Shown here one piece after another: positions 1-43,626 of a stretch of 43,626 nucleotides of DNA. The stretch comes from a virus, in the IMG/VR virus record IMGVR_UViG_3300042691_037514, positions 1 to 43,626 of that record, one strand, 5' to 3'. The notes beneath the pieces are model-generated. The model was not told the origin of the DNA, did not search any database, and worked only from the letters and a program-made list of their open reading frames with translations. The first letter of the stretch is position 1, and the number at the start of each line of letters is the position of its first letter. Made by a program: the position numbers and the translations under genes.

Positions 1-1775
1 TCAAGACCCGCCACCCCTCGACTTGGCTCATCCATACCGACGAACACGGTAATATAGAAAAGTATGAGCAGCGCGGGCGGACCCAGACCATTGAAGTAAA
101 CCCCAAGAGCCTAATCCACTACGTCAATAACCGCGCCTTCCAGAACCCGTATGGCCGAAGCGACCTGCGAGCGGCTTACAATGCGTGGTTCGTAAAGCGC
201 CAGGTGGTTAAGTTCTACGGCATCTTCCTCGAGAAGGCCGCAAGCCCCACTCCGGTTGCGAAGTACGATAAGAACGCGCCCAAGACCGCGGTGAATGAAA
301 TCCACGCGGCCATCAAATCGCTACAGACCAAGACCGCGCTCACCCTGCCAAAGGAAATCGAAGTGGAATTTCTGGAGGCCAAGTCTAACGGTGAGGCGTT
401 CACCAAGGGCATTAATATTTTCAACATGTTCATTGGTCGGGCGCTGCTTATCCCCGACCTCCTGGGATTCCAGGGCGACGAGACGAGTGGCGGATCCTAC
501 GCGCTCGGCAAAGACCAGATAGCGATTCTCTTTAAGCACATCATGCGGCGTCGGGCCACGCTCGAGCGCATCGTGAACAAGGAAATCATCTGGCCGCTCG
601 TGGTCTATAATCATGGCTTCGTCGAGGCTTATCCTAAGTTTAGGCTTAAGCCCATTAGCGAAGACCATGCCCTAGAGCTAGCCAAGGTGTGGCTAGAAGC
701 GGTCAAAGGAAAGACGTATGTTGCGAGCGAGCAGGAGATTAACCATTTCCGCTCAATCGTAAAATTCCCCCAGGGGGACGTAGAATATCCCGAGGAGCCA
801 AAGCCCTTCGGCGAGGAGGATGGCGAGGATGAAGCTAACGGAAATCCGAAACAGGATAAGGGCGCAGAAAATAAGAAACCTGCTGCTGGAGCAGATGAGG
901 GAGAGTCTAAAGACGCTAAGGGAGACGAGGCCAAGGGCGGAAAAAAGCAATTCACCTACGGCGCATGCCCAGGCGGATACGACAACAAAGTAGATTACTC
1001 CTATATCCAAGACAAAATGGAGAACGGGCAATCGGCCCTACTCCGCGAAGTCGAACCGCTCGTTAAGCGCGTCTACGACGACCTGTACGACCAAATTAAA
1101 GCGAAGAAGATACTCCAAACTCAAGACGTATCTAAGATTGAAGGCTTCGACGTAAAGTTTAAGGGCCTAAAGGACCTAAACCTTATCCTGCGCAGATACC
1201 AACGCGATGGCTACCGCGAAGGCCAGGCGTCGGGCATGAAGGAAATCCTGCGCTCCGCTAATTTCAAGGCCCCACTCCCGGATGAGAAGTTCCTAGAGCT
1301 CCTTGATGCCGAGACGTTCTCTTACATCGGCGATTGGTCCTACAACATCACGAAAAAGGCCCGCATAAAGATTTTGGAAGCTATCCGGGATGGCAAACCC
1401 ATCTCGTCGTTAATCGACACGTTTGAATCGGAGGGCGTGCTAGAGAGCATGGCGTCCATCGAGCGCTTTGGCCGCACCAAGTTTACGGAAGTGATGAACC
1501 GCGGGCGCTTGGCGGCGTTTCAGGATTCGGGCGTGGTGGCAGCGTATCAGTACTCCGCGATTCTCGATGACCGCACCTCGGAAATCTGTGACGGATTGCA
1601 TGGTAAGATATTTAAAGCTGGCACCGAGCCAATCCCCCCGATGCATTTCAATTGCCGAAGCCTTCTGGTTCCAATCACCAAGTACGAATCATTCGAAGCG
1701 GACGAGAAGGTGGGCGATACCCCAATCGGTGACTTTATCGACGAAAACAAGGGCGATGGATTCGCAAAGAGGTGA
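1..1775 (+). CDS. Portal protein C-terminal part (DUF935) fused to MuF head-morphogenesis domain (5' partial)
   Basis: The reading frame is open from base 3 and has no start in the window, so this is the C-terminal part of a longer gene. The segment around bases 144-240 carries the DUF935 (Mu gp29-like) portal signature NPYGRSDLRAAYNAW. A Lys/Glu-rich linker lies at about bases 790-950. The last third (about 1430-1680) matches the Mu F / SPP1 gp7 head-morphogenesis domain: a DDRTSEIC segment followed by a PPMHFNCRS segment. Portal and MuF are separate genes in Mu but fused here. The N-terminal part is very likely the ORF at 43213-43626. A dodecameric portal at the capsid vertex is expected from the family. 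The track-style Met at 204 is internal and not the true start. Confidence 0.9.
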   Translation, partial: KTRHPSTWLIHTDEHGNIEKYEQRGRTQTIEVNPKSLIHYVNNRAFQNPYGRSDLRAAYNAWFVKRQVVKFYGIFLEKAASPTPVAKYDKNAPKTAVNEIHAAIKSLQTKTALTLPKEIEVEFLEAKSNGEAFTKGINIFNMFIGRALLIPDLLGFQGDETSGGSYALGKDQIAILFKHIMRRRATLERIVNKEIIWPLVVYNHGFVEAYPKFRLKPISEDHALELAKVWLEAVKGKTYVASEQEINHFRSIVKFPQGDVEYPEEPKPFGEEDGEDEANGNPKQDKGAENKKPAAGADEGESKDAKGDEAKGGKKQFTYGACPGGYDNKVDYSYIQDKMENGQSALLREVEPLVKRVYDDLYDQIKAKKILQTQDVSKIEGFDVKFKGLKDLNLILRRYQRDGYREGQASGMKEILRSANFKAPLPDEKFLELLDAETFSYIGDWSYNITKKARIKILEAIRDGKPISSLIDTFESEGVLESMASIERFGRTKFTEVMNRGRLAAFQDSGVVAAYQYSAILDDRTSEICDGLHGKIFKAGTEPIPPMHFNCRSLLVPITKYESFEADEKVGDTPIGDFIDENKGDGFAKR

Positions 1776-1778
1776 ACG

Positions 1779-2804
1779 ATGCCCAATGACTTGAGGCAAA
1801 TAAATGGCGTTGAAATCTTCGCAGCCGGTAAGTGGAACGGAGATACATACACGGTAGCCGACCTAGACGAAATGGTCCGCGCGTTCAGTGAGACGGGTGT
1901 GACATTTCGCCCCGCTCTAAAGCTAGGCCACGACGATAACCAAACGCTATTGCAACGCGACGGTCATCCCGCAGCAGGTTGGATCGGCAAACTCTATCGT
2001 GTCGGCGAGAAGTTAATAGCGGACTTCATCGACATTCCGAGCAAGATTTACGAGCTGCTCGAGCGTGGCGCGTACAAAAAAGTTTCTGCTGAGGTATATT
2101 GGAACGCAACCGTAGGGGAGTCGAAGTATTCCCGCCTCCTCGGCGCGGTGGCTCTACTTGGGGCAGACCTGCCCGCAGTTACCACACTGAGCGATATTTT
2201 TAAGATGTATGCCCTCAACACGGGCGAACTAAAAACCTACGAAACGAACGGATTCAAAATCATTGAAGGAGATAAGGTTATGCCCGAAAAAACGGAACAG
2301 GAATTAAAGCTAGAAGCGGAACTCGCGGAAGCGAAGAAGAACCATTCCACCCTCGAACAATCTGTCGCCGATAAGGACAAGGAAATCGAGGAGCTGAAAA
2401 AGTTTAAAGCCGAAGCCGAGGCGAAATTTGCCGAGGAACAAGTTAAGCGTGAAGAGGCCGAGCTAGAGGCGTCCGTGACGGACCTCGAAAAAGAAAAGCT
2501 CGTCACCCCCGCGATGCGCCCCTACGTGAAGGAATTCCTTGGGGCCGAAAAGAAGGAATACTCCTTCGGCGAAACAAAATTATCGAAACACGGGCTCTTG
2601 AAAGAAATCCTGAAGCTCCACACCGCTGCGTCCGAGGTTAACGTCACGGAGAGTTCCGAAGACGGCAAGGTGACGGAAGCGAGGGACGATAAGGCCCTTA
2701 ATGAAAAAATCGAGGCGTATGCGAAGGAGCATAAGCTTTCCTATAAGGCCGCGTACAAGGCTGTAATGGCCAAGCCCGCGAAGCCCGAGGAAGCCCAGGC
2801 TTAA
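1779..2804 (+). CDS. Mu gpI-like capsid maturation protease with scaffold domain
   Basis: This 341-residue protein starts 3 bases after the portal-MuF stop. The N-terminal half (residues 1-150) resembles phage I-like prohead proteases: a short beta-rich domain containing PALKLGHDD and a KKVSAEVYW segment, the likely protease core. From residue 168 it becomes highly charged coiled coil, typical of scaffold, ending in an Ala/Lys-rich tail. In Mu the same arrangement gives protease I and nested scaffold Z. An in-frame ATG at 2280 with a near-ideal ribosome binding site suggests the same here. The product would assemble with the coat protein, cleave itself and be lost from the mature head. Catalytic residues cannot be assigned with certainty. 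Confidence 0.82.
   Translation: MPNDLRQINGVEIFAAGKWNGDTYTVADLDEMVRAFSETGVTFRPALKLGHDDNQTLLQRDGHPAAGWIGKLYRVGEKLIADFIDIPSKIYELLERGAYKKVSAEVYWNATVGESKYSRLLGAVALLGADLPAVTTLSDIFKMYALNTGELKTYETNGFKIIEGDKVMPEKTEQELKLEAELAEAKKNHSTLEQSVADKDKEIEELKKFKAEAEAKFAEEQVKREEAELEASVTDLEKEKLVTPAMRPYVKEFLGAEKKEYSFGETKLSKHGLLKEILKLHTAASEVNVTESSEDGKVTEARDDKALNEKIEAYAKEHKLSYKAAYKAVMAKPAKPEEAQA
2280..2804 (+). CDS. Putative nested scaffold protein (in-frame internal start)
   Basis: Inside the protease gene an ATG at 2280 is preceded by AAGGAG at 2266-2271 with an 8-base spacer, unusual for the middle of a gene. Translation from here gives 174 residues beginning MPEKTEQELK. This is exactly the coiled-coil scaffold part without the protease. 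Phage Mu makes its scaffold (gpZ) from an internal start in gene I, and many Mu-like heads copy this. I infer separate scaffold production from the strong site and the domain boundary. Confidence 0.62.
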   Translation: MPEKTEQELKLEAELAEAKKNHSTLEQSVADKDKEIEELKKFKAEAEAKFAEEQVKREEAELEASVTDLEKEKLVTPAMRPYVKEFLGAEKKEYSFGETKLSKHGLLKEILKLHTAASEVNVTESSEDGKVTEARDDKALNEKIEAYAKEHKLSYKAAYKAVMAKPAKPEEAQA

Positions 2805-2845
2805 TTGGTAGCAACGTTCTCAAATCCTAAAAAAGGAATAAACTT

Positions 2846-3238
2846 ATGATTCAATCTTACAAGGTGCTTACGACCCTTGCGGCCTACCGAGTGGTTGCCG
2901 CAGCGGACACGCAAGCATTCACGGCGATTTATCCCGCGGCCGTGGTGGCGCCCATCCTGGGAATCACCAAGGACACGGTTAAGGACACCACGAATTCTAT
3001 CCCGGTTGCGGGAGTTGGGGAGCGGGCGCTCCTCTTGTTCAACGACACGGCAACGACCAGCAGCTTTGTTGCCGCCGATACCGCGGGTCGAGGCAAGAAG
3101 TGGACCCTGAACACGTCGGACACAACCACGGCATTAACCAGCACGTCATATGTCGGCATCCTAGTTGGCCCCTCGGTTTCTTCGACGGGAACGATTGCGG
3201 AAGTCTACATTTGTCCCGGCCTTGGAAAGGGAGCGTAA
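2846..3238 (+). CDS. Putative capsid decoration protein (DUF2190-like)
   Basis: A 130-residue protein rich in Ala, Thr, Val and Ser with almost no charged clusters, lying between scaffold and major capsid protein. That is where small head-decoration proteins sit. The pattern of short beta strands and the C-terminal TIAEVYICPG segment resemble DUF2190/decoration proteins that bind the outside of HK97-fold capsids. An AAAGGA ribosome binding site lies just upstream of the ATG. No signal peptide is seen. The assignment rests mainly on composition and position. Confidence 0.6.
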   Translation: MIQSYKVLTTLAAYRVVAAADTQAFTAIYPAAVVAPILGITKDTVKDTTNSIPVAGVGERALLLFNDTATTSSFVAADTAGRGKKWTLNTSDTTTALTSTSYVGILVGPSVSSTGTIAEVYICPGLGKGA

Positions 3239-3241
3239 TCC

Positions 3242-4159
3242 ATGCCACTCAATAACCAAATTCACGTCGATCAGCTCCTCGGGCAGGTATCCGTAAAGTA
3301 TAAGCCGGAAGGCTTTATTGCTTCGGAAGTCGCGCCCGTGGTTTCTGTGAAAAAGACATCGGACCTCTTCCGCGTTTACGACCGCAATTTCCGTATCCCG
3401 GAAACGCAGCGTGCGAATCGCGCGGAGTCCAGAGAGCATAACTTCGATGTCAGCACGTCGAGCTACAACCTTCAGCGGCATTCGTTGAAGAGTTTCGTCT
3501 CTGATACTGACGCCGATAACTATGACCTCGCCGACCTTCGGGCCGAAACGGTTGAAGAGTTGACCGAGAAAATCATGCTCCGCCAAGAGCGCGATTGCGC
3601 AATACTCATGACCAAGACCTCGTGGTCTTTGACGGTGAGCTTGGCGGCTGGCGCGGAATTCTCGGCCAATACCACGACCTCGAACCCGATTCCGATTTAT
3701 CAAACGGCGGCTTCGACGGTTATCGCTAACTCGGGCGTGAAGCCCAACTTCGGTATCCTGCCCCGGGATGGATACGTCGCGGTTGTGAACCACGTCTCCG
3801 TGTTGGACCGCCTGAAGTACACCTCGGCGGAAGTCGATGCCGGCAAACTCGCGGCGTTGTTCGACCTGTCCAAAGGGCTCATGGTGCCGTCTATCTCTTA
3901 CGATAGCGCGGACCAGGGAGCGTCTGGCGGCTCGATCATCGCGAGCGTGTGGGATTCGGAGAACTCCTTCATCGGATACAAACCGGATTCGGTTGGTCCG
4001 CTGAAACTCTCCTCGCTCTACACGTTCAAAAAAGCCATGCCGGTTGTGAAGCGGTGGAGAGACGAACCGCGCGAATCGGAAGTCATCGAGGTTAACCAGG
4101 AGTATCAAGTCCGCGTAGTCGCGAGCTTGTCCGGTTATCTCATCTGTAACGTTAAGTAA
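3242..4159 (+). CDS. Major capsid protein
   Basis: This 305-residue protein follows protease/scaffold and decoration genes, the standard place for the coat protein. It begins with an N-terminal arm, then VKYKPEGFIASEVAPVV, a segment typical of coat proteins of the HK97 fold that lack a long delta domain. It ends with an axial-like beta segment (ESEVIEVNQEYQVRVVA) and LICNVK. The length is typical. The protease next door would remove scaffold rather than a long delta domain. It is separated from the connector genes by a strong stem-loop at 4187-4221, suggesting the head block can be expressed at its own level. Confidence 0.85.
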   Translation: MPLNNQIHVDQLLGQVSVKYKPEGFIASEVAPVVSVKKTSDLFRVYDRNFRIPETQRANRAESREHNFDVSTSSYNLQRHSLKSFVSDTDADNYDLADLRAETVEELTEKIMLRQERDCAILMTKTSWSLTVSLAAGAEFSANTTTSNPIPIYQTAASTVIANSGVKPNFGILPRDGYVAVVNHVSVLDRLKYTSAEVDAGKLAALFDLSKGLMVPSISYDSADQGASGGSIIASVWDSENSFIGYKPDSVGPLKLSSLYTFKKAMPVVKRWRDEPRESEVIEVNQEYQVRVVASLSGYLICNVK

Positions 4160-4186
4160 GTTTAGACACTACCCGTGCCTATTCAT

Positions 4187-4221
4187 ATCGGGGATCGGGC
4201 CGCCTAGTCCCGGTCCCCGAT
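4187..4221 (+). terminator. Strong stem-loop downstream of the capsid gene
   Basis: Arms 4187-4199 and 4209-4221 pair over 13 bases with one G-T wobble around a 9-base loop. It is very GC-rich and stands directly after the coat gene. No T-run follows on either strand, so it is not a textbook intrinsic terminator. Partial termination or protection of the capsid mRNA 3' end is possible. Confidence 0.55.
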
Positions 4222-4249
4222 TAAAACTAAAAACAAGGAAACGTGAACT

Positions 4250-4531
4250 ATGGCTAATAAGCCAGAGCTGAGAGAAGACCAGGAAGTCACACCGGAACAT
4301 CTGCACAAGTTGAAACTTATCGACGAAGAGAAGAAGCGCAAAAAGAGCGCCGTTGTTAAGAAGCAGTGGATCGAAGTCTACCAAGACCGAAATAGCAAAT
4401 TCGGCGGCAAGGTGCTGCTCATGAGCCAAATGGCAAACGGCAACGTCCACTCGTATTACCTGGGCCGACAGAAAAAGGGCGGCGACGATGCGATTCGGAC
4501 TTACAAAGCCAAGGGAGTGCAGGTCCGCTAA
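4250..4531 (+). CDS. Hypothetical structural-region protein
   Basis: A 93-residue basic, soluble protein between coat and head-tail adaptor. The first 45 residues are charged and helical, with a KKRKKSAVVKK basic cluster. The rest could be a small beta domain ending in a conserved-looking KGVQVR. A GGAAAC ribosome binding site precedes the ATG and the stop overlaps the next start by one base. I do not recognise the family. Position suggests a head-completion or accessory head protein. Confidence 0.6.
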   Translation: MANKPELREDQEVTPEHLHKLKLIDEEKKRKKSAVVKKQWIEVYQDRNSKFGGKVLLMSQMANGNVHSYYLGRQKKGGDDAIRTYKAKGVQVR

Positions 4532-5034
4532 TGGGCTTATACGCGACAACCACCACCCTCGACTTACTAATGGCGGGGGTGAATATGACGGCGGGAAGCG
4601 AGACGCTATCCATCGCCTCGACTTGCATCAACCGCGCCGAGGCTCGCCTCAATAGCGTCTTCGCCCGCCGATACGACGTATCAAGTTCGTACTTCCAAAC
4701 CTCCACCAGTGTGCCGCCCCAAGTAAGAGAGTGGGCCGCGATGCTAGCCGAAGGCTATATGTGGAAGTCCCTCGCGCGCGGTGGCGCCGGCAAAGAAACG
4801 ATGGCCCGTGGTGAGAGCCTCGTTAAAGAGGTGATGGCAGACCTAAAGCTATTGTCCGAGTATCAATTGGACCTTGTGGACACCTCTGGCGCCCTTATTT
4901 CCGATATGTCCGACACGAGCTACCGAGTGCTTTGCAACACGTCTACCTACATCAATACGATCAACGAAGACGACGAACTGAATTGGGCGCCGGACTCAGA
5001 CAAAATTGAAGATATCGGAGACTCGCGAGAATAA
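4531..5034 (+). CDS. Head-tail connector/adaptor protein (DUF1320/gp6-like)
   Basis: A 167-residue, mainly helical protein. Its layout resembles the Mu gp36/DUF1320 and gp6-like adaptors: an early helix, then CINRAEARLNSVFARRYDV (residue about 30), then VREWAAMLAEGYM. These form the ring under the portal. It sits directly before a gpG-like gene, which supports the call. Its start overlaps the previous stop (TAATG) and its stop overlaps the next start, so the genes are probably translationally coupled. Confidence 0.68.
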   Translation: MGLYATTTTLDLLMAGVNMTAGSETLSIASTCINRAEARLNSVFARRYDVSSSYFQTSTSVPPQVREWAAMLAEGYMWKSLARGGAGKETMARGESLVKEVMADLKLLSEYQLDLVDTSGALISDMSDTSYRVLCNTSTYINTINEDDELNWAPDSDKIEDIGDSRE

Positions 5035-5501
5035 TGCCGCAAGAAATCGCCATCCACGACGAGAAGGCCCAGAAGTTCCTAGCCAAGGCCATGAAGAAGG
5101 TCCAGGAGGCTAAGGACGGCGGCCGCGCGTTCGGGATGGCGCTATCTGCCGTCGTGTTCAAAGACGTAATCGAACACTTTGAAAAAGAAGAAGGCCCCGA
5201 AGGCGCGTGGCAAGGCTGGTCATCCATCTACCGCGACCATATGCAGAAGATTGGTAAGGGCGGGAATAAAATCCTCCAGGACTCGGGCCGCTTGCGCCAA
5301 GCCTTTGTGCCGACGAACTACCGCAAGGTAGGCGAGGGAATTTTGTGGTTCAACCCAGCTAAGACTAAGGGTGGGTTCCCCTACGCGTACGCGCATAACG
5401 AGGGCGGCAAGAAATTGCCCGCCAGAACGTTTATGTGGCTCTCAGAAGACGCCACCGAGAAAGTTTCGGAAGTGACCCTTAACTTCGTACTAGGAAAGTA
5501 A
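5034..5501 (+). CDS. Mu gpG-like virion morphogenesis / tail completion protein
   Basis: This 155-residue protein matches the phage virion morphogenesis family (Mu gpG). It has an ILQDSGRLRQAF segment at about residue 80, an AHNEGG segment near 123, and LPARTFMWLSEDA near 131, equivalent to the family IPARPF-L-LSE motif. Members act in head-tail joining or tail completion. It is coupled on both sides by 1-base stop/start overlaps. Confidence 0.82.
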   Translation: MPQEIAIHDEKAQKFLAKAMKKVQEAKDGGRAFGMALSAVVFKDVIEHFEKEEGPEGAWQGWSSIYRDHMQKIGKGGNKILQDSGRLRQAFVPTNYRKVGEGILWFNPAKTKGGFPYAYAHNEGGKKLPARTFMWLSEDATEKVSEVTLNFVLGK

Positions 5502-5995
5502 TGTCGCTAGACCTGAACAATTTGAAGGAATCGATTCAAGGAATCTTCCAAGCCGCGAACACGACGACGGCAACGCGCGACCTCTCTAGCGGACTAACCG
5601 ATAGGGTTGTCCGCGTGCTTAAGGTTAATCCCGAGCGCATTCCCATCCAGGCGACTTGGATCCCGTTTGTGACGGTCTTTATCGACGCGAAAGAGATTGA
5701 GCTCACCGACTTCGCGGTTAACCAGCTTACCGCAAAGCGCAAAGGGAAAATCTCGGTCAAGGTCGTGGGTGTGGCGCAGAGCTTCGTTGTAAGTGATGAC
5801 GAGGCCGATTCCGCAGATGACGAATGCGAGGACCTCATGGAGAATATCGAGGAAATCTTGCGGGGCAGCCCCACGTTGGGCGGCGTTGCCACCTGGTCCT
5901 ATCCATCGGGCGTCACCTACCACAATAGAATGCTAGACGAAGACTTCGGCGTGCGGGCCGGTATTTTGAGTCTCGAAACGGAGATATTTTATTAA
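5501..5995 (+). CDS. Putative tail terminator protein
   Basis: A 164-residue protein with an N-terminal helix followed by alternating strands (VFIDAKEIEL, GKISVKVVGV) and an acidic helix EDLMENIEEILR. This topology resembles tail-terminator proteins that cap the tube. Gene order (adaptor, gpG-like, this gene, then the tube gene two genes on) fits. The motif evidence is weak, so the role rests on position and fold pattern. Confidence 0.55.
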   Translation: MSLDLNNLKESIQGIFQAANTTTATRDLSSGLTDRVVRVLKVNPERIPIQATWIPFVTVFIDAKEIELTDFAVNQLTAKRKGKISVKVVGVAQSFVVSDDEADSADDECEDLMENIEEILRGSPTLGGVATWSYPSGVTYHNRMLDEDFGVRAGILSLETEIFY

Positions 5996-6987
5996 TGCTG
6001 TCTAAGGACGACATCCAAAAGCAATCCGAGAGAGCCTACGGGCAATGGTGTAAGCAATGGCGCGAACACGCAAAGCATCACTCCAAATGGCCCATGAAGT
6101 CCTTAACGGATTTCGAGAATAGCGGCATCGGCAAAGCGGTCCTCTGTGTTGGTAACGGCTATTCGTTTGAAGAAGAAATCGAAACGATTAAGGCTAATTG
6201 GCAGAACGTAGATATCATCTGCTGCGATAAGTCTTTGGGCCACCTCTTAGACCACGGCATTACGCCAACGTTCTGCCTCGTGGCCGATGCCAACGTGAAT
6301 TACGAGAAGTACCTAAAGCCTTGGGAGAATAAACTCCAAGGGACTATTTTGCTCGGCAACGTTTGCGCCAACCCCATGTGGGCCGATAAGGGGAATTGGA
6401 AAGATAGATACTTCTTCTGCGTGAAGGACGTTCTGCAAAGCGAGCATGAGTTCATGGCGCTATCGGGCTGTCCCAACGTGATGGCGGCGGGAACGAACGT
6501 ATCTAATGCGCTGGTGATTGCCCTTACCCAATGCGACAACTCTGGCCGCAGGAATTTCTTCGGCTACGATAAGATTTTGCTCATCGGGTTTGATTACTCC
6601 TGGTCGCCGGATAAGAAGTATTACGCTTTCGACGAGAGGGCCAGCGGCAAGACCAACTACATGCGACACGCCTATACGTTGGATCAAGTTTCTAGGCCGT
6701 GCTATAGCTCGAACAATCTTATTTTTTCCGCGAAGTGGCTTGGGCAATACATCTCCGCGTTCAATTTGCCGGTGGTCCAATGCACCAAGCGCACGATTTT
6801 CGGCACGAAAAAACGGGGTATACTGGCTGAGCAGATGCAGTATTCCTTTCGGCCCGAGAATCGCGAGCGCGTATTGCGTGCGTTAGAGCTTAGGCAATTA
6901 GCCCAAAAGATTAAGAAAGAAAACGAAACGCTGATTAAGGACATTGCGAGGGATCACTACTACTCGTACCTGAGATCGGTCAGCTAA
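5995..6987 (+). CDS. DUF115 family protein (Maf / MptE-like), candidate nonulosonic-acid glycosyltransferase
   Basis: This 330-residue protein carries the DUF115 pattern: a Rossmann-like start LCVGNGYSFEEEIETIK at residues 46-62, IICCDKSLGHLLDHGITPTFCLVADAN around 76-102, then an LLIGFDYSW strand near 196. The family includes 6-hydroxymethylpterin diphosphokinase MptE and the Maf proteins that attach pseudaminic or legionaminic acid to flagellin. It lies inside the tail operon between tail terminator and tube genes, coupled to the former by TAATG. A NeuB-like synthase and a cytidylyltransferase lie 14 kb downstream. I infer that it transfers a nonulosonic-acid-like sugar, perhaps onto a tail protein. 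A pterin kinase role is the alternative. Confidence 0.7.
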   Translation: MLSKDDIQKQSERAYGQWCKQWREHAKHHSKWPMKSLTDFENSGIGKAVLCVGNGYSFEEEIETIKANWQNVDIICCDKSLGHLLDHGITPTFCLVADANVNYEKYLKPWENKLQGTILLGNVCANPMWADKGNWKDRYFFCVKDVLQSEHEFMALSGCPNVMAAGTNVSNALVIALTQCDNSGRRNFFGYDKILLIGFDYSWSPDKKYYAFDERASGKTNYMRHAYTLDQVSRPCYSSNNLIFSAKWLGQYISAFNLPVVQCTKRTIFGTKKRGILAEQMQYSFRPENRERVLRALELRQLAQKIKKENETLIKDIARDHYYSYLRSVS

Positions 6988-7004
6988 CTTTTTAGGGGGT
7001 CAAT

Positions 7005-8063
7005 ATGGCAGTAGGAGATTCGGCACTTCTGGGCGGGTTGTCTTACGTCGCTTTCGGAAGAGAAACATCGGCGGGAACTTATAACACCTGCACGGCAATG
7101 CTGCCGTGCTTGTCCTTTTCGATGGTGGCGACGAAGGATAATAAGATCCTCGAGCAAATCGAGAAGTCGCGCACCTACTCCCAGCGCACTGGCATGATGA
7201 AGAAGGTCGCAGGAGACGCGAGCTTCTACTTCCAACCCCAACTAGACGCCTGCGCATTCCTCCTCCAAAACGCTTTTATCGGCACCATTACCTCCGCCAC
7301 CGCAACGGGTGAGACGGTGGGCGCTGGCGCTAATAGCGCGATGGATCACACGTTTAATATCGGAGATACCTACCAATCCTTCTCCTCGCTTTGTATCAAC
7401 GCGAGAAAAGGTGACGCGACCGGCGGCAAGGTATTCGAGTATTCCGGCGTAAGGGTAAACGAGATTGGGTTTTCCGCCGAGGTAAACGACGCGCTGAAGG
7501 TGAACGTAAACCTCATCGGGATGGATGTTACCATCACCTCAAACAGTGTTTCCTCTGCGCTATCGCAGACCAACACCTCGGTATTGAGCTTTGTTGACGG
7601 AAGAATGAGCGTCGAGAATAGCTTCGGCTCTCTCACCTCGTCGTCCTTCTGGCATATCCAGAGTGTCGAATTTGGTTGGTCGAATAACCTGAAATCGGAC
7701 AACGCCTCTGGCCGCATCGGCTCGGACATTTTGACGGTTCTGCCGCCCGGGATGGCGACGTTCAACCTCCGCGCTAAGCTGCGTTTCGATACCACGACGG
7801 CTTGGTCCGCCATGATGGCGGGAACGAAGCTCGCGGTGCAGTTGGATTTCCAAGGCCCCACGATGTCCTCCTCCTCGATTCGCCAAAAGCTGCGGGTCAA
7901 CTTCCCCTGCGTGTACATCCACAATGCGGGAGAGCCCACGATTGGCGGGCCGAATGAGATTCTGACTTCGGATGTGGAGTTCCACGTCCTTCGTCAAAAC
8001 GACACCACGGCGGGATATGCCTGTCAGGCGATTCTGACGAACCAGAAGAGTACCTACGCGTAA
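7005..8063 (+). CDS. Major tail tube protein
   Basis: A 352-residue protein with Ser/Thr-rich beta strands throughout (for example FSAEVNDALKVNVNLIGMDV). This is characteristic of siphovirus tail-tube proteins, and it lies immediately before the tail-assembly chaperone pair. No sheath gene is present, so the tail is probably long and non-contractile. The surface appears rich in Ser/Thr, relevant because a Maf-like glycosyltransferase lies next door. The gene starts after a GGGGGTC ribosome binding site and overlaps the next gene by TAATG. Confidence 0.8.
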   Translation: MAVGDSALLGGLSYVAFGRETSAGTYNTCTAMLPCLSFSMVATKDNKILEQIEKSRTYSQRTGMMKKVAGDASFYFQPQLDACAFLLQNAFIGTITSATATGETVGAGANSAMDHTFNIGDTYQSFSSLCINARKGDATGGKVFEYSGVRVNEIGFSAEVNDALKVNVNLIGMDVTITSNSVSSALSQTNTSVLSFVDGRMSVENSFGSLTSSSFWHIQSVEFGWSNNLKSDNASGRIGSDILTVLPPGMATFNLRAKLRFDTTTAWSAMMAGTKLAVQLDFQGPTMSSSSIRQKLRVNFPCVYIHNAGEPTIGGPNEILTSDVEFHVLRQNDTTAGYACQAILTNQKSTYA

Positions 8064-8479
8064 TGTTTGGGTGGTTTAAGAAAAAGGATTTAAAAGACGT
8101 TCTTACCCACGGCCACTCCGTGAAGGTTCACGGGGTGGTTTTTAAAGTAAGAAAGTTGAACCCCATCGACTTTGCGTCGGGCGCGCGAGCACTGCAGATG
8201 CATTTCGACACGTACAAGACAGCGACCGAGAAGCAGCAGCTAGCGGCCCTTGAGACGCATGGGGATAAGATTAAAGAGCATTACCGGGATGTGATCATGG
8301 CTTGCGTACTAGAGCCTAAGCTGTCCCGCAAAGAAGGCGAACCGGGAACCATATGGGTGGAGAACCTATTTACAGAGTGGGATCTGGTAACGGACCTCTA
8401 TCTCGCCATCATGGAAGTCACACACGGAAAAAAAAAATTGAAATCACTTATCTCGCAGAACCGCGCCTTCAGGAGATAG
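8063..8479 (+). CDS. Tail assembly chaperone, short form (lambda gpG analogue)
   Basis: A 138-residue helical protein directly between tube and tape-measure genes, the standard place of the lambda G chaperone. It begins with MFGWFKKKD and contains RKLNPIDFASGARALQM. Near the end it reads through A10 at 8428-8437 (HGKKKLK) and stops 14 codons later. The -1 frame stays open past this point, giving the long form described separately. The chaperone coats the tape measure before the tube polymerises. Confidence 0.8.
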   Translation: MFGWFKKKDLKDVLTHGHSVKVHGVVFKVRKLNPIDFASGARALQMHFDTYKTATEKQQLAALETHGDKIKEHYRDVIMACVLEPKLSRKEGEPGTIWVENLFTEWDLVTDLYLAIMEVTHGKKKLKSLISQNRAFRR

Positions 8480-8634
8480 ACCTTATCGCCCGCCGCTACG
8501 GCGTCCTACCCTCTACACTTCTTAATCTAGACACCCGGGACTTTACGCTGAATCTCCTCGTAGCAAGTAAGGGCATCGAGAAGGAAGCAAAAGACATCGA
8601 GCGCCAACGGAGGACACTCAACCGTGGCCGATGA
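8063..8634 (+). CDS. Tail assembly chaperone, frameshift product (gpGT analogue)
   Basis: A -1 slip on the A10 tract joins the first about 122 residues of the short chaperone to a C-terminal extension of about 66 residues starting KKIEITYLAEP. The extension contains IARRYGVLPSTLLNL and DFTLNLLVASKG, which resemble the T part of long-tailed phage chaperones. The extension's frame is open only because of the slip and has no ribosome binding site of its own near the junction. It ends 11 bases inside the first tape-measure gene. Programmed -1 frameshifting at this place is a conserved feature of long-tailed phages. Confidence 0.8.
8426..8437 (+). promoter_or_regulatory. -1 ribosomal frameshift site (GG + A10)
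   Basis: In the upstream frame the codons read GGA AAA AAA AAA TTG, providing an A-AAA-AAA slippery heptamer. Slipping back one base lets translation avoid the UAG at 8477-8479 and continue to 8634. The tract lies exactly where chaperone G/GT frameshifts occur. Confidence 0.82.
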
Positions 8635-10765
8635 AGAAATTGAAATACCAGTTCTAGTAAAGACCCCCGGCACGCCGGACGGATCCGTCTCGGGCGTTTG
8701 GGGATATCGCAACACCTTCAATAAGCTCTACCAGCGCGCAATGCTAAACCCGTGGGTTCTGGCCGTCGTCGCCATCTTCTACGGGGGCGCCAAGGCCGTC
8801 TTCGCGTGGCGGGCACAGGAAAAGGCGGTTAATTCCCTGAACCAAGCCCTAATGACCCAAGGGCTTTACTCCAAAGAGCTATCCAAGTCCTATCAAGACA
8901 TAGCGCGCGCCGTTCAAACCGAGACGGCGTTCTCCGATGAGGAGGTAATTGCAGCGCAGGCGGCCCTCCAAAACTACTTAGGCGATAAAGAAATTTCCAA
9001 GGATATGTTGATGCGCATAGCGGACTTCGCCACCGCTAACGGCATGGAGCTTAGCGCCGCCGCCAATCTTATTGGTAAGTCGGTTGCTAGCGATTCAAAC
9101 GCGCTTGGCCGATACGGCATTTCGATTGAGGAAGGACTTTCCAAGAGCCAGAAACTTGCCGCCATCATGGGCGAGCTCGACAAACGCTTTCACGGCCAAG
9201 CCGCCGCGCACGCGCAGGGGCTTGGGTCGATAGACCAAATGTTCAACGCGCTGAACACGGTCTTGGAGCGCGTGGGACAAAGTATCGCGCCACTTGTTTC
9301 TATGTTCGCGTCCCAGCTTGCGCGATCCGCCATCGATTTAATGAACAACCCTATAGTGCAAAAGGGTTTTTCCGAATCGTTGAGCGGTGCGATGGTGGCG
9401 GGCAGTTTTATCAAGGCTGCTGTAACGGGCGTGGCTAGCGTGGTGGCCGATCACGCGAAGGTTGTAGCGATGTCTTTCTACGGCACGCTTACCGGGAGGG
9501 GTGAGGAGTTTAAAGACCATATTGAAAAGCTCCTGGACAGAACGCTTGAGGTTCCGAAAGAGAAGATGAGCGGGTTTCTTCGCGAACGTGAATTGATTTA
9601 CGCGACCAAGAAGAATGCCGAAGACGATAGGGAACGATACAGATTAGAGGAGATGCGCCGTCATTATGATGAGATGACTGCAAACAGGGAGGCGGCCGAA
9701 AAAACTAAAAACACCTTTTTGGCGGCCAGGAGTCAGAAGGAAATTATTACGGCAATGGCGCGATACGAGCTGCGCAATGATGCCCAGATAAAAAGGTTAA
9801 ACGAGGATATTGCAAACGAGAAGGACGAGACGGCCCGGCTCGAACTAGAGCTGAAGAAGCGAAAAATCATTTCCGATAAGATCCAACAAAAAGAGGACGA
9901 GAATCAAAGCAGGCTGGTGCATTTCCAACACCTAAACAATAAGGCCAATTTAAATATTACGCGCGACGGATTAGACAAATTATCAGACCTCAAAAACTCT
10001 AAATACGGCCCGCAAGTTCTAATCGGAAAAGCCGCGAGCATTGCGTCCATTGGGATAAACACCGCTATTGCCATCCCGCTTGCGCTAGCCGCATGCGCCG
10101 CAATCCCGCCTCCGGTGGGTGAGATTATTGGGCCGGCCTTCGCGGCCTTTCTGTCGGCCTATGCGGCGGAACAAATAGCAAACATCGCGGGTGTAGACAT
10201 CGACACCCCGGGAAGAATAGGGGAGACGCCATTCAACTTTGAAGTCGAGCTATCCAAAATAGCCGGGCTTAATTACCGCATAGTTCAATATTTAACCCGA
10301 GAAGTCTTTAGTGGTGCTGCTAGCGTTTCGGACAAGGTGGGCGATGCGATAGAGGAATTCATGGGAAACTTTGGCCCCATTGGTGATCTTATCGGGGGAA
10401 TTGTTGATCTCTACGGTGACGTTATGGCACAGGGTTTTCGGATAGCGGCCTGGATCGCCGATCAATACTTTGGGCTTATAGCCGATATCGTAGAGGGCGT
10501 TACCGAATTCATTGCGGGCCTTTTAGTCGATGTCGTTTCTGAAATCGGCAACGCCATTGCCGACATCGCCGATGCACTATTCGGTTGGCTATTCGCGGAG
10601 GGCGGAAGCGTAACCCACCCGGGCGGTGTTCCGGTCGTAACACCGCTGCACAAGTCCGGTATCGATATGGGGCTAGATGTCAGTGTTAGAATTCGAGGAG
10701 GGGTCATCCCCTCTCATCGCGAAGCTCAACGCATAGCCAAATTCATTCATTCTAATTTGAGGTAA
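8624..10765 (+). CDS. Tape measure protein 1
   Basis: A 713-residue protein with GTG start overlapping the chaperone extension. Residues about 65-210 share a long block with the next gene (QNYLGDKEISK, AAAHAQGLGSIDQM). The middle is strongly charged coiled coil (about 310-450). The last 250 residues contain several hydrophobic and amphipathic segments, then AEGGSVTHPGG near the end. It lacks an obvious peptidase domain. Tape measures set tail length and may form the channel for DNA entry. The segment LNPWVLAVVAIFYGGA (about residue 41) is a candidate membrane segment absent from the second copy. Confidence 0.82.
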   Translation: MADEEIEIPVLVKTPGTPDGSVSGVWGYRNTFNKLYQRAMLNPWVLAVVAIFYGGAKAVFAWRAQEKAVNSLNQALMTQGLYSKELSKSYQDIARAVQTETAFSDEEVIAAQAALQNYLGDKEISKDMLMRIADFATANGMELSAAANLIGKSVASDSNALGRYGISIEEGLSKSQKLAAIMGELDKRFHGQAAAHAQGLGSIDQMFNALNTVLERVGQSIAPLVSMFASQLARSAIDLMNNPIVQKGFSESLSGAMVAGSFIKAAVTGVASVVADHAKVVAMSFYGTLTGRGEEFKDHIEKLLDRTLEVPKEKMSGFLRERELIYATKKNAEDDRERYRLEEMRRHYDEMTANREAAEKTKNTFLAARSQKEIITAMARYELRNDAQIKRLNEDIANEKDETARLELELKKRKIISDKIQQKEDENQSRLVHFQHLNNKANLNITRDGLDKLSDLKNSKYGPQVLIGKAASIASIGINTAIAIPLALAACAAIPPPVGEIIGPAFAAFLSAYAAEQIANIAGVDIDTPGRIGETPFNFEVELSKIAGLNYRIVQYLTREVFSGAASVSDKVGDAIEEFMGNFGPIGDLIGGIVDLYGDVMAQGFRIAAWIADQYFGLIADIVEGVTEFIAGLLVDVVSEIGNAIADIADALFGWLFAEGGSVTHPGGVPVVTPLHKSGIDMGLDVSVRIRGGVIPSHREAQRIAKFIHSNLR

Positions 10766-10767
10766 CG

Positions 10768-12561
10768 GTGGCAAAGAACTCGGAAGCGACATTACTGCTT
10801 AGGATCAAATCGGTAGGCGATAGCATCCTAGGGAAAACCAAGTCCGCCCTATCCGATATCAAGACCTGGGCCGCGGCTGCCTTTGCCGCCATGACCTCGG
10901 GGGCCGCGGTATCGGCCTTTAAAGAAGCGGAGAAGGCCACCAACGCCTTAAACCAATCGCTTATCACTCAAGGGATCTATACCAAGTCGCTATCCGAAGA
11001 CTACTCGCGCATGGCGAGCGAGCTACAGGCCAAGACTACGTTTGACGACGACGCGATTAAGGCCGCGCAAGCGCAAATGCAGAACTACTTGGGCCAAACG
11101 AAGATCACCAAGGAGTTGATGCAGGCTACCCTTGACCTTGCCGCGGCCAAGAAAATAGACCTCGCATCGGCGGCAGATATCGTCGGTAAAAGCATCGGAA
11201 CCAATACCAATGTGTTAAAGCGCCACGGCGTTGAGGTTGCCGATAACGCATCTAAGTCCGAGAAGTACGCCCAGGTTATCGCGGGTCTTAATCAAAAGTT
11301 TGGGGGGCAGGCCGCCGCAGCAGCTCAAGGCCTGGGATCCATCGACCAGATGAAGAATGTCATCGGCGACCTTCTGGAAACGGTCGGCGAAAGATTCGCG
11401 CCGTTTATCACCATGGCGGCCCAGGGGATTTCGCGCCTTTCCCAAGACATCATGAACAACAAGCTGGTCTGGGACATCCTGGACCTGTCGCTAGAGATTG
11501 TTTCTAAGTCCTTCATCTCACTGAAAATGGTCTTGGGACTCGCTGGGGACTTCATTATCGGGACGCTTTCCACTATCGCGGAAGCCCTTATCGCTTTCGC
11601 CACCGCCGACTTTGCCCGGGCGGTGGAAATCCTTAATCACGGATTTGACCAAACAACTAAGAGCATGGCGCAACGCTATATGCAGTTTGAATCCGAGTGG
11701 GATGCGATCACCGCCATCCGAGCGAATAAAGACCAAGCCGCTGCGGATGAGGAGGTTAGGCGCAAAAAGGAAACCGAAGACCGCAAAAGGCAAATCGTCA
11801 TGAGCGCCCAGGAGGCAGAGCAGAAGTTCCTTGAGGCCCGGAGCGAGAAGGAAATTCAAAAGGCGATGGTCGATCAAAAGTTGATGAGCGACCAACACCT
11901 AATGGCCTTGAACTGGCGGCTCTACGCAGAGAGTGATCACACGAAAAAGCTCGAGCTCGAGATGGAGAAGCGCAAGTACTTGGACGAGAAGTACAAGGAA
12001 GCCGAGGCGGAAAACCAAAAGACCAGCCAAAAAATAATGCGTGCCTTGGGAATTGAGAAGCAAGAGGAGTTCCGCGCCACGATGGACAATATGTCCAACA
12101 TGCAAAACTCTAAGAATAAGATACTCCAAACTGCCGGCAAGGCCGCGGCCCTGGCAAACATCACCATGAATACCGCGGACGCCGCGACGGGCGCCTACCG
12201 CGCGATGGTCGGTATCCCCGTCGTGGGCCCAGGACTCGCCGTCACCGCCGCGACGGCTACCGTAGCGTACGGTGCGGAACAAGCCGCGAACGTCGCGGGA
12301 ATTCAATTGGCAGAGGGCGGTGTCATTAAGGCCACGCCTGGTGGCGTGCACGCCATCATCGGCGAAGGCGGTAGGGATGAAGTGGTAGTCCCGCTCGAGA
12401 ACGGTAGAGGAATCGGCGGAACGAAGATTACCCTCATTGCGGAAGGTGGTTTCTTAGGCGACTCCACACAGGCCAAGGAATTCGCGCTCGCCGTGGACCG
12501 GGAGTTATTCAAACTCAGGCAATCAAACGAATCGCTCGCCTTCGATAGGGGGGTTATCTAG
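10768..12561 (+). CDS. Tape measure protein 2 (tandem paralogue)
   Basis: A 597-residue protein with GTG start 2 bases after the first tape measure. It repeats the same architecture: N-terminal block with ALNQSLITQGIYTKSLSEDY and QNYLGQTKITK, the AAAAQGLGSIDQM motif, a hydrophobic middle (about 240-290), coiled coil (about 310-430), a small hydrophobic stretch (about 465-515), and AEGG repeats at the end (AEGGVIKATPGGVHAIIGEGG). The C-terminal GEGGRDEVVVPL motif is typical of tape measures. Two full-length tape-measure-like genes in series are unusual. They could co-assemble or act in succession. Confidence 0.82.
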   Translation: MAKNSEATLLLRIKSVGDSILGKTKSALSDIKTWAAAAFAAMTSGAAVSAFKEAEKATNALNQSLITQGIYTKSLSEDYSRMASELQAKTTFDDDAIKAAQAQMQNYLGQTKITKELMQATLDLAAAKKIDLASAADIVGKSIGTNTNVLKRHGVEVADNASKSEKYAQVIAGLNQKFGGQAAAAAQGLGSIDQMKNVIGDLLETVGERFAPFITMAAQGISRLSQDIMNNKLVWDILDLSLEIVSKSFISLKMVLGLAGDFIIGTLSTIAEALIAFATADFARAVEILNHGFDQTTKSMAQRYMQFESEWDAITAIRANKDQAAADEEVRRKKETEDRKRQIVMSAQEAEQKFLEARSEKEIQKAMVDQKLMSDQHLMALNWRLYAESDHTKKLELEMEKRKYLDEKYKEAEAENQKTSQKIMRALGIEKQEEFRATMDNMSNMQNSKNKILQTAGKAAALANITMNTADAATGAYRAMVGIPVVGPGLAVTAATATVAYGAEQAANVAGIQLAEGGVIKATPGGVHAIIGEGGRDEVVVPLENGRGIGGTKITLIAEGGFLGDSTQAKEFALAVDRELFKLRQSNESLAFDRGVI

Positions 12562-13337
12562 TGGAGTTACTGAAACCAAACTACATTGATTCTGATATCG
12601 CGTTCGTCGTGAACTCCTCCACACTTCTAGCCGATTACGTGATGAATCCCGACCCTACGTTCCAGTTCGTAAGCGAGGGCTTCAACAACGATCTAACCAC
12701 CGTATCAATGCGCATCAACTTCCTAGAGACGCTCACCGTCTCGCGCATCGGGCTCATCGGGATGAACCTGAAAGATTTCACCATCTTCTACAACGGTGCC
12801 ACGGCCAACACGTTTGCACTTACCTCCACGGGAGCCACCACAGTTAGCTCCTGGTCATCCAATAGCGAAACCGGAATGTTTCTGCACTGCACACCCGTCG
12901 CGTGCACGTCGGTCACTATCGACATGAAAAAGACGATTACCGCCGATGCGGAGAAAGCTTTGGGCTATTTCGTCCTGTCCCAAGAGCGGCTGTCCTTCGA
13001 CCGCATTCCAGCCGCAAAGAACTATTCCCCCATCGTGAACACCGAAGAGGTTGTTCACAAACTCTCGGACGGGAACACCAGGATTCAACGCATCTCGGAT
13101 AAGTGGAGCTTCAATATTAAGCTCGAGTACATCTCCGAAACGATGCGCAATTCCCTAAAGGGGATTTACGATTTGCACGAGGGCCACATCTTCGTTCCGT
13201 TTGGAACTACGACATCGTGGGATAAAATCATGGTCCCCGTCGTGTGGCCCAGCCCTTTTGAGTTTTACCGATTCAGCGACAATGCCGTAGGAGCAGGATT
13301 CGAGGGGTCAATTACCCTCCTTGAAACGACGCCGTAA
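12561..13337 (+). CDS. Putative distal tail / baseplate protein
   Basis: A 258-residue beta-rich protein starting with GTG that overlaps the tape-measure stop. It follows the tape measure, where distal tail proteins are encoded. The first half looks like a jelly-roll or carbohydrate-binding fold (LTVSRIGLIGMNLKDFTIFYNG). The C-terminal half contains WSFNIKLEYISETMRNSLKGIYD and HEGHIFVPFG, a pattern seen in small tail-tip proteins. Family not identified with certainty. Confidence 0.6.
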   Translation: MELLKPNYIDSDIAFVVNSSTLLADYVMNPDPTFQFVSEGFNNDLTTVSMRINFLETLTVSRIGLIGMNLKDFTIFYNGATANTFALTSTGATTVSSWSSNSETGMFLHCTPVACTSVTIDMKKTITADAEKALGYFVLSQERLSFDRIPAAKNYSPIVNTEEVVHKLSDGNTRIQRISDKWSFNIKLEYISETMRNSLKGIYDLHEGHIFVPFGTTTSWDKIMVPVVWPSPFEFYRFSDNAVGAGFEGSITLLETTP

Positions 13338-14786
13338 ATGGGAACCATCTACTCCGAAATTAAGAACCCGCGCGGGAGAGTTTTTAAGAAGCTCTATATT
13401 AAGCGCAGGCTCGCCTCAACCGGGCTTTTTGAAACGGACTGGCAGGAGATTACCGAGGACGTAAAATCCTGGGGCTCTATCTCAAAATCAATCGATCATG
13501 TCCGCTATAGTCGTGTCCGATTCTCCGATGTCGGCATCGTCATGGGTAACGACTACGGCAGGTACAACCCCGAGGATGACGAGTCGTCGCTTTGGTTCGG
13601 CTACGCATCTCAACAGCGCACACTTCTTAAAATCGAAGCGGGCTTTATCCACCAAACGCTTGGCGCGGACCTTATCTATACGAACACCCTATTGCCGTCC
13701 GATCCGACCGTATTCATCGGCGTTATCCAGGGCGATATATCGATTAGCGATTCCAATGAAATTGCGTTGCCAGTAAAGCCACTGCTCCAAGTGTTCCGCG
13801 ACTTCTCGACGAGAAACCTAACCGGCCTTACCACAACCGGAATGACGGCCGCGCAATTCATCGCGTGCCTTCGGGACCAGACGGACGGTAGTAGCAATTA
13901 TATTTTCCGCCCATTCTTCGGCGACACCACGTCTAATTGGGAGTATACGAGCTCCTCCATTGTCTATAAGGACATCAGCTCCAATTTCCAATCTGCCCAA
14001 CCCACCGACACCAGCACATCTTTGATTCAAAACGATTTCCTGGACATGAACGTTTGGGACGTTATCGAGCGCTTGGCCGAGGCGGAAAACCAAATCCCCT
14101 ACATCACGCGCACGGGAAAGTTTAGGTTTGTCCCAAGGAGCGCCAACACCTCTACCGCACAATATGGATTCTTTGGCCGCGGATATCCCAGCGGTCAAAT
14201 CGGGACCACGATCAAGAAGGTGAACGGCTACAAGAAAAAGATTTCGGACTTCTACTCCCGCGTCGAAGTTAAGTGGAATGACATTGCGACATCCACCGCC
14301 GTAGTCGCCACCCAATCCGCTATGGTGGTTGGAAATAACACCGCGTGGAACTACGGGCACCGGACCTATTCGATTGATAACCCCTGGGTTGCAACCATCA
14401 CATCGGCGCAGGCAATCGCGAGCGCAATCTTTGAGGCGGCCTCCTCAATCCCTAACGAGATAGACTTTTCCACGAGCTTCGTGCCGCACCTAGAGGTGTT
14501 GGATTTGGTGGCGGTGAACTACCTATCTAGCGAGGCGGACGGAAGTAACTACTGGGATTTAAACGATTGGGCCGAGGATACCGTCACGGCAAACGATTCC
14601 GATTTAATATGGTCTAGGGGAGACGCCTTAGATTTTCAGGGTGATGAGTTTAAACTCACCTCGATCACCATCAATTTAGACAGCCTGGAATGCCGCTTCG
14701 TTGGATTGAAAACGGGCGGCGTAAGCTCGAACTTCGGCGGCAACACGGTCGGTTCCGCCATCGTGGGCGAAGCGATACTTGGATAG
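13338..14786 (+). CDS. Putative tail hub / tail tip protein
   Basis: A 482-residue protein directly abutting the distal tail gene. It has an N-terminal beta domain beginning KLYIKRRLASTGLFETDWQE, a central segment with MNVWDVIERLAEAENQIPYI (about residue 235) and a C-terminal domain ending in Gly-rich sequence. A helix of the type DVIxRLAEA followed by an aromatic-rich beta domain is common in hub proteins. The gene order supports hub or tail-tip function. No lysozyme or peptidase motif is visible. Confidence 0.6.
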   Translation: MGTIYSEIKNPRGRVFKKLYIKRRLASTGLFETDWQEITEDVKSWGSISKSIDHVRYSRVRFSDVGIVMGNDYGRYNPEDDESSLWFGYASQQRTLLKIEAGFIHQTLGADLIYTNTLLPSDPTVFIGVIQGDISISDSNEIALPVKPLLQVFRDFSTRNLTGLTTTGMTAAQFIACLRDQTDGSSNYIFRPFFGDTTSNWEYTSSSIVYKDISSNFQSAQPTDTSTSLIQNDFLDMNVWDVIERLAEAENQIPYITRTGKFRFVPRSANTSTAQYGFFGRGYPSGQIGTTIKKVNGYKKKISDFYSRVEVKWNDIATSTAVVATQSAMVVGNNTAWNYGHRTYSIDNPWVATITSAQAIASAIFEAASSIPNEIDFSTSFVPHLEVLDLVAVNYLSSEADGSNYWDLNDWAEDTVTANDSDLIWSRGDALDFQGDEFKLTSITINLDSLECRFVGLKTGGVSSNFGGNTVGSAIVGEAILG

Positions 14787-14794
14787 GAGAACTA

Positions 14795-16003
14795 ATGCTT
14801 AAACATTTTCTGCTCGTCTTTCTCTTCTGCCTCTCGGCGGTGGCGGACACTAACACGCTCACCGACAAGGTTACGGGGGAGACGATCACCCAGAGCTTCT
14901 TCAACGACATCCATGATGCGTTGAGCGGGACGGTGGTGCCGAGGAATTCTTCCGGGGTTCCGACGACGGGTGGCGGGGATCTTGGGAGTTCAACTTATCG
15001 GTGGGGAACGATCTACGGCGCTGCGGGGGATCTCTCTGGGCTGCAGACATGGAGTCTGGCAAGGACTAGCACCTACGGTTCTAGTTACCACTCTATTGCC
15101 GGAAACATAAGGTTAGCGACGAATACAATTATCGGAGCGTCCGGTGGTGGTTACCCGTACATTGGCTATAACGTTCGCGCGACATCGACCACAAATCAAT
15201 ACCAATACGACGCGAATGATTCCGCCGCCTTACTTCAGTTCGGAACCGGCGCGGCGGCCGGATTCTATTTCAAGTATGCGGGCTCTGGAACCGCTGGCAA
15301 TACGATGTCTGATTCTACCTACGGCTCAATCAATAGCTCGGGCCTTTGGACTATTGGCGCGAGTGGCGGGACGCAGACGCACGCGGTAAACGGTCAAATG
15401 ACCTGGACCGGTGTCCTAGGAATTCCGGACGGAGCTTTCTCTGCGGCGGGCCTCGCGATCTACTTTACCGGGGACACGGATACCGGCATCTACCGATCCG
15501 GCTCCGGTATCGTGCAGTTTATTTCGAACGGAAGCGGCGTCGGTAACTTTGGCCCGGGCGGATGGGACCTTAAAGGAACTACAACGAACGATAGCGCTGC
15601 CACTGGTGATATCGGCGAGTATATGAGCGACACGCAATCCGCCGCCACGAACGTTCCCAACGCCACGGCGCAATTCGGTGACACTGATTGCCAGCTCTCC
15701 ATAACTGCGGGAGATTGGGATCTGACTGGAACGGTAACGTATACTTTAAACGGCTCTACCCCGACACAATTTTTCAAGGCGGGAATCTCCTCTACATCTG
15801 GTAATTCCGGTAGCGGAATGTCAGAGGGGCACAACCTCGTCTCTGGACCAAACCCCGCGTCGGGAATTAATCCCACACTGACGATCCCTAGCTACCGAGT
15901 TAGCGTATCGGGCACGACAACCTATTATCTAAAAACATATAGTCAGTATTCTGCGGGAACGCCGCAGTATTACTGCTCACTAACAGCGCGGAGAGTAAGA
16001 TGA
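14795..16003 (+). CDS. Tail fibre protein with N-terminal signal peptide
   Basis: I chose the ATG at 14795, which has AGGAG at 14784-14788. A longer frame from 14690 overlaps the hub gene and is probably not used. The 402-residue product starts MLKHFLLVFLFCLSAVADTN, a textbook Sec signal peptide with likely cleavage after SAVA. The body is Gly/Ser/Thr-rich with the fibre motif DLGSSTYRWGTIY (about residue 62) and a GDTDTGIYRSGSGIVQFISNG repeat, both typical of tail fibres. A secretion signal on a virion component is unusual. It could instead be a secreted fibre-like receptor mask. Confidence 0.7.
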   Translation: MLKHFLLVFLFCLSAVADTNTLTDKVTGETITQSFFNDIHDALSGTVVPRNSSGVPTTGGGDLGSSTYRWGTIYGAAGDLSGLQTWSLARTSTYGSSYHSIAGNIRLATNTIIGASGGGYPYIGYNVRATSTTNQYQYDANDSAALLQFGTGAAAGFYFKYAGSGTAGNTMSDSTYGSINSSGLWTIGASGGTQTHAVNGQMTWTGVLGIPDGAFSAAGLAIYFTGDTDTGIYRSGSGIVQFISNGSGVGNFGPGGWDLKGTTTNDSAATGDIGEYMSDTQSAATNVPNATAQFGDTDCQLSITAGDWDLTGTVTYTLNGSTPTQFFKAGISSTSGNSGSGMSEGHNLVSGPNPASGINPTLTIPSYRVSVSGTTTYYLKTYSQYSAGTPQYYCSLTARRVR

Positions 16004-16182
16004 GCTACTGCATTGTACTCGCAATCTATCTCGGTATGGCCCAATCCCATATGGATGTCCCTGCGAATCACATAAAGATCGCCGAGGGCGGGAAATTTCT
16101 CGAGCAGAAATGCGAAGAGGAGAAAAAGAAATCCGAGAAGAAGCTAGGCGAATCCAAACTCGATAAAGCGAAAAAGGAATAG
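16000..16182 (+). CDS. Small secreted or membrane protein, Lys/Glu-rich tail
   Basis: A 60-residue protein whose ATG overlaps the fibre stop (ATGA). A short hydrophobic N-terminus (IVLAIYLGMA) is followed by a strongly charged C-terminus (EEEKKKSEKKLGESKLDKAKKE). It may be anchored or exported. Coupling to the signal-peptide fibre hints at joint function. No family recognised. Confidence 0.5.
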   Translation: MSYCIVLAIYLGMAQSHMDVPANHIKIAEGGKFLEQKCEEEKKKSEKKLGESKLDKAKKE

Positions 16183-16184
16183 CG

Positions 16185-16901
16185 ATGCCATCTAGCGCAA
16201 CGATTACCGGTTACAACACGTTTACCGGAAGGACCAGGGCGAAGGCGACGGAGGTGAATGCCAACTTCCAGAACCATAGAGGGCACAACGTTCCCATCAA
16301 TACCGATACCGCAACGGCGTCGGATAATACGCACGATCTTGGGGCAAGCGATCATCGATGGCGGGAAGCCTATCTCGGTAACTTCCCGAAGGTGAACGGC
16401 AATGCGTTCCGGATGAACATATCTGCGGTATTCGACGGCACGGTGCCATGCGATATCGTTTCTCCAATTGGGCAGCTTGGCAGGGTGGCATTTCCAACAT
16501 CTCGGGATACAGATGTTAGGTTCGACTTCATGGTTCCTTCGGCATTTACCCCGGGGAATAGGGTGGGGCTAGTCCTTCAGGGATACCCAGAGACGACTGG
16601 TTCCACTGTGTTTCAAGCAACCGCTAGGCTGCACAAATCCGCCTCGACGAATATCACAGCAAGCAGCACCCCCGCCGCATCTGTTACCAATACTCTAACG
16701 ATGGCAAACGCTGTCGCAGGGCTATTTACCGAAGATGCGACCCTGAAGCTTACCGATTCTAGCGGATTGATTAATGGGATCACGGTAACGGTCGGAGATG
16801 TAATCAGCGTTGGGATTAAGAGGTCCGCCGTAAGCGCGACGGGAGATACGAATACCGGCTATTGGTTTATGACTGGCCTTCAGATCGATTTCGATAATTA
16901 A
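16185..16901 (+). CDS. Tail fibre / receptor-binding protein
   Basis: A 238-residue protein. Residues 40-65 contain DLGASDHRWREAYLGNF, the same DLG-x4-RW-x3-Y motif as the upstream fibre. The C-terminal domain is an all-beta sequence with FTPGNRVGLVLQGYPET and a TVGDVISVGIKR strand typical of phage appendage heads. It may share a docking domain with the upstream fibre while carrying a different tip. Confidence 0.62.
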   Translation: MPSSATITGYNTFTGRTRAKATEVNANFQNHRGHNVPINTDTATASDNTHDLGASDHRWREAYLGNFPKVNGNAFRMNISAVFDGTVPCDIVSPIGQLGRVAFPTSRDTDVRFDFMVPSAFTPGNRVGLVLQGYPETTGSTVFQATARLHKSASTNITASSTPAASVTNTLTMANAVAGLFTEDATLKLTDSSGLINGITVTVGDVISVGIKRSAVSATGDTNTGYWFMTGLQIDFDN

Positions 16902-16905
16902 AAAA

Positions 16906-16915
16906 GGGGGGGGGG
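16906..16915 (+). repeat. G10 homopolymer forming the ribosome-binding region of the next gene
   Basis: Ten consecutive G follow A6, and the next ATG lies 5 bases downstream at 16921. The run occupies the Shine-Dalgarno position. Its length would alter spacing and strength of the site and is prone to slippage, so expression of the 16921 gene could be phase-variable. Confidence 0.7.
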
Positions 16916-16920
16916 ATTAC

Positions 16921-17376
16921 ATGGAGCATATTTCTGGACCGCTATTTACGATAACGAGCAATATGGCTGGCAGCTTCGCCATCAGCACCACCGGAACACC
17001 ACTCACGGTTCCGGCGCTTCTGATTACATCCAGAGTAAAATCTGGCCCCGTGTTGATTAGCCTAGTCCCAGATGCCGATACGATGACCGGCGGCTTCGGC
17101 GGGACGCTTTTCATCAACGCGCTTAGTGCGGCCGGGGGAGTTATTGGAACGCTATATTTCACAAGAAACGACACCATAGCGGCCGCATTTAATATTGCCG
17201 GTGGCGTCAGAAATACCGGCGGCGGCGCGGATGTTCAATTGCCGATTTCTCAATTTCATTTCTGGGATCAGCCAGGGCTTGGATCTTATACCTACGGCGT
17301 CAAGATCGTTGGATCGGCCGGTGTTAGCCCGGTGATGGGTATCTATAACTCTAGGATTTCGGTATTCTCTCCCTGA
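16921..17376 (+). CDS. Tail-tip / appendage beta protein behind a G10 tract
   Basis: A 151-residue, Gly/Thr-rich protein of regular beta strands, ending YNSRISVFSP. It resembles the small trimeric head domains of tail fibres or collar proteins. It has almost no charged clusters and no signal peptide. The last gene of the fibre cluster, it abuts the radical SAM gene with TGATG. The G10 tract before its start is unlike any other ribosome binding site in the window. Confidence 0.55.
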   Translation: MEHISGPLFTITSNMAGSFAISTTGTPLTVPALLITSRVKSGPVLISLVPDADTMTGGFGGTLFINALSAAGGVIGTLYFTRNDTIAAAFNIAGGVRNTGGGADVQLPISQFHFWDQPGLGSYTYGVKIVGSAGVSPVMGIYNSRISVFSP

Positions 17377-18323
17377 TGAATATCGCCCACACGCTCTATC
17401 GCCTTAAATATCGCTTTGGTAATCAACTCCCACTCCGAGTTCCGGTAGATGTATCGCTGGAGCTTTCTTCGGCCTGTAACCAAGTTTGCACTTATTGTTA
17501 TCATGCGGACCCAAAAAACCTTCCTTTCAAACGCGGCATGATGCCCTATGAAATCGCCATCAAAATTATCGACGAGGCGGCGGACCTGGGTGTCAACAGC
17601 CTGAAATTCAACTGGAAGGGTGAGAGCACGCTCCACCCCGACTTCAAAGCGATTACCACCTACGCGCGTATGCGCGCGCGAGGCGGCACGTTTATCGATA
17701 GGCTCACCAACTCCAACTTTAAATTTCCCACCGAACGCGAGGATATTTTCGAGGGACTTTGCAACCAGACTAAAGTAAAAGTGTCCTTCGACTCATTCGA
17801 TAAAAAAGTATTTGAGACGCAGAGAGCGGGCGGAATATGGGATTTAACCTACCAGAATTTACGGAAGTTTCACGATCACCCAAGCCGGAAGAACACGGAG
17901 CTGGTAATTCAGGCCGTAAGGACAAACCTAAACAAAGACGAAGACATAGCGGGAAGGGCGGCAAGGGAATTCCCCGACGCCAAAATTAGCATCCGCGACA
18001 TGGTGGCAGGTCGCGTGGAGAAGGACGTGACCGCGCTCGAGAACAAGTCCCGCGACTTATCGGAGCGGCAAAGCTGCCTGCAGGCACATGTGAGACTTAT
18101 CTTTAATCACGAGGGAAAGGCCGCGCCCTGTTGCCCGTCGATTAAAGAGGATTTGATCCTAGGCGACATCCGGATTCAATCGATGCGCGACATCTTTAAC
18201 GGCGAATTGGCCAGGCAGCTTCGCAAAGACTTAAAGTCCGGTAAGGCGTTCGAGCAGGATCCGTGCAAGACGTGCTCTAGTTTCGAGTCCTACAAAGGTT
18301 ACGTCCCCACCTGGAATTCCTAA
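17376..18323 (+). CDS. Radical SAM protein with SPASM-like C-terminus
   Basis: A 315-residue protein. C34-x3-C38-x2-C41 (CNQVCTYC) is the canonical radical SAM cluster site. GESTLHPDF (about residue 82) corresponds to the GGEP-type motif. Cysteines near the C-terminus (C229, CC at about 247, and CKTC at about 301) suggest a SPASM auxiliary cluster. It produces a 5'-deoxyadenosyl radical, but the substrate cannot be read from the sequence. It is coupled to the fibre gene upstream and precedes sugar genes, so sugar or peptide modification is plausible. Confidence 0.85.
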   Translation: MNIAHTLYRLKYRFGNQLPLRVPVDVSLELSSACNQVCTYCYHADPKNLPFKRGMMPYEIAIKIIDEAADLGVNSLKFNWKGESTLHPDFKAITTYARMRARGGTFIDRLTNSNFKFPTEREDIFEGLCNQTKVKVSFDSFDKKVFETQRAGGIWDLTYQNLRKFHDHPSRKNTELVIQAVRTNLNKDEDIAGRAAREFPDAKISIRDMVAGRVEKDVTALENKSRDLSERQSCLQAHVRLIFNHEGKAAPCCPSIKEDLILGDIRIQSMRDIFNGELARQLRKDLKSGKAFEQDPCKTCSSFESYKGYVPTWNS

Positions 18324-18341
18324 TTTCCGCTGGATGTTTGT

Positions 18342-18382
18342 CCCGTTCTGCTGAACAATATCCTCGAATAGGAACGAACGGG
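18342..18382 (+). promoter_or_regulatory. Branched stem-loop between radical SAM and sugar genes
   Basis: CCCGTTC at 18342-18348 pairs with GAACGGG at 18376-18382, and inside the loop TCCT pairs with AGGA. The 82-base gap is one of the few in this operon. A short TCTT follows but there is no real T-run. It may be an attenuator or processing site. Confidence 0.35.
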
Positions 18383-18405
18383 TCTTGCCTCACACAGTGT
18401 CATAA

Positions 18406-19233
18406 TTGATTAAAAAGAAAATTGGTATTGTCGGCTACGGCTACGTGGGCCGAGCTATGTTCAAGTTCTTCGAGCGGCATTACGATGTAATCTTCCATGA
18501 CCCACACGTAGATGGTTCATCCTCCGTCGAGGAAATCAACCTATGCGATCTCGCGGTGGTTTGCGTTCCCACTCCAACCTTTATCGATGGAGAGTGTGCA
18601 GGGCATTGTGACACCTCTATTGTGGAACATTCTCTCGCGTGGATCGAAACCCCGCTTATTCTCCTAAAATCCACCGTCCCCGTTGGTTTTACCGACCGGA
18701 TGCGCGTTGCCCTGGATAAGCGCATCGTATTCTCGCCCGAGTATTGTGGGGAATCCTCCTACTGGACGCCCTACAAATTCCACGCCGACATCAAGGAGAC
18801 GCCGTTCTTCATCTTTGGCGGCCATCACAGGGACACGTCGGCAATGGTGGACTACTTCCTACCCGTTACAGGCCCGGTAAAGACCTACCGACAAACCACG
18901 GCACGCGCCGCGGAACTAGCCAAGTACATGGAGAATAGTTTCTACGCGACGAAGATTGCTTTCTGCTACGAATTCGCGGAAATCGCCAACACGCTCCTCG
19001 TAGACTTCAACGAAGTAAGAGAGCTGTGGCTACTCGACCCACGTATCAACCCGATGCACACGGCGGTATTCCACCAAAATCAAAGGCCATTCTCGGGCAA
19101 GTGTTTGCCTAAAGACCTCGCCGCCATCTGCGAGAGAAGCGAGGAGAACGGATACGACCCGAAGCTATTGCGCGAAGTGCAGAACACGAACGAACGAATA
19201 GCCGGAATTCGTGCGGTGAGGGGGATTAAGTGA
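18406..19233 (+). CDS. Nucleotide-sugar dehydrogenase, short form (UDP-glucose/GDP-mannose dehydrogenase family)
   Basis: A 275-residue protein, TTG start. The N-terminal Rossmann motif GIVGYGYVGRAMF (residues 7-19) binds NAD. The middle has AELAKYMENSFYATKIAFCYE, the conserved central helix, and the catalytic cysteine C233 stands in GKCLPKD. The family oxidises a UDP- or GDP-sugar C6 alcohol to the uronic acid in two steps. Usual length is 400-450 residues. Here the C-terminal sugar-nucleotide domain is missing, so it is a compact or altered enzyme. It is the first of a coupled set of sugar genes. Confidence 0.82.
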   Translation: MIKKKIGIVGYGYVGRAMFKFFERHYDVIFHDPHVDGSSSVEEINLCDLAVVCVPTPTFIDGECAGHCDTSIVEHSLAWIETPLILLKSTVPVGFTDRMRVALDKRIVFSPEYCGESSYWTPYKFHADIKETPFFIFGGHHRDTSAMVDYFLPVTGPVKTYRQTTARAAELAKYMENSFYATKIAFCYEFAEIANTLLVDFNEVRELWLLDPRINPMHTAVFHQNQRPFSGKCLPKDLAAICERSEENGYDPKLLREVQNTNERIAGIRAVRGIK

Positions 19234-20111
19234 TCCACCTCGTCACGGGAGGGTTGGGATTTATCGGTTCCCACCTGGTTAAGGCCCTCCATGCGCGCGG
19301 GCGAAAGGTGAGGGTCTTAGACAACTTCCGCACTGGCTCGACAAGCAGCCTCGACTCTTCCAAGTACGATCTATGTATCGGCGATATCTGCATGGAGCGC
19401 GATGTAAGAAACGCGATGGATGGCGTGAGCCACGTCTACCATCTAGCGGCCGAGGTATCGGTAGTAGAGTCCTTCAGCGAACCAAAGAAGACGGTCGAGG
19501 TGAACATCAACGGAACCCTCAACGTGATTCGGGCCGCTATCGAACACAAGGTTGAGCGATTCGTATTCGCATCGTCCACCGCAGCATCCTCACCAGTAAA
19601 TTTCTATGGGCTTACCAAATCGACGGGCGAGAAAATGCTAAGGCTGTATCAGGAGCAATTACCCTTTACGGCGCTTCGATTCTTTAACGTGTTTGGTCCA
19701 GCCCAGTCCGTGGCCGGCGGATACTCTGCGGTGATTCCGGCCTTTATCAACGCGCTATTAAGGGGCGAGCAGCCTAAGATTTACGGCGACGGCAAACAGA
19801 AGCGGGACTTTGTTTACGTCAACACCGTGGTGCGTGCGCTCATGAACGCGGCCCTATTTAAAGACGCCATCGGCAAGGTGGTTGATGTGGGGTCCGGCGA
19901 AAGTCGCTCGGTTCTGGAGCTATTGGCCGAGGTGTCTAGGGTTGTGGGCGTTGACGCCAACCCGCGGTTTCTTCCCGCGCGTCCAGGGGACGTATCTAAC
20001 TCGGTTGCGCAAACCAGGGAAATGGAATGGTGCGTGGGTGTGACCGCTACCGACGATAGGTTTACTGAATCGTTAAGCCAAACCGTAGACTACTACCGGG
20101 GGAAAAGATGA
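19230..20111 (+). CDS. NAD-dependent sugar-nucleotide epimerase/dehydratase (extended SDR)
   Basis: A 293-residue protein, GTG start overlapping the previous stop (GTGA). TGGLGFIGSHLVKAL at residues 6-20 is the NAD-binding motif. Y126-x3-K130 is the catalytic pair, and RFFNVFGPAQ near 149 and GDGKQKRDFVYV near 186 are family hallmarks. The stretch between the SST serines (115-117) and Y126 is about 13 residues shorter than in GalE-type enzymes, so the active-site loop is trimmed. Likely substrate is a UDP- or GDP-sugar, consistent with the neighbouring dehydrogenase. Confidence 0.88.
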   Translation: MIHLVTGGLGFIGSHLVKALHARGRKVRVLDNFRTGSTSSLDSSKYDLCIGDICMERDVRNAMDGVSHVYHLAAEVSVVESFSEPKKTVEVNINGTLNVIRAAIEHKVERFVFASSTAASSPVNFYGLTKSTGEKMLRLYQEQLPFTALRFFNVFGPAQSVAGGYSAVIPAFINALLRGEQPKIYGDGKQKRDFVYVNTVVRALMNAALFKDAIGKVVDVGSGESRSVLELLAEVSRVVGVDANPRFLPARPGDVSNSVAQTREMEWCVGVTATDDRFTESLSQTVDYYRGKR

Positions 20112-21415
20112 AGGCTGGAATTGTAATTTGTAGCCGCCTCTCCTCGTCGCGCATTCCCCAAAAGGCCATCCACCCCTTGAACGGCATCCCGCTAATTAAT
20201 CATCTTGTGGGACGACTTATCGCGGCCGATTTGCCAATCATTTTGGCCGTCCCAGAGTTCGAGGCAGCCCGATACGTCGAGGTATTGGGTGATCTCTCTC
20301 GTTACGTCCACTTCTACACCGGAGCGGAGTTGGATCCACTTAACCGGATGGCGGAGGCGGCGGACGCTCACTCGCTCGATGTCGTGGTTCGTATCACGCA
20401 TGACAAAATCTTCGTTGATCCTGCTGAACTGCTGCACGTTCTGTCTATCTACCGGGAATCCTCCCTTGATTATCTTTACTCCTCGAGCTTTGTTCCCGGT
20501 ACAGGGTTCGAGGTAATTCGCACGGAGAAACTGAAAGAGGCTGCGGAAAAGTTTAAGAACGTTGAACACATCAGCTACGCCATCCACGCCGTGACAGAGC
20601 GAAAAACCGATCTGGATATGGGACACCGGAACACGCCTCACCGGCTACTCGTCGATTACCCGGAGGATATCTGGGTAATTGAAAAAGTGCTCCAACACCT
20701 AGGGAACGATTGCTTGCTTGGGGATGTGTTGGCGCACCTTAACAAAAACCCTGATATCTCCTCCGTGAATAGACTGCCGATACTATCCATCTATACCTGC
20801 GCGTTTAATGCGAAGGATTGGATCGCCCGCGCAATGGAAAGCGTATCGTGGCAAAAGAATTTCTGGTCCTATGAGTATATTCTTATCGACGATTGTTCAA
20901 CAGACTCGACGCCTGAAATAATCGGAAGATTCGCCGACCGCCTGCCTAACGTTCACTGGAAACGAAACGATCACAACCTGGGACTCGCGAGCTCCTCCAA
21001 CGTAGCCCTTGGGATGGCGCGTGGAAAATACATCCTTCGCCTCGATGCCGATGACTACCTCTGCAAGGAAGACGTACTCTGGGACATGGTGCAAGCGATG
21101 GAGAACTCCTCCTTCGACGCGCTTTATCCTGACCACTACCTAGGGACACTTACCAAGATTGAGAAGGGGAACGTAAACCACCACGTCGGCGGGGCTATCT
21201 TTCGCACCCGCGCGATGAATCACATGAAGTTTACCGATGGGCTTAGAGGATTCGAGGGCCTGGACCTCTTCGCGAGGGCAAAGACCCAATTGCGCATCGG
21301 CTACTACGACAAGCCCACGTTCTTCTACCGACAGCACGACGCCTCGTTATCGAAGCAGAACCCTGAGCTAAGGCAAATCATCAAAGAAGAGATCGAGAGA
21401 AAGCATGGCGCGTAA
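20108..21415 (+). CDS. SpsF/NeuA-like cytidylyltransferase fused to GT2 glycosyltransferase
   Basis: A 435-residue two-domain protein. Residues 1-215 match the SpsF/CMP-sugar synthetase family: ICSRLSSSRIPQKAI at the start (RxxSxRxPxKxL pattern) and DVVVRITHDKIFVDPAEL near 95. Residues about 225-435 are a GT-A family 2 glycosyltransferase: LSIYTCAFNAKDWI, LIDDCSTDSTPEII, NLGLASSSNVAL, and the metal-binding LDADDY at about 310. The fusion would activate a sugar as CMP-sugar and transfer a sugar. CMP activation is typical of nonulosonic acids, whose synthase gene lies downstream. Confidence 0.85.
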   Translation: MKAGIVICSRLSSSRIPQKAIHPLNGIPLINHLVGRLIAADLPIILAVPEFEAARYVEVLGDLSRYVHFYTGAELDPLNRMAEAADAHSLDVVVRITHDKIFVDPAELLHVLSIYRESSLDYLYSSSFVPGTGFEVIRTEKLKEAAEKFKNVEHISYAIHAVTERKTDLDMGHRNTPHRLLVDYPEDIWVIEKVLQHLGNDCLLGDVLAHLNKNPDISSVNRLPILSIYTCAFNAKDWIARAMESVSWQKNFWSYEYILIDDCSTDSTPEIIGRFADRLPNVHWKRNDHNLGLASSSNVALGMARGKYILRLDADDYLCKEDVLWDMVQAMENSSFDALYPDHYLGTLTKIEKGNVNHHVGGAIFRTRAMNHMKFTDGLRGFEGLDLFARAKTQLRIGYYDKPTFFYRQHDASLSKQNPELRQIIKEEIERKHGA

Positions 21416-21770
21416 GCCGGACCCAATCGACATCATCCAACTCTGGGTTAAGGGCAACCACCGGGAGTGGAATGCGTTTCTAACCGCGTGCTACCGCGCG
21501 AGGGATTTAAATAAGTTGGCCCACACCCGAAAGCGGCTACAGGCCGGAATGGCGGAGGTGGCGAAGAAGAAACTAAACAGCGACAAGCTGATTCTTTTTT
21601 TCATCCGCCTACAAAAGTCCATCGAAGACACGATGACTAAAATCATGAAAGCGAACGAGCCCAATCCTTGCGACAACCCCATGAAAGCCGCAGGCAGGCT
21701 AGACATGAAGGGCGAGAAAAAACGACGTGAGGAACGCCTAGAACGATTCCTCAAGAAAACGGGATATTGA
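21405..21770 (+). CDS. Hypothetical basic helical protein in the sugar operon
   Basis: A 121-residue protein overlapping the glycosyltransferase gene by 11 bases. It is rich in Lys and Arg (KRLQAGMAEVAKKKL, GEKKRREERLERFLKK) with no signal peptide or membrane segment. Predicted to be helical. Location between activating and synthase enzymes suggests an accessory role, but nothing in the sequence shows one. Confidence 0.6.
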   Translation: MARKPDPIDIIQLWVKGNHREWNAFLTACYRARDLNKLAHTRKRLQAGMAEVAKKKLNSDKLILFFIRLQKSIEDTMTKIMKANEPNPCDNPMKAAGRLDMKGEKKRREERLERFLKKTGY

Positions 21771-22435
21771 TGCTAATTGCCGAGATTTCTAACGCCCATT
21801 TCGGGAACCTGGACAAGGCGAAGCTAATGATCCGCATGGCCCACAACGCGGGCGCAGACCTTATTAAGGGACAAGCCTTTAGACCGTGGCTTATCTACGG
21901 CGGTAGCATGCCGATGAACTTTTACGAGGAGGCTGCGTTCAATGAGGAAGAATACGTTGAGCTCATCCATTACGCCCGCGACTTGGGCAACGATTTGTTC
22001 TATTCCATTTTCTCCGACGACTTTAAGGAACTAGAAAGCATCCAGACCTGGCACAAAATAACGGGAAGCCAATCCAAAAACGGGGTTAAGAAACCAGACT
22101 CCGAGTCTCTAATCGTTTCGCTTCCGGCCCACTACGACGTGCCGAAATACGAGAAGGCTACCATCCTGCACGTCGGAGAGTATCTCTCGAGCGACCCTCA
22201 GCTATGGAATATTGAGCGTATATCGGAAAAGCTTGGGCGCGCTGCTGGCTATAGCGACCACACGATAGGGATCAAGGAATGCATCCGGGCGCACAAAGAC
22301 TTTGGCGCCGTCATTATCGAGAAACACTTTTGTCTAACGAAAAACGAGGAATTCGAGGGTGTCGTATACCGCGATACGGTATTCGGTTCGACGCCAAAGG
22401 AATTTGAAAAACTAGCTGGGGAGCTACAACGATGA
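21770..22435 (+). CDS. NeuB-like nonulosonic-acid synthase, short form
   Basis: A 221-residue protein read from ATG 21770 (TGATG overlap). Family landmarks: AEISNAHFGNLDKA at the N-terminus, AHNAGADLIKGQAF (AGADxxKxQ pattern), YSDHTIGI near 160 and VIIEKHFCL near 183. The family condenses phosphoenolpyruvate with an N-acetylated hexosamine (sialic, legionaminic or pseudaminic acid synthases). Known enzymes have about 340 residues with a C-terminal antifreeze-like SAF domain. That domain is absent here, and the barrel is also shortened. So it may be a minimal synthase or one with altered function. No HexNAc-epimerase gene is seen. Confidence 0.78.
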   Translation: MLIAEISNAHFGNLDKAKLMIRMAHNAGADLIKGQAFRPWLIYGGSMPMNFYEEAAFNEEEYVELIHYARDLGNDLFYSIFSDDFKELESIQTWHKITGSQSKNGVKKPDSESLIVSLPAHYDVPKYEKATILHVGEYLSSDPQLWNIERISEKLGRAAGYSDHTIGIKECIRAHKDFGAVIIEKHFCLTKNEEFEGVVYRDTVFGSTPKEFEKLAGELQR

Positions 22436-23730
22436 GCGAAGTCTATTGCGTAATTTGCGGGAACAAAGAAGGTTGGGTCAACGTCGATGAATATCGATTT
22501 AAGCCACAGAACATGTGCATGTGCCCCAAATGCGGCATGGTGACTTACCCGGATATCATCGCAAAATCAGACGAGCTCAAAGAGTTCTACCGCAAGGAAT
22601 ACCGGCCAGGTCCCAGCGTCAATAACGACTATACCGGACAGCGAAAGCTCCACTACCATGCCCATTTTCTGGACGACGTTTTTTCTAAGTGGGTAAAGGA
22701 AGGCAAAAAGCCCGAGGTGTTCGAGGTGGGCGCCGCCTATGGTTTATTTCTCAAAATGGTAAGAGACGCGGTGCCAGGCGCCGTTGTGGGCGGTACGGAG
22801 CTAACCACGTCCTTTCGCAACGTCGCGTGGAATATTAATAAGATTCGTCTCGTGGAGGAATTTGACGACTCTAAGAAATACGACCTTATCGCCTCCTACA
22901 AAGTCGCGGAGCACATCCCGTTTATCGATAAAGAGATTCGACGCTATGCTCTCGCCCTGAAGGATGACGGGCATCTCTACATATCGGTACCGACCTGGTT
23001 TCACACCATGACCAACTTCGGGGCCGGTGGCTTCGACATCGAGTCGTATTACGACACGAATCACATTAACGTTTGGACGCGCCCGCTATTTGAGACGCTG
23101 CTTAAAAAATGCGGGCTCGAGGTCGTGAAGGTGAATTACGTCTACTACGACGCCACCTATCTATGTAAGCGCAACGATGAACTGATGAAAGCGGAACCAA
23201 AACACGAAGACCCCACCACGATCTTAAGCCACCTATCCAACATCAAAAAGGCGGCGCTCGCTATGGACGACGGCAAGCCCGAGGAGGCGATTAAACACTT
23301 TGCGGCTTTCCCTAGTGCCGTCATCGCCAGCTACGAAAAGAACCGCGGAAGCTGGGACAAGCGTGGCTTTGAAGCGATTGAGGGTGAGCTTGTCCCCGCC
23401 ATGCGCAAGGCGTGCCCCGAGTCGATAGAGGTGCTGTTTTTGTGCGCGGACATCTACATGCGCTACGACCGATTTGAAAAGGCGCTAGAATATCTACAGG
23501 AGTGTTTGCGTAGTAAGCCGGAAGACCCGGGCACGTTGATGGCTGTAGGGCACTGTTACCGGGCTATTGCGGCTAGAAGCAAGTCTCCGGAGGATGCCAC
23601 CAAGCTGTACACCCAGGCTATGAAGGCGATGCAACACCTTAGAATGGTGTCGCTACAATTTACCGCCGATGCCACGACCTGGATGTACGCTGATGCGGCG
23701 AAAATACCCATAGAGGAGGCGCATGGTTAA
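22432..23730 (+). CDS. SAM-dependent methyltransferase with zinc ribbon and TPR-like C-terminus
   Basis: A 432-residue protein coupled to the NeuB-like gene by ATGA. Cysteines 6, 9, 31 and 34 form an N-terminal zinc ribbon. VFEVGAAYGLFLKM near residue 97 is the SAM-binding motif I, and a VAEHIP segment near 160 fits class I methyltransferases acting on sugars or small molecules. The last 120 residues carry TPR-like helices (FEKALEYLQECLRSKPEDPGTLMAVGHCY). The zinc ribbon with such a methyltransferase is common in sugar-biosynthesis clusters. It would methylate a sugar product. Confidence 0.8.
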   Translation: MSEVYCVICGNKEGWVNVDEYRFKPQNMCMCPKCGMVTYPDIIAKSDELKEFYRKEYRPGPSVNNDYTGQRKLHYHAHFLDDVFSKWVKEGKKPEVFEVGAAYGLFLKMVRDAVPGAVVGGTELTTSFRNVAWNINKIRLVEEFDDSKKYDLIASYKVAEHIPFIDKEIRRYALALKDDGHLYISVPTWFHTMTNFGAGGFDIESYYDTNHINVWTRPLFETLLKKCGLEVVKVNYVYYDATYLCKRNDELMKAEPKHEDPTTILSHLSNIKKAALAMDDGKPEEAIKHFAAFPSAVIASYEKNRGSWDKRGFEAIEGELVPAMRKACPESIEVLFLCADIYMRYDRFEKALEYLQECLRSKPEDPGTLMAVGHCYRAIAARSKSPEDATKLYTQAMKAMQHLRMVSLQFTADATTWMYADAAKIPIEEAHG

Positions 23731-23875
23731 CTTCCTATTCGGCGTGTTCCTAGTTGGGTTTTATTTTTCCCTTATCATAATCGCCGTCCCGTCCCACGAA
23801 TTGAAAGAGCACTTGTTCCCAATACTTGCCACATCGCTTGCGGCCCTAATCTGGGCCCTTAAAAAACCGTGTTAA
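23723..23875 (+). CDS. Small two-segment membrane protein, holin candidate
   Basis: A 50-residue protein too short for routine calling. It has an AGGAGG-type ribosome binding site and overlaps the methyltransferase end by 8 bases. Two hydrophobic stretches (residues 4-22 and 31-46) flank a short polar loop SHELKEH, and the tail ends KKPC. Position at the start of the lysis region and size fit a class II holin. Confidence 0.55.
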   Translation: MVNFLFGVFLVGFYFSLIIIAVPSHELKEHLFPILATSLAALIWALKKPC

Positions 23876-23929
23876 ACTTTTAAGCACGTAGCTCGCGCTC
23901 GTCCAAAAACACTTTAAGGAAATTTGAGA

Positions 23930-24196
23930 ATGCCAGAATGGGTACCCTACGCGTTAGGCGGGGCGGGTGTGATTATTTCCCTGCTGGTTGGAATGGTCGC
24001 CTTTTTTTTGAAGGACATCTATCGCGACACCAAGCAGACCTTCGGCATTGTGACCGTTCTACAAAGCGAGTGGAACCAGGCCAAGGAAGACCTAAAAAGG
24101 GCGCGCGAGTGCTACACGGAAATCCAGCTTTTAAAGATTGATTTTGAGCGGTTCAAGAAACCAAACGGGAGTGGTCGCTATCACGACCGTTCCTAA
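23930..24196 (+). CDS. Membrane-anchored coiled-coil protein of lysis region
   Basis: ATG 23930 was preferred over TTG 23924 because AAGGA at 23916-23920 has a 9-base spacer to it. The 88-residue product has one N-terminal membrane segment (YALGGAGVIISLLVGMVAFFL) followed by a charged helix. The form resembles small lysis accessory proteins such as XhlA-like or holin-associated factors. Confidence 0.55.
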   Translation: MPEWVPYALGGAGVIISLLVGMVAFFLKDIYRDTKQTFGIVTVLQSEWNQAKEDLKRARECYTEIQLLKIDFERFKKPNGSGRYHDRS

Positions 24197-24211
24197 TCCA
24201 GGAGATGAAGC

Positions 24212-24439
24212 ATGGAAAAGCCCTACGATCTAAACTCCCTAATCGAGAAACTTAAAGGCCGCGGCCTCGACATGGCCGAAGAGGGTGCCAAGGCCGTAAT
24301 CGAGGAATCGCTTGCGTGGTTTGAGGCGTCGGCGAAGCTTTCCGCCACCCCCTTTGATGACGTTGCCCTTGTCGTCGTCCCGCAATTGAAAAAGGCCGCG
24401 CTGGAATTGGCCGACAAAATCGACGGCCAAGTGGGGTGA
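24212..24439 (+). CDS. Small conserved-looking phage protein of lysis region
   Basis: A 75-residue acidic helical protein with the segment SLIEKLKGRGLDMAEEGAKAV followed by ATPFDDVALVVVPQL. No membrane segment or signal peptide. Similar short proteins commonly lie beside phage holins. An AGGAGATGAAGC site precedes the ATG, and its stop overlaps the next start. Confidence 0.55.
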   Translation: MEKPYDLNSLIEKLKGRGLDMAEEGAKAVIEESLAWFEASAKLSATPFDDVALVVVPQLKKAALELADKIDGQVG

Positions 24440-24627
24440 CTACTAAGCCATTTTGGAAATCCTGGACGATCCTAGTGAACCTGGCGGTTCTCATCGCCGC
24501 CAGGTTCTTTCCAGGGTTGTCGGAAGAAATCTGCAAAAGCCCGGAGCTGACCGTTGAAGTTCTAGCACTCATTAATCTCCTCCTCCGGTTCAAGAGCAGG
24601 GAGGCCATCGATGCCAGACACAATTGA
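24436..24627 (+). CDS. Holin-like membrane protein
   Basis: A 63-residue protein, GTG start overlapping the previous stop (GTGA). It opens KPFWKSWTILVNLAVLIAARF, then has a second hydrophobic helix VEVLALINLLLRF. This layout is shared by a widespread family of small phage membrane proteins near the lysis genes. Likely inner-membrane. Confidence 0.62.
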   Translation: MTTKPFWKSWTILVNLAVLIAARFFPGLSEEICKSPELTVEVLALINLLLRFKSREAIDARHN

Positions 24628-24952
24628 TACGGTTAAAGAACTCCTGTGGGACACCCTAATCGAGGGAGTTCTCTCCTCGCTCCTCGGCGGATTGCCCGGA
24701 TTCCTGAGCGCGATGATCATCGGAGTGGTCACCGTGTTCACCGATAAGATTTACGCGGCATTAGCCCTCATCGTCGATCTCCGGGCTATCGTCTTCAAGG
24801 TCGAGGGGCATCGGATCGAATACGACCGCGCGAGCATGAAACTAAAACTAGTGGCTAGAGAGAAGGGGAAAGACTCCCCGGAATACAAGGCGGCAAGAAA
24901 TGAAAACAAGAAAGCTTTGGCTAGGCTTGTGCACTTTGACATTGCTGGTTAG
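24611..24952 (+). CDS. Membrane protein of lysis region
   Basis: A 113-residue protein overlapping the previous gene by 17 bases. Two hydrophobic segments (LIEGVLSSLLGGLPGFLSAM and VTVFTDKIYAALALIVDL) are followed by a charged tail rich in Lys. Could be a second holin or an antiholin. The last 53 bases overlap the start of the lipoprotein gene. Confidence 0.5.
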   Translation: MPDTIDTVKELLWDTLIEGVLSSLLGGLPGFLSAMIIGVVTVFTDKIYAALALIVDLRAIVFKVEGHRIEYDRASMKLKLVAREKGKDSPEYKAARNENKKALARLVHFDIAG

Positions 24953-25343
24953 TGCCTGCGACGAGACGGGGACGACCGTGCCGAATATCCCTATCTGCTC
25001 CGTAGCCGGCAATCTCGGGCACGGTGGTGATTGCGCCTATACCCTCTCGGATGAGCAATACGAAATGGATGTCGATCAGTTCCTCGACTTCCTAGAGCCG
25101 CAAGAGGCGAAGCCAAATCCGTTGAAGCCGGGAGAGATGATTCCCGAGCGCGGTGCCGCCGTATGCATGTCCACGGATAGTTGGGCGAAGCTCAAAACAT
25201 TTTCGGAACAAGCGTGCAGAATTCTGGGTTCGAAATGCACCAAGGAAGTGCAGCAGCAGCTACAACAAATGTCCGCCCGGATGACGAGATTACAGCGCAG
25301 GGTGGCCGGCAAGAAGATTATCCGGCCCATTCTCAAACCATAA
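24900..25343 (+). CDS. Lipoprotein of lysis region (possible outer-membrane spanin)
   Basis: A 147-residue protein. The N-terminus MKTRKLWLGLCTLTLLVSAC is a lipoprotein signal peptide with lipobox LVSAC, cleavage before C20, Asp at +2. The C-terminal half has a Gln-rich helix (QQQLQQMSARMTRLQRRV). Three internal cysteines follow. Spanins include a lipoprotein anchored in the outer membrane, but length and partner are not typical, and an Asp at +2 would retain it in the inner membrane. The assignment is tentative. Confidence 0.6.
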   Translation: MKTRKLWLGLCTLTLLVSACDETGTTVPNIPICSVAGNLGHGGDCAYTLSDEQYEMDVDQFLDFLEPQEAKPNPLKPGEMIPERGAAVCMSTDSWAKLKTFSEQACRILGSKCTKEVQQQLQQMSARMTRLQRRVAGKKIIRPILKP

Positions 25344-25357
25344 CCAAAGGGGTCCAC

Positions 25358-26128
25358 TTGAATAGAGTCCTATTGGTATTAGCGATTTGCTTAGCTTTAT
25401 CGGCGATAAAGTCGTTTGGTTGCGAGCCGGGCAACCCCACGTTGAACTGCCACGATCCGCTTTACGTGGAGGTGCAGGGCAATGGTGTCTATACGGTCGC
25501 CCAAGAAAACGATGTGTCGAACCGGGTTAAGGCCCTTCAAAACGCGTGGCTTCGCGGCGGCATGAAGAAGATTGCTTACGACGTAGATCGTTCTTTAGAC
25601 GGGGTTATGAGAATCGCCATCAGAAACCTGCGCCATCACGGCTATCGTTTCGAGGCCACGGAAATGGAAATCGGATGGGAGCAACACCGCGGGGAAGTGT
25701 CGCGGCTGCTATCGGATAGGTCAGACCGCAAAATCACGGACTTCGAACCGCTCAGCCAGTTTTTAGCTACGGCCTTCTGGAAGCTCCACGAGACTTTAGG
25801 GGACACCATCGTAAGGGCTCTCCACCTGGACCTGATACTCACGTTCAATTTTACGATTAAATATGTCTTCTCATTCATGTGCGACCACCCAGAACAGGAA
25901 TTTTACTGGCACTTTGTGGGAGATGATCCGTCGCTTCCATTAGCTTGGAAGGGCCTGGCCCCCGCCACAACCTATGTTCTCGTGGCAATGGGTTGCAACC
26001 TGGCCACCTTCGGCGCCGGAATTTATTGGCTGTGCGGGCCGCTAGCGTATTTGGCAGAACTTTCTATGACGAGGTGGGGGGCGCCATATCTTTCGCCGAA
26101 AGTGTTCAACGCCGTTTGTTCAAAATAA
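25358..26128 (+). CDS. Exported protein with signal peptide, unknown
   Basis: TTG at 25358 follows AAAGGGG and gives a 256-residue product starting NRVLLVLAICLALSAIKSFG, a signal peptide. An upstream frame from 25181 would overlap the lipoprotein gene and lacks the signal. The mature part has conserved-looking cysteines and aromatic segments (FLATAFWKLHETLGDTIV, TFNFTIKYVFSF) and a possible membrane stretch (TTYVLVAMGCNLATFGAGIYWL). Not recognised. It may be part of the lysis or conversion set. Confidence 0.55.
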   Translation: MNRVLLVLAICLALSAIKSFGCEPGNPTLNCHDPLYVEVQGNGVYTVAQENDVSNRVKALQNAWLRGGMKKIAYDVDRSLDGVMRIAIRNLRHHGYRFEATEMEIGWEQHRGEVSRLLSDRSDRKITDFEPLSQFLATAFWKLHETLGDTIVRALHLDLILTFNFTIKYVFSFMCDHPEQEFYWHFVGDDPSLPLAWKGLAPATTYVLVAMGCNLATFGAGIYWLCGPLAYLAELSMTRWGAPYLSPKVFNAVCSK

Positions 26129-26152
26129 GAATTCACCCATGAATGGGCTGGA

Positions 26153-26187
26153 GGCGGGGGAGTTTCATCAGGGGGGACGCCCCCGCC
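26153..26187 (+). promoter_or_regulatory. GC stem-loop in the endolysin leader
   Basis: GGCGGGGG at 26153-26160 pairs perfectly with CCCCCGCC at 26180-26187 around a 19-base loop holding a G6 run. It ends 16 bases before the endolysin ATG, which has only a weak, distant GAAGG site. The stem could delay translation of the lytic enzyme. Confidence 0.4.
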
Positions 26188-26203
26188 GAAGGCTCACAAC
26201 GAT

Positions 26204-26656
26204 ATGAAAGAGATCATCGAGAAAATCAGCGCGGCCCACGGAGTAGATTCCACCCTCGTCATCGCGATCATCCATGTCGAGAGCTCTCTGAAGAGTAAAA
26301 CTTGCCGCTATGAGCCCGGATATCAATGGTTGGTTGACGTCGATTTCTGGGCGAAGAAGCAAGGATTCTCTTCCGCCACGGAGGAAGCTCTCCAGAAGTT
26401 CTCTTGGGGGCCGATGCATATCATGGGCGCCACCGCGCGGGACCACGGGTTTGACGGATTCATCCCCGATCTTTGCCAGCCGGAATTGGGAATCGAGTTC
26501 GGAGTTCGCCACCTAAAATCCCAACTCAAACGCTACAAGGGCAACGTGCTGGAAGCTATCTCGTCCTATAACGCCGGTCGAGAGATGTGTGACCTAACCG
26601 GATGCGAGGACGAGAAATACGTCATGAAGGTGGTCAATTGGATGCGAAAGAAATAA
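26204..26656 (+). CDS. Endolysin: soluble lytic transglycosylase
   Basis: A 150-residue protein matching the SLT lysozyme-like fold. The catalytic glutamate is E26 in IIHVESSLKS, followed by FSWGPMHIMGATARDHGF (GxMQ-type segment near 68) and AISSYNAGRE near 128 (AYNAG motif). It cleaves the glycan chain of peptidoglycan with formation of 1,6-anhydro-muramic acid. There is no signal peptide, so release needs a holin. It lies at the end of the lysis region. Confidence 0.85.
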   Translation: MKEIIEKISAAHGVDSTLVIAIIHVESSLKSKTCRYEPGYQWLVDVDFWAKKQGFSSATEEALQKFSWGPMHIMGATARDHGFDGFIPDLCQPELGIEFGVRHLKSQLKRYKGNVLEAISSYNAGREMCDLTGCEDEKYVMKVVNWMRKK

Positions 26657-26901
26657 CTCCGAAGTCCCAAACGGAGCGCATCCCCTCGGGCGACCTAAAC
26701 TATTTGGTGTGCATTAATTGCTGTGAACGCCTCGTGTGGCGACCCGGTGAGGACGGATTAACCCTCGTCGCCTGGTGCACCTGTAAGCAGGTCTATACCG
26801 CAAGGCCACTGCACCATCGAAGAATGTTCCTGTTCAGGATGAAGAAGGCCGACATGATGAACGTGAGGATGATTAGCGACGGGATAACTTTTAAGAAATG
26901 A
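26638..26901 (+). CDS. Small zinc-ribbon protein
   Basis: TTG at 26638 within the endolysin end gives 87 residues; an ATG at 26602 is an alternative. CINC near residue 31 and CTC near 59 could bind one zinc ion. The C-terminal part is basic and Met-rich. Position at the end of the rightward late transcript, before the terminator. No function can be assigned. Confidence 0.45.
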   Translation: MDAKEITPKSQTERIPSGDLNYLVCINCCERLVWRPGEDGLTLVAWCTCKQVYTARPLHHRRMFLFRMKKADMMNVRMISDGITFKK

Positions 26902-26956
26902 AAGTTTGGCGGGCACGGTGCCCGTCAGTTTGTTGGAGATGTTTGCGACGAAGATC

Positions 26957-26988
26957 ACAAAAGCCCGGCAATGGCGCTGGGCTTTTGT
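26957..26988. terminator. Bidirectional intrinsic terminator between convergent operons
   Basis: Arms 26957-26969 and 26976-26988 pair over 13 bases with one G-T wobble around a 6-base loop. ACAAAAG begins the left arm and CTTTTGT ends the right, so each strand has a U-rich 3' side. It lies between the end of the rightward late genes (26901) and the end of the leftward operon (26990). Confidence 0.85.
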
Positions 26989-26989
26989 A

Positions 26990-27196
26990 TTATTGGCACT
27001 CCATCTCAAGCGCCTTGGGGGCGCCGTTCATCCAGAATTTCATGACCGCCCTTTTCGCCCGCATCTCGCCCGGACACTCAATCGCGGTATCGACGGTATC
27101 GCGCATCTCGACGCGGACAAGTTGGCCAACGTGGTCTACGACGGCACCGCAGGAGGTGAGGAGGAGGGCTAAGGTAAAAAGTTTTATCTTACGCAT
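26990..27196 (-). CDS. Small lipoprotein
   Basis: A 68-residue protein on the minus strand, last gene of the leftward operon. MRKIKLFTLALLLTSC is a lipoprotein signal with lipobox LLTSC, cleavage before C16, Gly at +2. The mature part is charged and includes two more cysteines. It may coat the cell in lysogens or aid lysis. Its stop is just ahead of the bidirectional terminator. Confidence 0.65.
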   Translation of the reverse strand: MRKIKLFTLALLLTSCGAVVDHVGQLVRVEMRDTVDTAIECPGEMRAKRAVMKFWMNGAPKALEMECQ

Positions 27197-27228
27197 TTTT
27201 TCGTTTCCAATACACGAGTAACCTGCCG

Positions 27229-27318
27229 ATGCCGACCGACCACCCCAAGTGCGTGCGCTTCAACCCGCGCAGGAAGTGGTTATGCTCCAGGAATTGCTTC
27301 GGCCACAAGCCAAAGTAA
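27229..27318 (+). CDS. Possible micro-ORF with cysteines
   Basis: A 29-residue ORF on the plus strand in the gap between two leftward genes. It encodes a basic peptide with three Cys in a small knuckle-like pattern (C8, C19, C24). No good ribosome binding site and it runs against the operon, so it may be chance. Confidence 0.2.
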   Translation: MPTDHPKCVRFNPRRKWLCSRNCFGHKPK

Positions 27319-27331
27319 AGGCGGCCTAACC

Positions 27332-27583
27332 TCACGGCGTTTCCCTCATGCGCTTTTCAAACTCTGAAAGCGACACCCCGAAAAAATCCAATAGGCGTAT
27401 AGCGGTCACAAAAGAAAACCCCCGATAAAGTCCGTGCTTCATTCGGTGGAGGTAGCAATTACTCAACCCAGACATCCTAGCCAAATCGTTATAGCTCGCC
27501 TTTGGGTGACTCTCCATCCAGTCGATAAGCATTCCGCGCAGTAGTTCATTACACTTTGCGCGAGCTTCACCCTTTTGACTCAC
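27332..27583 (-). CDS. Helix-turn-helix regulator (Cro/CI type)
   Basis: An 83-residue protein, GTG start overlapping the previous stop (GTGA). ASYNDLARMSGLSNCYLHRMKHGLYRG near residues 29-55 is an XRE-type helix-turn-helix: a first helix, the turn Gly-Leu-Ser, and a recognition helix. No other domain. It could regulate the operator at 31524-31545 as repressor or Cro, though it lies at the far end of that operon. Confidence 0.68.
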   Translation of the reverse strand: MSQKGEARAKCNELLRGMLIDWMESHPKASYNDLARMSGLSNCYLHRMKHGLYRGFSFVTAIRLLDFFGVSLSEFEKRMRETP

Positions 27584-27948
27584 CTCTCCCCCGTTACTTT
27601 ATTTATCTTCTCCAGCGCGGCGCGGGCTGGTTGCTTAAATTCTTCTAGCGGAAGATTTTCCAGGTCTTCGTTCGTCATTGCCTCATACTTCTCCAACGCC
27701 TCGACCGCGAGCCTTAGGGCGGCACCGCGCTTTTCAGCCATCTCTAAAACCTTCTCACATTCGACAAGATGGGCTTTCAGGGCGGATAGCTCGGCGTTGA
27801 ATGGGGCGGCTTTGGCGGAAAGCTCTTGCTCAAGAATTGGGTTAAGTAACTCAATGGCACGCCCACAAGAAATTTCCGCGTTCTGTAAACGCTGAAAAAT
27901 ACCATTCGTGTTGGAGTGGTTTAGCACTCGCGTGAATTCCAGCTTCAT
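27580..27948 (-). CDS. Hypothetical coiled-coil protein
   Basis: A 122-residue protein that is almost entirely amphipathic helix (LSALKAHLVECEKVLEMAEK). AAGGAG lies 9 bases before the ATG. No signal peptide or enzymatic motif. It is coupled to the regulator gene downstream. Confidence 0.55.
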   Translation of the reverse strand: MKLEFTRVLNHSNTNGIFQRLQNAEISCGRAIELLNPILEQELSAKAAPFNAELSALKAHLVECEKVLEMAEKRGAALRLAVEALEKYEAMTNEDLENLPLEEFKQPARAALEKINKVTGER

Positions 27949-27961
27949 TTTGTGGGCTCCT

Positions 27962-28153
27962 TCACCATCGGTTCGGGGTTGTTTTAATTTCTTTCACTTC
28001 GTCGGCAGGGATGTATGTTTTCTTATCCCACTCGTCGGAAACAACGACAAAACCGGGAACAAAATCAATGTTCTTGGTGTAACTTCCGCCGGGCCTGCCC
28101 TCGTGAAGAAATTTCTTAACTGTCCCATCTTTCATTACCAGCTCGATATTCAC
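27962..28153 (-). CDS. Hypothetical small beta-rich protein
   Basis: A 63-residue protein with GTG start after GGGGGAG and overlapping the previous stop. Predicted small beta barrel (IELVMKDGTVKKFLHEG, then FVVVSDEWDKKTYIPADEVKEI), ending TTPNRW. Resembles short phage proteins with a DUF-like beta domain but not identified. Confidence 0.55.
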   Translation of the reverse strand: MNIELVMKDGTVKKFLHEGRPGGSYTKNIDFVPGFVVVSDEWDKKTYIPADEVKEIKTTPNRW

Positions 28154-28431
28154 CCCTTCTCCCCCTCACTCGTTTCACTCGCGGCGAAATAGAAGCTAGC
28201 GTGCGCCCCGGTATTATAAGCACAACAACCGCACCCGGTTGATTCGCCTTCAGCATCGCCCGCGGTCGCTGGCTTCTCGCCACGCCAGTCTTTTTTGTAA
28301 AATTTAAGTGCCTCCTCCGCCGCCCTGAGACGTTCGATAAGCGGGCCGATGGAAGCTACTGCCTGGCCGTAATAAACGTTCGGCTCTTTAAGCAGCGCCT
28401 CCAGCTTTTTCAATTCCTCATCCGATATCAT
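28150..28431 (-). CDS. Hypothetical phage protein
   Basis: I chose ATG at 28431, preceded by AAGGAG and overlapping the upstream micro-gene by 4 bases (ATGA). A longer frame upward overlaps it. The 93-residue product begins MISDEELKKLEALL, has IGPLIERLRAAEEALKFYKK, and ends with a GCGCC segment. This helix pattern is common in small phage proteins of nuclease-methylase operons. Confidence 0.55.
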   Translation of the reverse strand: MISDEELKKLEALLKEPNVYYGQAVASIGPLIERLRAAEEALKFYKKDWRGEKPATAGDAEGESTGCGCCAYNTGAHASFYFAASETSEGEKG

Positions 28432-28538
28432 CGGGGCTCCTTGATCATCCTGTAGATGTCGGCCGCAATCCACCCCAACCCGAAACCAGCAATACAAAAA
28501 ATCAACTTGATAACCCACACAGGTATTTCTTGCTCCAT
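28428..28538 (-). CDS. Single-pass membrane micro-protein
   Basis: A 36-residue ORF with GGAGG upstream of its ATG. It begins MEQEIPVWVIKLIFCIAGFG and has one membrane helix (residues 7-27), then IYRMIKEPR. Its stop overlaps the next start by ATGA. This 4-base pattern and the ribosome site make it a credible gene. Confidence 0.5.
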   Translation of the reverse strand: MEQEIPVWVIKLIFCIAGFGLGWIAADIYRMIKEPR

Positions 28539-28561
28539 TACGTTCCTCCAAAATTATCGCG

Positions 28562-28595
28562 GGCGGGACTCACTTGATGCCTAGTCGTGACCGCC
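28562..28595. repeat. Dispersed hairpin with TTGATGNCTAG loop, copy 1
   Basis: GGCGG (28562-28566) pairs with CCGCC (28591-28595), and TCAC pairs with GTGA inside; the loop contains TTGATGCCTAG. A second copy with a different stem but the same loop core is at 32627-32658. The gap (28539-28704) is otherwise noncoding. Confidence 0.45.
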
Positions 28596-28666
28596 GAGAG
28601 AGTTCCCACCCAATAAAGGGGATGGGTTCGTTATTCCCACCAATCTCGCCGCCGCCCGCGTTTCAG

Positions 28667-28697
28667 TCGAGCCTATCCATCTCCATGAAAGGCTCGA
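28667..28697 (-). terminator. Stem-loop just downstream of the SNase gene
   Basis: TCGAGCCT (28667-28674) and AGGCTCGA (28690-28697) form an 8-bp stem with a 15-base loop, 7 bases beyond the end of the leftward SNase gene. There is no T-run, so its role as terminator or processing site is uncertain. Confidence 0.4.
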
Positions 28698-28704
28698 AGG
28701 AAAT

Positions 28705-29034
28705 CTAAACCCTCACCCCATAACCATTCTCAATCAGCCAATCGCTTGCGTCTTTCCCCGCTACGGTGACGTTGGCTACCCATCTACCGTAAGGATCGCG
28801 GCCCAAGACATCGACGGCGCAGAATTCCATAGTGCGCATAAATGCCGTCAATGCTTGCGCGGCTTGCTTCGCCTTCTCTTTAATTTGTGGGTCCGGGTCT
28901 TTTAGTTCCGGCGTGTTCACCCTCGCGAGTCTTATCACTTGCTGCGTGTACACGTTTAGCCCGTGGTCGATGAGTAGCACGACGGTATCGCCGTCAACGC
29001 AGCGGACGTGCTTAGTTTTATATCCGTATTTCAA
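28705..29034 (-). CDS. Thermonuclease (SNase-like)
   Basis: A 109-residue protein, TTG start after AAGGAGG and overlapping the VRR-NUC stop. It matches the staphylococcal nuclease fold: D14 and D16 in VDGDT, R35 in IRLARVNTPE with E43, and R84 in DPYGRW. These match the SNase catalytic arginine, glutamate and arginine. No signal peptide is present, so it is cytoplasmic. Likely function is host DNA or RNA degradation, or repair. Ca2+-dependent. Confidence 0.85.
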   Translation of the reverse strand: MKYGYKTKHVRCVDGDTVVLLIDHGLNVYTQQVIRLARVNTPELKDPDPQIKEKAKQAAQALTAFMRTMEFCAVDVLGRDPYGRWVANVTVAGKDASDWLIENGYGVRV

Positions 29035-29330
29035 CAGACCTCCTTAAGTTGTTTCTCAACCTCTTCCACCGATTTGGCGGTAAAGGCTATTCCGCCCTCT
29101 CGCCTAAACTCCTCGATAAACTTCTCCTGTTCGGGGCTCACTCTCCCGCCCGGCGCTTTTACTTCGATGGCCAAGGGCTTGCCGCGAAAGATGCCCATCA
29201 AATCGCAGATGCCGCGTTTGATGTGGCGGGAGCGGTACTTGCCGGGGTTCTGTACCTGAATCCAAAAGAAGATGCGATGGAGTTCGAGCCACTGGCAGAT
29301 CTGCGTTTTGATTGTTTGCTCGGGGGTCAT
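29031..29330 (-). CDS. VRR-NUC domain nuclease
   Basis: A 99-residue protein overlapping the methyltransferase stop (ATGA). Conserved VRR-NUC features: an N-terminal helix with TIKTQICQWLEL, then RGICDLMGI (G-x2-DL), and AIEVKAPGGRVSPEQEKFI (ExK plus GRxSPEQ). The family cuts branched DNA structures (Fan1-like, phage resolvases). A stand-alone form of this size occurs in phages. It lies next to an SNase and a methyltransferase. Confidence 0.85.
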   Translation of the reverse strand: MTPEQTIKTQICQWLELHRIFFWIQVQNPGKYRSRHIKRGICDLMGIFRGKPLAIEVKAPGGRVSPEQEKFIEEFRREGGIAFTAKSVEEVEKQLKEVC

Positions 29331-29845
29331 GGGCGGGCCTCAATAATCACAACAGTCAGCCCAAACGGTGGCCTATCTCCTTTTGGCGGAACGTGCCTAT
29401 CTATGGGCCACCCAAACCGGGGGCGGCCGGCGAGGTTAATTGTTGTGACCCCACGCCCCCGATCCCTTACGGGCTCAATCCAGCTTTGCCACCACCTTTG
29501 TTCGCTTCGGTTATTGGGCAAAAGCATTACAACCTTCGCACAGCCCCGCGATTTTCTGGTTTCTAAAAACGCTTTTTCCACCCACGCGCCAATATTTGAG
29601 TAAGGGGGATTGCACCAAACAACCTCGCCCCGCCACGACTGCACTAAACCATCTGACTTGAGGTCAAAAAACTTAGCGCACCTTGTGTTTCTTTCCGATG
29701 CGGCTACATCAAGGGTGAAGCCGTGGGTTGAGTGCAACGGTAAATAAATCTCATCGGGGGTGATTCTTTCATCTACGCCGTGGTCTGGTCCGCGCTTTCG
29801 CGTTTGTTGGGGATGATTTTTGGACCTAAAACCAACCAAACTCAT
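29327..29845 (-). CDS. Phage N6-adenine DNA methyltransferase
   Basis: A 172-residue protein. TLDVAAS at 44-50 and WCNPPYSN at 77-84 (NPPY catalytic motif IV) are typical of Dam-like phage methyltransferases (DNA_N-6-adenine-methyltransferase family). HGVDERITPDEIYLPL near the start matches the family's opening segment. It methylates adenine N6 of a short site, perhaps protecting from restriction. Overlaps the next gene by 4 bases. Confidence 0.85.
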   Translation of the reverse strand: MSLVGFRSKNHPQQTRKRGPDHGVDERITPDEIYLPLHSTHGFTLDVAASERNTRCAKFFDLKSDGLVQSWRGEVVWCNPPYSNIGAWVEKAFLETRKSRGCAKVVMLLPNNRSEQRWWQSWIEPVRDRGRGVTTINLAGRPRFGWPIDRHVPPKGDRPPFGLTVVIIEARP

Positions 29846-30099
29846 TCCCCCACCTCAAACCCCAACGCGTGGGCAAAACTTACAAAAACAGTTCGCGGTA
29901 ATTGGAGTTTCTGGCTCTCCCATGCCTCCTCCAACTGCTTAAGCGTGATGGTGCGGGTGGGGTGTTCGATCTCCCAATCGTCGGCGAGAATATCGTCTTG
30001 GCAAAAGGTCAAAAGGTCGTCGCCATGGAATTTCGCCGGGAACGGCCAGTCCGGCCTTTGAAAAGGCTTCCCACTCTTCACCGCTTCAATGAGGTTCAT
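29842..30099 (-). CDS. DUF2829-like small protein (Tad2-type family candidate)
   Basis: ATG 30099 is preferred over an upstream in-frame start. The 85-residue product begins MNLIEAVKSGKPFQRPDW and contains DDILADDWEIE, the hallmark of the DUF2829 family, whose member Tad2 sequesters the signal molecule of the Thoeris defence system. It then continues with a QLEEAW helix not in the core domain. Similar small proteins are abundant in phages and most are untested, so anti-defence activity is inference. Confidence 0.6.
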   Translation of the reverse strand: MNLIEAVKSGKPFQRPDWPFPAKFHGDDLLTFCQDDILADDWEIEHPTRTITLKQLEEAWESQKLQLPRTVFVSFAHALGFEVGE

Positions 30100-30337
30100 T
30101 TTTTTTACCCAACCAGTTGTAGTTCCCCGTTTCTTTGTCCCAGGTGACTTCAATTAGTGTTCCGGCATCAGCGTGTCGCAACACCCCGTCTATCCAATCA
30201 TTCGTCGGATATCCCTTCGGGTAATCTCTCGTTACTTGCACGAGCGCGTTCTCCACCGAAGTAAATTGGTTGTGCTCATAGAGCAGTTGCGCTACCCGGT
30301 TAAGCTTTCCGTATATTGCGGCGTTAAAAATACTCAC
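30086..30337 (-). CDS. Hypothetical phage protein
   Basis: GTG at 30337 follows GGGGGAGAGG and gives 83 residues. An alternative start at 30370 overlaps the previous stop (GTGA) but lacks a binding site. Sequence includes FNAAIYGKLNRVAQLLYEHNQ and ENALVQVTRDYPKGYPTND. Mixed alpha/beta, no motif recognised. Overlaps the DUF2829-like gene by 14 bases. Confidence 0.5.
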   Translation of the reverse strand: MSIFNAAIYGKLNRVAQLLYEHNQFTSVENALVQVTRDYPKGYPTNDWIDGVLRHADAGTLIEVTWDKETGNYNWLGKKNEPH

Positions 30338-30366
30338 CCTCTCCCCCTCACCCTCTCCCATATGGA

Positions 30367-30558
30367 TCACCAGCCGTCGCCGTAGCCGTAGCCGTCGCCG
30401 TAGCCGTCGCCGTAGCCGTAGCCGTCGCCGTCGCCGTTGCCGTAGCCGTAGCCGTCGCCGTAGCCGTCGCCGTCGCCGTAGCCGTAGCCGTCGCCGTCGC
30501 CATTGCCCGATCCGAACGAGTTATGGCTATCCTCGAATTCGCCCGTTACTTTTCCCAT
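30367..30558 (-). CDS. Gly/Asp/Tyr low-complexity protein
   Basis: A 63-residue protein. After a 19-residue unique start (MGKVTGEFEDSHNSFGSGN) the rest is built from GYGDGD units encoded by a degenerate 6-base repeat. AGAGGA precedes the ATG, and the gene overlaps the next by 13 bases, so it fits the operon. Such Gly-rich runs may be flexible or Ca2+-binding. Function unknown. Confidence 0.55.
   Translation of the reverse strand: MGKVTGEFEDSHNSFGSGNGDGDGYGYGDGDGYGDGYGYGNGDGDGYGYGDGYGDGYGYGDGW
30373..30499. repeat. Hexanucleotide tandem repeat (GCCGTA / GCCGTC units)
   Basis: About twenty 6-base units of GCCGTA or GCCGTC follow each other with a GCCGTT variant. They encode Gly-Tyr or Gly-Asp pairs in the minus-strand gene. 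Every unit keeps the frame, so length changes would alter repeat number without a frameshift. Confidence 0.85.
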
Positions 30559-30848
30559 TTATCCTCTCGACACCCGATGGACGCTACAACCGTCATGTAG
30601 TGAAACCGCACCACCTCGTCGCCACACGGATCAAGCTTCGTGTTTACGGTAGGGCCATTGCTGGCGATTTCACCCAAACCCTTCGTGGTGCCCCACGCGC
30701 GGATAACGGATGCTTTGTGTAGTTCGCACTCGTAACCCCGCCGATAAAGACGACCAACCATTACCCAGCCGCGCTGAAGGATAACGATTTGAAGACCTAA
30801 ATCTTCTTTTGTGGCGACTCGTTTTGTTTTCGTGTCACCAATGTTCAC
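30546..30848 (-). CDS. DUF6948-like phage protein
   Basis: A 100-residue protein, GTG start overlapping the leader stop (GTGA) after TTGGAGG. The central segment VILQRGWVMVGRLYRRGYECELHKASVIRAW, followed by LGEIASNGP, LDPCGDEV and VVASIGCREDKWE, resembles DUF6948, an uncharacterised family in phage small-gene operons. Function unknown. Confidence 0.6.
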   Translation of the reverse strand: MNIGDTKTKRVATKEDLGLQIVILQRGWVMVGRLYRRGYECELHKASVIRAWGTTKGLGEIASNGPTVNTKLDPCGDEVVRFHYMTVVASIGCREDKWEK

Positions 30849-30919
30849 TTTTTACCTCCAAAATTATTCATCACATCACCATTCCACACGCCATACAAAT
30901 TCAATTTCGCTTTAAGCAT
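30845..30919 (-). CDS. Micro-ORF leading the DUF6948-like gene
   Basis: A 24-residue ORF starting at 30919 just after AGGAGGAGG. It ends in the 4-base overlap with the start of the next gene. The strong ribosome site and coupling indicate it is translated, probably as a leader. Confidence 0.4.
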   Translation of the reverse strand: MLKAKLNLYGVWNGDVMNNFGGKK

Positions 30920-30943
30920 TCTCTTTCCTCCTCCTAATCTCTT

Positions 30944-31276
30944 TCACCGCCGATTAGTGTCACGATTCTTGAACACCCCGTGAGTCCCCGACCAATCGAT
31001 CTCGAATCTATCCTTCGGCCCGTCGAGGCATTCTCTTAGAAATAAGTGGCCGCCGCCGATAGACTTATTCTCCGATACGAGCATTTCGGCTCGCGTGCCT
31101 TTCTCGCTAGCGCCGCAAACTGAAATCGCGCCTTGGTGGACCACGCAGGAGGTCCAGCGGCAGTTGGGAATTGGTGCCCCCTTCGCGTTCACGCAGAGCA
31201 CGACCGCGATGAAGACGAGGATTGTTAAAACCATCATGTAAATAAATTCGTTGGTTGGCTTGGCTTCGTCGGTCAT
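30944..31276 (-). CDS. Membrane-anchored hypothetical protein
   Basis: A 110-residue protein. An N-terminal cytoplasmic stretch is followed by a membrane helix (YMMVLTILVFIAVVLCV, about residues 13-29), then a beta-rich, Cys-containing part (C39, C44, C54, C83), probably periplasmic. Its ATG overlaps the upstream stop. Function unknown. Confidence 0.55.
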   Translation of the reverse strand: MTDEAKPTNEFIYMMVLTILVFIAVVLCVNAKGAPIPNCRWTSCVVHQGAISVCGASEKGTRAEMLVSENKSIGGGHLFLRECLDGPKDRFEIDWSGTHGVFKNRDTNRR

Positions 31277-31485
31277 TTTTTCCCCGAATATTTCTTGTTC
31301 ATCTTTCTAACCCACATAAAAAAGATCGCGCTTACACTGAGTGTTCCGCCGGACAACCGCTCGATGGTTTTCTCTAGCTCAACGTAATCCTTTTTGTCGC
31401 AGTACAGGCCGACACGGTGTGAGTCCTGGATTTGGTACTCCATTAACTCTTCTACCAGTTTTTTCAGGTCTATTTCGTCACCCAT
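31273..31485 (-). CDS. Hypothetical first gene of the leftward operon
   Basis: A 70-residue protein. The start at 31485 follows AAGGGGG and lies 46 bases from the predicted leftward promoter start. It is mostly helical (LKKLVEELMEYQIQ) with a short hydrophobic segment (LSVSAIFFMWVRKM). Not recognised. Confidence 0.55.
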   Translation of the reverse strand: MGDEIDLKKLVEELMEYQIQDSHRVGLYCDKKDYVELEKTIERLSGGTLSVSAIFFMWVRKMNKKYSGKK

Positions 31486-31516
31486 TAGGCCCCCTTGTGT
31501 GGTGTGCTGCGTCTAG

Positions 31517-31545
31517 TTGACACGGTATACTTACTTGAGTATACC
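31517..31545 (+). promoter_or_regulatory. Rightward promoter PR overlapping an operator
   Basis: TTGACA at 31517-31522 and TATACC at 31540-31545 are spaced by 17 bases, near consensus for sigma70. It points to the Sak4-like gene at 31582, whose GGAGG site lies at 31573-31577. Confidence 0.75.
31524..31545. promoter_or_regulatory. Operator: 8-bp inverted repeat
   Basis: GGTATACT at 31524-31531 and AGTATACC at 31538-31545 form a perfect inverted repeat with a 6-base spacer. It covers the -10 regions of both divergent promoters, the classic arrangement for a CI/Cro-type repressor. Confidence 0.75.
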
Positions 31546-31565
31546 TCTGCTCGGTAGGTTTTCAA
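31538..31565 (-). promoter_or_regulatory. Leftward promoter PL overlapping the same operator
   Basis: On the minus strand TTGAAA (31565-31560) and TATACT (31543-31538) are spaced by 16 bases. It directs the leftward operon starting at 31485. The two promoters overlap, so one regulator can control both. Confidence 0.65.
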
Positions 31566-31581
31566 GGGGAACGGAGGAAGT

Positions 31582-32565
31582 ATGGCTTTCAAGAAAGCTG
31601 AGCGTCGTCAGGCGTATCTAAAGCTAGCCCTAACCGGGCCGTCCGGCGCCGGTAAAACGATGTCGGCCCTCCTAATTGCATCGGGTATGGGGAAGAAGAT
31701 CGCGTTAATGGACACGGAGAACAAGTCCGCGTCTCTGTACGCAACGGAGTTTGATTTCGACACCTCTGAAATAGATCCCCCCTACACCGTTGAGAAGTAC
31801 ACCCTGGCAATCGACGATGCGGTGAGGGGGGGGTACGATGTCCTGGTTATCGACTCCCTAACCCACGTCTGGAAGGGCACTGGCGGCCTTCTTGAACAAA
31901 AGGAGGCCCTAGATGCCCGAGGTCGTGGGAACTCCTATACCAACTGGGCCTCAATCACGAAGGCGCACAACACACTTATCGCAAAGATTTTAAACAGCGA
32001 CATCCACATCATCGCCACCATGCGGTCAAAGCAGGACTATATCCTGGTCGACAAAGACGGGAAGCAGGTCCCCAAGAAGGTGGGCATGGCCCCCGAGCAG
32101 CGCGACGGCATGGAGTACGAGTTCACCGCTGTTTTAGATATGGCGATGAATCACTCTGCCGAGGCGTCCAAGGACAGAACAAGGTTGTTCGATGGGAAGG
32201 TTTTTACACCATCCAAAAAAACTGGCGAAGAATTGATGGCGTGGCTTCAAAGCGGCAAGCCGATGGAAAAACCCGTCGCCAACCCAGCGGTAGAGCTCTT
32301 ACCCAAAGAAGAAATATCATCCGAGTTGGCGGCCCGACGAGCCGATGAGGGCCTGGGCGTAAAAGCTATAAAGGCGGTGACGGAGAAGCAACTCTTTCGC
32401 CTTCACGCGATCCGAAAATCTGCCGGCTACGACGAGGATGAGGTTCGGGGTTGGATACACAAAAAGTACGGCATCGACCGCGACGAAGATTTAAAGCGCC
32501 ACCAATATGACGAGATTTGTAACTACATGCTCAACAACAAAAAGGATCAGCCGAGCATGAATTAG
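31582..32565 (+). CDS. Sak4-like (AAA_24) recombination ATPase
   Basis: A 327-residue protein. Walker A GPSGAGKT (19-26), Walker B YDVLVIDSL (85-93) and a RecA-like core match the AAA_24 / Sak4 phage recombinase family (RecA/Rad51-like single-strand annealing proteins). The C-terminal 70 residues form an additional helical domain (VTEKQLFRLHAIRKSAGYDEDEVRGW). Likely function is strand annealing in replication or repair. First gene rightward from the switch region. Confidence 0.8.
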   Translation: MAFKKAERRQAYLKLALTGPSGAGKTMSALLIASGMGKKIALMDTENKSASLYATEFDFDTSEIDPPYTVEKYTLAIDDAVRGGYDVLVIDSLTHVWKGTGGLLEQKEALDARGRGNSYTNWASITKAHNTLIAKILNSDIHIIATMRSKQDYILVDKDGKQVPKKVGMAPEQRDGMEYEFTAVLDMAMNHSAEASKDRTRLFDGKVFTPSKKTGEELMAWLQSGKPMEKPVANPAVELLPKEEISSELAARRADEGLGVKAIKAVTEKQLFRLHAIRKSAGYDEDEVRGWIHKKYGIDRDEDLKRHQYDEICNYMLNNKKDQPSMN

Positions 32566-32626
32566 TTTTTCATAGTAACGGGTTCCCCTTCGCCTGCTTC
32601 GCACACACTCTTGGGGGGACGTAAGT

Positions 32627-32658
32627 GGCGCACCACTTGATGACTAGGGTGATGTGCC
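32627..32658. repeat. Dispersed hairpin with TTGATGNCTAG loop, copy 2
   Basis: GGCGCA (32627-32632) pairs with TGTGCC (32653-32658), with one G-T, and CAC pairs with GTG inside. The loop has TTGATGACTAG. The gap 32566-32780 holds this hairpin and nothing else I can assign. Confidence 0.45.
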
Positions 32659-32780
32659 AGCCCGTTTATCGATGATTTGCGGATTACGATTTTGTAATGT
32701 TGAGGCTTGTGGCCGCCAAAAAGTTTTCTTAATGCAGAGAAGGAGAAAGGCCGAAGAAAAAATCACAGTGAGGTGAACCA

Positions 32781-33707
32781 TTGAACTTCAGGACTTTCAC
32801 GGAGCAGTTTCTCCAGAAGCGGCGAGTCCTAGTCTTATCAAAAGAGATTTCACCTTCCACATTCCACAGCGATTGTATCCGGTTAGAGAAGCTAACCCCC
32901 GCGTTCGCTTCATACCGAATAGACGCAATATCCTCACTACACGTCGATAGATTTTTAGATTTCTTAATATTAAACGGAAAGAGCCCGGCCACGAGGAACC
33001 GCTACAGGGCGCTTCTTCATACGATCTTTAAATACTCCATCCGTATGGGTGTGTGTACCTTAAACCCGGTGGCGGAAATTCCTATCCTCTCCGAACGCGT
33101 GAAAGTTCGGCGCGTGGATTATTGGAAATCCGAACACGAGATAGATGCCTACATCGAACACGCTTACCACTACCGCGAGGTGTTCGGCGTCGGGGCCGCG
33201 ATCCTTTGCCTGGGCGGTTGTCGTATTAGCGAGCTTCTCGCGCTGAAGTGGGGGGACGTTGAGTGGGACATGGGCTATATCCGCATCCGGCGAATCGTGG
33301 AACGGCACACCAACACCATTCACGAACGAACCAAAGGGCAAAAGAGTGGCGGGGAATACCAAATGCTCATGTTCCCAAGGCTTCGGGAACTACTTACCGA
33401 CTGGATGAAACGCACGCCGTTTAAGCGAGACGAGGATTTCATCATCCGTGATGTAAAGGGCGCGCACCTATCTTACGACGTTTATCACAAGCACCATAAC
33501 CGCATCATCGCTCGAGCTGGGCTAAAGCGGATTACGCTTCACGATCTGCGCAGGACCTTTGCTTCCGCCGCGGAACGCGCTGGGTTTCACAAAGCTGAGA
33601 TTGGTGAGCTCTTGGGCCATGAGACTTTATCGGCGACGGAGGCGTACACCAGGGTGGATGTGGGCCATCTCTTAGATAAGGGGAAGCGGGTAAGGTTCGG
33701 GACTTAG
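32781..33707 (+). CDS. Tyrosine-recombinase integrase
   Basis: A 308-residue protein, TTG start after GAGGTG. Residues 1-95 are the core-binding (SAM-like) domain, with TFTEQFLQKRRVLV and ATRNRYRALLHTIF. The catalytic domain has R148 in GGCRISELLALKWGDV, a lysine around 185-188, H254 and R257 in HDLRRTFASAA, H280 in LLGHETLSA and nucleophile Y289. All residues are present. It integrates the phage at the attP site downstream, which shows the phage is temperate. Gene order int, lipoprotein, attP. Confidence 0.92.
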   Translation: MNFRTFTEQFLQKRRVLVLSKEISPSTFHSDCIRLEKLTPAFASYRIDAISSLHVDRFLDFLILNGKSPATRNRYRALLHTIFKYSIRMGVCTLNPVAEIPILSERVKVRRVDYWKSEHEIDAYIEHAYHYREVFGVGAAILCLGGCRISELLALKWGDVEWDMGYIRIRRIVERHTNTIHERTKGQKSGGEYQMLMFPRLRELLTDWMKRTPFKRDEDFIIRDVKGAHLSYDVYHKHHNRIIARAGLKRITLHDLRRTFASAAERAGFHKAEIGELLGHETLSATEAYTRVDVGHLLDKGKRVRFGT

Positions 33708-34336
33708 CGGCCGTAGATTTTGATTTCGGAGAGATAGAGGCTCGGGGTTCCGCCGTATCCGCCCGTTCCGTTGTAGGTCATGTTGAGCCGGACCCAAAGG
33801 GCGCAGTCGGTGTTGGTGAGATCGGAGTTGATGATTGCATCTCCGTTCGTAAACGCAGAGGGGCTTACGTTGTGGCTCGTGACCCAGGTGCCGTCGCTAC
33901 CGTTTGTTGAATCGTCCGAGAATTCGATCACGAGATCGGCCAAGGCGTAAGTGTCGGTGTAATCGTTGTAGAGGCGAATCTCTTTGATGTCTGTTTCCTG
34001 CTGAAGCTTGAAGGCGAGCTTTAGCGTATCGCCCACGAGGACCATGCCGGTCGTCATGAACGTTGAGAAGGAATTATCAATCGCGTTGGCCAAGGGGTAA
34101 CTCGAATGCACGGAAACCGTTCCAGAGCTTGCGGCTTGCGCGATAGTTTGCGCGTTCAAGTGACTGGCCGGGCAGCTCGTGACGGTGGTAGTGACCGGCG
34201 GGGACCCACCGGAATTGGAATCCGCGGCTCGCTCGCCGTCTCCGTCATCGTTGGTAACGGGTGCCTCGGGGAGTTGAATTTGACCGCATCCGGCGAGCGC
34301 TAGAAGAAAAAACATTAACGCTTTCATAGACTTCAT
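33704..34336 (-). CDS. Secreted lipoprotein with discoidin-like domain (lysogenic conversion candidate)
   Basis: ATG 34336 is chosen; a TTG at 34348 is possible. The 210-residue product has a lipoprotein signal (MKSMKALMFFLLALAGC, lipobox LALAGC, Gly at +2). A low-complexity linker follows. The C-terminal about 140 residues resemble a discoidin/F5/8 type C-like domain: AIDNSFSTFMTTG, IKEIRLYNDYTDTYALADLVIEFSDD and SEIKIYGR. Such domains bind sugars or peptides. Located between int and attP and facing the opposite way, with its own expression, a typical place for conversion genes. Confidence 0.72.
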   Translation of the reverse strand: MKSMKALMFFLLALAGCGQIQLPEAPVTNDDGDGERAADSNSGGSPPVTTTVTSCPASHLNAQTIAQAASSGTVSVHSSYPLANAIDNSFSTFMTTGMVLVGDTLKLAFKLQQETDIKEIRLYNDYTDTYALADLVIEFSDDSTNGSDGTWVTSHNVSPSAFTNGDAIINSDLTNTDCALWVRLNMTYNGTGGYGGTPSLYLSEIKIYGR

Positions 34337-34463
34337 TATAAGGACCAAAAGCGCTGGAATTATGAAGGGGATCGAACAATTAGGATTAGTGTCGTGATAT
34401 CGAGGGGTTGGGATCGAAGAATCTCGCTAGTCCCCTTTATGTTGGGGGAAATCCTGTTGACTG

Positions 34464-34479
34464 GACCAACGGTTTGGTC
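34464..34479. promoter_or_regulatory. Inverted repeat in the int-attP gap
   Basis: GGACCAA-type arms GACCAA (34464-34469) and TTGGTC (34474-34479) around a 4-base spacer follow TTGACT at 34457-34462. It may be an operator at a weak promoter or an integrase arm site. The 34337-34715 gap otherwise contains the attP core. Confidence 0.35.
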
Positions 34480-34623
34480 AAAGAATCAAGCCCTAACATT
34501 TAACCCCGTTCAAATCCCGGCAAGGACTTGAGCGAGGCAGGGGACCAGCGACATGCTTCAATCTTTAAAGTTTTTTCACCCTCCAATCAACGCGGAAATT
34601 TGTGTCCGCGAAAATAAATTAAA

Positions 34624-34684
34624 TAGCTGGGGACGGGATCGAACCGCCGACCAAAGGATTATGATTCCTTTTAAAATCCTTTGG
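34624..34684 (-). other. attP core: 3' half of a CAU tRNA gene
   Basis: On the minus strand 34670-34624 reads as a tRNA 3' half: anticodon stem (34670-34666 and 34658-34654), loop with anticodon CAU at 34663-34661, variable loop, T-arm with TTCGATC (34643-34637), and acceptor strand CCCAGCT ending at 34625. No matching 5' half (AGCTGGG) is found upstream, so the tRNA is incomplete. The anticodon stem forms a 6-bp inverted repeat (34653-34658, 34666-34671) with a 7-base spacer, the classic integrase core with crossover in the anticodon loop. A further 10-bp inverted repeat spans 34651-34660 and 34675-34684. It replaces a host elongator Met or Ile2 tRNA 3' end on integration. Confidence 0.72.
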
Positions 34685-34715
34685 ATTACCGCTGCTTCTG
34701 GGAGGGCGTGAGAAA

Positions 34716-34952
34716 ATGCCGCACCAGAAAAATGTCTTATCGGTACTCTCCCGAATTTTATTAAATTCATACGGCCCGGATTTCCCCGCCGATGAAGTCG
34801 CAATTCTAAGTTTCAAAGCGTTGGACGAGCTCGGGGCCATCAACTGGTTCCGCGTCGATCCCGACGATTCAATGTTTCAAATTGTGGATGGTGCTGAGCC
34901 ACATGGCCCTTTGGTCCGGACGTTCGCCGGGCAAGACGTGGTGTCTAAGTGA
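34716..34952 (+). CDS. Hypothetical small protein
   Basis: A 78-residue protein starting MPHQKNVLSVLSRILLN. GGAGGG lies upstream but rather far. The sequence is balanced alpha/beta with DELGAINWFRVDPDDSM, and there is no known motif. First of the replication-region genes after attP. Confidence 0.45.
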   Translation: MPHQKNVLSVLSRILLNSYGPDFPADEVAILSFKALDELGAINWFRVDPDDSMFQIVDGAEPHGPLVRTFAGQDVVSK

Positions 34953-35013
34953 GGTTGCGCCGCAAGATCGCAGCTTACACCAAAGGGTAGATTTTTATTT
35001 TGAGGGGTTCACG

Positions 35014-35097
35014 TTGGGAGTTATCGAATCATGCATACACCTCGTAGCGATTTACCTCGTCACGAGAGCGGTGATCATCTTCACGCTTAGGGATTAG
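35014..35097 (+). CDS. Possible membrane micro-ORF
   Basis: TTG at 35014 follows GAGGGG and gives a 27-residue peptide with a hydrophobic segment (CIHLVAIYLVTRAVIIF). Small and without clear conservation evidence. Confidence 0.25.
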   Translation: MGVIESCIHLVAIYLVTRAVIIFTLRD

Positions 35098-35128
35098 CAG
35101 CAACGAACGGTTGTGGTTGGGGGACAAC

Positions 35129-35917
35129 TTGGCGAATCGACTTACTGACACCGAGAAGTGGAAGCGGGAGAACTTTCAAGAGCTCTCTCCAGCTATGAAG
35201 CTCGCTTCCTTCTACGTCTACGACAACTGCGACCATTGCGGTATCTGGCACCCGAACTTCACTTTAATGAGCTTCCAGATAAAACTCGAGATACGCCGCG
35301 AGGAATTCTTCGAGTGTTTCAAGGATAAGATAGTCCCCCTCCCTAACGGCGCTCTTTGGTTCCCCTCCTTCATCGATTTTCAATACAAGGGCAAGCTCAA
35401 CCCTAAAAACAAAGCCCACTATGCGGTGATTGAGAAGATGAGGAAGTTTGGGATTGATTTGCTCTCCAACACCAAGGGCCTTGCAAGCCCCTTCGAAGGG
35501 GCATCGAAGCCCCCCTTAGAGACCTCCCATGGGAGGTCCAAGGATCAGGATCAGGAGAAGGAGTTGGAGAAGGAAAAGGAAAAGAAGGGGAGTGCAGAGG
35601 GGAAACAACAAACCGGCGCACTTCCCGAATTCCAAGACGTATCGGGCTTCGAAATTCTCGACACCGTTTCTCACCGCGGGCAGAACGCGTGGGTGAAAGC
35701 GTACGGCGTCGAGCTTATCCGCAGTGAGCTACCCAAAGCGTTCGCGCATTGGGAGAGCGACGACGCCCGAAGGTGGCAAGGCGATGTCGTCAGATTTTTA
35801 CGCAATTGGTTTAAGAATGCTTCGGAAGGAAAGTTTAAAGCCCCCTCACGCGTGCCAGACATCAATTGGGACAACGTATTCGCGAAAGATGGACCGGAGG
35901 GTGTCGATGACGGATGA
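35129..35917 (+). CDS. Phage replication initiator/primosomal protein
   Basis: TTG at 35129 after GGGGGA is chosen because the resulting start MANRLTDTEKWKRENFQELS matches the conserved beginning of many phage replication proteins. Next, ASFYVYDNCDHCGIWHPNFTLMSFQI is the winged-helix part. A linker with KDQDQEKELEKEKEKKGS separates this from a C-terminal DnaD/DnaB-like domain near residues 175-250 (FRNWFKNASEGKF). Upstream in-frame TTG codons (35111) are less likely. It should recognise the phage origin and load helicase. Confidence 0.78.
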   Translation: MANRLTDTEKWKRENFQELSPAMKLASFYVYDNCDHCGIWHPNFTLMSFQIKLEIRREEFFECFKDKIVPLPNGALWFPSFIDFQYKGKLNPKNKAHYAVIEKMRKFGIDLLSNTKGLASPFEGASKPPLETSHGRSKDQDQEKELEKEKEKKGSAEGKQQTGALPEFQDVSGFEILDTVSHRGQNAWVKAYGVELIRSELPKAFAHWESDDARRWQGDVVRFLRNWFKNASEGKFKAPSRVPDINWDNVFAKDGPEGVDDG

Positions 35918-36365
35918 AGCGTTTAAAACGCATTTAAAACGATTACAGGGGCAATGGCCGAATTCTTACGGCGAGGAACGCGCGAAAATTATTTTTCATG
36001 CGTTTAAACACGTAAGTGACATCGACTTCGCCGAAGCGGTGACGGAGTGTATTGCGAACCATCGCGCTGCTCCACTCGTGAAAGAGCTCGACCGCGAGTT
36101 GCAGGAAGTGCAGAAGCGTAACGCGTCGGATCGAATCTATCGAGGGTTGGGTGCTGCTGGCGTTGGTGGAGCGATCTCCCAAGCGGCCGCTGCGAATAAG
36201 ACCGCGGACAAGGAGTTCGTGAAGGCGTGCATGAAGTTGTGGAAGGACTACACAGGAGGCCGCATCAACCATATGCAGTATATGCAGGGTTGCGATTACT
36301 TGGACCAGGCGGCGGGATTGTATCGCCGGCCCATTGGGAAAGATGCGGCGGCTGGGATAGATTGA
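35907..36365 (+). CDS. Putative helicase loader-type protein
   Basis: ATG at 35907, after GGAGGG at 35896, overlaps the replication gene by 11 bases. An upstream frame extends to 35724 but this is a shadow. The 152-residue helical protein starts MTDEAFKTHLKRLQGQWPN and has FAEAVTECIANHRAAPLVKELDREL, a pattern seen in phage helicase-loader proteins of the G39P type. Position after the replication protein supports this, but identity is uncertain. Confidence 0.55.
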   Translation: MTDEAFKTHLKRLQGQWPNSYGEERAKIIFHAFKHVSDIDFAEAVTECIANHRAAPLVKELDRELQEVQKRNASDRIYRGLGAAGVGGAISQAAAANKTADKEFVKACMKLWKDYTGGRINHMQYMQGCDYLDQAAGLYRRPIGKDAAAGID

Positions 36366-36463
36366 AAAGCGAATTGCTGCGGTGGCGTGGGAAGCTGTCG
36401 GTAAGGGTGAGGCGGTACCTAAATAGGGCCGTAGTAATTCCTGAGACTGGAGACACGCTATGA
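36362..36463 (+). CDS. Small Arg-rich protein
   Basis: A 33-residue ORF with TTG start overlapping the previous stop (TTGA). It is very basic (KSELLRWRGKLSVRVRRYLNR). May be a coupled small DNA-binding peptide or a chance ORF. Confidence 0.3.
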   Translation: MKSELLRWRGKLSVRVRRYLNRAVVIPETGDTL

Positions 36464-36604
36464 AATAGGACGGGCATTAGTCGGCACCCGCAAGGGCGCG
36501 CGTAAAATCCTAGAATCTGGTGTGAGGCCAGCACCGACTTTTGAACCCCGATGCCGGAGTAGCGCCCGGCCCGCAGCTTTATAAGAATGCGGTAAGATCA
36601 TGGC
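36464..36604 (+). ncRNA. Candidate structured RNA / leader upstream of the modification module
   Basis: A 141-base noncoding stretch rich in complementary segments: CTGG/CCAG around 36514-36530, CGGCA (near 36481) with TGCCG (near 36551), and GCCGG with CCGGC near 36555-36570. It lies between the replication genes and the Com-like gene. No known riboswitch motif was recognised. Confidence 0.3.
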
Positions 36605-36826
36605 ATGCGCCTATTCGAATTCCACTGTAAGCGATGCGAATCCTACGTCGATTCCGCGGAGCCGGTCGTTATCTGCCCGAATTGCCAGAGTGAGGAAATC
36701 ACCGTCACCTACTACGAAGAGATGACGATTCGGCGATTAGTTCGTAGAATGGCGGACATTGAGGCGGAATTGAAACGCATCATCGCACTAATCGACGAGG
36801 ATGATCACGAGGCGACGGATCATTGA
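36605..36826 (+). CDS. Com-like zinc-ribbon protein
   Basis: A 73-residue protein with CKRC at residue 8 and CPNC at residue 24, a zinc ribbon with 12 bases-equivalent residues between, followed by a charged helix (IRRLVRRMADIEAELKRII). Mu Com, a translational activator of the mom gene, is a similarly small zinc-ribbon protein beginning with CxxC. Size and position before a GNAT gene fit, but the Com identity is inference. FmdB-type ribbons are an alternative. Confidence 0.55.
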   Translation: MRLFEFHCKRCESYVDSAEPVVICPNCQSEEITVTYYEEMTIRRLVRRMADIEAELKRIIALIDEDDHEATDH

Positions 36827-37020
36827 GGGAGAAGAGTTACATCAATTGGATCTGCCGGAGTTGTCACTGCTTCAATCTCATCGAACGAACGCATTGCCGA
36901 CACTGCGGAGGAGATAAACTTGGAAACCACCGCCCAACCCAACCAACCAGTAATTCATTGCCGATACGACCGACTGGTCCCGGTGGGGGAACTACGGCCG
37001 TACCCAAAAAATCGGAATGA
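36823..37020 (+). CDS. RanBP2-type zinc finger protein
   Basis: A 65-residue protein with TTG start overlapping the previous stop. W9-x-C11-x2-C14-x3-N18-x6-C25-x2-C28 matches exactly the RanBP2 zinc-finger pattern, which in eukaryotes binds single-stranded RNA or ubiquitin. The remaining residues are a Pro/Thr-rich tail that overlaps the ParB-like gene by about 100 bases. That overlap means part of the tail may be non-functional. Confidence 0.55.
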   Translation: MREKSYINWICRSCHCFNLIERTHCRHCGGDKLGNHRPTQPTSNSLPIRPTGPGGGTTAVPKKSE

Positions 37021-37486
37021 GCATAGCCCGGAGCAGATAGCACGCCTCGCACTTCTGTTGAGGTATCAAGGAATCCGCGCGCCGATAGTGGTGGCGAGTG
37101 ATCCGTATTGCTGGATTGCAAAAGGTCACGGCACGCTAGAGGCGATAAAGTTTAACGGGTGGACGCACGCGCCGGTTGTGGACCAGCACTTTGAAAGCGA
37201 GGAGCAGCTATACGCGTACGTGCAATCGGACAACGCGATTGCAGAATGGGCTCGGCTGAACATTGAGGGTATCAACGCGGACCTACCCGACCTCGGCCCT
37301 GACTTCGATATCGACATGCTGGGGATAAAGGATTTCGTACTCGAGCCGGCGGAAAAGGACGAGCCGGCACCACTAGACTTGTCGGAGCAGTTGTTGGTGG
37401 TGGTAGAGTGCCAAACAGAGATTGAGCAACGGGAGATTTTTGAGGAGTTGGTCGGAAGGGGATTAAAATGCAAAGTCATGTCGTAA
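36920..37486 (+). CDS. ParB-like nuclease-domain protein
   Basis: A 188-residue protein, TTG start after GGAGGAGAT. LVPVGELRPYPKNRNEHSPEQIARLALLLRYQG and GHGTLEAIKFNGW match the ParB/Srx nucleotide-binding core. CTP binding and hydrolysis or nuclease action occur in the family. There is no partner ParA. Stand-alone ParB-like proteins are found in phages beside DNA-modification genes. It overlaps the ATPase gene by 19 bases. Confidence 0.82.
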   Translation: METTAQPNQPVIHCRYDRLVPVGELRPYPKNRNEHSPEQIARLALLLRYQGIRAPIVVASDPYCWIAKGHGTLEAIKFNGWTHAPVVDQHFESEEQLYAYVQSDNAIAEWARLNIEGINADLPDLGPDFDIDMLGIKDFVLEPAEKDEPAPLDLSEQLLVVVECQTEIEQREIFEELVGRGLKCKVMS

Positions 37487-38151
37487 GACTCACAAGTGAA
37501 GTTCCTCTAACTTTCCGCACGCAAAAGGCTGCGGACAGCGTGAATCTTAATATTAAAGAAAAGAGCGTGCACGAGCTCAAAGTGCTCGCTGATTTCGAAT
37601 CGCCGTTTTCAGTTGGGGTGATTGTCGGATCAAGTGGTAGTGGAAAGACGACACTGGCGAAACAACTCTTTGGTATTGAGGATTACAAATTAGACCTGAC
37701 TCGCCCAATCATTGAGCAATTTCCCCACGACATGCCTTATGACGAATGCGTTGATGCCCTGACGGGGGTTGGCCTCTCTTCGATCCCTTGTTGGATTCGA
37801 CCGGCGTACACGCTTTCAAATGGGCAGCGGGCGCGTGCGGAGGCGGCTCTTAGGATTGCCACCGCAAAGCCGGGGGAAACTATAGTTTTCGACGAGTGGA
37901 CCTCTACTGTGGATCGCACCGTCGCACAAATCATGTCACATCGGCTACAAAAGGCGGTACGGGAAAAGGGGTTGCGTGTTGTGGTCTGCGCCTGTCACCA
38001 CGACGTGGTGCCGTGGCTAAACGCTGATTGGGTTGTTGATTGCAACACGGCGGAATTCTCAAAAAAAAAAGCCCACGACCAACCATTGAATTTACCGTCC
38101 GGGAGTGCGACCGAAAATCCTGGTCGTATTTTAGCAAGTATCACTATTTAA
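37468..38151 (+). CDS. ABC-type ATPase, short (unshifted) product
   Basis: A 227-residue protein. Walker A GSSGSGKT (54-61), signature LSNGQ (116-120), Walker B TIVFDEW (138-144) and the switch histidine near 177 are all present, an ABC ATPase head without membrane partners. GGAAGGGG precedes the ATG. Its last 26 residues, after KKK at the A10 tract, look non-native compared with the domain. COG2401 proteins fuse such an ATPase to an acetyltransferase, which lies here in the -1 frame. Confidence 0.75.
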   Translation: MQSHVVRLTSEVPLTFRTQKAADSVNLNIKEKSVHELKVLADFESPFSVGVIVGSSGSGKTTLAKQLFGIEDYKLDLTRPIIEQFPHDMPYDECVDALTGVGLSSIPCWIRPAYTLSNGQRARAEAALRIATAKPGETIVFDEWTSTVDRTVAQIMSHRLQKAVREKGLRVVVCACHHDVVPWLNADWVVDCNTAEFSKKKAHDQPLNLPSGSATENPGRILASITI

Positions 38152-38594
38152 ATTCTAATCTGCCGTTTGGGAAAATTTACTGCTTTGGCCTTTTCCGAGG
38201 CGACGACCAAATAGGCTTTCAGTGCTTTGCTCACTATTCCCTAAATAAAAGCCGAGAAACACTCGTCCATTCGAACCGGGTGGTGGTTCATCCCGATTAC
38301 ATCGGCGTAGGTCTGGGCATAAAATTGGCCACCGAGGGTGCACGCATAATGCACGAGCGCGGGAAGCGAGTCTGGGCTAAATTCACAAGCCCCGCGATGT
38401 ATCGCCAGCGCATCGGGCACCCTAACTGGAAATTCCTCGACCAGAAAAGGGTAACAGCAAAAAAGCAGGGCGGATCCTTTCGGGCTGTGACCTGCAAGGC
38501 GAGTGACGGGCCGAAAAGCACCGCTCGCCGAAACGAAGTGAAGCTTTGGGGTGTTAAATACTACTGGTTTGAATACGTGCCGACCCAGCGTTGA
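37468..38594 (+). CDS. ABC ATPase-GNAT fusion made by -1 slippage
   Basis: Slipping back one base on A10 (38061-38070) joins ATPase residues 1-201 to 174 residues of the -1 frame, giving about 375 residues. The downstream frame then reads SPRPTIEFTVRECDRKSWSYF and matches the GNAT-type acyltransferase part of COG2401-like proteins (ABC ATPase fused to acetyltransferase). A programmed or transcriptional slippage, or a one-base assembly error, would give the same fusion. Confidence 0.62.
38040..38594 (+). CDS. GNAT-family acyltransferase domain (Mom-like candidate), -1 frame
   Basis: The frame is open from 38040 (TTG) with no good ribosome binding site, so it is probably read as the extension of the ATPase. 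The segment KSWSYFSKYHYLNSNLP, then VVHPDYIGVGLGIKLATEGARIM, fits GNAT motif A (Q/R-x2-G-x-G/A region: YIGVGLG). Mu Mom, which makes N6-carbamoylmethyladenine, is a GNAT relative; this gene may modify DNA or RNA bases. Acceptor and donor are unknown. Confidence 0.6.
   Translation: MQHGGILKKKSPRPTIEFTVRECDRKSWSYFSKYHYLNSNLPFGKIYCFGLFRGDDQIGFQCFAHYSLNKSRETLVHSNRVVVHPDYIGVGLGIKLATEGARIMHERGKRVWAKFTSPAMYRQRIGHPNWKFLDQKRVTAKKQGGSFRAVTCKASDGPKSTARRNEVKLWGVKYYWFEYVPTQR
38059..38070 (+). promoter_or_regulatory. A10 slippage site at the ATPase-GNAT junction
   Basis: Codons of the ATPase frame read TCA AAA AAA AAA GCC, giving the A-AAA-AAA heptamer used for -1 shifts, as in the tail chaperones. The GNAT frame continues without stop through this tract. 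Confidence 0.6.
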
Positions 38595-38884
38595 GCCCCC
38601 GCCCAATCCACGGCGGGGGACTTCTCGGCGATCTCAAACGCGAAGCATCTCGGCGTGGTTATAAACACAGAGTTTCGTATTGCTCGCGGCCTATCTATAT
38701 ATCTCACTCTGCGCAGCCTACAGACGAGGTACACACCATGGCGGTAGTGCAGGATCATCACCCGCGGTTTACGTGCATAAACCTCGTGGTAGTACGGGAT
38801 ATCCCGCCTGTACTCCACCCTTTTCACCCCGCTCGCCACCCGCTCGAAAAAGAACTTAGTGGTCGTTAACGTAACTACTCGCAT
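38561..38884 (-). CDS. ASCH-domain protein, convergent to the GNAT gene
   Basis: A 107-residue protein. FERVASGVKRVEYRRDIPYY near residues 13-32 matches the ASCH signature (SGxKxxEyR). It continues with a beta-rich fold VMILHYRHGVYLVCRLRRVRYI. ASCH/PUA-like domains bind RNA or modified nucleosides; YqfB hydrolyses N4-acetylcytidine. It overlaps the GNAT 3' end by 34 bases. The proximity to an acyltransferase may reflect a shared modification pathway. Confidence 0.65.
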   Translation of the reverse strand: MRVVTLTTTKFFFERVASGVKRVEYRRDIPYYHEVYARKPRVMILHYRHGVYLVCRLRRVRYIDRPRAIRNSVFITTPRCFAFEIAEKSPAVDWAGAQRWVGTYSNQ

Positions 38885-38962
38885 ACCAGCCAGAAGCTAG
38901 GCGGCCCCAACCAGCCTGGGAAGCGGTTCCTTATTCCTTAGTGAAATCACAGAGATAAACGC

Positions 38963-39007
38963 TTGATATTACTTGGTAATTTTAAATTGAACCTGCTTCA
39001 ATATCAA
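38963..39007. promoter_or_regulatory. 8-bp inverted repeat upstream of accessory genes
   Basis: TTGATATT (38963-38970) and AATATCAA (39000-39007) form a perfect inverted repeat around a 29-base AT-rich spacer with TTTTAAAT. The left arm includes a possible -35 sequence. It could be a regulator site for the accessory operon at 39087. Confidence 0.4.
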
Positions 39008-39086
39008 TTGTAGCGGCTGTGGCGACTAACGTCGGGGTGGGCCTGATGGGGTGGCCAGAGCCGCCTAAAAACAGAGGAAAAAAACA

Positions 39087-39308
39087 ATGAAATCCGTGTC
39101 AAAAAAGACGGTTTCGGCCATCAAAAAGGTACTAAAAAAGCGCCCCGTGGCGGTACGCGTGAAGGTGGCCGACGCGCTCATGCGCAAGGGCATGCCGAAG
39201 ATTAAGGCGATCCACAAGGCTGGGCTATGGTACCGGCAGTACCTCAAGTTTAAAAAAATAGAATCCCTCAAATCGAAAAAGGTGCCGAGCCCAAGGAGGG
39301 CGGCGTGA
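39087..39308 (+). CDS. Small basic protein
   Basis: A 73-residue, strongly basic protein (KKVLKKRPVAVRVKVADALMRKG). Helical with many Lys. Possibly nucleic-acid binding. First gene of an accessory run of six to eight tightly spaced genes. Unknown family. Confidence 0.5.
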   Translation: MKSVSKKTVSAIKKVLKKRPVAVRVKVADALMRKGMPKIKAIHKAGLWYRQYLKFKKIESLKSKKVPSPRRAA

Positions 39309-39556
39309 TGAAAACGCGAGCCGAAATTTTTCGCTCGCTATCCTCGCACGCGTGGCTCGGTCGCGTCTACGGGCGATTGAGCCACGCGGAGATTTCACTA
39401 GCCGAAAGCTTCCTGGCGAAGTACTCGCATCTCGGTGCCGGGGATTTTGAGCACGAGCTACATCGGATGTGGCTCGATAAGAAAGAAAAACCAAAACACG
39501 CTCGAGAGATTTCCGAGTTACTTTGCTGCGCCAACAGCGCATGGAGAAACAAATGA
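39308..39556 (+). CDS. Hypothetical phage protein
   Basis: An 82-residue protein, ATG 39308 overlapping the previous stop; GTG 39305 is a possible start. AAGGAGG lies before it. Sequence contains LSHAEISLAESFLAKYSHLG and two adjacent Cys near the end. Unknown. Confidence 0.5.
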   Translation: MKTRAEIFRSLSSHAWLGRVYGRLSHAEISLAESFLAKYSHLGAGDFEHELHRMWLDKKEKPKHAREISELLCCANSAWRNK

Positions 39557-39903
39557 AAACAATGAGCAAGCACACGCCTGGACCGTGGCGACATACTGAA
39601 TCAGATCGCGGGCGCGCGGGAGTTGCCCATTTTATTGAGGGTGCGGATAGCGACGAAAACGGGGCACTTTGCCAGGCTTTTGGCGCTTGCAGGGCGCCAG
39701 AAACGCTTTTGGCGAATATACGCCTACTCGCCGCCGCGCCGACGATGTACGGCCTACTCCGCGAAATAAAGGGATATCTATCCTGCGTCGGCACCGACGA
39801 AAACAATGATACTTGTGGCGTGACATTCACCTGTGGTGCTTGTCGCCGAGCGAAAGAAATCGAAGCCGTTCTCGCCAAGGCGGAAGGGCGGGGTGACAAA
39901 TGA
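39553..39903 (+). CDS. Conserved phage protein (SKHTPGPW family)
   Basis: ATG 39553 overlaps the previous stop (ATGA) with GGAG upstream. The 116-residue product starts MKTMSKHTPGPWRHTES and ends with a zinc-ribbon-like C-x11-CGACRRA. SKHTPGPW with LANIRLLAAAPTM is a recurrent motif of phage proteins whose function is unknown. Confidence 0.6.
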   Translation: MKTMSKHTPGPWRHTESDRGRAGVAHFIEGADSDENGALCQAFGACRAPETLLANIRLLAAAPTMYGLLREIKGYLSCVGTDENNDTCGVTFTCGACRRAKEIEAVLAKAEGRGDK

Positions 39904-40015
39904 CCCGCGCACCTGGTACGGCAAGAAGGTCGGCCTTCCCGTATCACTCGGCGCATATATTCGCATGCTTCTGGAGACGCACCAGGACCGCAAGAAATCT
40001 AAACGAAGGGAGTGA
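39893..40015 (+). CDS. Small hypothetical protein
   Basis: GTG 39893 after GGAAGGG overlaps the previous gene's end and yields 40 residues: NDPRTWYGKKVGLPVSLGAY then a basic tail. Likely translated by coupling. Confidence 0.4.
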   Translation: MTNDPRTWYGKKVGLPVSLGAYIRMLLETHQDRKKSKRRE

Positions 40016-40018
40016 GTT

Positions 40019-40318
40019 GTGCCGAAGACCACAGGCGATAAAGAGGTTTCGATTCATGAGGCGAGGTTGTTTGCGGTCCTTATGAAGTGTGGTGGCGAGT
40101 GGTTAACAAGCCAAGAGATTGCCAAGAAATCGAAGGTCGCGGAACGAACTTCAAGAAACCACCTAAAGAAGCTTGCCGAGCTTGGGTTGGTTGAGCGGGT
40201 AAAAGTATTCCCTGGGCACCGATATCGAATATCCAAGGTCGAATCTAAGCAAGGGAATGCCGCCCATCTGGCCAAGCTGGAGATGGCCATAAAGGTTTTT
40301 GGATTAGGAAGGGAGTAA
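40019..40318 (+). CDS. Winged helix-turn-helix regulator
   Basis: A 99-residue protein with GTG start after AAGGGAG. WLTSQEIAKKSKVAERTSRNHLKKLAELGLVERVKVFPGHRYRI (about residues 28-71) is a classic MarR/ArsR-type winged helix with wing hairpin. C-terminal helix for dimerisation. May control the late transcript or accessory genes. Confidence 0.7.
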   Translation: MPKTTGDKEVSIHEARLFAVLMKCGGEWLTSQEIAKKSKVAERTSRNHLKKLAELGLVERVKVFPGHRYRISKVESKQGNAAHLAKLEMAIKVFGLGRE

Positions 40319-40323
40319 GTTGT

Positions 40324-40506
40324 ATGAAGAGGCAAAGCCCATTTTGGCTAAGTCACGATAGAGACCGCGCCAAAGAGATTTCCGAGCCCCAAGAACCGAC
40401 GCTTGAAGAGATGGAGCGCATGCTTAAAACAGGTGAGGCAGTGGTGTTAAGCACGGACTGTATTGACCATGAATGGCTTGCGGAAGGGGGGAATGGATAT
40501 GAGTAA
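40324..40506 (+). CDS. Hypothetical small acidic protein
   Basis: A 60-residue protein (ATG 40324) with a helical, Glu-rich middle (PTLEEMERMLKTGEAVVLSTDC) and a short C-terminal part. Overlaps the next gene by 8 bases. Unknown. Confidence 0.45.
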   Translation: MKRQSPFWLSHDRDRAKEISEPQEPTLEEMERMLKTGEAVVLSTDCIDHEWLAEGGNGYE

Positions 40507-40687
40507 GCACGCTATTTATATGATTCTCGGAATTTGCATTTCCCTATCAATATCCGCCTGCGCCAAAGTCCAGGCGTCGAACAACCCCAGCGCCGAGCGT
40601 GTCTTTACTACTGAGCCCGGTTACGTATGCTTCCTGATTAGGGATGATGAGGGAAAAGGCGTCGGGGGCTCGTGCCATAAGGAGTAG
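40499..40687 (+). CDS. Small lipoprotein
   Basis: ATG 40499 after GGGGGAA. The 62-residue product starts MSKHAIYMILGICISLSISAC, a lipoprotein signal with lipobox LSISAC (C21, Ala at +2), followed by a short Cys-containing mature part (C49, C59). Third or fourth lipoprotein in the window; may affect surface or superinfection. Confidence 0.65.
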   Translation: MSKHAIYMILGICISLSISACAKVQASNNPSAERVFTTEPGYVCFLIRDDEGKGVGGSCHKE

Positions 40688-40689
40688 CG

Positions 40690-40962
40690 ATGGGTGACGA
40701 CAAAAAACCAGTGAAGGTAAGGCTCGCGGAGAAGTGGGTAAGAAGCTTCACTGAGATCACGCTTCCTCCGCCCGACGCGCTAGCGATGGCCTACCTCGCC
40801 GGATTCGAGAAGGCGAAATTCCTCTGCGTCGACTTCATATCCCGTTACGCGGATTACCGCAAAGACCCGCCATTCTCCGAGGATGAGGAAGCGGAGTGGC
40901 TGAAGAAGATGAAGGCTAGGGCGCCATCGGAGATATTGAAGATGATTGGGGAGCAATCCTGA
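40690..40962 (+). CDS. Hypothetical phage protein
   Basis: A 90-residue protein with GAGTAGCG before the ATG. Contains ALAMAYLAGFEKAKFLCVDFISRY and PPFSEDEEAEWLKKMKARAPSEI. Mixed helical, no recognised domain. Its stop overlaps the next gene's proposed CTG start. Confidence 0.5.
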   Translation: MGDDKKPVKVRLAEKWVRSFTEITLPPPDALAMAYLAGFEKAKFLCVDFISRYADYRKDPPFSEDEEAEWLKKMKARAPSEILKMIGEQS

Positions 40963-41273
40963 GCACAAAGCTATTCGGGAAATTTGAAGCCCACCACCAC
41001 GATACCCACACCATCATCGTTCATAAGGTCTATGAGGAATCCAAGCAGGAGGTCCTCGAGACGCGAGAATATGCGAAATTCAAAGGAGTAATGTGCTGGT
41101 GTGGATGCGATTGGCTCGTGAAAACGGAAATTAAAGATCGCTTCCATGGCTTCCAGACCTGGCAATGGAGATGCCGGAAGTGTCGCCGGGTTCCGCTGGT
41201 TGGGATTTGGTCTAAGTGGATGAGGCGATTCCTTGATGAGATGTTGAGGCAAGAGAAGACCAGGAAGGTCTAG
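40959..41273 (+). CDS. Zinc-ribbon protein with putative CTG start
   Basis: The frame is open from the CTG at 40959, which overlaps the previous stop (CTGA) after GGGGAG; no ATG, GTG or TTG occurs until ATG 41091, whose own site is too close. The longer product is 104 residues with KFEAHHHDTHTIIVHKVYEES, then CWCGC and CRKC zinc-ligands and a WSKWMRRFLDEML helix. A short form from 41091 (60 residues) is the alternative. Confidence 0.45.
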   Translation: MSTKLFGKFEAHHHDTHTIIVHKVYEESKQEVLETREYAKFKGVMCWCGCDWLVKTEIKDRFHGFQTWQWRCRKCRRVPLVGIWSKWMRRFLDEMLRQEKTRKV

Positions 41274-41301
41274 CCCGGTTCCAATCCTGTTAGGGTAGCT
41301 G

Positions 41302-41310
41302 TGTTATATT
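41302..41310 (+). promoter_or_regulatory. Possible extended -10 upstream of terminase
   Basis: TGTTATATT at 41302-41310 resembles an extended -10 element (TG then TATATT) ahead of the terminase small-subunit gene. No convincing -35 at 17 bases, so it may need an activator. Confidence 0.35.
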
Positions 41311-41356
41311 TGATTCTGTGAACTAGACCCCATCCCCTGGGGTTGAGCGGAATCCA

Positions 41357-41755
41357 ATGGCAAGACCAAGAAAGAAAATTGATAAAGAGCAGCTCCGTCA
41401 GTTGGCGGAAAGGCAGTGGAACGACCGCGAGATAGCCGCCTTCTTCAACGTTAGCCTGCACACTATTCACAGGCGTTTTGGCGATCAAATTGATAAACAC
41501 CGCGCATTAGGTATGGCAAAACGCAGGGATATTGCCCACGCAGCCATCCAAACGATTGCGAAGTACCTAGACCCACAAAGGATGATCGGCGATGCCCTGC
41601 GCATAAGTGCCGCCGCCAAACTCATAAAGCTGGGCCAGGACAGCATTAAGGTTGAGGTGCCGGTAAATCCCGATGGCAACACCGAGGCCGAGGTCCGCGT
41701 AAACCTTATCCGTGACCTGAAAGAGAAGAAGAAGCGGGAAGCGGAAGAGTTGTGA
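41357..41755 (+). CDS. Terminase small subunit
   Basis: A 132-residue protein with a KEQLRQLAERQWNDREIAAFFNVSLHTIHRRF helix-turn-helix near residues 10-40 and a charged C-terminus. It directly precedes and overlaps the large subunit gene (by 4 bases). The family binds pac/cos DNA and passes it to the large subunit. Confidence 0.75.
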   Translation: MARPRKKIDKEQLRQLAERQWNDREIAAFFNVSLHTIHRRFGDQIDKHRALGMAKRRDIAHAAIQTIAKYLDPQRMIGDALRISAAAKLIKLGQDSIKVEVPVNPDGNTEAEVRVNLIRDLKEKKKREAEEL

Positions 41756-43212
41756 GCGATGAGCTAGAGGATAAGTGGTTTAGGATTAACCACCTCTATT
41801 CTATCGTCGATAAGGGCGGTAACCGCAGGACGATGACCCCCAACGTCGTCCAAACCAAAATCCTACAAAGCAAATCGCTTAGGAAGATGGTGCTGAAAGC
41901 CCGGCAATTCGGGGTTAGTACGGGCTGCCTTATCTCGGACCTTGACGACACAATCCACACCGAGAACATGACCGCCTGTATCGTGGCCCACGAGCAGGAT
42001 TCAATTAAGAAACTCTTCCGCATCGTCCACCGCGCGTATCGGTACATGGACCCCAGGATTAAACCCGTCATCGACCGTGGTGGCGGTAGTAAGTACGAAA
42101 TGTTCTTCCCGGAACTAAACTCCCGCATCTACTGCGACCTTGAATCCCGCGGCGACACCATCCAACGCCTTCACATCTCCGAGATGGCGTTCATCAAGGA
42201 GGAGGACAAGCTTAAGGCGACCCTCCAGGCGGTACCGCTCAAGACTGGCAAGGTAACGATTGAGAGTACGCCTAACGGGATAGCCAACATGTTCTACGAC
42301 ATGTGGAACGATTCTAATCAACCCTACGAGAAGTTCTTTTTCCCGTGGTTCGTGTTCCCCGAGTACGCCATCCACGAGGGCGTGGAGGTAGAGCGCACCC
42401 CAGATGAAAAGGAATTTGTAAGAGACGCCCTTAAGCGCTACGGCGTTACGATTACGGATGAGCAGATACGCTTTCGTAGGTACAAACAGACCGAGCTCGG
42501 CCGCCTATTCATCCAGGAATATCCCGAGGACGATCAAACGTGTTTCCTATCCTCCGGCCAGGCCGCGATGGATCTATTCCTCGTGAAGCAGCTCATGAGC
42601 AAGGCCACGCCACCCATCTATTCCGACCGCAAATTAAAGCTCTATGTGCCACACAGAAACTCCCACCGCTACGCCGTGGGGGTGGACACGTCGGAAGGAA
42701 TCGGCGGTGATAATTCCGTAGCTGTGATGTTTGATGTGAATACGCGAGAGCAGGTAGCGGTCCTGTGTGCCGGCAAGTCTAGGCCATCGGACTTCGCGCA
42801 CGAGGTCTATCGGCTTTGTGAAAAGTACATGTCGCCCGCGATGGGGTGGCCCTTGCTCGGGGTAGAACGTAACAACCATGGGCATGCGGTCCTTCTGGAG
42901 CTGGACGAGCATATCGGCTACCACAACCTGTATGTTCACCGCGATGAGCGAAAGGGTTGGCTCACCGATAGGGTCACTAGGCCACTCATGATTGATACCT
43001 TCATTGATGGCGTGGAAAAGCAGAGCGTTAAACTAAATGACCTTGAGACGTTTCAGGAGTGCCTGACGCTGATTGACGACGAGGGTAAGGTCCAGGCAGC
43101 AGAAGGCAAAAAAGATGATAGAGTAATAGCAAGTGCCATCGGTCTGCAGATGGTGTTAAATGCCAGTGTCGGTACTCTCTACGACAACATCCGAGAAAAA
43201 ATCCTAGTGTAA
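41752..43212 (+). CDS. Terminase large subunit
   Basis: A 486-residue protein, GTG start overlapping the small subunit (GTGA). ATPase Walker A variant KARQFGVST near residue 50 and a Walker-B-like RLHISEMAF near 139. The nuclease (RNase H-like) domain starts AVGVDTSEGIGGDNSVAVM near 305 with D308, and KKDDRVIASAI near 453 carries the last acidic residues. It packages DNA into the prohead through the portal. The sequence appears full length and is followed directly by the portal gene. Confidence 0.9.
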   Translation: MSDELEDKWFRINHLYSIVDKGGNRRTMTPNVVQTKILQSKSLRKMVLKARQFGVSTGCLISDLDDTIHTENMTACIVAHEQDSIKKLFRIVHRAYRYMDPRIKPVIDRGGGSKYEMFFPELNSRIYCDLESRGDTIQRLHISEMAFIKEEDKLKATLQAVPLKTGKVTIESTPNGIANMFYDMWNDSNQPYEKFFFPWFVFPEYAIHEGVEVERTPDEKEFVRDALKRYGVTITDEQIRFRRYKQTELGRLFIQEYPEDDQTCFLSSGQAAMDLFLVKQLMSKATPPIYSDRKLKLYVPHRNSHRYAVGVDTSEGIGGDNSVAVMFDVNTREQVAVLCAGKSRPSDFAHEVYRLCEKYMSPAMGWPLLGVERNNHGHAVLLELDEHIGYHNLYVHRDERKGWLTDRVTRPLMIDTFIDGVEKQSVKLNDLETFQECLTLIDDEGKVQAAEGKKDDRVIASAIGLQMVLNASVGTLYDNIREKILV

Positions 43213-43626
43213 ATGCCCAAAAAGAAGCCGGTAGTGGAACAAGACGCGCCTTCGGGACCGCAGGCACAGCCTCGCGCGGAGCAGTCGAATAACCTAATCA
43301 AGGAGCTCTACACCGGAACGGCCGAGAAGACTTTTGAGGAGTCTTCATACAACTGGGCGTCTCAACAGAAGCCTTATAACCCCGATGATCTGTATCGCAA
43401 GACCGGGGATTATTCGATTTACGAGGACATGCTGAACGATGACCAGGTGCAGGTCTGCGTTCAAATAAAGCGTGATCTCGTCGTGGGTAGCGGGTGGGAC
43501 ATCGCTATTGAAGACGAAGGTCCTAAACAGGAGGAGATGCAGAAGGACTTAAAAGTCGCCTTGGGTGAAGACCCGCAGGTGGCCTTTGAGGACATGCTGC
43601 AGGAAATCCTATCTGGGGATGATTTT
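43213..43626 (+). CDS. Portal protein N-terminal part (3' partial)
   Basis: Starts 1 base after the terminase stop and is open to the window end: 138 residues (MPKKKPVVEQDAPSGP at the start), then YSIYEDMLNDDQVQVCVQIKRDLVVGSGWDI, the beginning of DUF935-type portal sequence. It fits as the missing N-terminus of the gene ending at 1775. Junction frames differ by 2 bases and the expected middle part is absent, so the window ends do not abut. Confidence 0.85.
   Translation, partial: MPKKKPVVEQDAPSGPQAQPRAEQSNNLIKELYTGTAEKTFEESSYNWASQQKPYNPDDLYRKTGDYSIYEDMLNDDQVQVCVQIKRDLVVGSGWDIAIEDEGPKQEEMQKDLKVALGEDPQVAFEDMLQEILSGDDF

Follow-up and report, generated by a model that had tools for sequence, protein, structure and literature searches.

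The window, by which we mean the whole 43,626-nt stretch of viral DNA analyzed here (IMG/VR record IMGVR_UViG_3300042691_037514), contains ParB-like, ABC ATPase, and GNAT ORFs on the plus strand, preceded by two small zinc-finger ORFs and opposed by an ASCH-like ORF on the minus strand. All of the ORFs named in the initial annotation exist in or around positions 36605-38884. The window was compared with its relatives in a set of 231 loci that includes it (54 + 80 viral contigs, 80 bacterial or archaeal genome contigs, and 16 annotated phages); the non-redundant set comprised 207 loci, the window again included.

The ParB/Srx-like domain protein (36920..37486, plus strand; 188 aa, TTG start) matched phrog_498 (E=1e-21) and phrog_620 (E=6e-16), which upholds its earlier description as ParB-like. 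The PF02195 (ParB_N) model gave E=0.065 for the window protein and is passed by a homologue (L056), in agreement with membership of the ParB/Srx group. The ParB ORF overlaps the start of the ATPase ORF by 19 nt, and our search for this gene order in other phages, which recovered it across many phyla, placed a ParB gene upstream of ATPase-GNAT in 170 of the 188 loci with enough sequence; ParB is thus a constant partner. ASCH is a facultative one, with an ASCH-type protein following GNAT in 18/177 loci, about ten of them convergent and others codirectional. In the window this protein (38561..38884, minus strand; 107 aa) is convergent with GNAT and overlaps its end. Its PF04266 match (E=0.027) falls below the cut-off; however, within its motif VASGVKRVEYR the segment SGVKRVEYR fits GxKxxExR, and an iterative search from the window protein reached annotated ASCH proteins beside GNAT in L066 and L059 (E about 1e-6), the former of which passes PF04266. 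The proposal of an ASCH protein opposing the run was therefore confirmed. ASCH-type genes often overlap or adjoin the end of GNAT, which argues for a functional tie, and ASCH/PUA domains are regarded as readers of modified bases (PMC12839542).

The two remaining ORFs fared differently. The small zinc ribbon (36605..36826, plus strand), which yielded only weak zinc-ribbon matches, had been called Com-like, but it showed no similarity to Mu Com (BLASTP E=4), and no Com model was among its Pfam matches. The RanBP2-type zinc-finger ORF (36823..37020, plus strand) overlaps the ParB start and matched PF00641 below the cut-off (E=0.005). Both ORFs are present in the window, but neither was found in any of the other 206 non-redundant loci, and we rejected them as members of the module.

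The ATPase-GNAT junction in the window

The ABC ATPase ORF (37468..38151, plus strand) specifies, by standard decoding, a 227-aa product that includes a 26-aa tail. It matched PF00005 (E=4e-6) and phrog_11143 (E=1.5e-52), and its ATPase motifs are intact (Walker A GSSGSGKT, signature LSNGQ, Walker B VFDE, and the His of CHHD). The GNAT ORF, called from a TTG at 38040 (38040-38594), matched phrog_11143 (E=2e-14) and Pfam GNAT (E about 0.002). ATPase homology gives way to GNAT homology exactly at TC-A10-GCC (38061-38070), and the GNAT domain (38070..38594, plus strand) lies in the -1 frame relative to the ATPase. The 357-aa phrog_11143 profile was matched contiguously by both ORFs, at positions 5-197 by the ATPase and 197-327 by GNAT; because it spans the two without a gap, they represent one protein with a frame change between them. 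Both domains noted initially are therefore present, but not as two separate genes. The fused relatives, in which GNAT follows the ATPase as in other members of the family, show 40-58% identity. Separately, a match of the ATPase to mad3 in a defence library was restricted to the ATPase motifs.

These comparisons make it very probable that the ATPase and GNAT form a single gene (37468-38594) whose two products would arise by programmed recoding at the domain boundary. The predicted long product, an ATPase-GNAT fusion of about 375 aa (37468..38594, plus strand), would require a net -1 shift at 38061-38070. The putative slip site, the A10 run (38061..38070, plus strand), reads TCA AAA AAA AAA in the ATPase frame. 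With at least about nine A or T residues at a frame junction, it is the kind of run expected for transcriptional slippage, and it also provides the in-frame X_XXY_YYZ heptamer of dnaX-type -1 sites (A_AAA_AAA); we detected no significant RNA structure downstream of A10 (z -0.9) of the kind that stimulates dnaX-type shifts. In the window, standard decoding would thus give the 227-aa ATPase ending in the 26-aa tail, and slippage on A10, by RNA polymerase and/or by a ribosomal -1 shift on A_AAA_AAA, would lead into the GNAT frame to give the fusion of about 375 aa. If this is true, replacing A10 by AAGAAGAAG would alter the ratio of the two products.

For a fused relative (L072, from Psychrobacter; pLDDT 90), the AF2 model assigned residues up to 198 to the ATPase and those from 214 to GNAT, so that the slip codon, at 202, falls in the inter-domain loop. 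The model of the short form had a pLDDT of 88, with the C-terminal segment of the tail as a short strand at low confidence. In the fold comparison, the nearest solved folds were ABC transporter NBDs and the nearest viral model was the full-length protein of Leptospira biflexa phage LE4 (TM 0.93).

Probable recoding signals among the relatives

The ATPase and GNAT are in the same frame in 204 of 230 related loci; GNAT lies at -1 in 24 others and at +1 in the remaining 2. When the junctions of the 207 non-redundant loci were sorted into signal classes, which were defined after inspection of the data, 149 had an SD followed after 3 nt by a slip codon, 22 had poly-A, 8 had poly-T, 20 had CTT_C or a similar sequence without an SD, and 8 showed no clear signal. 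Most fused loci carry GGAGG or GGGGG exactly 3 nt 5' of a CTT or GTT codon, which is followed by C or T. The strict motif SD-NNN-[CG]TT-Y stands in frame in 130 of the 185 loci that have both domains in one frame, where synonymous codon resampling predicts 0.6 (maximum 4); this resampling treats loci as independent, as do all of our resampling tests (kinship was allowed for solely in parsimony on a FastTree tree). Runs of A9+ or T9+ occurred at 30/207 junctions, compared with just 4 such runs elsewhere in 207 kb of these genes plus flanking sequence. Among 37 near relatives of the window with SD-CTT, AGG and CTT were invariant (37/37 each) and CGG was kept in 35/37, against an expected identity of 0.17-0.21; no other part of the gene was as constrained at synonymous level as the slip codons (O/E 5-6, median 1.1).

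The geometry of this signal is that of the prfB +1 site, in which an SD-like sequence lies 3 nt before a CUU slip codon (PMC5009743; PMC3711429); the signal is absent from the window, which has A10, and the relatives have sense codons after CTT in place of the in-frame stop of prfB. In most relatives the arrangement would therefore be the reverse of that in the window: the fusion would be the default product, and an SD-driven, prfB-like +1 shift at CTT or GTT would yield the ATPase with a tail of 26-30 aa. Internal initiation behind the conserved GGAGG was ruled out, since neither the GNAT frame nor the tail frame contained an ATG, GTG, or TTG behind the SD in any of 132 fused loci; the SD in these loci is thus unable to serve initiation.

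At most split junctions there is an A7-A12 or T9 run, and the ATPase-only product of split loci terminates in I-[T/I]-I or nearly so; the exceptions in signal are the Streptococcus and Lactococcus phages (C5/T5 runs), L060 (A_AAG_GGC), L070 (A_AAA_AAG), and L146 (G_GGA_AAG). Poly-A and poly-T loci were found in fused and split register alike, as expected of RNA polymerase slippage, in which direction is not kept and changes among orthologues (PMC3711429).

The signals were unevenly distributed among hosts in this small and kin-structured sample. Among the genome contigs, the SD class accounted for 26/27 from Pseudomonadota, 22/23 from Planctomycetota, and 10/10 from Actinomycetota, and SD+CTT was found for most named hosts other than Bacteroidota. 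The four Bacteroidota genomes carried poly-A (3) or G_GGA_AAG (1), and the Bacteroidota phages L063, L067, and L071 were likewise without SD+CTT. Since SD sequences are not recognized by Bacteroidia ribosomes (PMC9976891), the signal seems to follow the decoding of the host. On the tree, 11 changes were needed among the SD, poly-A, and poly-T states. With at least three recoding devices exchanged for one another at a single homologous position, apparently according to whether host ribosomes recognize the SD, the family would provide a natural experiment.

The dual-coded tail and its stop codon

In the window, positions 38071..38148 (plus strand) are dual-coded and specify the tail AHDQPLNLPSGSATENPGRILASITI in the ATPase frame and the N-terminus of GNAT in the -1 frame. 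The tail ends at TTA A (38148..38151, plus strand), where the Leu codon of the GNAT motif YHYL (38148-38150) contains the beginning of the tail stop TAA (38149-38151). The tail frame, which is the ATPase frame in the window, corresponds to GNAT+1 in the relatives, and its stop lies inside the HYL Leu codon in 205 of 207 loci, against 86 expected from the codon usage of each gene; other L-[SNTDH] pairs contain such a stop in 35% of cases. With the exception of two loci, the Leu codon is never CTT or CTC and the next Ser codon is never TCN. FastTree parsimony required at least 81 codon changes at the tail-stop site, and the stop was lost only 2 times.

The tail frame is open over its last 24 codons in all 207 loci, compared with 58% under synonymous resampling, and between slip and stop it is uninterrupted in 149/149 (94.5 expected). 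Before the slip, openness is much nearer to expectation, at 75/149 (59.7 expected), and the third (-1) frame downstream of the slip is open in 31/149 (46.8 expected), that is, closed more often than expected. An independent small ORF in the tail frame was rejected, as openness upstream of the slip is just moderately above expectation.

The C-terminus of the tail is conserved as -I-[T/I]-I. The HYL Tyr codon is TAT in 202/207 loci (122 expected), and even in loci with GC3>75% it is TAT in 46/47, against 33% TAT overall; the codon two before it is biased likewise, and the middle His codon is without such bias. Because TAT keeps Ile as the last residue of the tail, this bias points to selection on the C-terminal sequence of the tail. 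The fixed tail stop, the uninterrupted tail frame, and the maximum of synonymous constraint at the slip codons together argue for conserved programmed recoding. On these sequence patterns, selection on the short and long products alike is well supported, and from them we infer that both products are actually synthesized and by which slip mechanism.

Several other explanations of the junction were weighed against recoding. The ATPase and GNAT might be separate proteins, with GNAT initiated at TTG 38040 or nearby through translational coupling; this TTG is open and lies upstream of A10, and in Streptococcus, Lactococcus, and Oenococcus phages the gene has been annotated as two. However, the in-frame fusion in most relatives, the conserved SD without a start codon in either relevant frame, and the selection on the stop and C-terminal end of the tail in loci of either register make separate proteins very unlikely. 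The junction might instead be kept as a DNA or RNA element, such as a ParB-binding site or a packaging signal near the terminase, given that the ParB gene adjoins the junction gene and a terminase is often downstream; we consider this the least probable explanation of all, since it leaves the frame-specific openness, the fixed stop, and the -I-[TI]-I tail unexplained, as well as the substitution of poly-A or poly-T for the motif at the same place and the Bacteroidota pattern. There is an only marginally better chance that A10 arose by error during sequencing or assembly or that the gene is broken. The run is known from a single contig, with no second copy of the window phage in viral_contigs to confirm it, but long A runs occupy the same junction in L029, L076, L079, L083, L106, L109, L150, L159, L197, L208, and L209, loci from isolates and MAGs, and in the window the tail still has its stop and ends in ITI, and the catalytic motifs are undamaged.

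Within the recoding explanation, the frame change in the window could be purely ribosomal (-1 on A_AAA_AAA), which would lead to the same two proteins as polymerase slippage but, unlike it, from a homogeneous mRNA. This is a real possibility, though the less probable one. An in-frame X_XXY_YYZ heptamer occurs in 18/21 split loci, including A_AAA_AAG in L070 and G_GGA_AAG in L146; however, such heptamers are little enriched given the amino acids (12 expected), and the lack of a downstream stem-loop disfavors efficient structured -1 frameshifting. Runs of 9-12, also as T9-T10, and the same run type in fused and split register are typical of slippage (PMC3711429). Together with the absence of structure after A10, they favor RNA polymerase slippage in the window, with the ribosomal shift as an alternative or addition.

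Comparison with known systems and predicted role

Few programmed frameshifts are deeply conserved in prokaryotes, and prfB and dnaX provide the best-known cellular ones. Our family shares with prfB (RF2) the SD-like sequence 3 nt before a CUU slip codon and the +1 direction, as found in the relatives. Unlike prfB, the relatives carry a sense codon (UGG, UGU, CGG, CAA, and others) instead of UGA in the A site, and the +1 shift would yield the shorter product. With no UGA in this position there would be no RF2 feedback, so that the signal resembles the prfB site and not its regulatory system. With dnaX (tau/gamma) the family shares two products with a common ATPase, slippage on an A run, and a mechanism that differs by lineage; it differs in that its short product carries a 26-30-aa tail, dual-coded with the acyltransferase and conserved at its C-terminus, and in that SD-CUU +1 is the commonest signal.

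COG2401 is an ABC-type ATPase fused to a predicted acetyltransferase, with the same domain order. The predicted base-acylation system of Iyer and Aravind (PMC7824862; phrog_11143) has the same domain pair, spread among phages, and predicted role, and its ABC ATPase-GNAT pairing is predicted to acylate a DNA nucleobase. No recoding was described there, whereas here the junction appears to be recoded and we predict a short ATPase bearing a conserved tail. A search of the open-access literature returned no earlier account of recoding in ATPase-GNAT genes; conserved double reading by differing slip signals in these genes seems not to have been described before.

The acylation prediction (PMC7824862) fits the constant ParB partner and the occasional ASCH partner. 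Recurring together, ParB and ATPase-GNAT, sometimes with ASCH, form a plausible nucleic-acid modification module, as had been proposed at first; the accompanying analogy to Mom and Com did not hold. Like Mu Mom, the window GNAT belongs to the GNAT superfamily, is located in a phage, and is suspected of nucleic-acid acylation. Its match to the Mom Pfam model PF25680 (E=0.02, below the cut-off), a Mom model ranked 43rd in the fold comparison, and the small zinc ribbon upstream would favor a Mom/Com-like DNA protection cassette. However, hhalign with Mu Mom gave a probability of 0.3%, with Mom relatives retrieved that were too alike for a deep Mom profile. There is thus no significant profile similarity to support the suggested kinship; the partners here are an ABC ATPase and ParB, with no Com, and the zinc ribbons occur in no relative. 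A cassette of this kind is therefore very unlikely.

On domain logic, a role of the ATPase-GNAT complex in nucleic-acid acylation has about an even chance of being right. In such a scheme an ATP-driven acylation complex would work with ParB, and ASCH, where present, would read or remove the mark. ABC ATPases work as dimers, so that the number of GNAT domains per dimer would depend on how short and long chains are mixed. By analogy with dnaX, which sets tau/gamma, we tentatively suggest that the ratio of ATPase-only to ATPase-GNAT subunits may set dimer composition. These proposals give the predicted modification enzyme a testable subunit logic.

Taken more broadly, the data incline us towards a widespread phage family in which a two-product output has probably been kept by selection. 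Its recoding device would have been swapped repeatedly (SD +1 without a stop, A/T-run slippage, and perhaps others) to suit host decoding, and the tail of the short product, dual-coded with a catalytic GNAT motif, would itself have a functional part in a new base-modification machine driven by ATP. As a further deeply conserved frameshift, the recoded family would extend over phages as well as prophages from at least the Pseudomonadota, Planctomycetota, Actinomycetota, Bacteroidota, Spirochaetota, and Bacillota. The comparison also corrects the annotation of the gene in Firmicutes phages, where it had been split or mislabelled as a 'siderophore transporter'.

Probable recoding signals at the ATPase/GNAT junction

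The slip site CTT_AGG_C, found at the ATPase/GNAT boundary of four related loci (L217, L167, L069 and L062), is identical to the +1 heptamer of yeast Ty1, CUU_AGG_C (PMC5009743), and is preceded by a Shine-Dalgarno-like sequence in all of them except L062. The junctions of one subfamily (L182, L183, L184, L186, L190, L202, L204, L214, L216 and L228) carry CAAAAAAAAAATAGACC; the run is A11 in L214, whereas its kin have A10. Since a TAG directly follows the run in one frame, slippage at these junctions could yield three products.

In Aeromonas phage AsFcp_2 (L068), one of the two loci lacking a stop within the GNAT HYL motif, the tail frame, which would give a short ATPase with a tail, ends 12 codons beyond the HYL site. 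The record of its protein, QAX98348.1, names this phage as the source, although PMC7824862 credited the protein to Tenacibaculum phage pT24.

Annotation in phages of Firmicutes

The ATPase-GNAT gene of published Streptococcus, Lactococcus and Oenococcus phages (L059, 3827-4896; L061, 3986-5040; L066, 3402-4471; L060, 3977-5037) is labeled 'ABC iron siderophore transporter' or 'ABC-transporter', and the GNAT ORF is entered separately or truncated; as annotated in L059 and L066, GNAT lacks the N-terminal HYL motif. The transporter labels and the split or truncated GNAT are annotation artefacts of recoding. The candidate slip site of the Streptococcus and Lactococcus loci reads CAGGTTTTTCRATWYCCCCAC.

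ATPase relatives and gene neighborhood

The window ATPase (37468-38148) matched PADLOC mad3 of the MADS defence system (E=4e-14) in the region of its signature motif and Walker B. The match may hint that a defence system linked to modification has a related ATPase.

The ParB gene (36920-37486, + strand) overlaps the ATPase start by 19 nt (37468-37486). Because similarly short overlaps recur in many relatives, this arrangement suggests that the two genes are translationally coupled. Upstream of ParB, Pasteurella and Streptococcus phages carrying the family also encode a tRNA (L056, 886-961; L059, 2841-2930; L066, 2721-2799).
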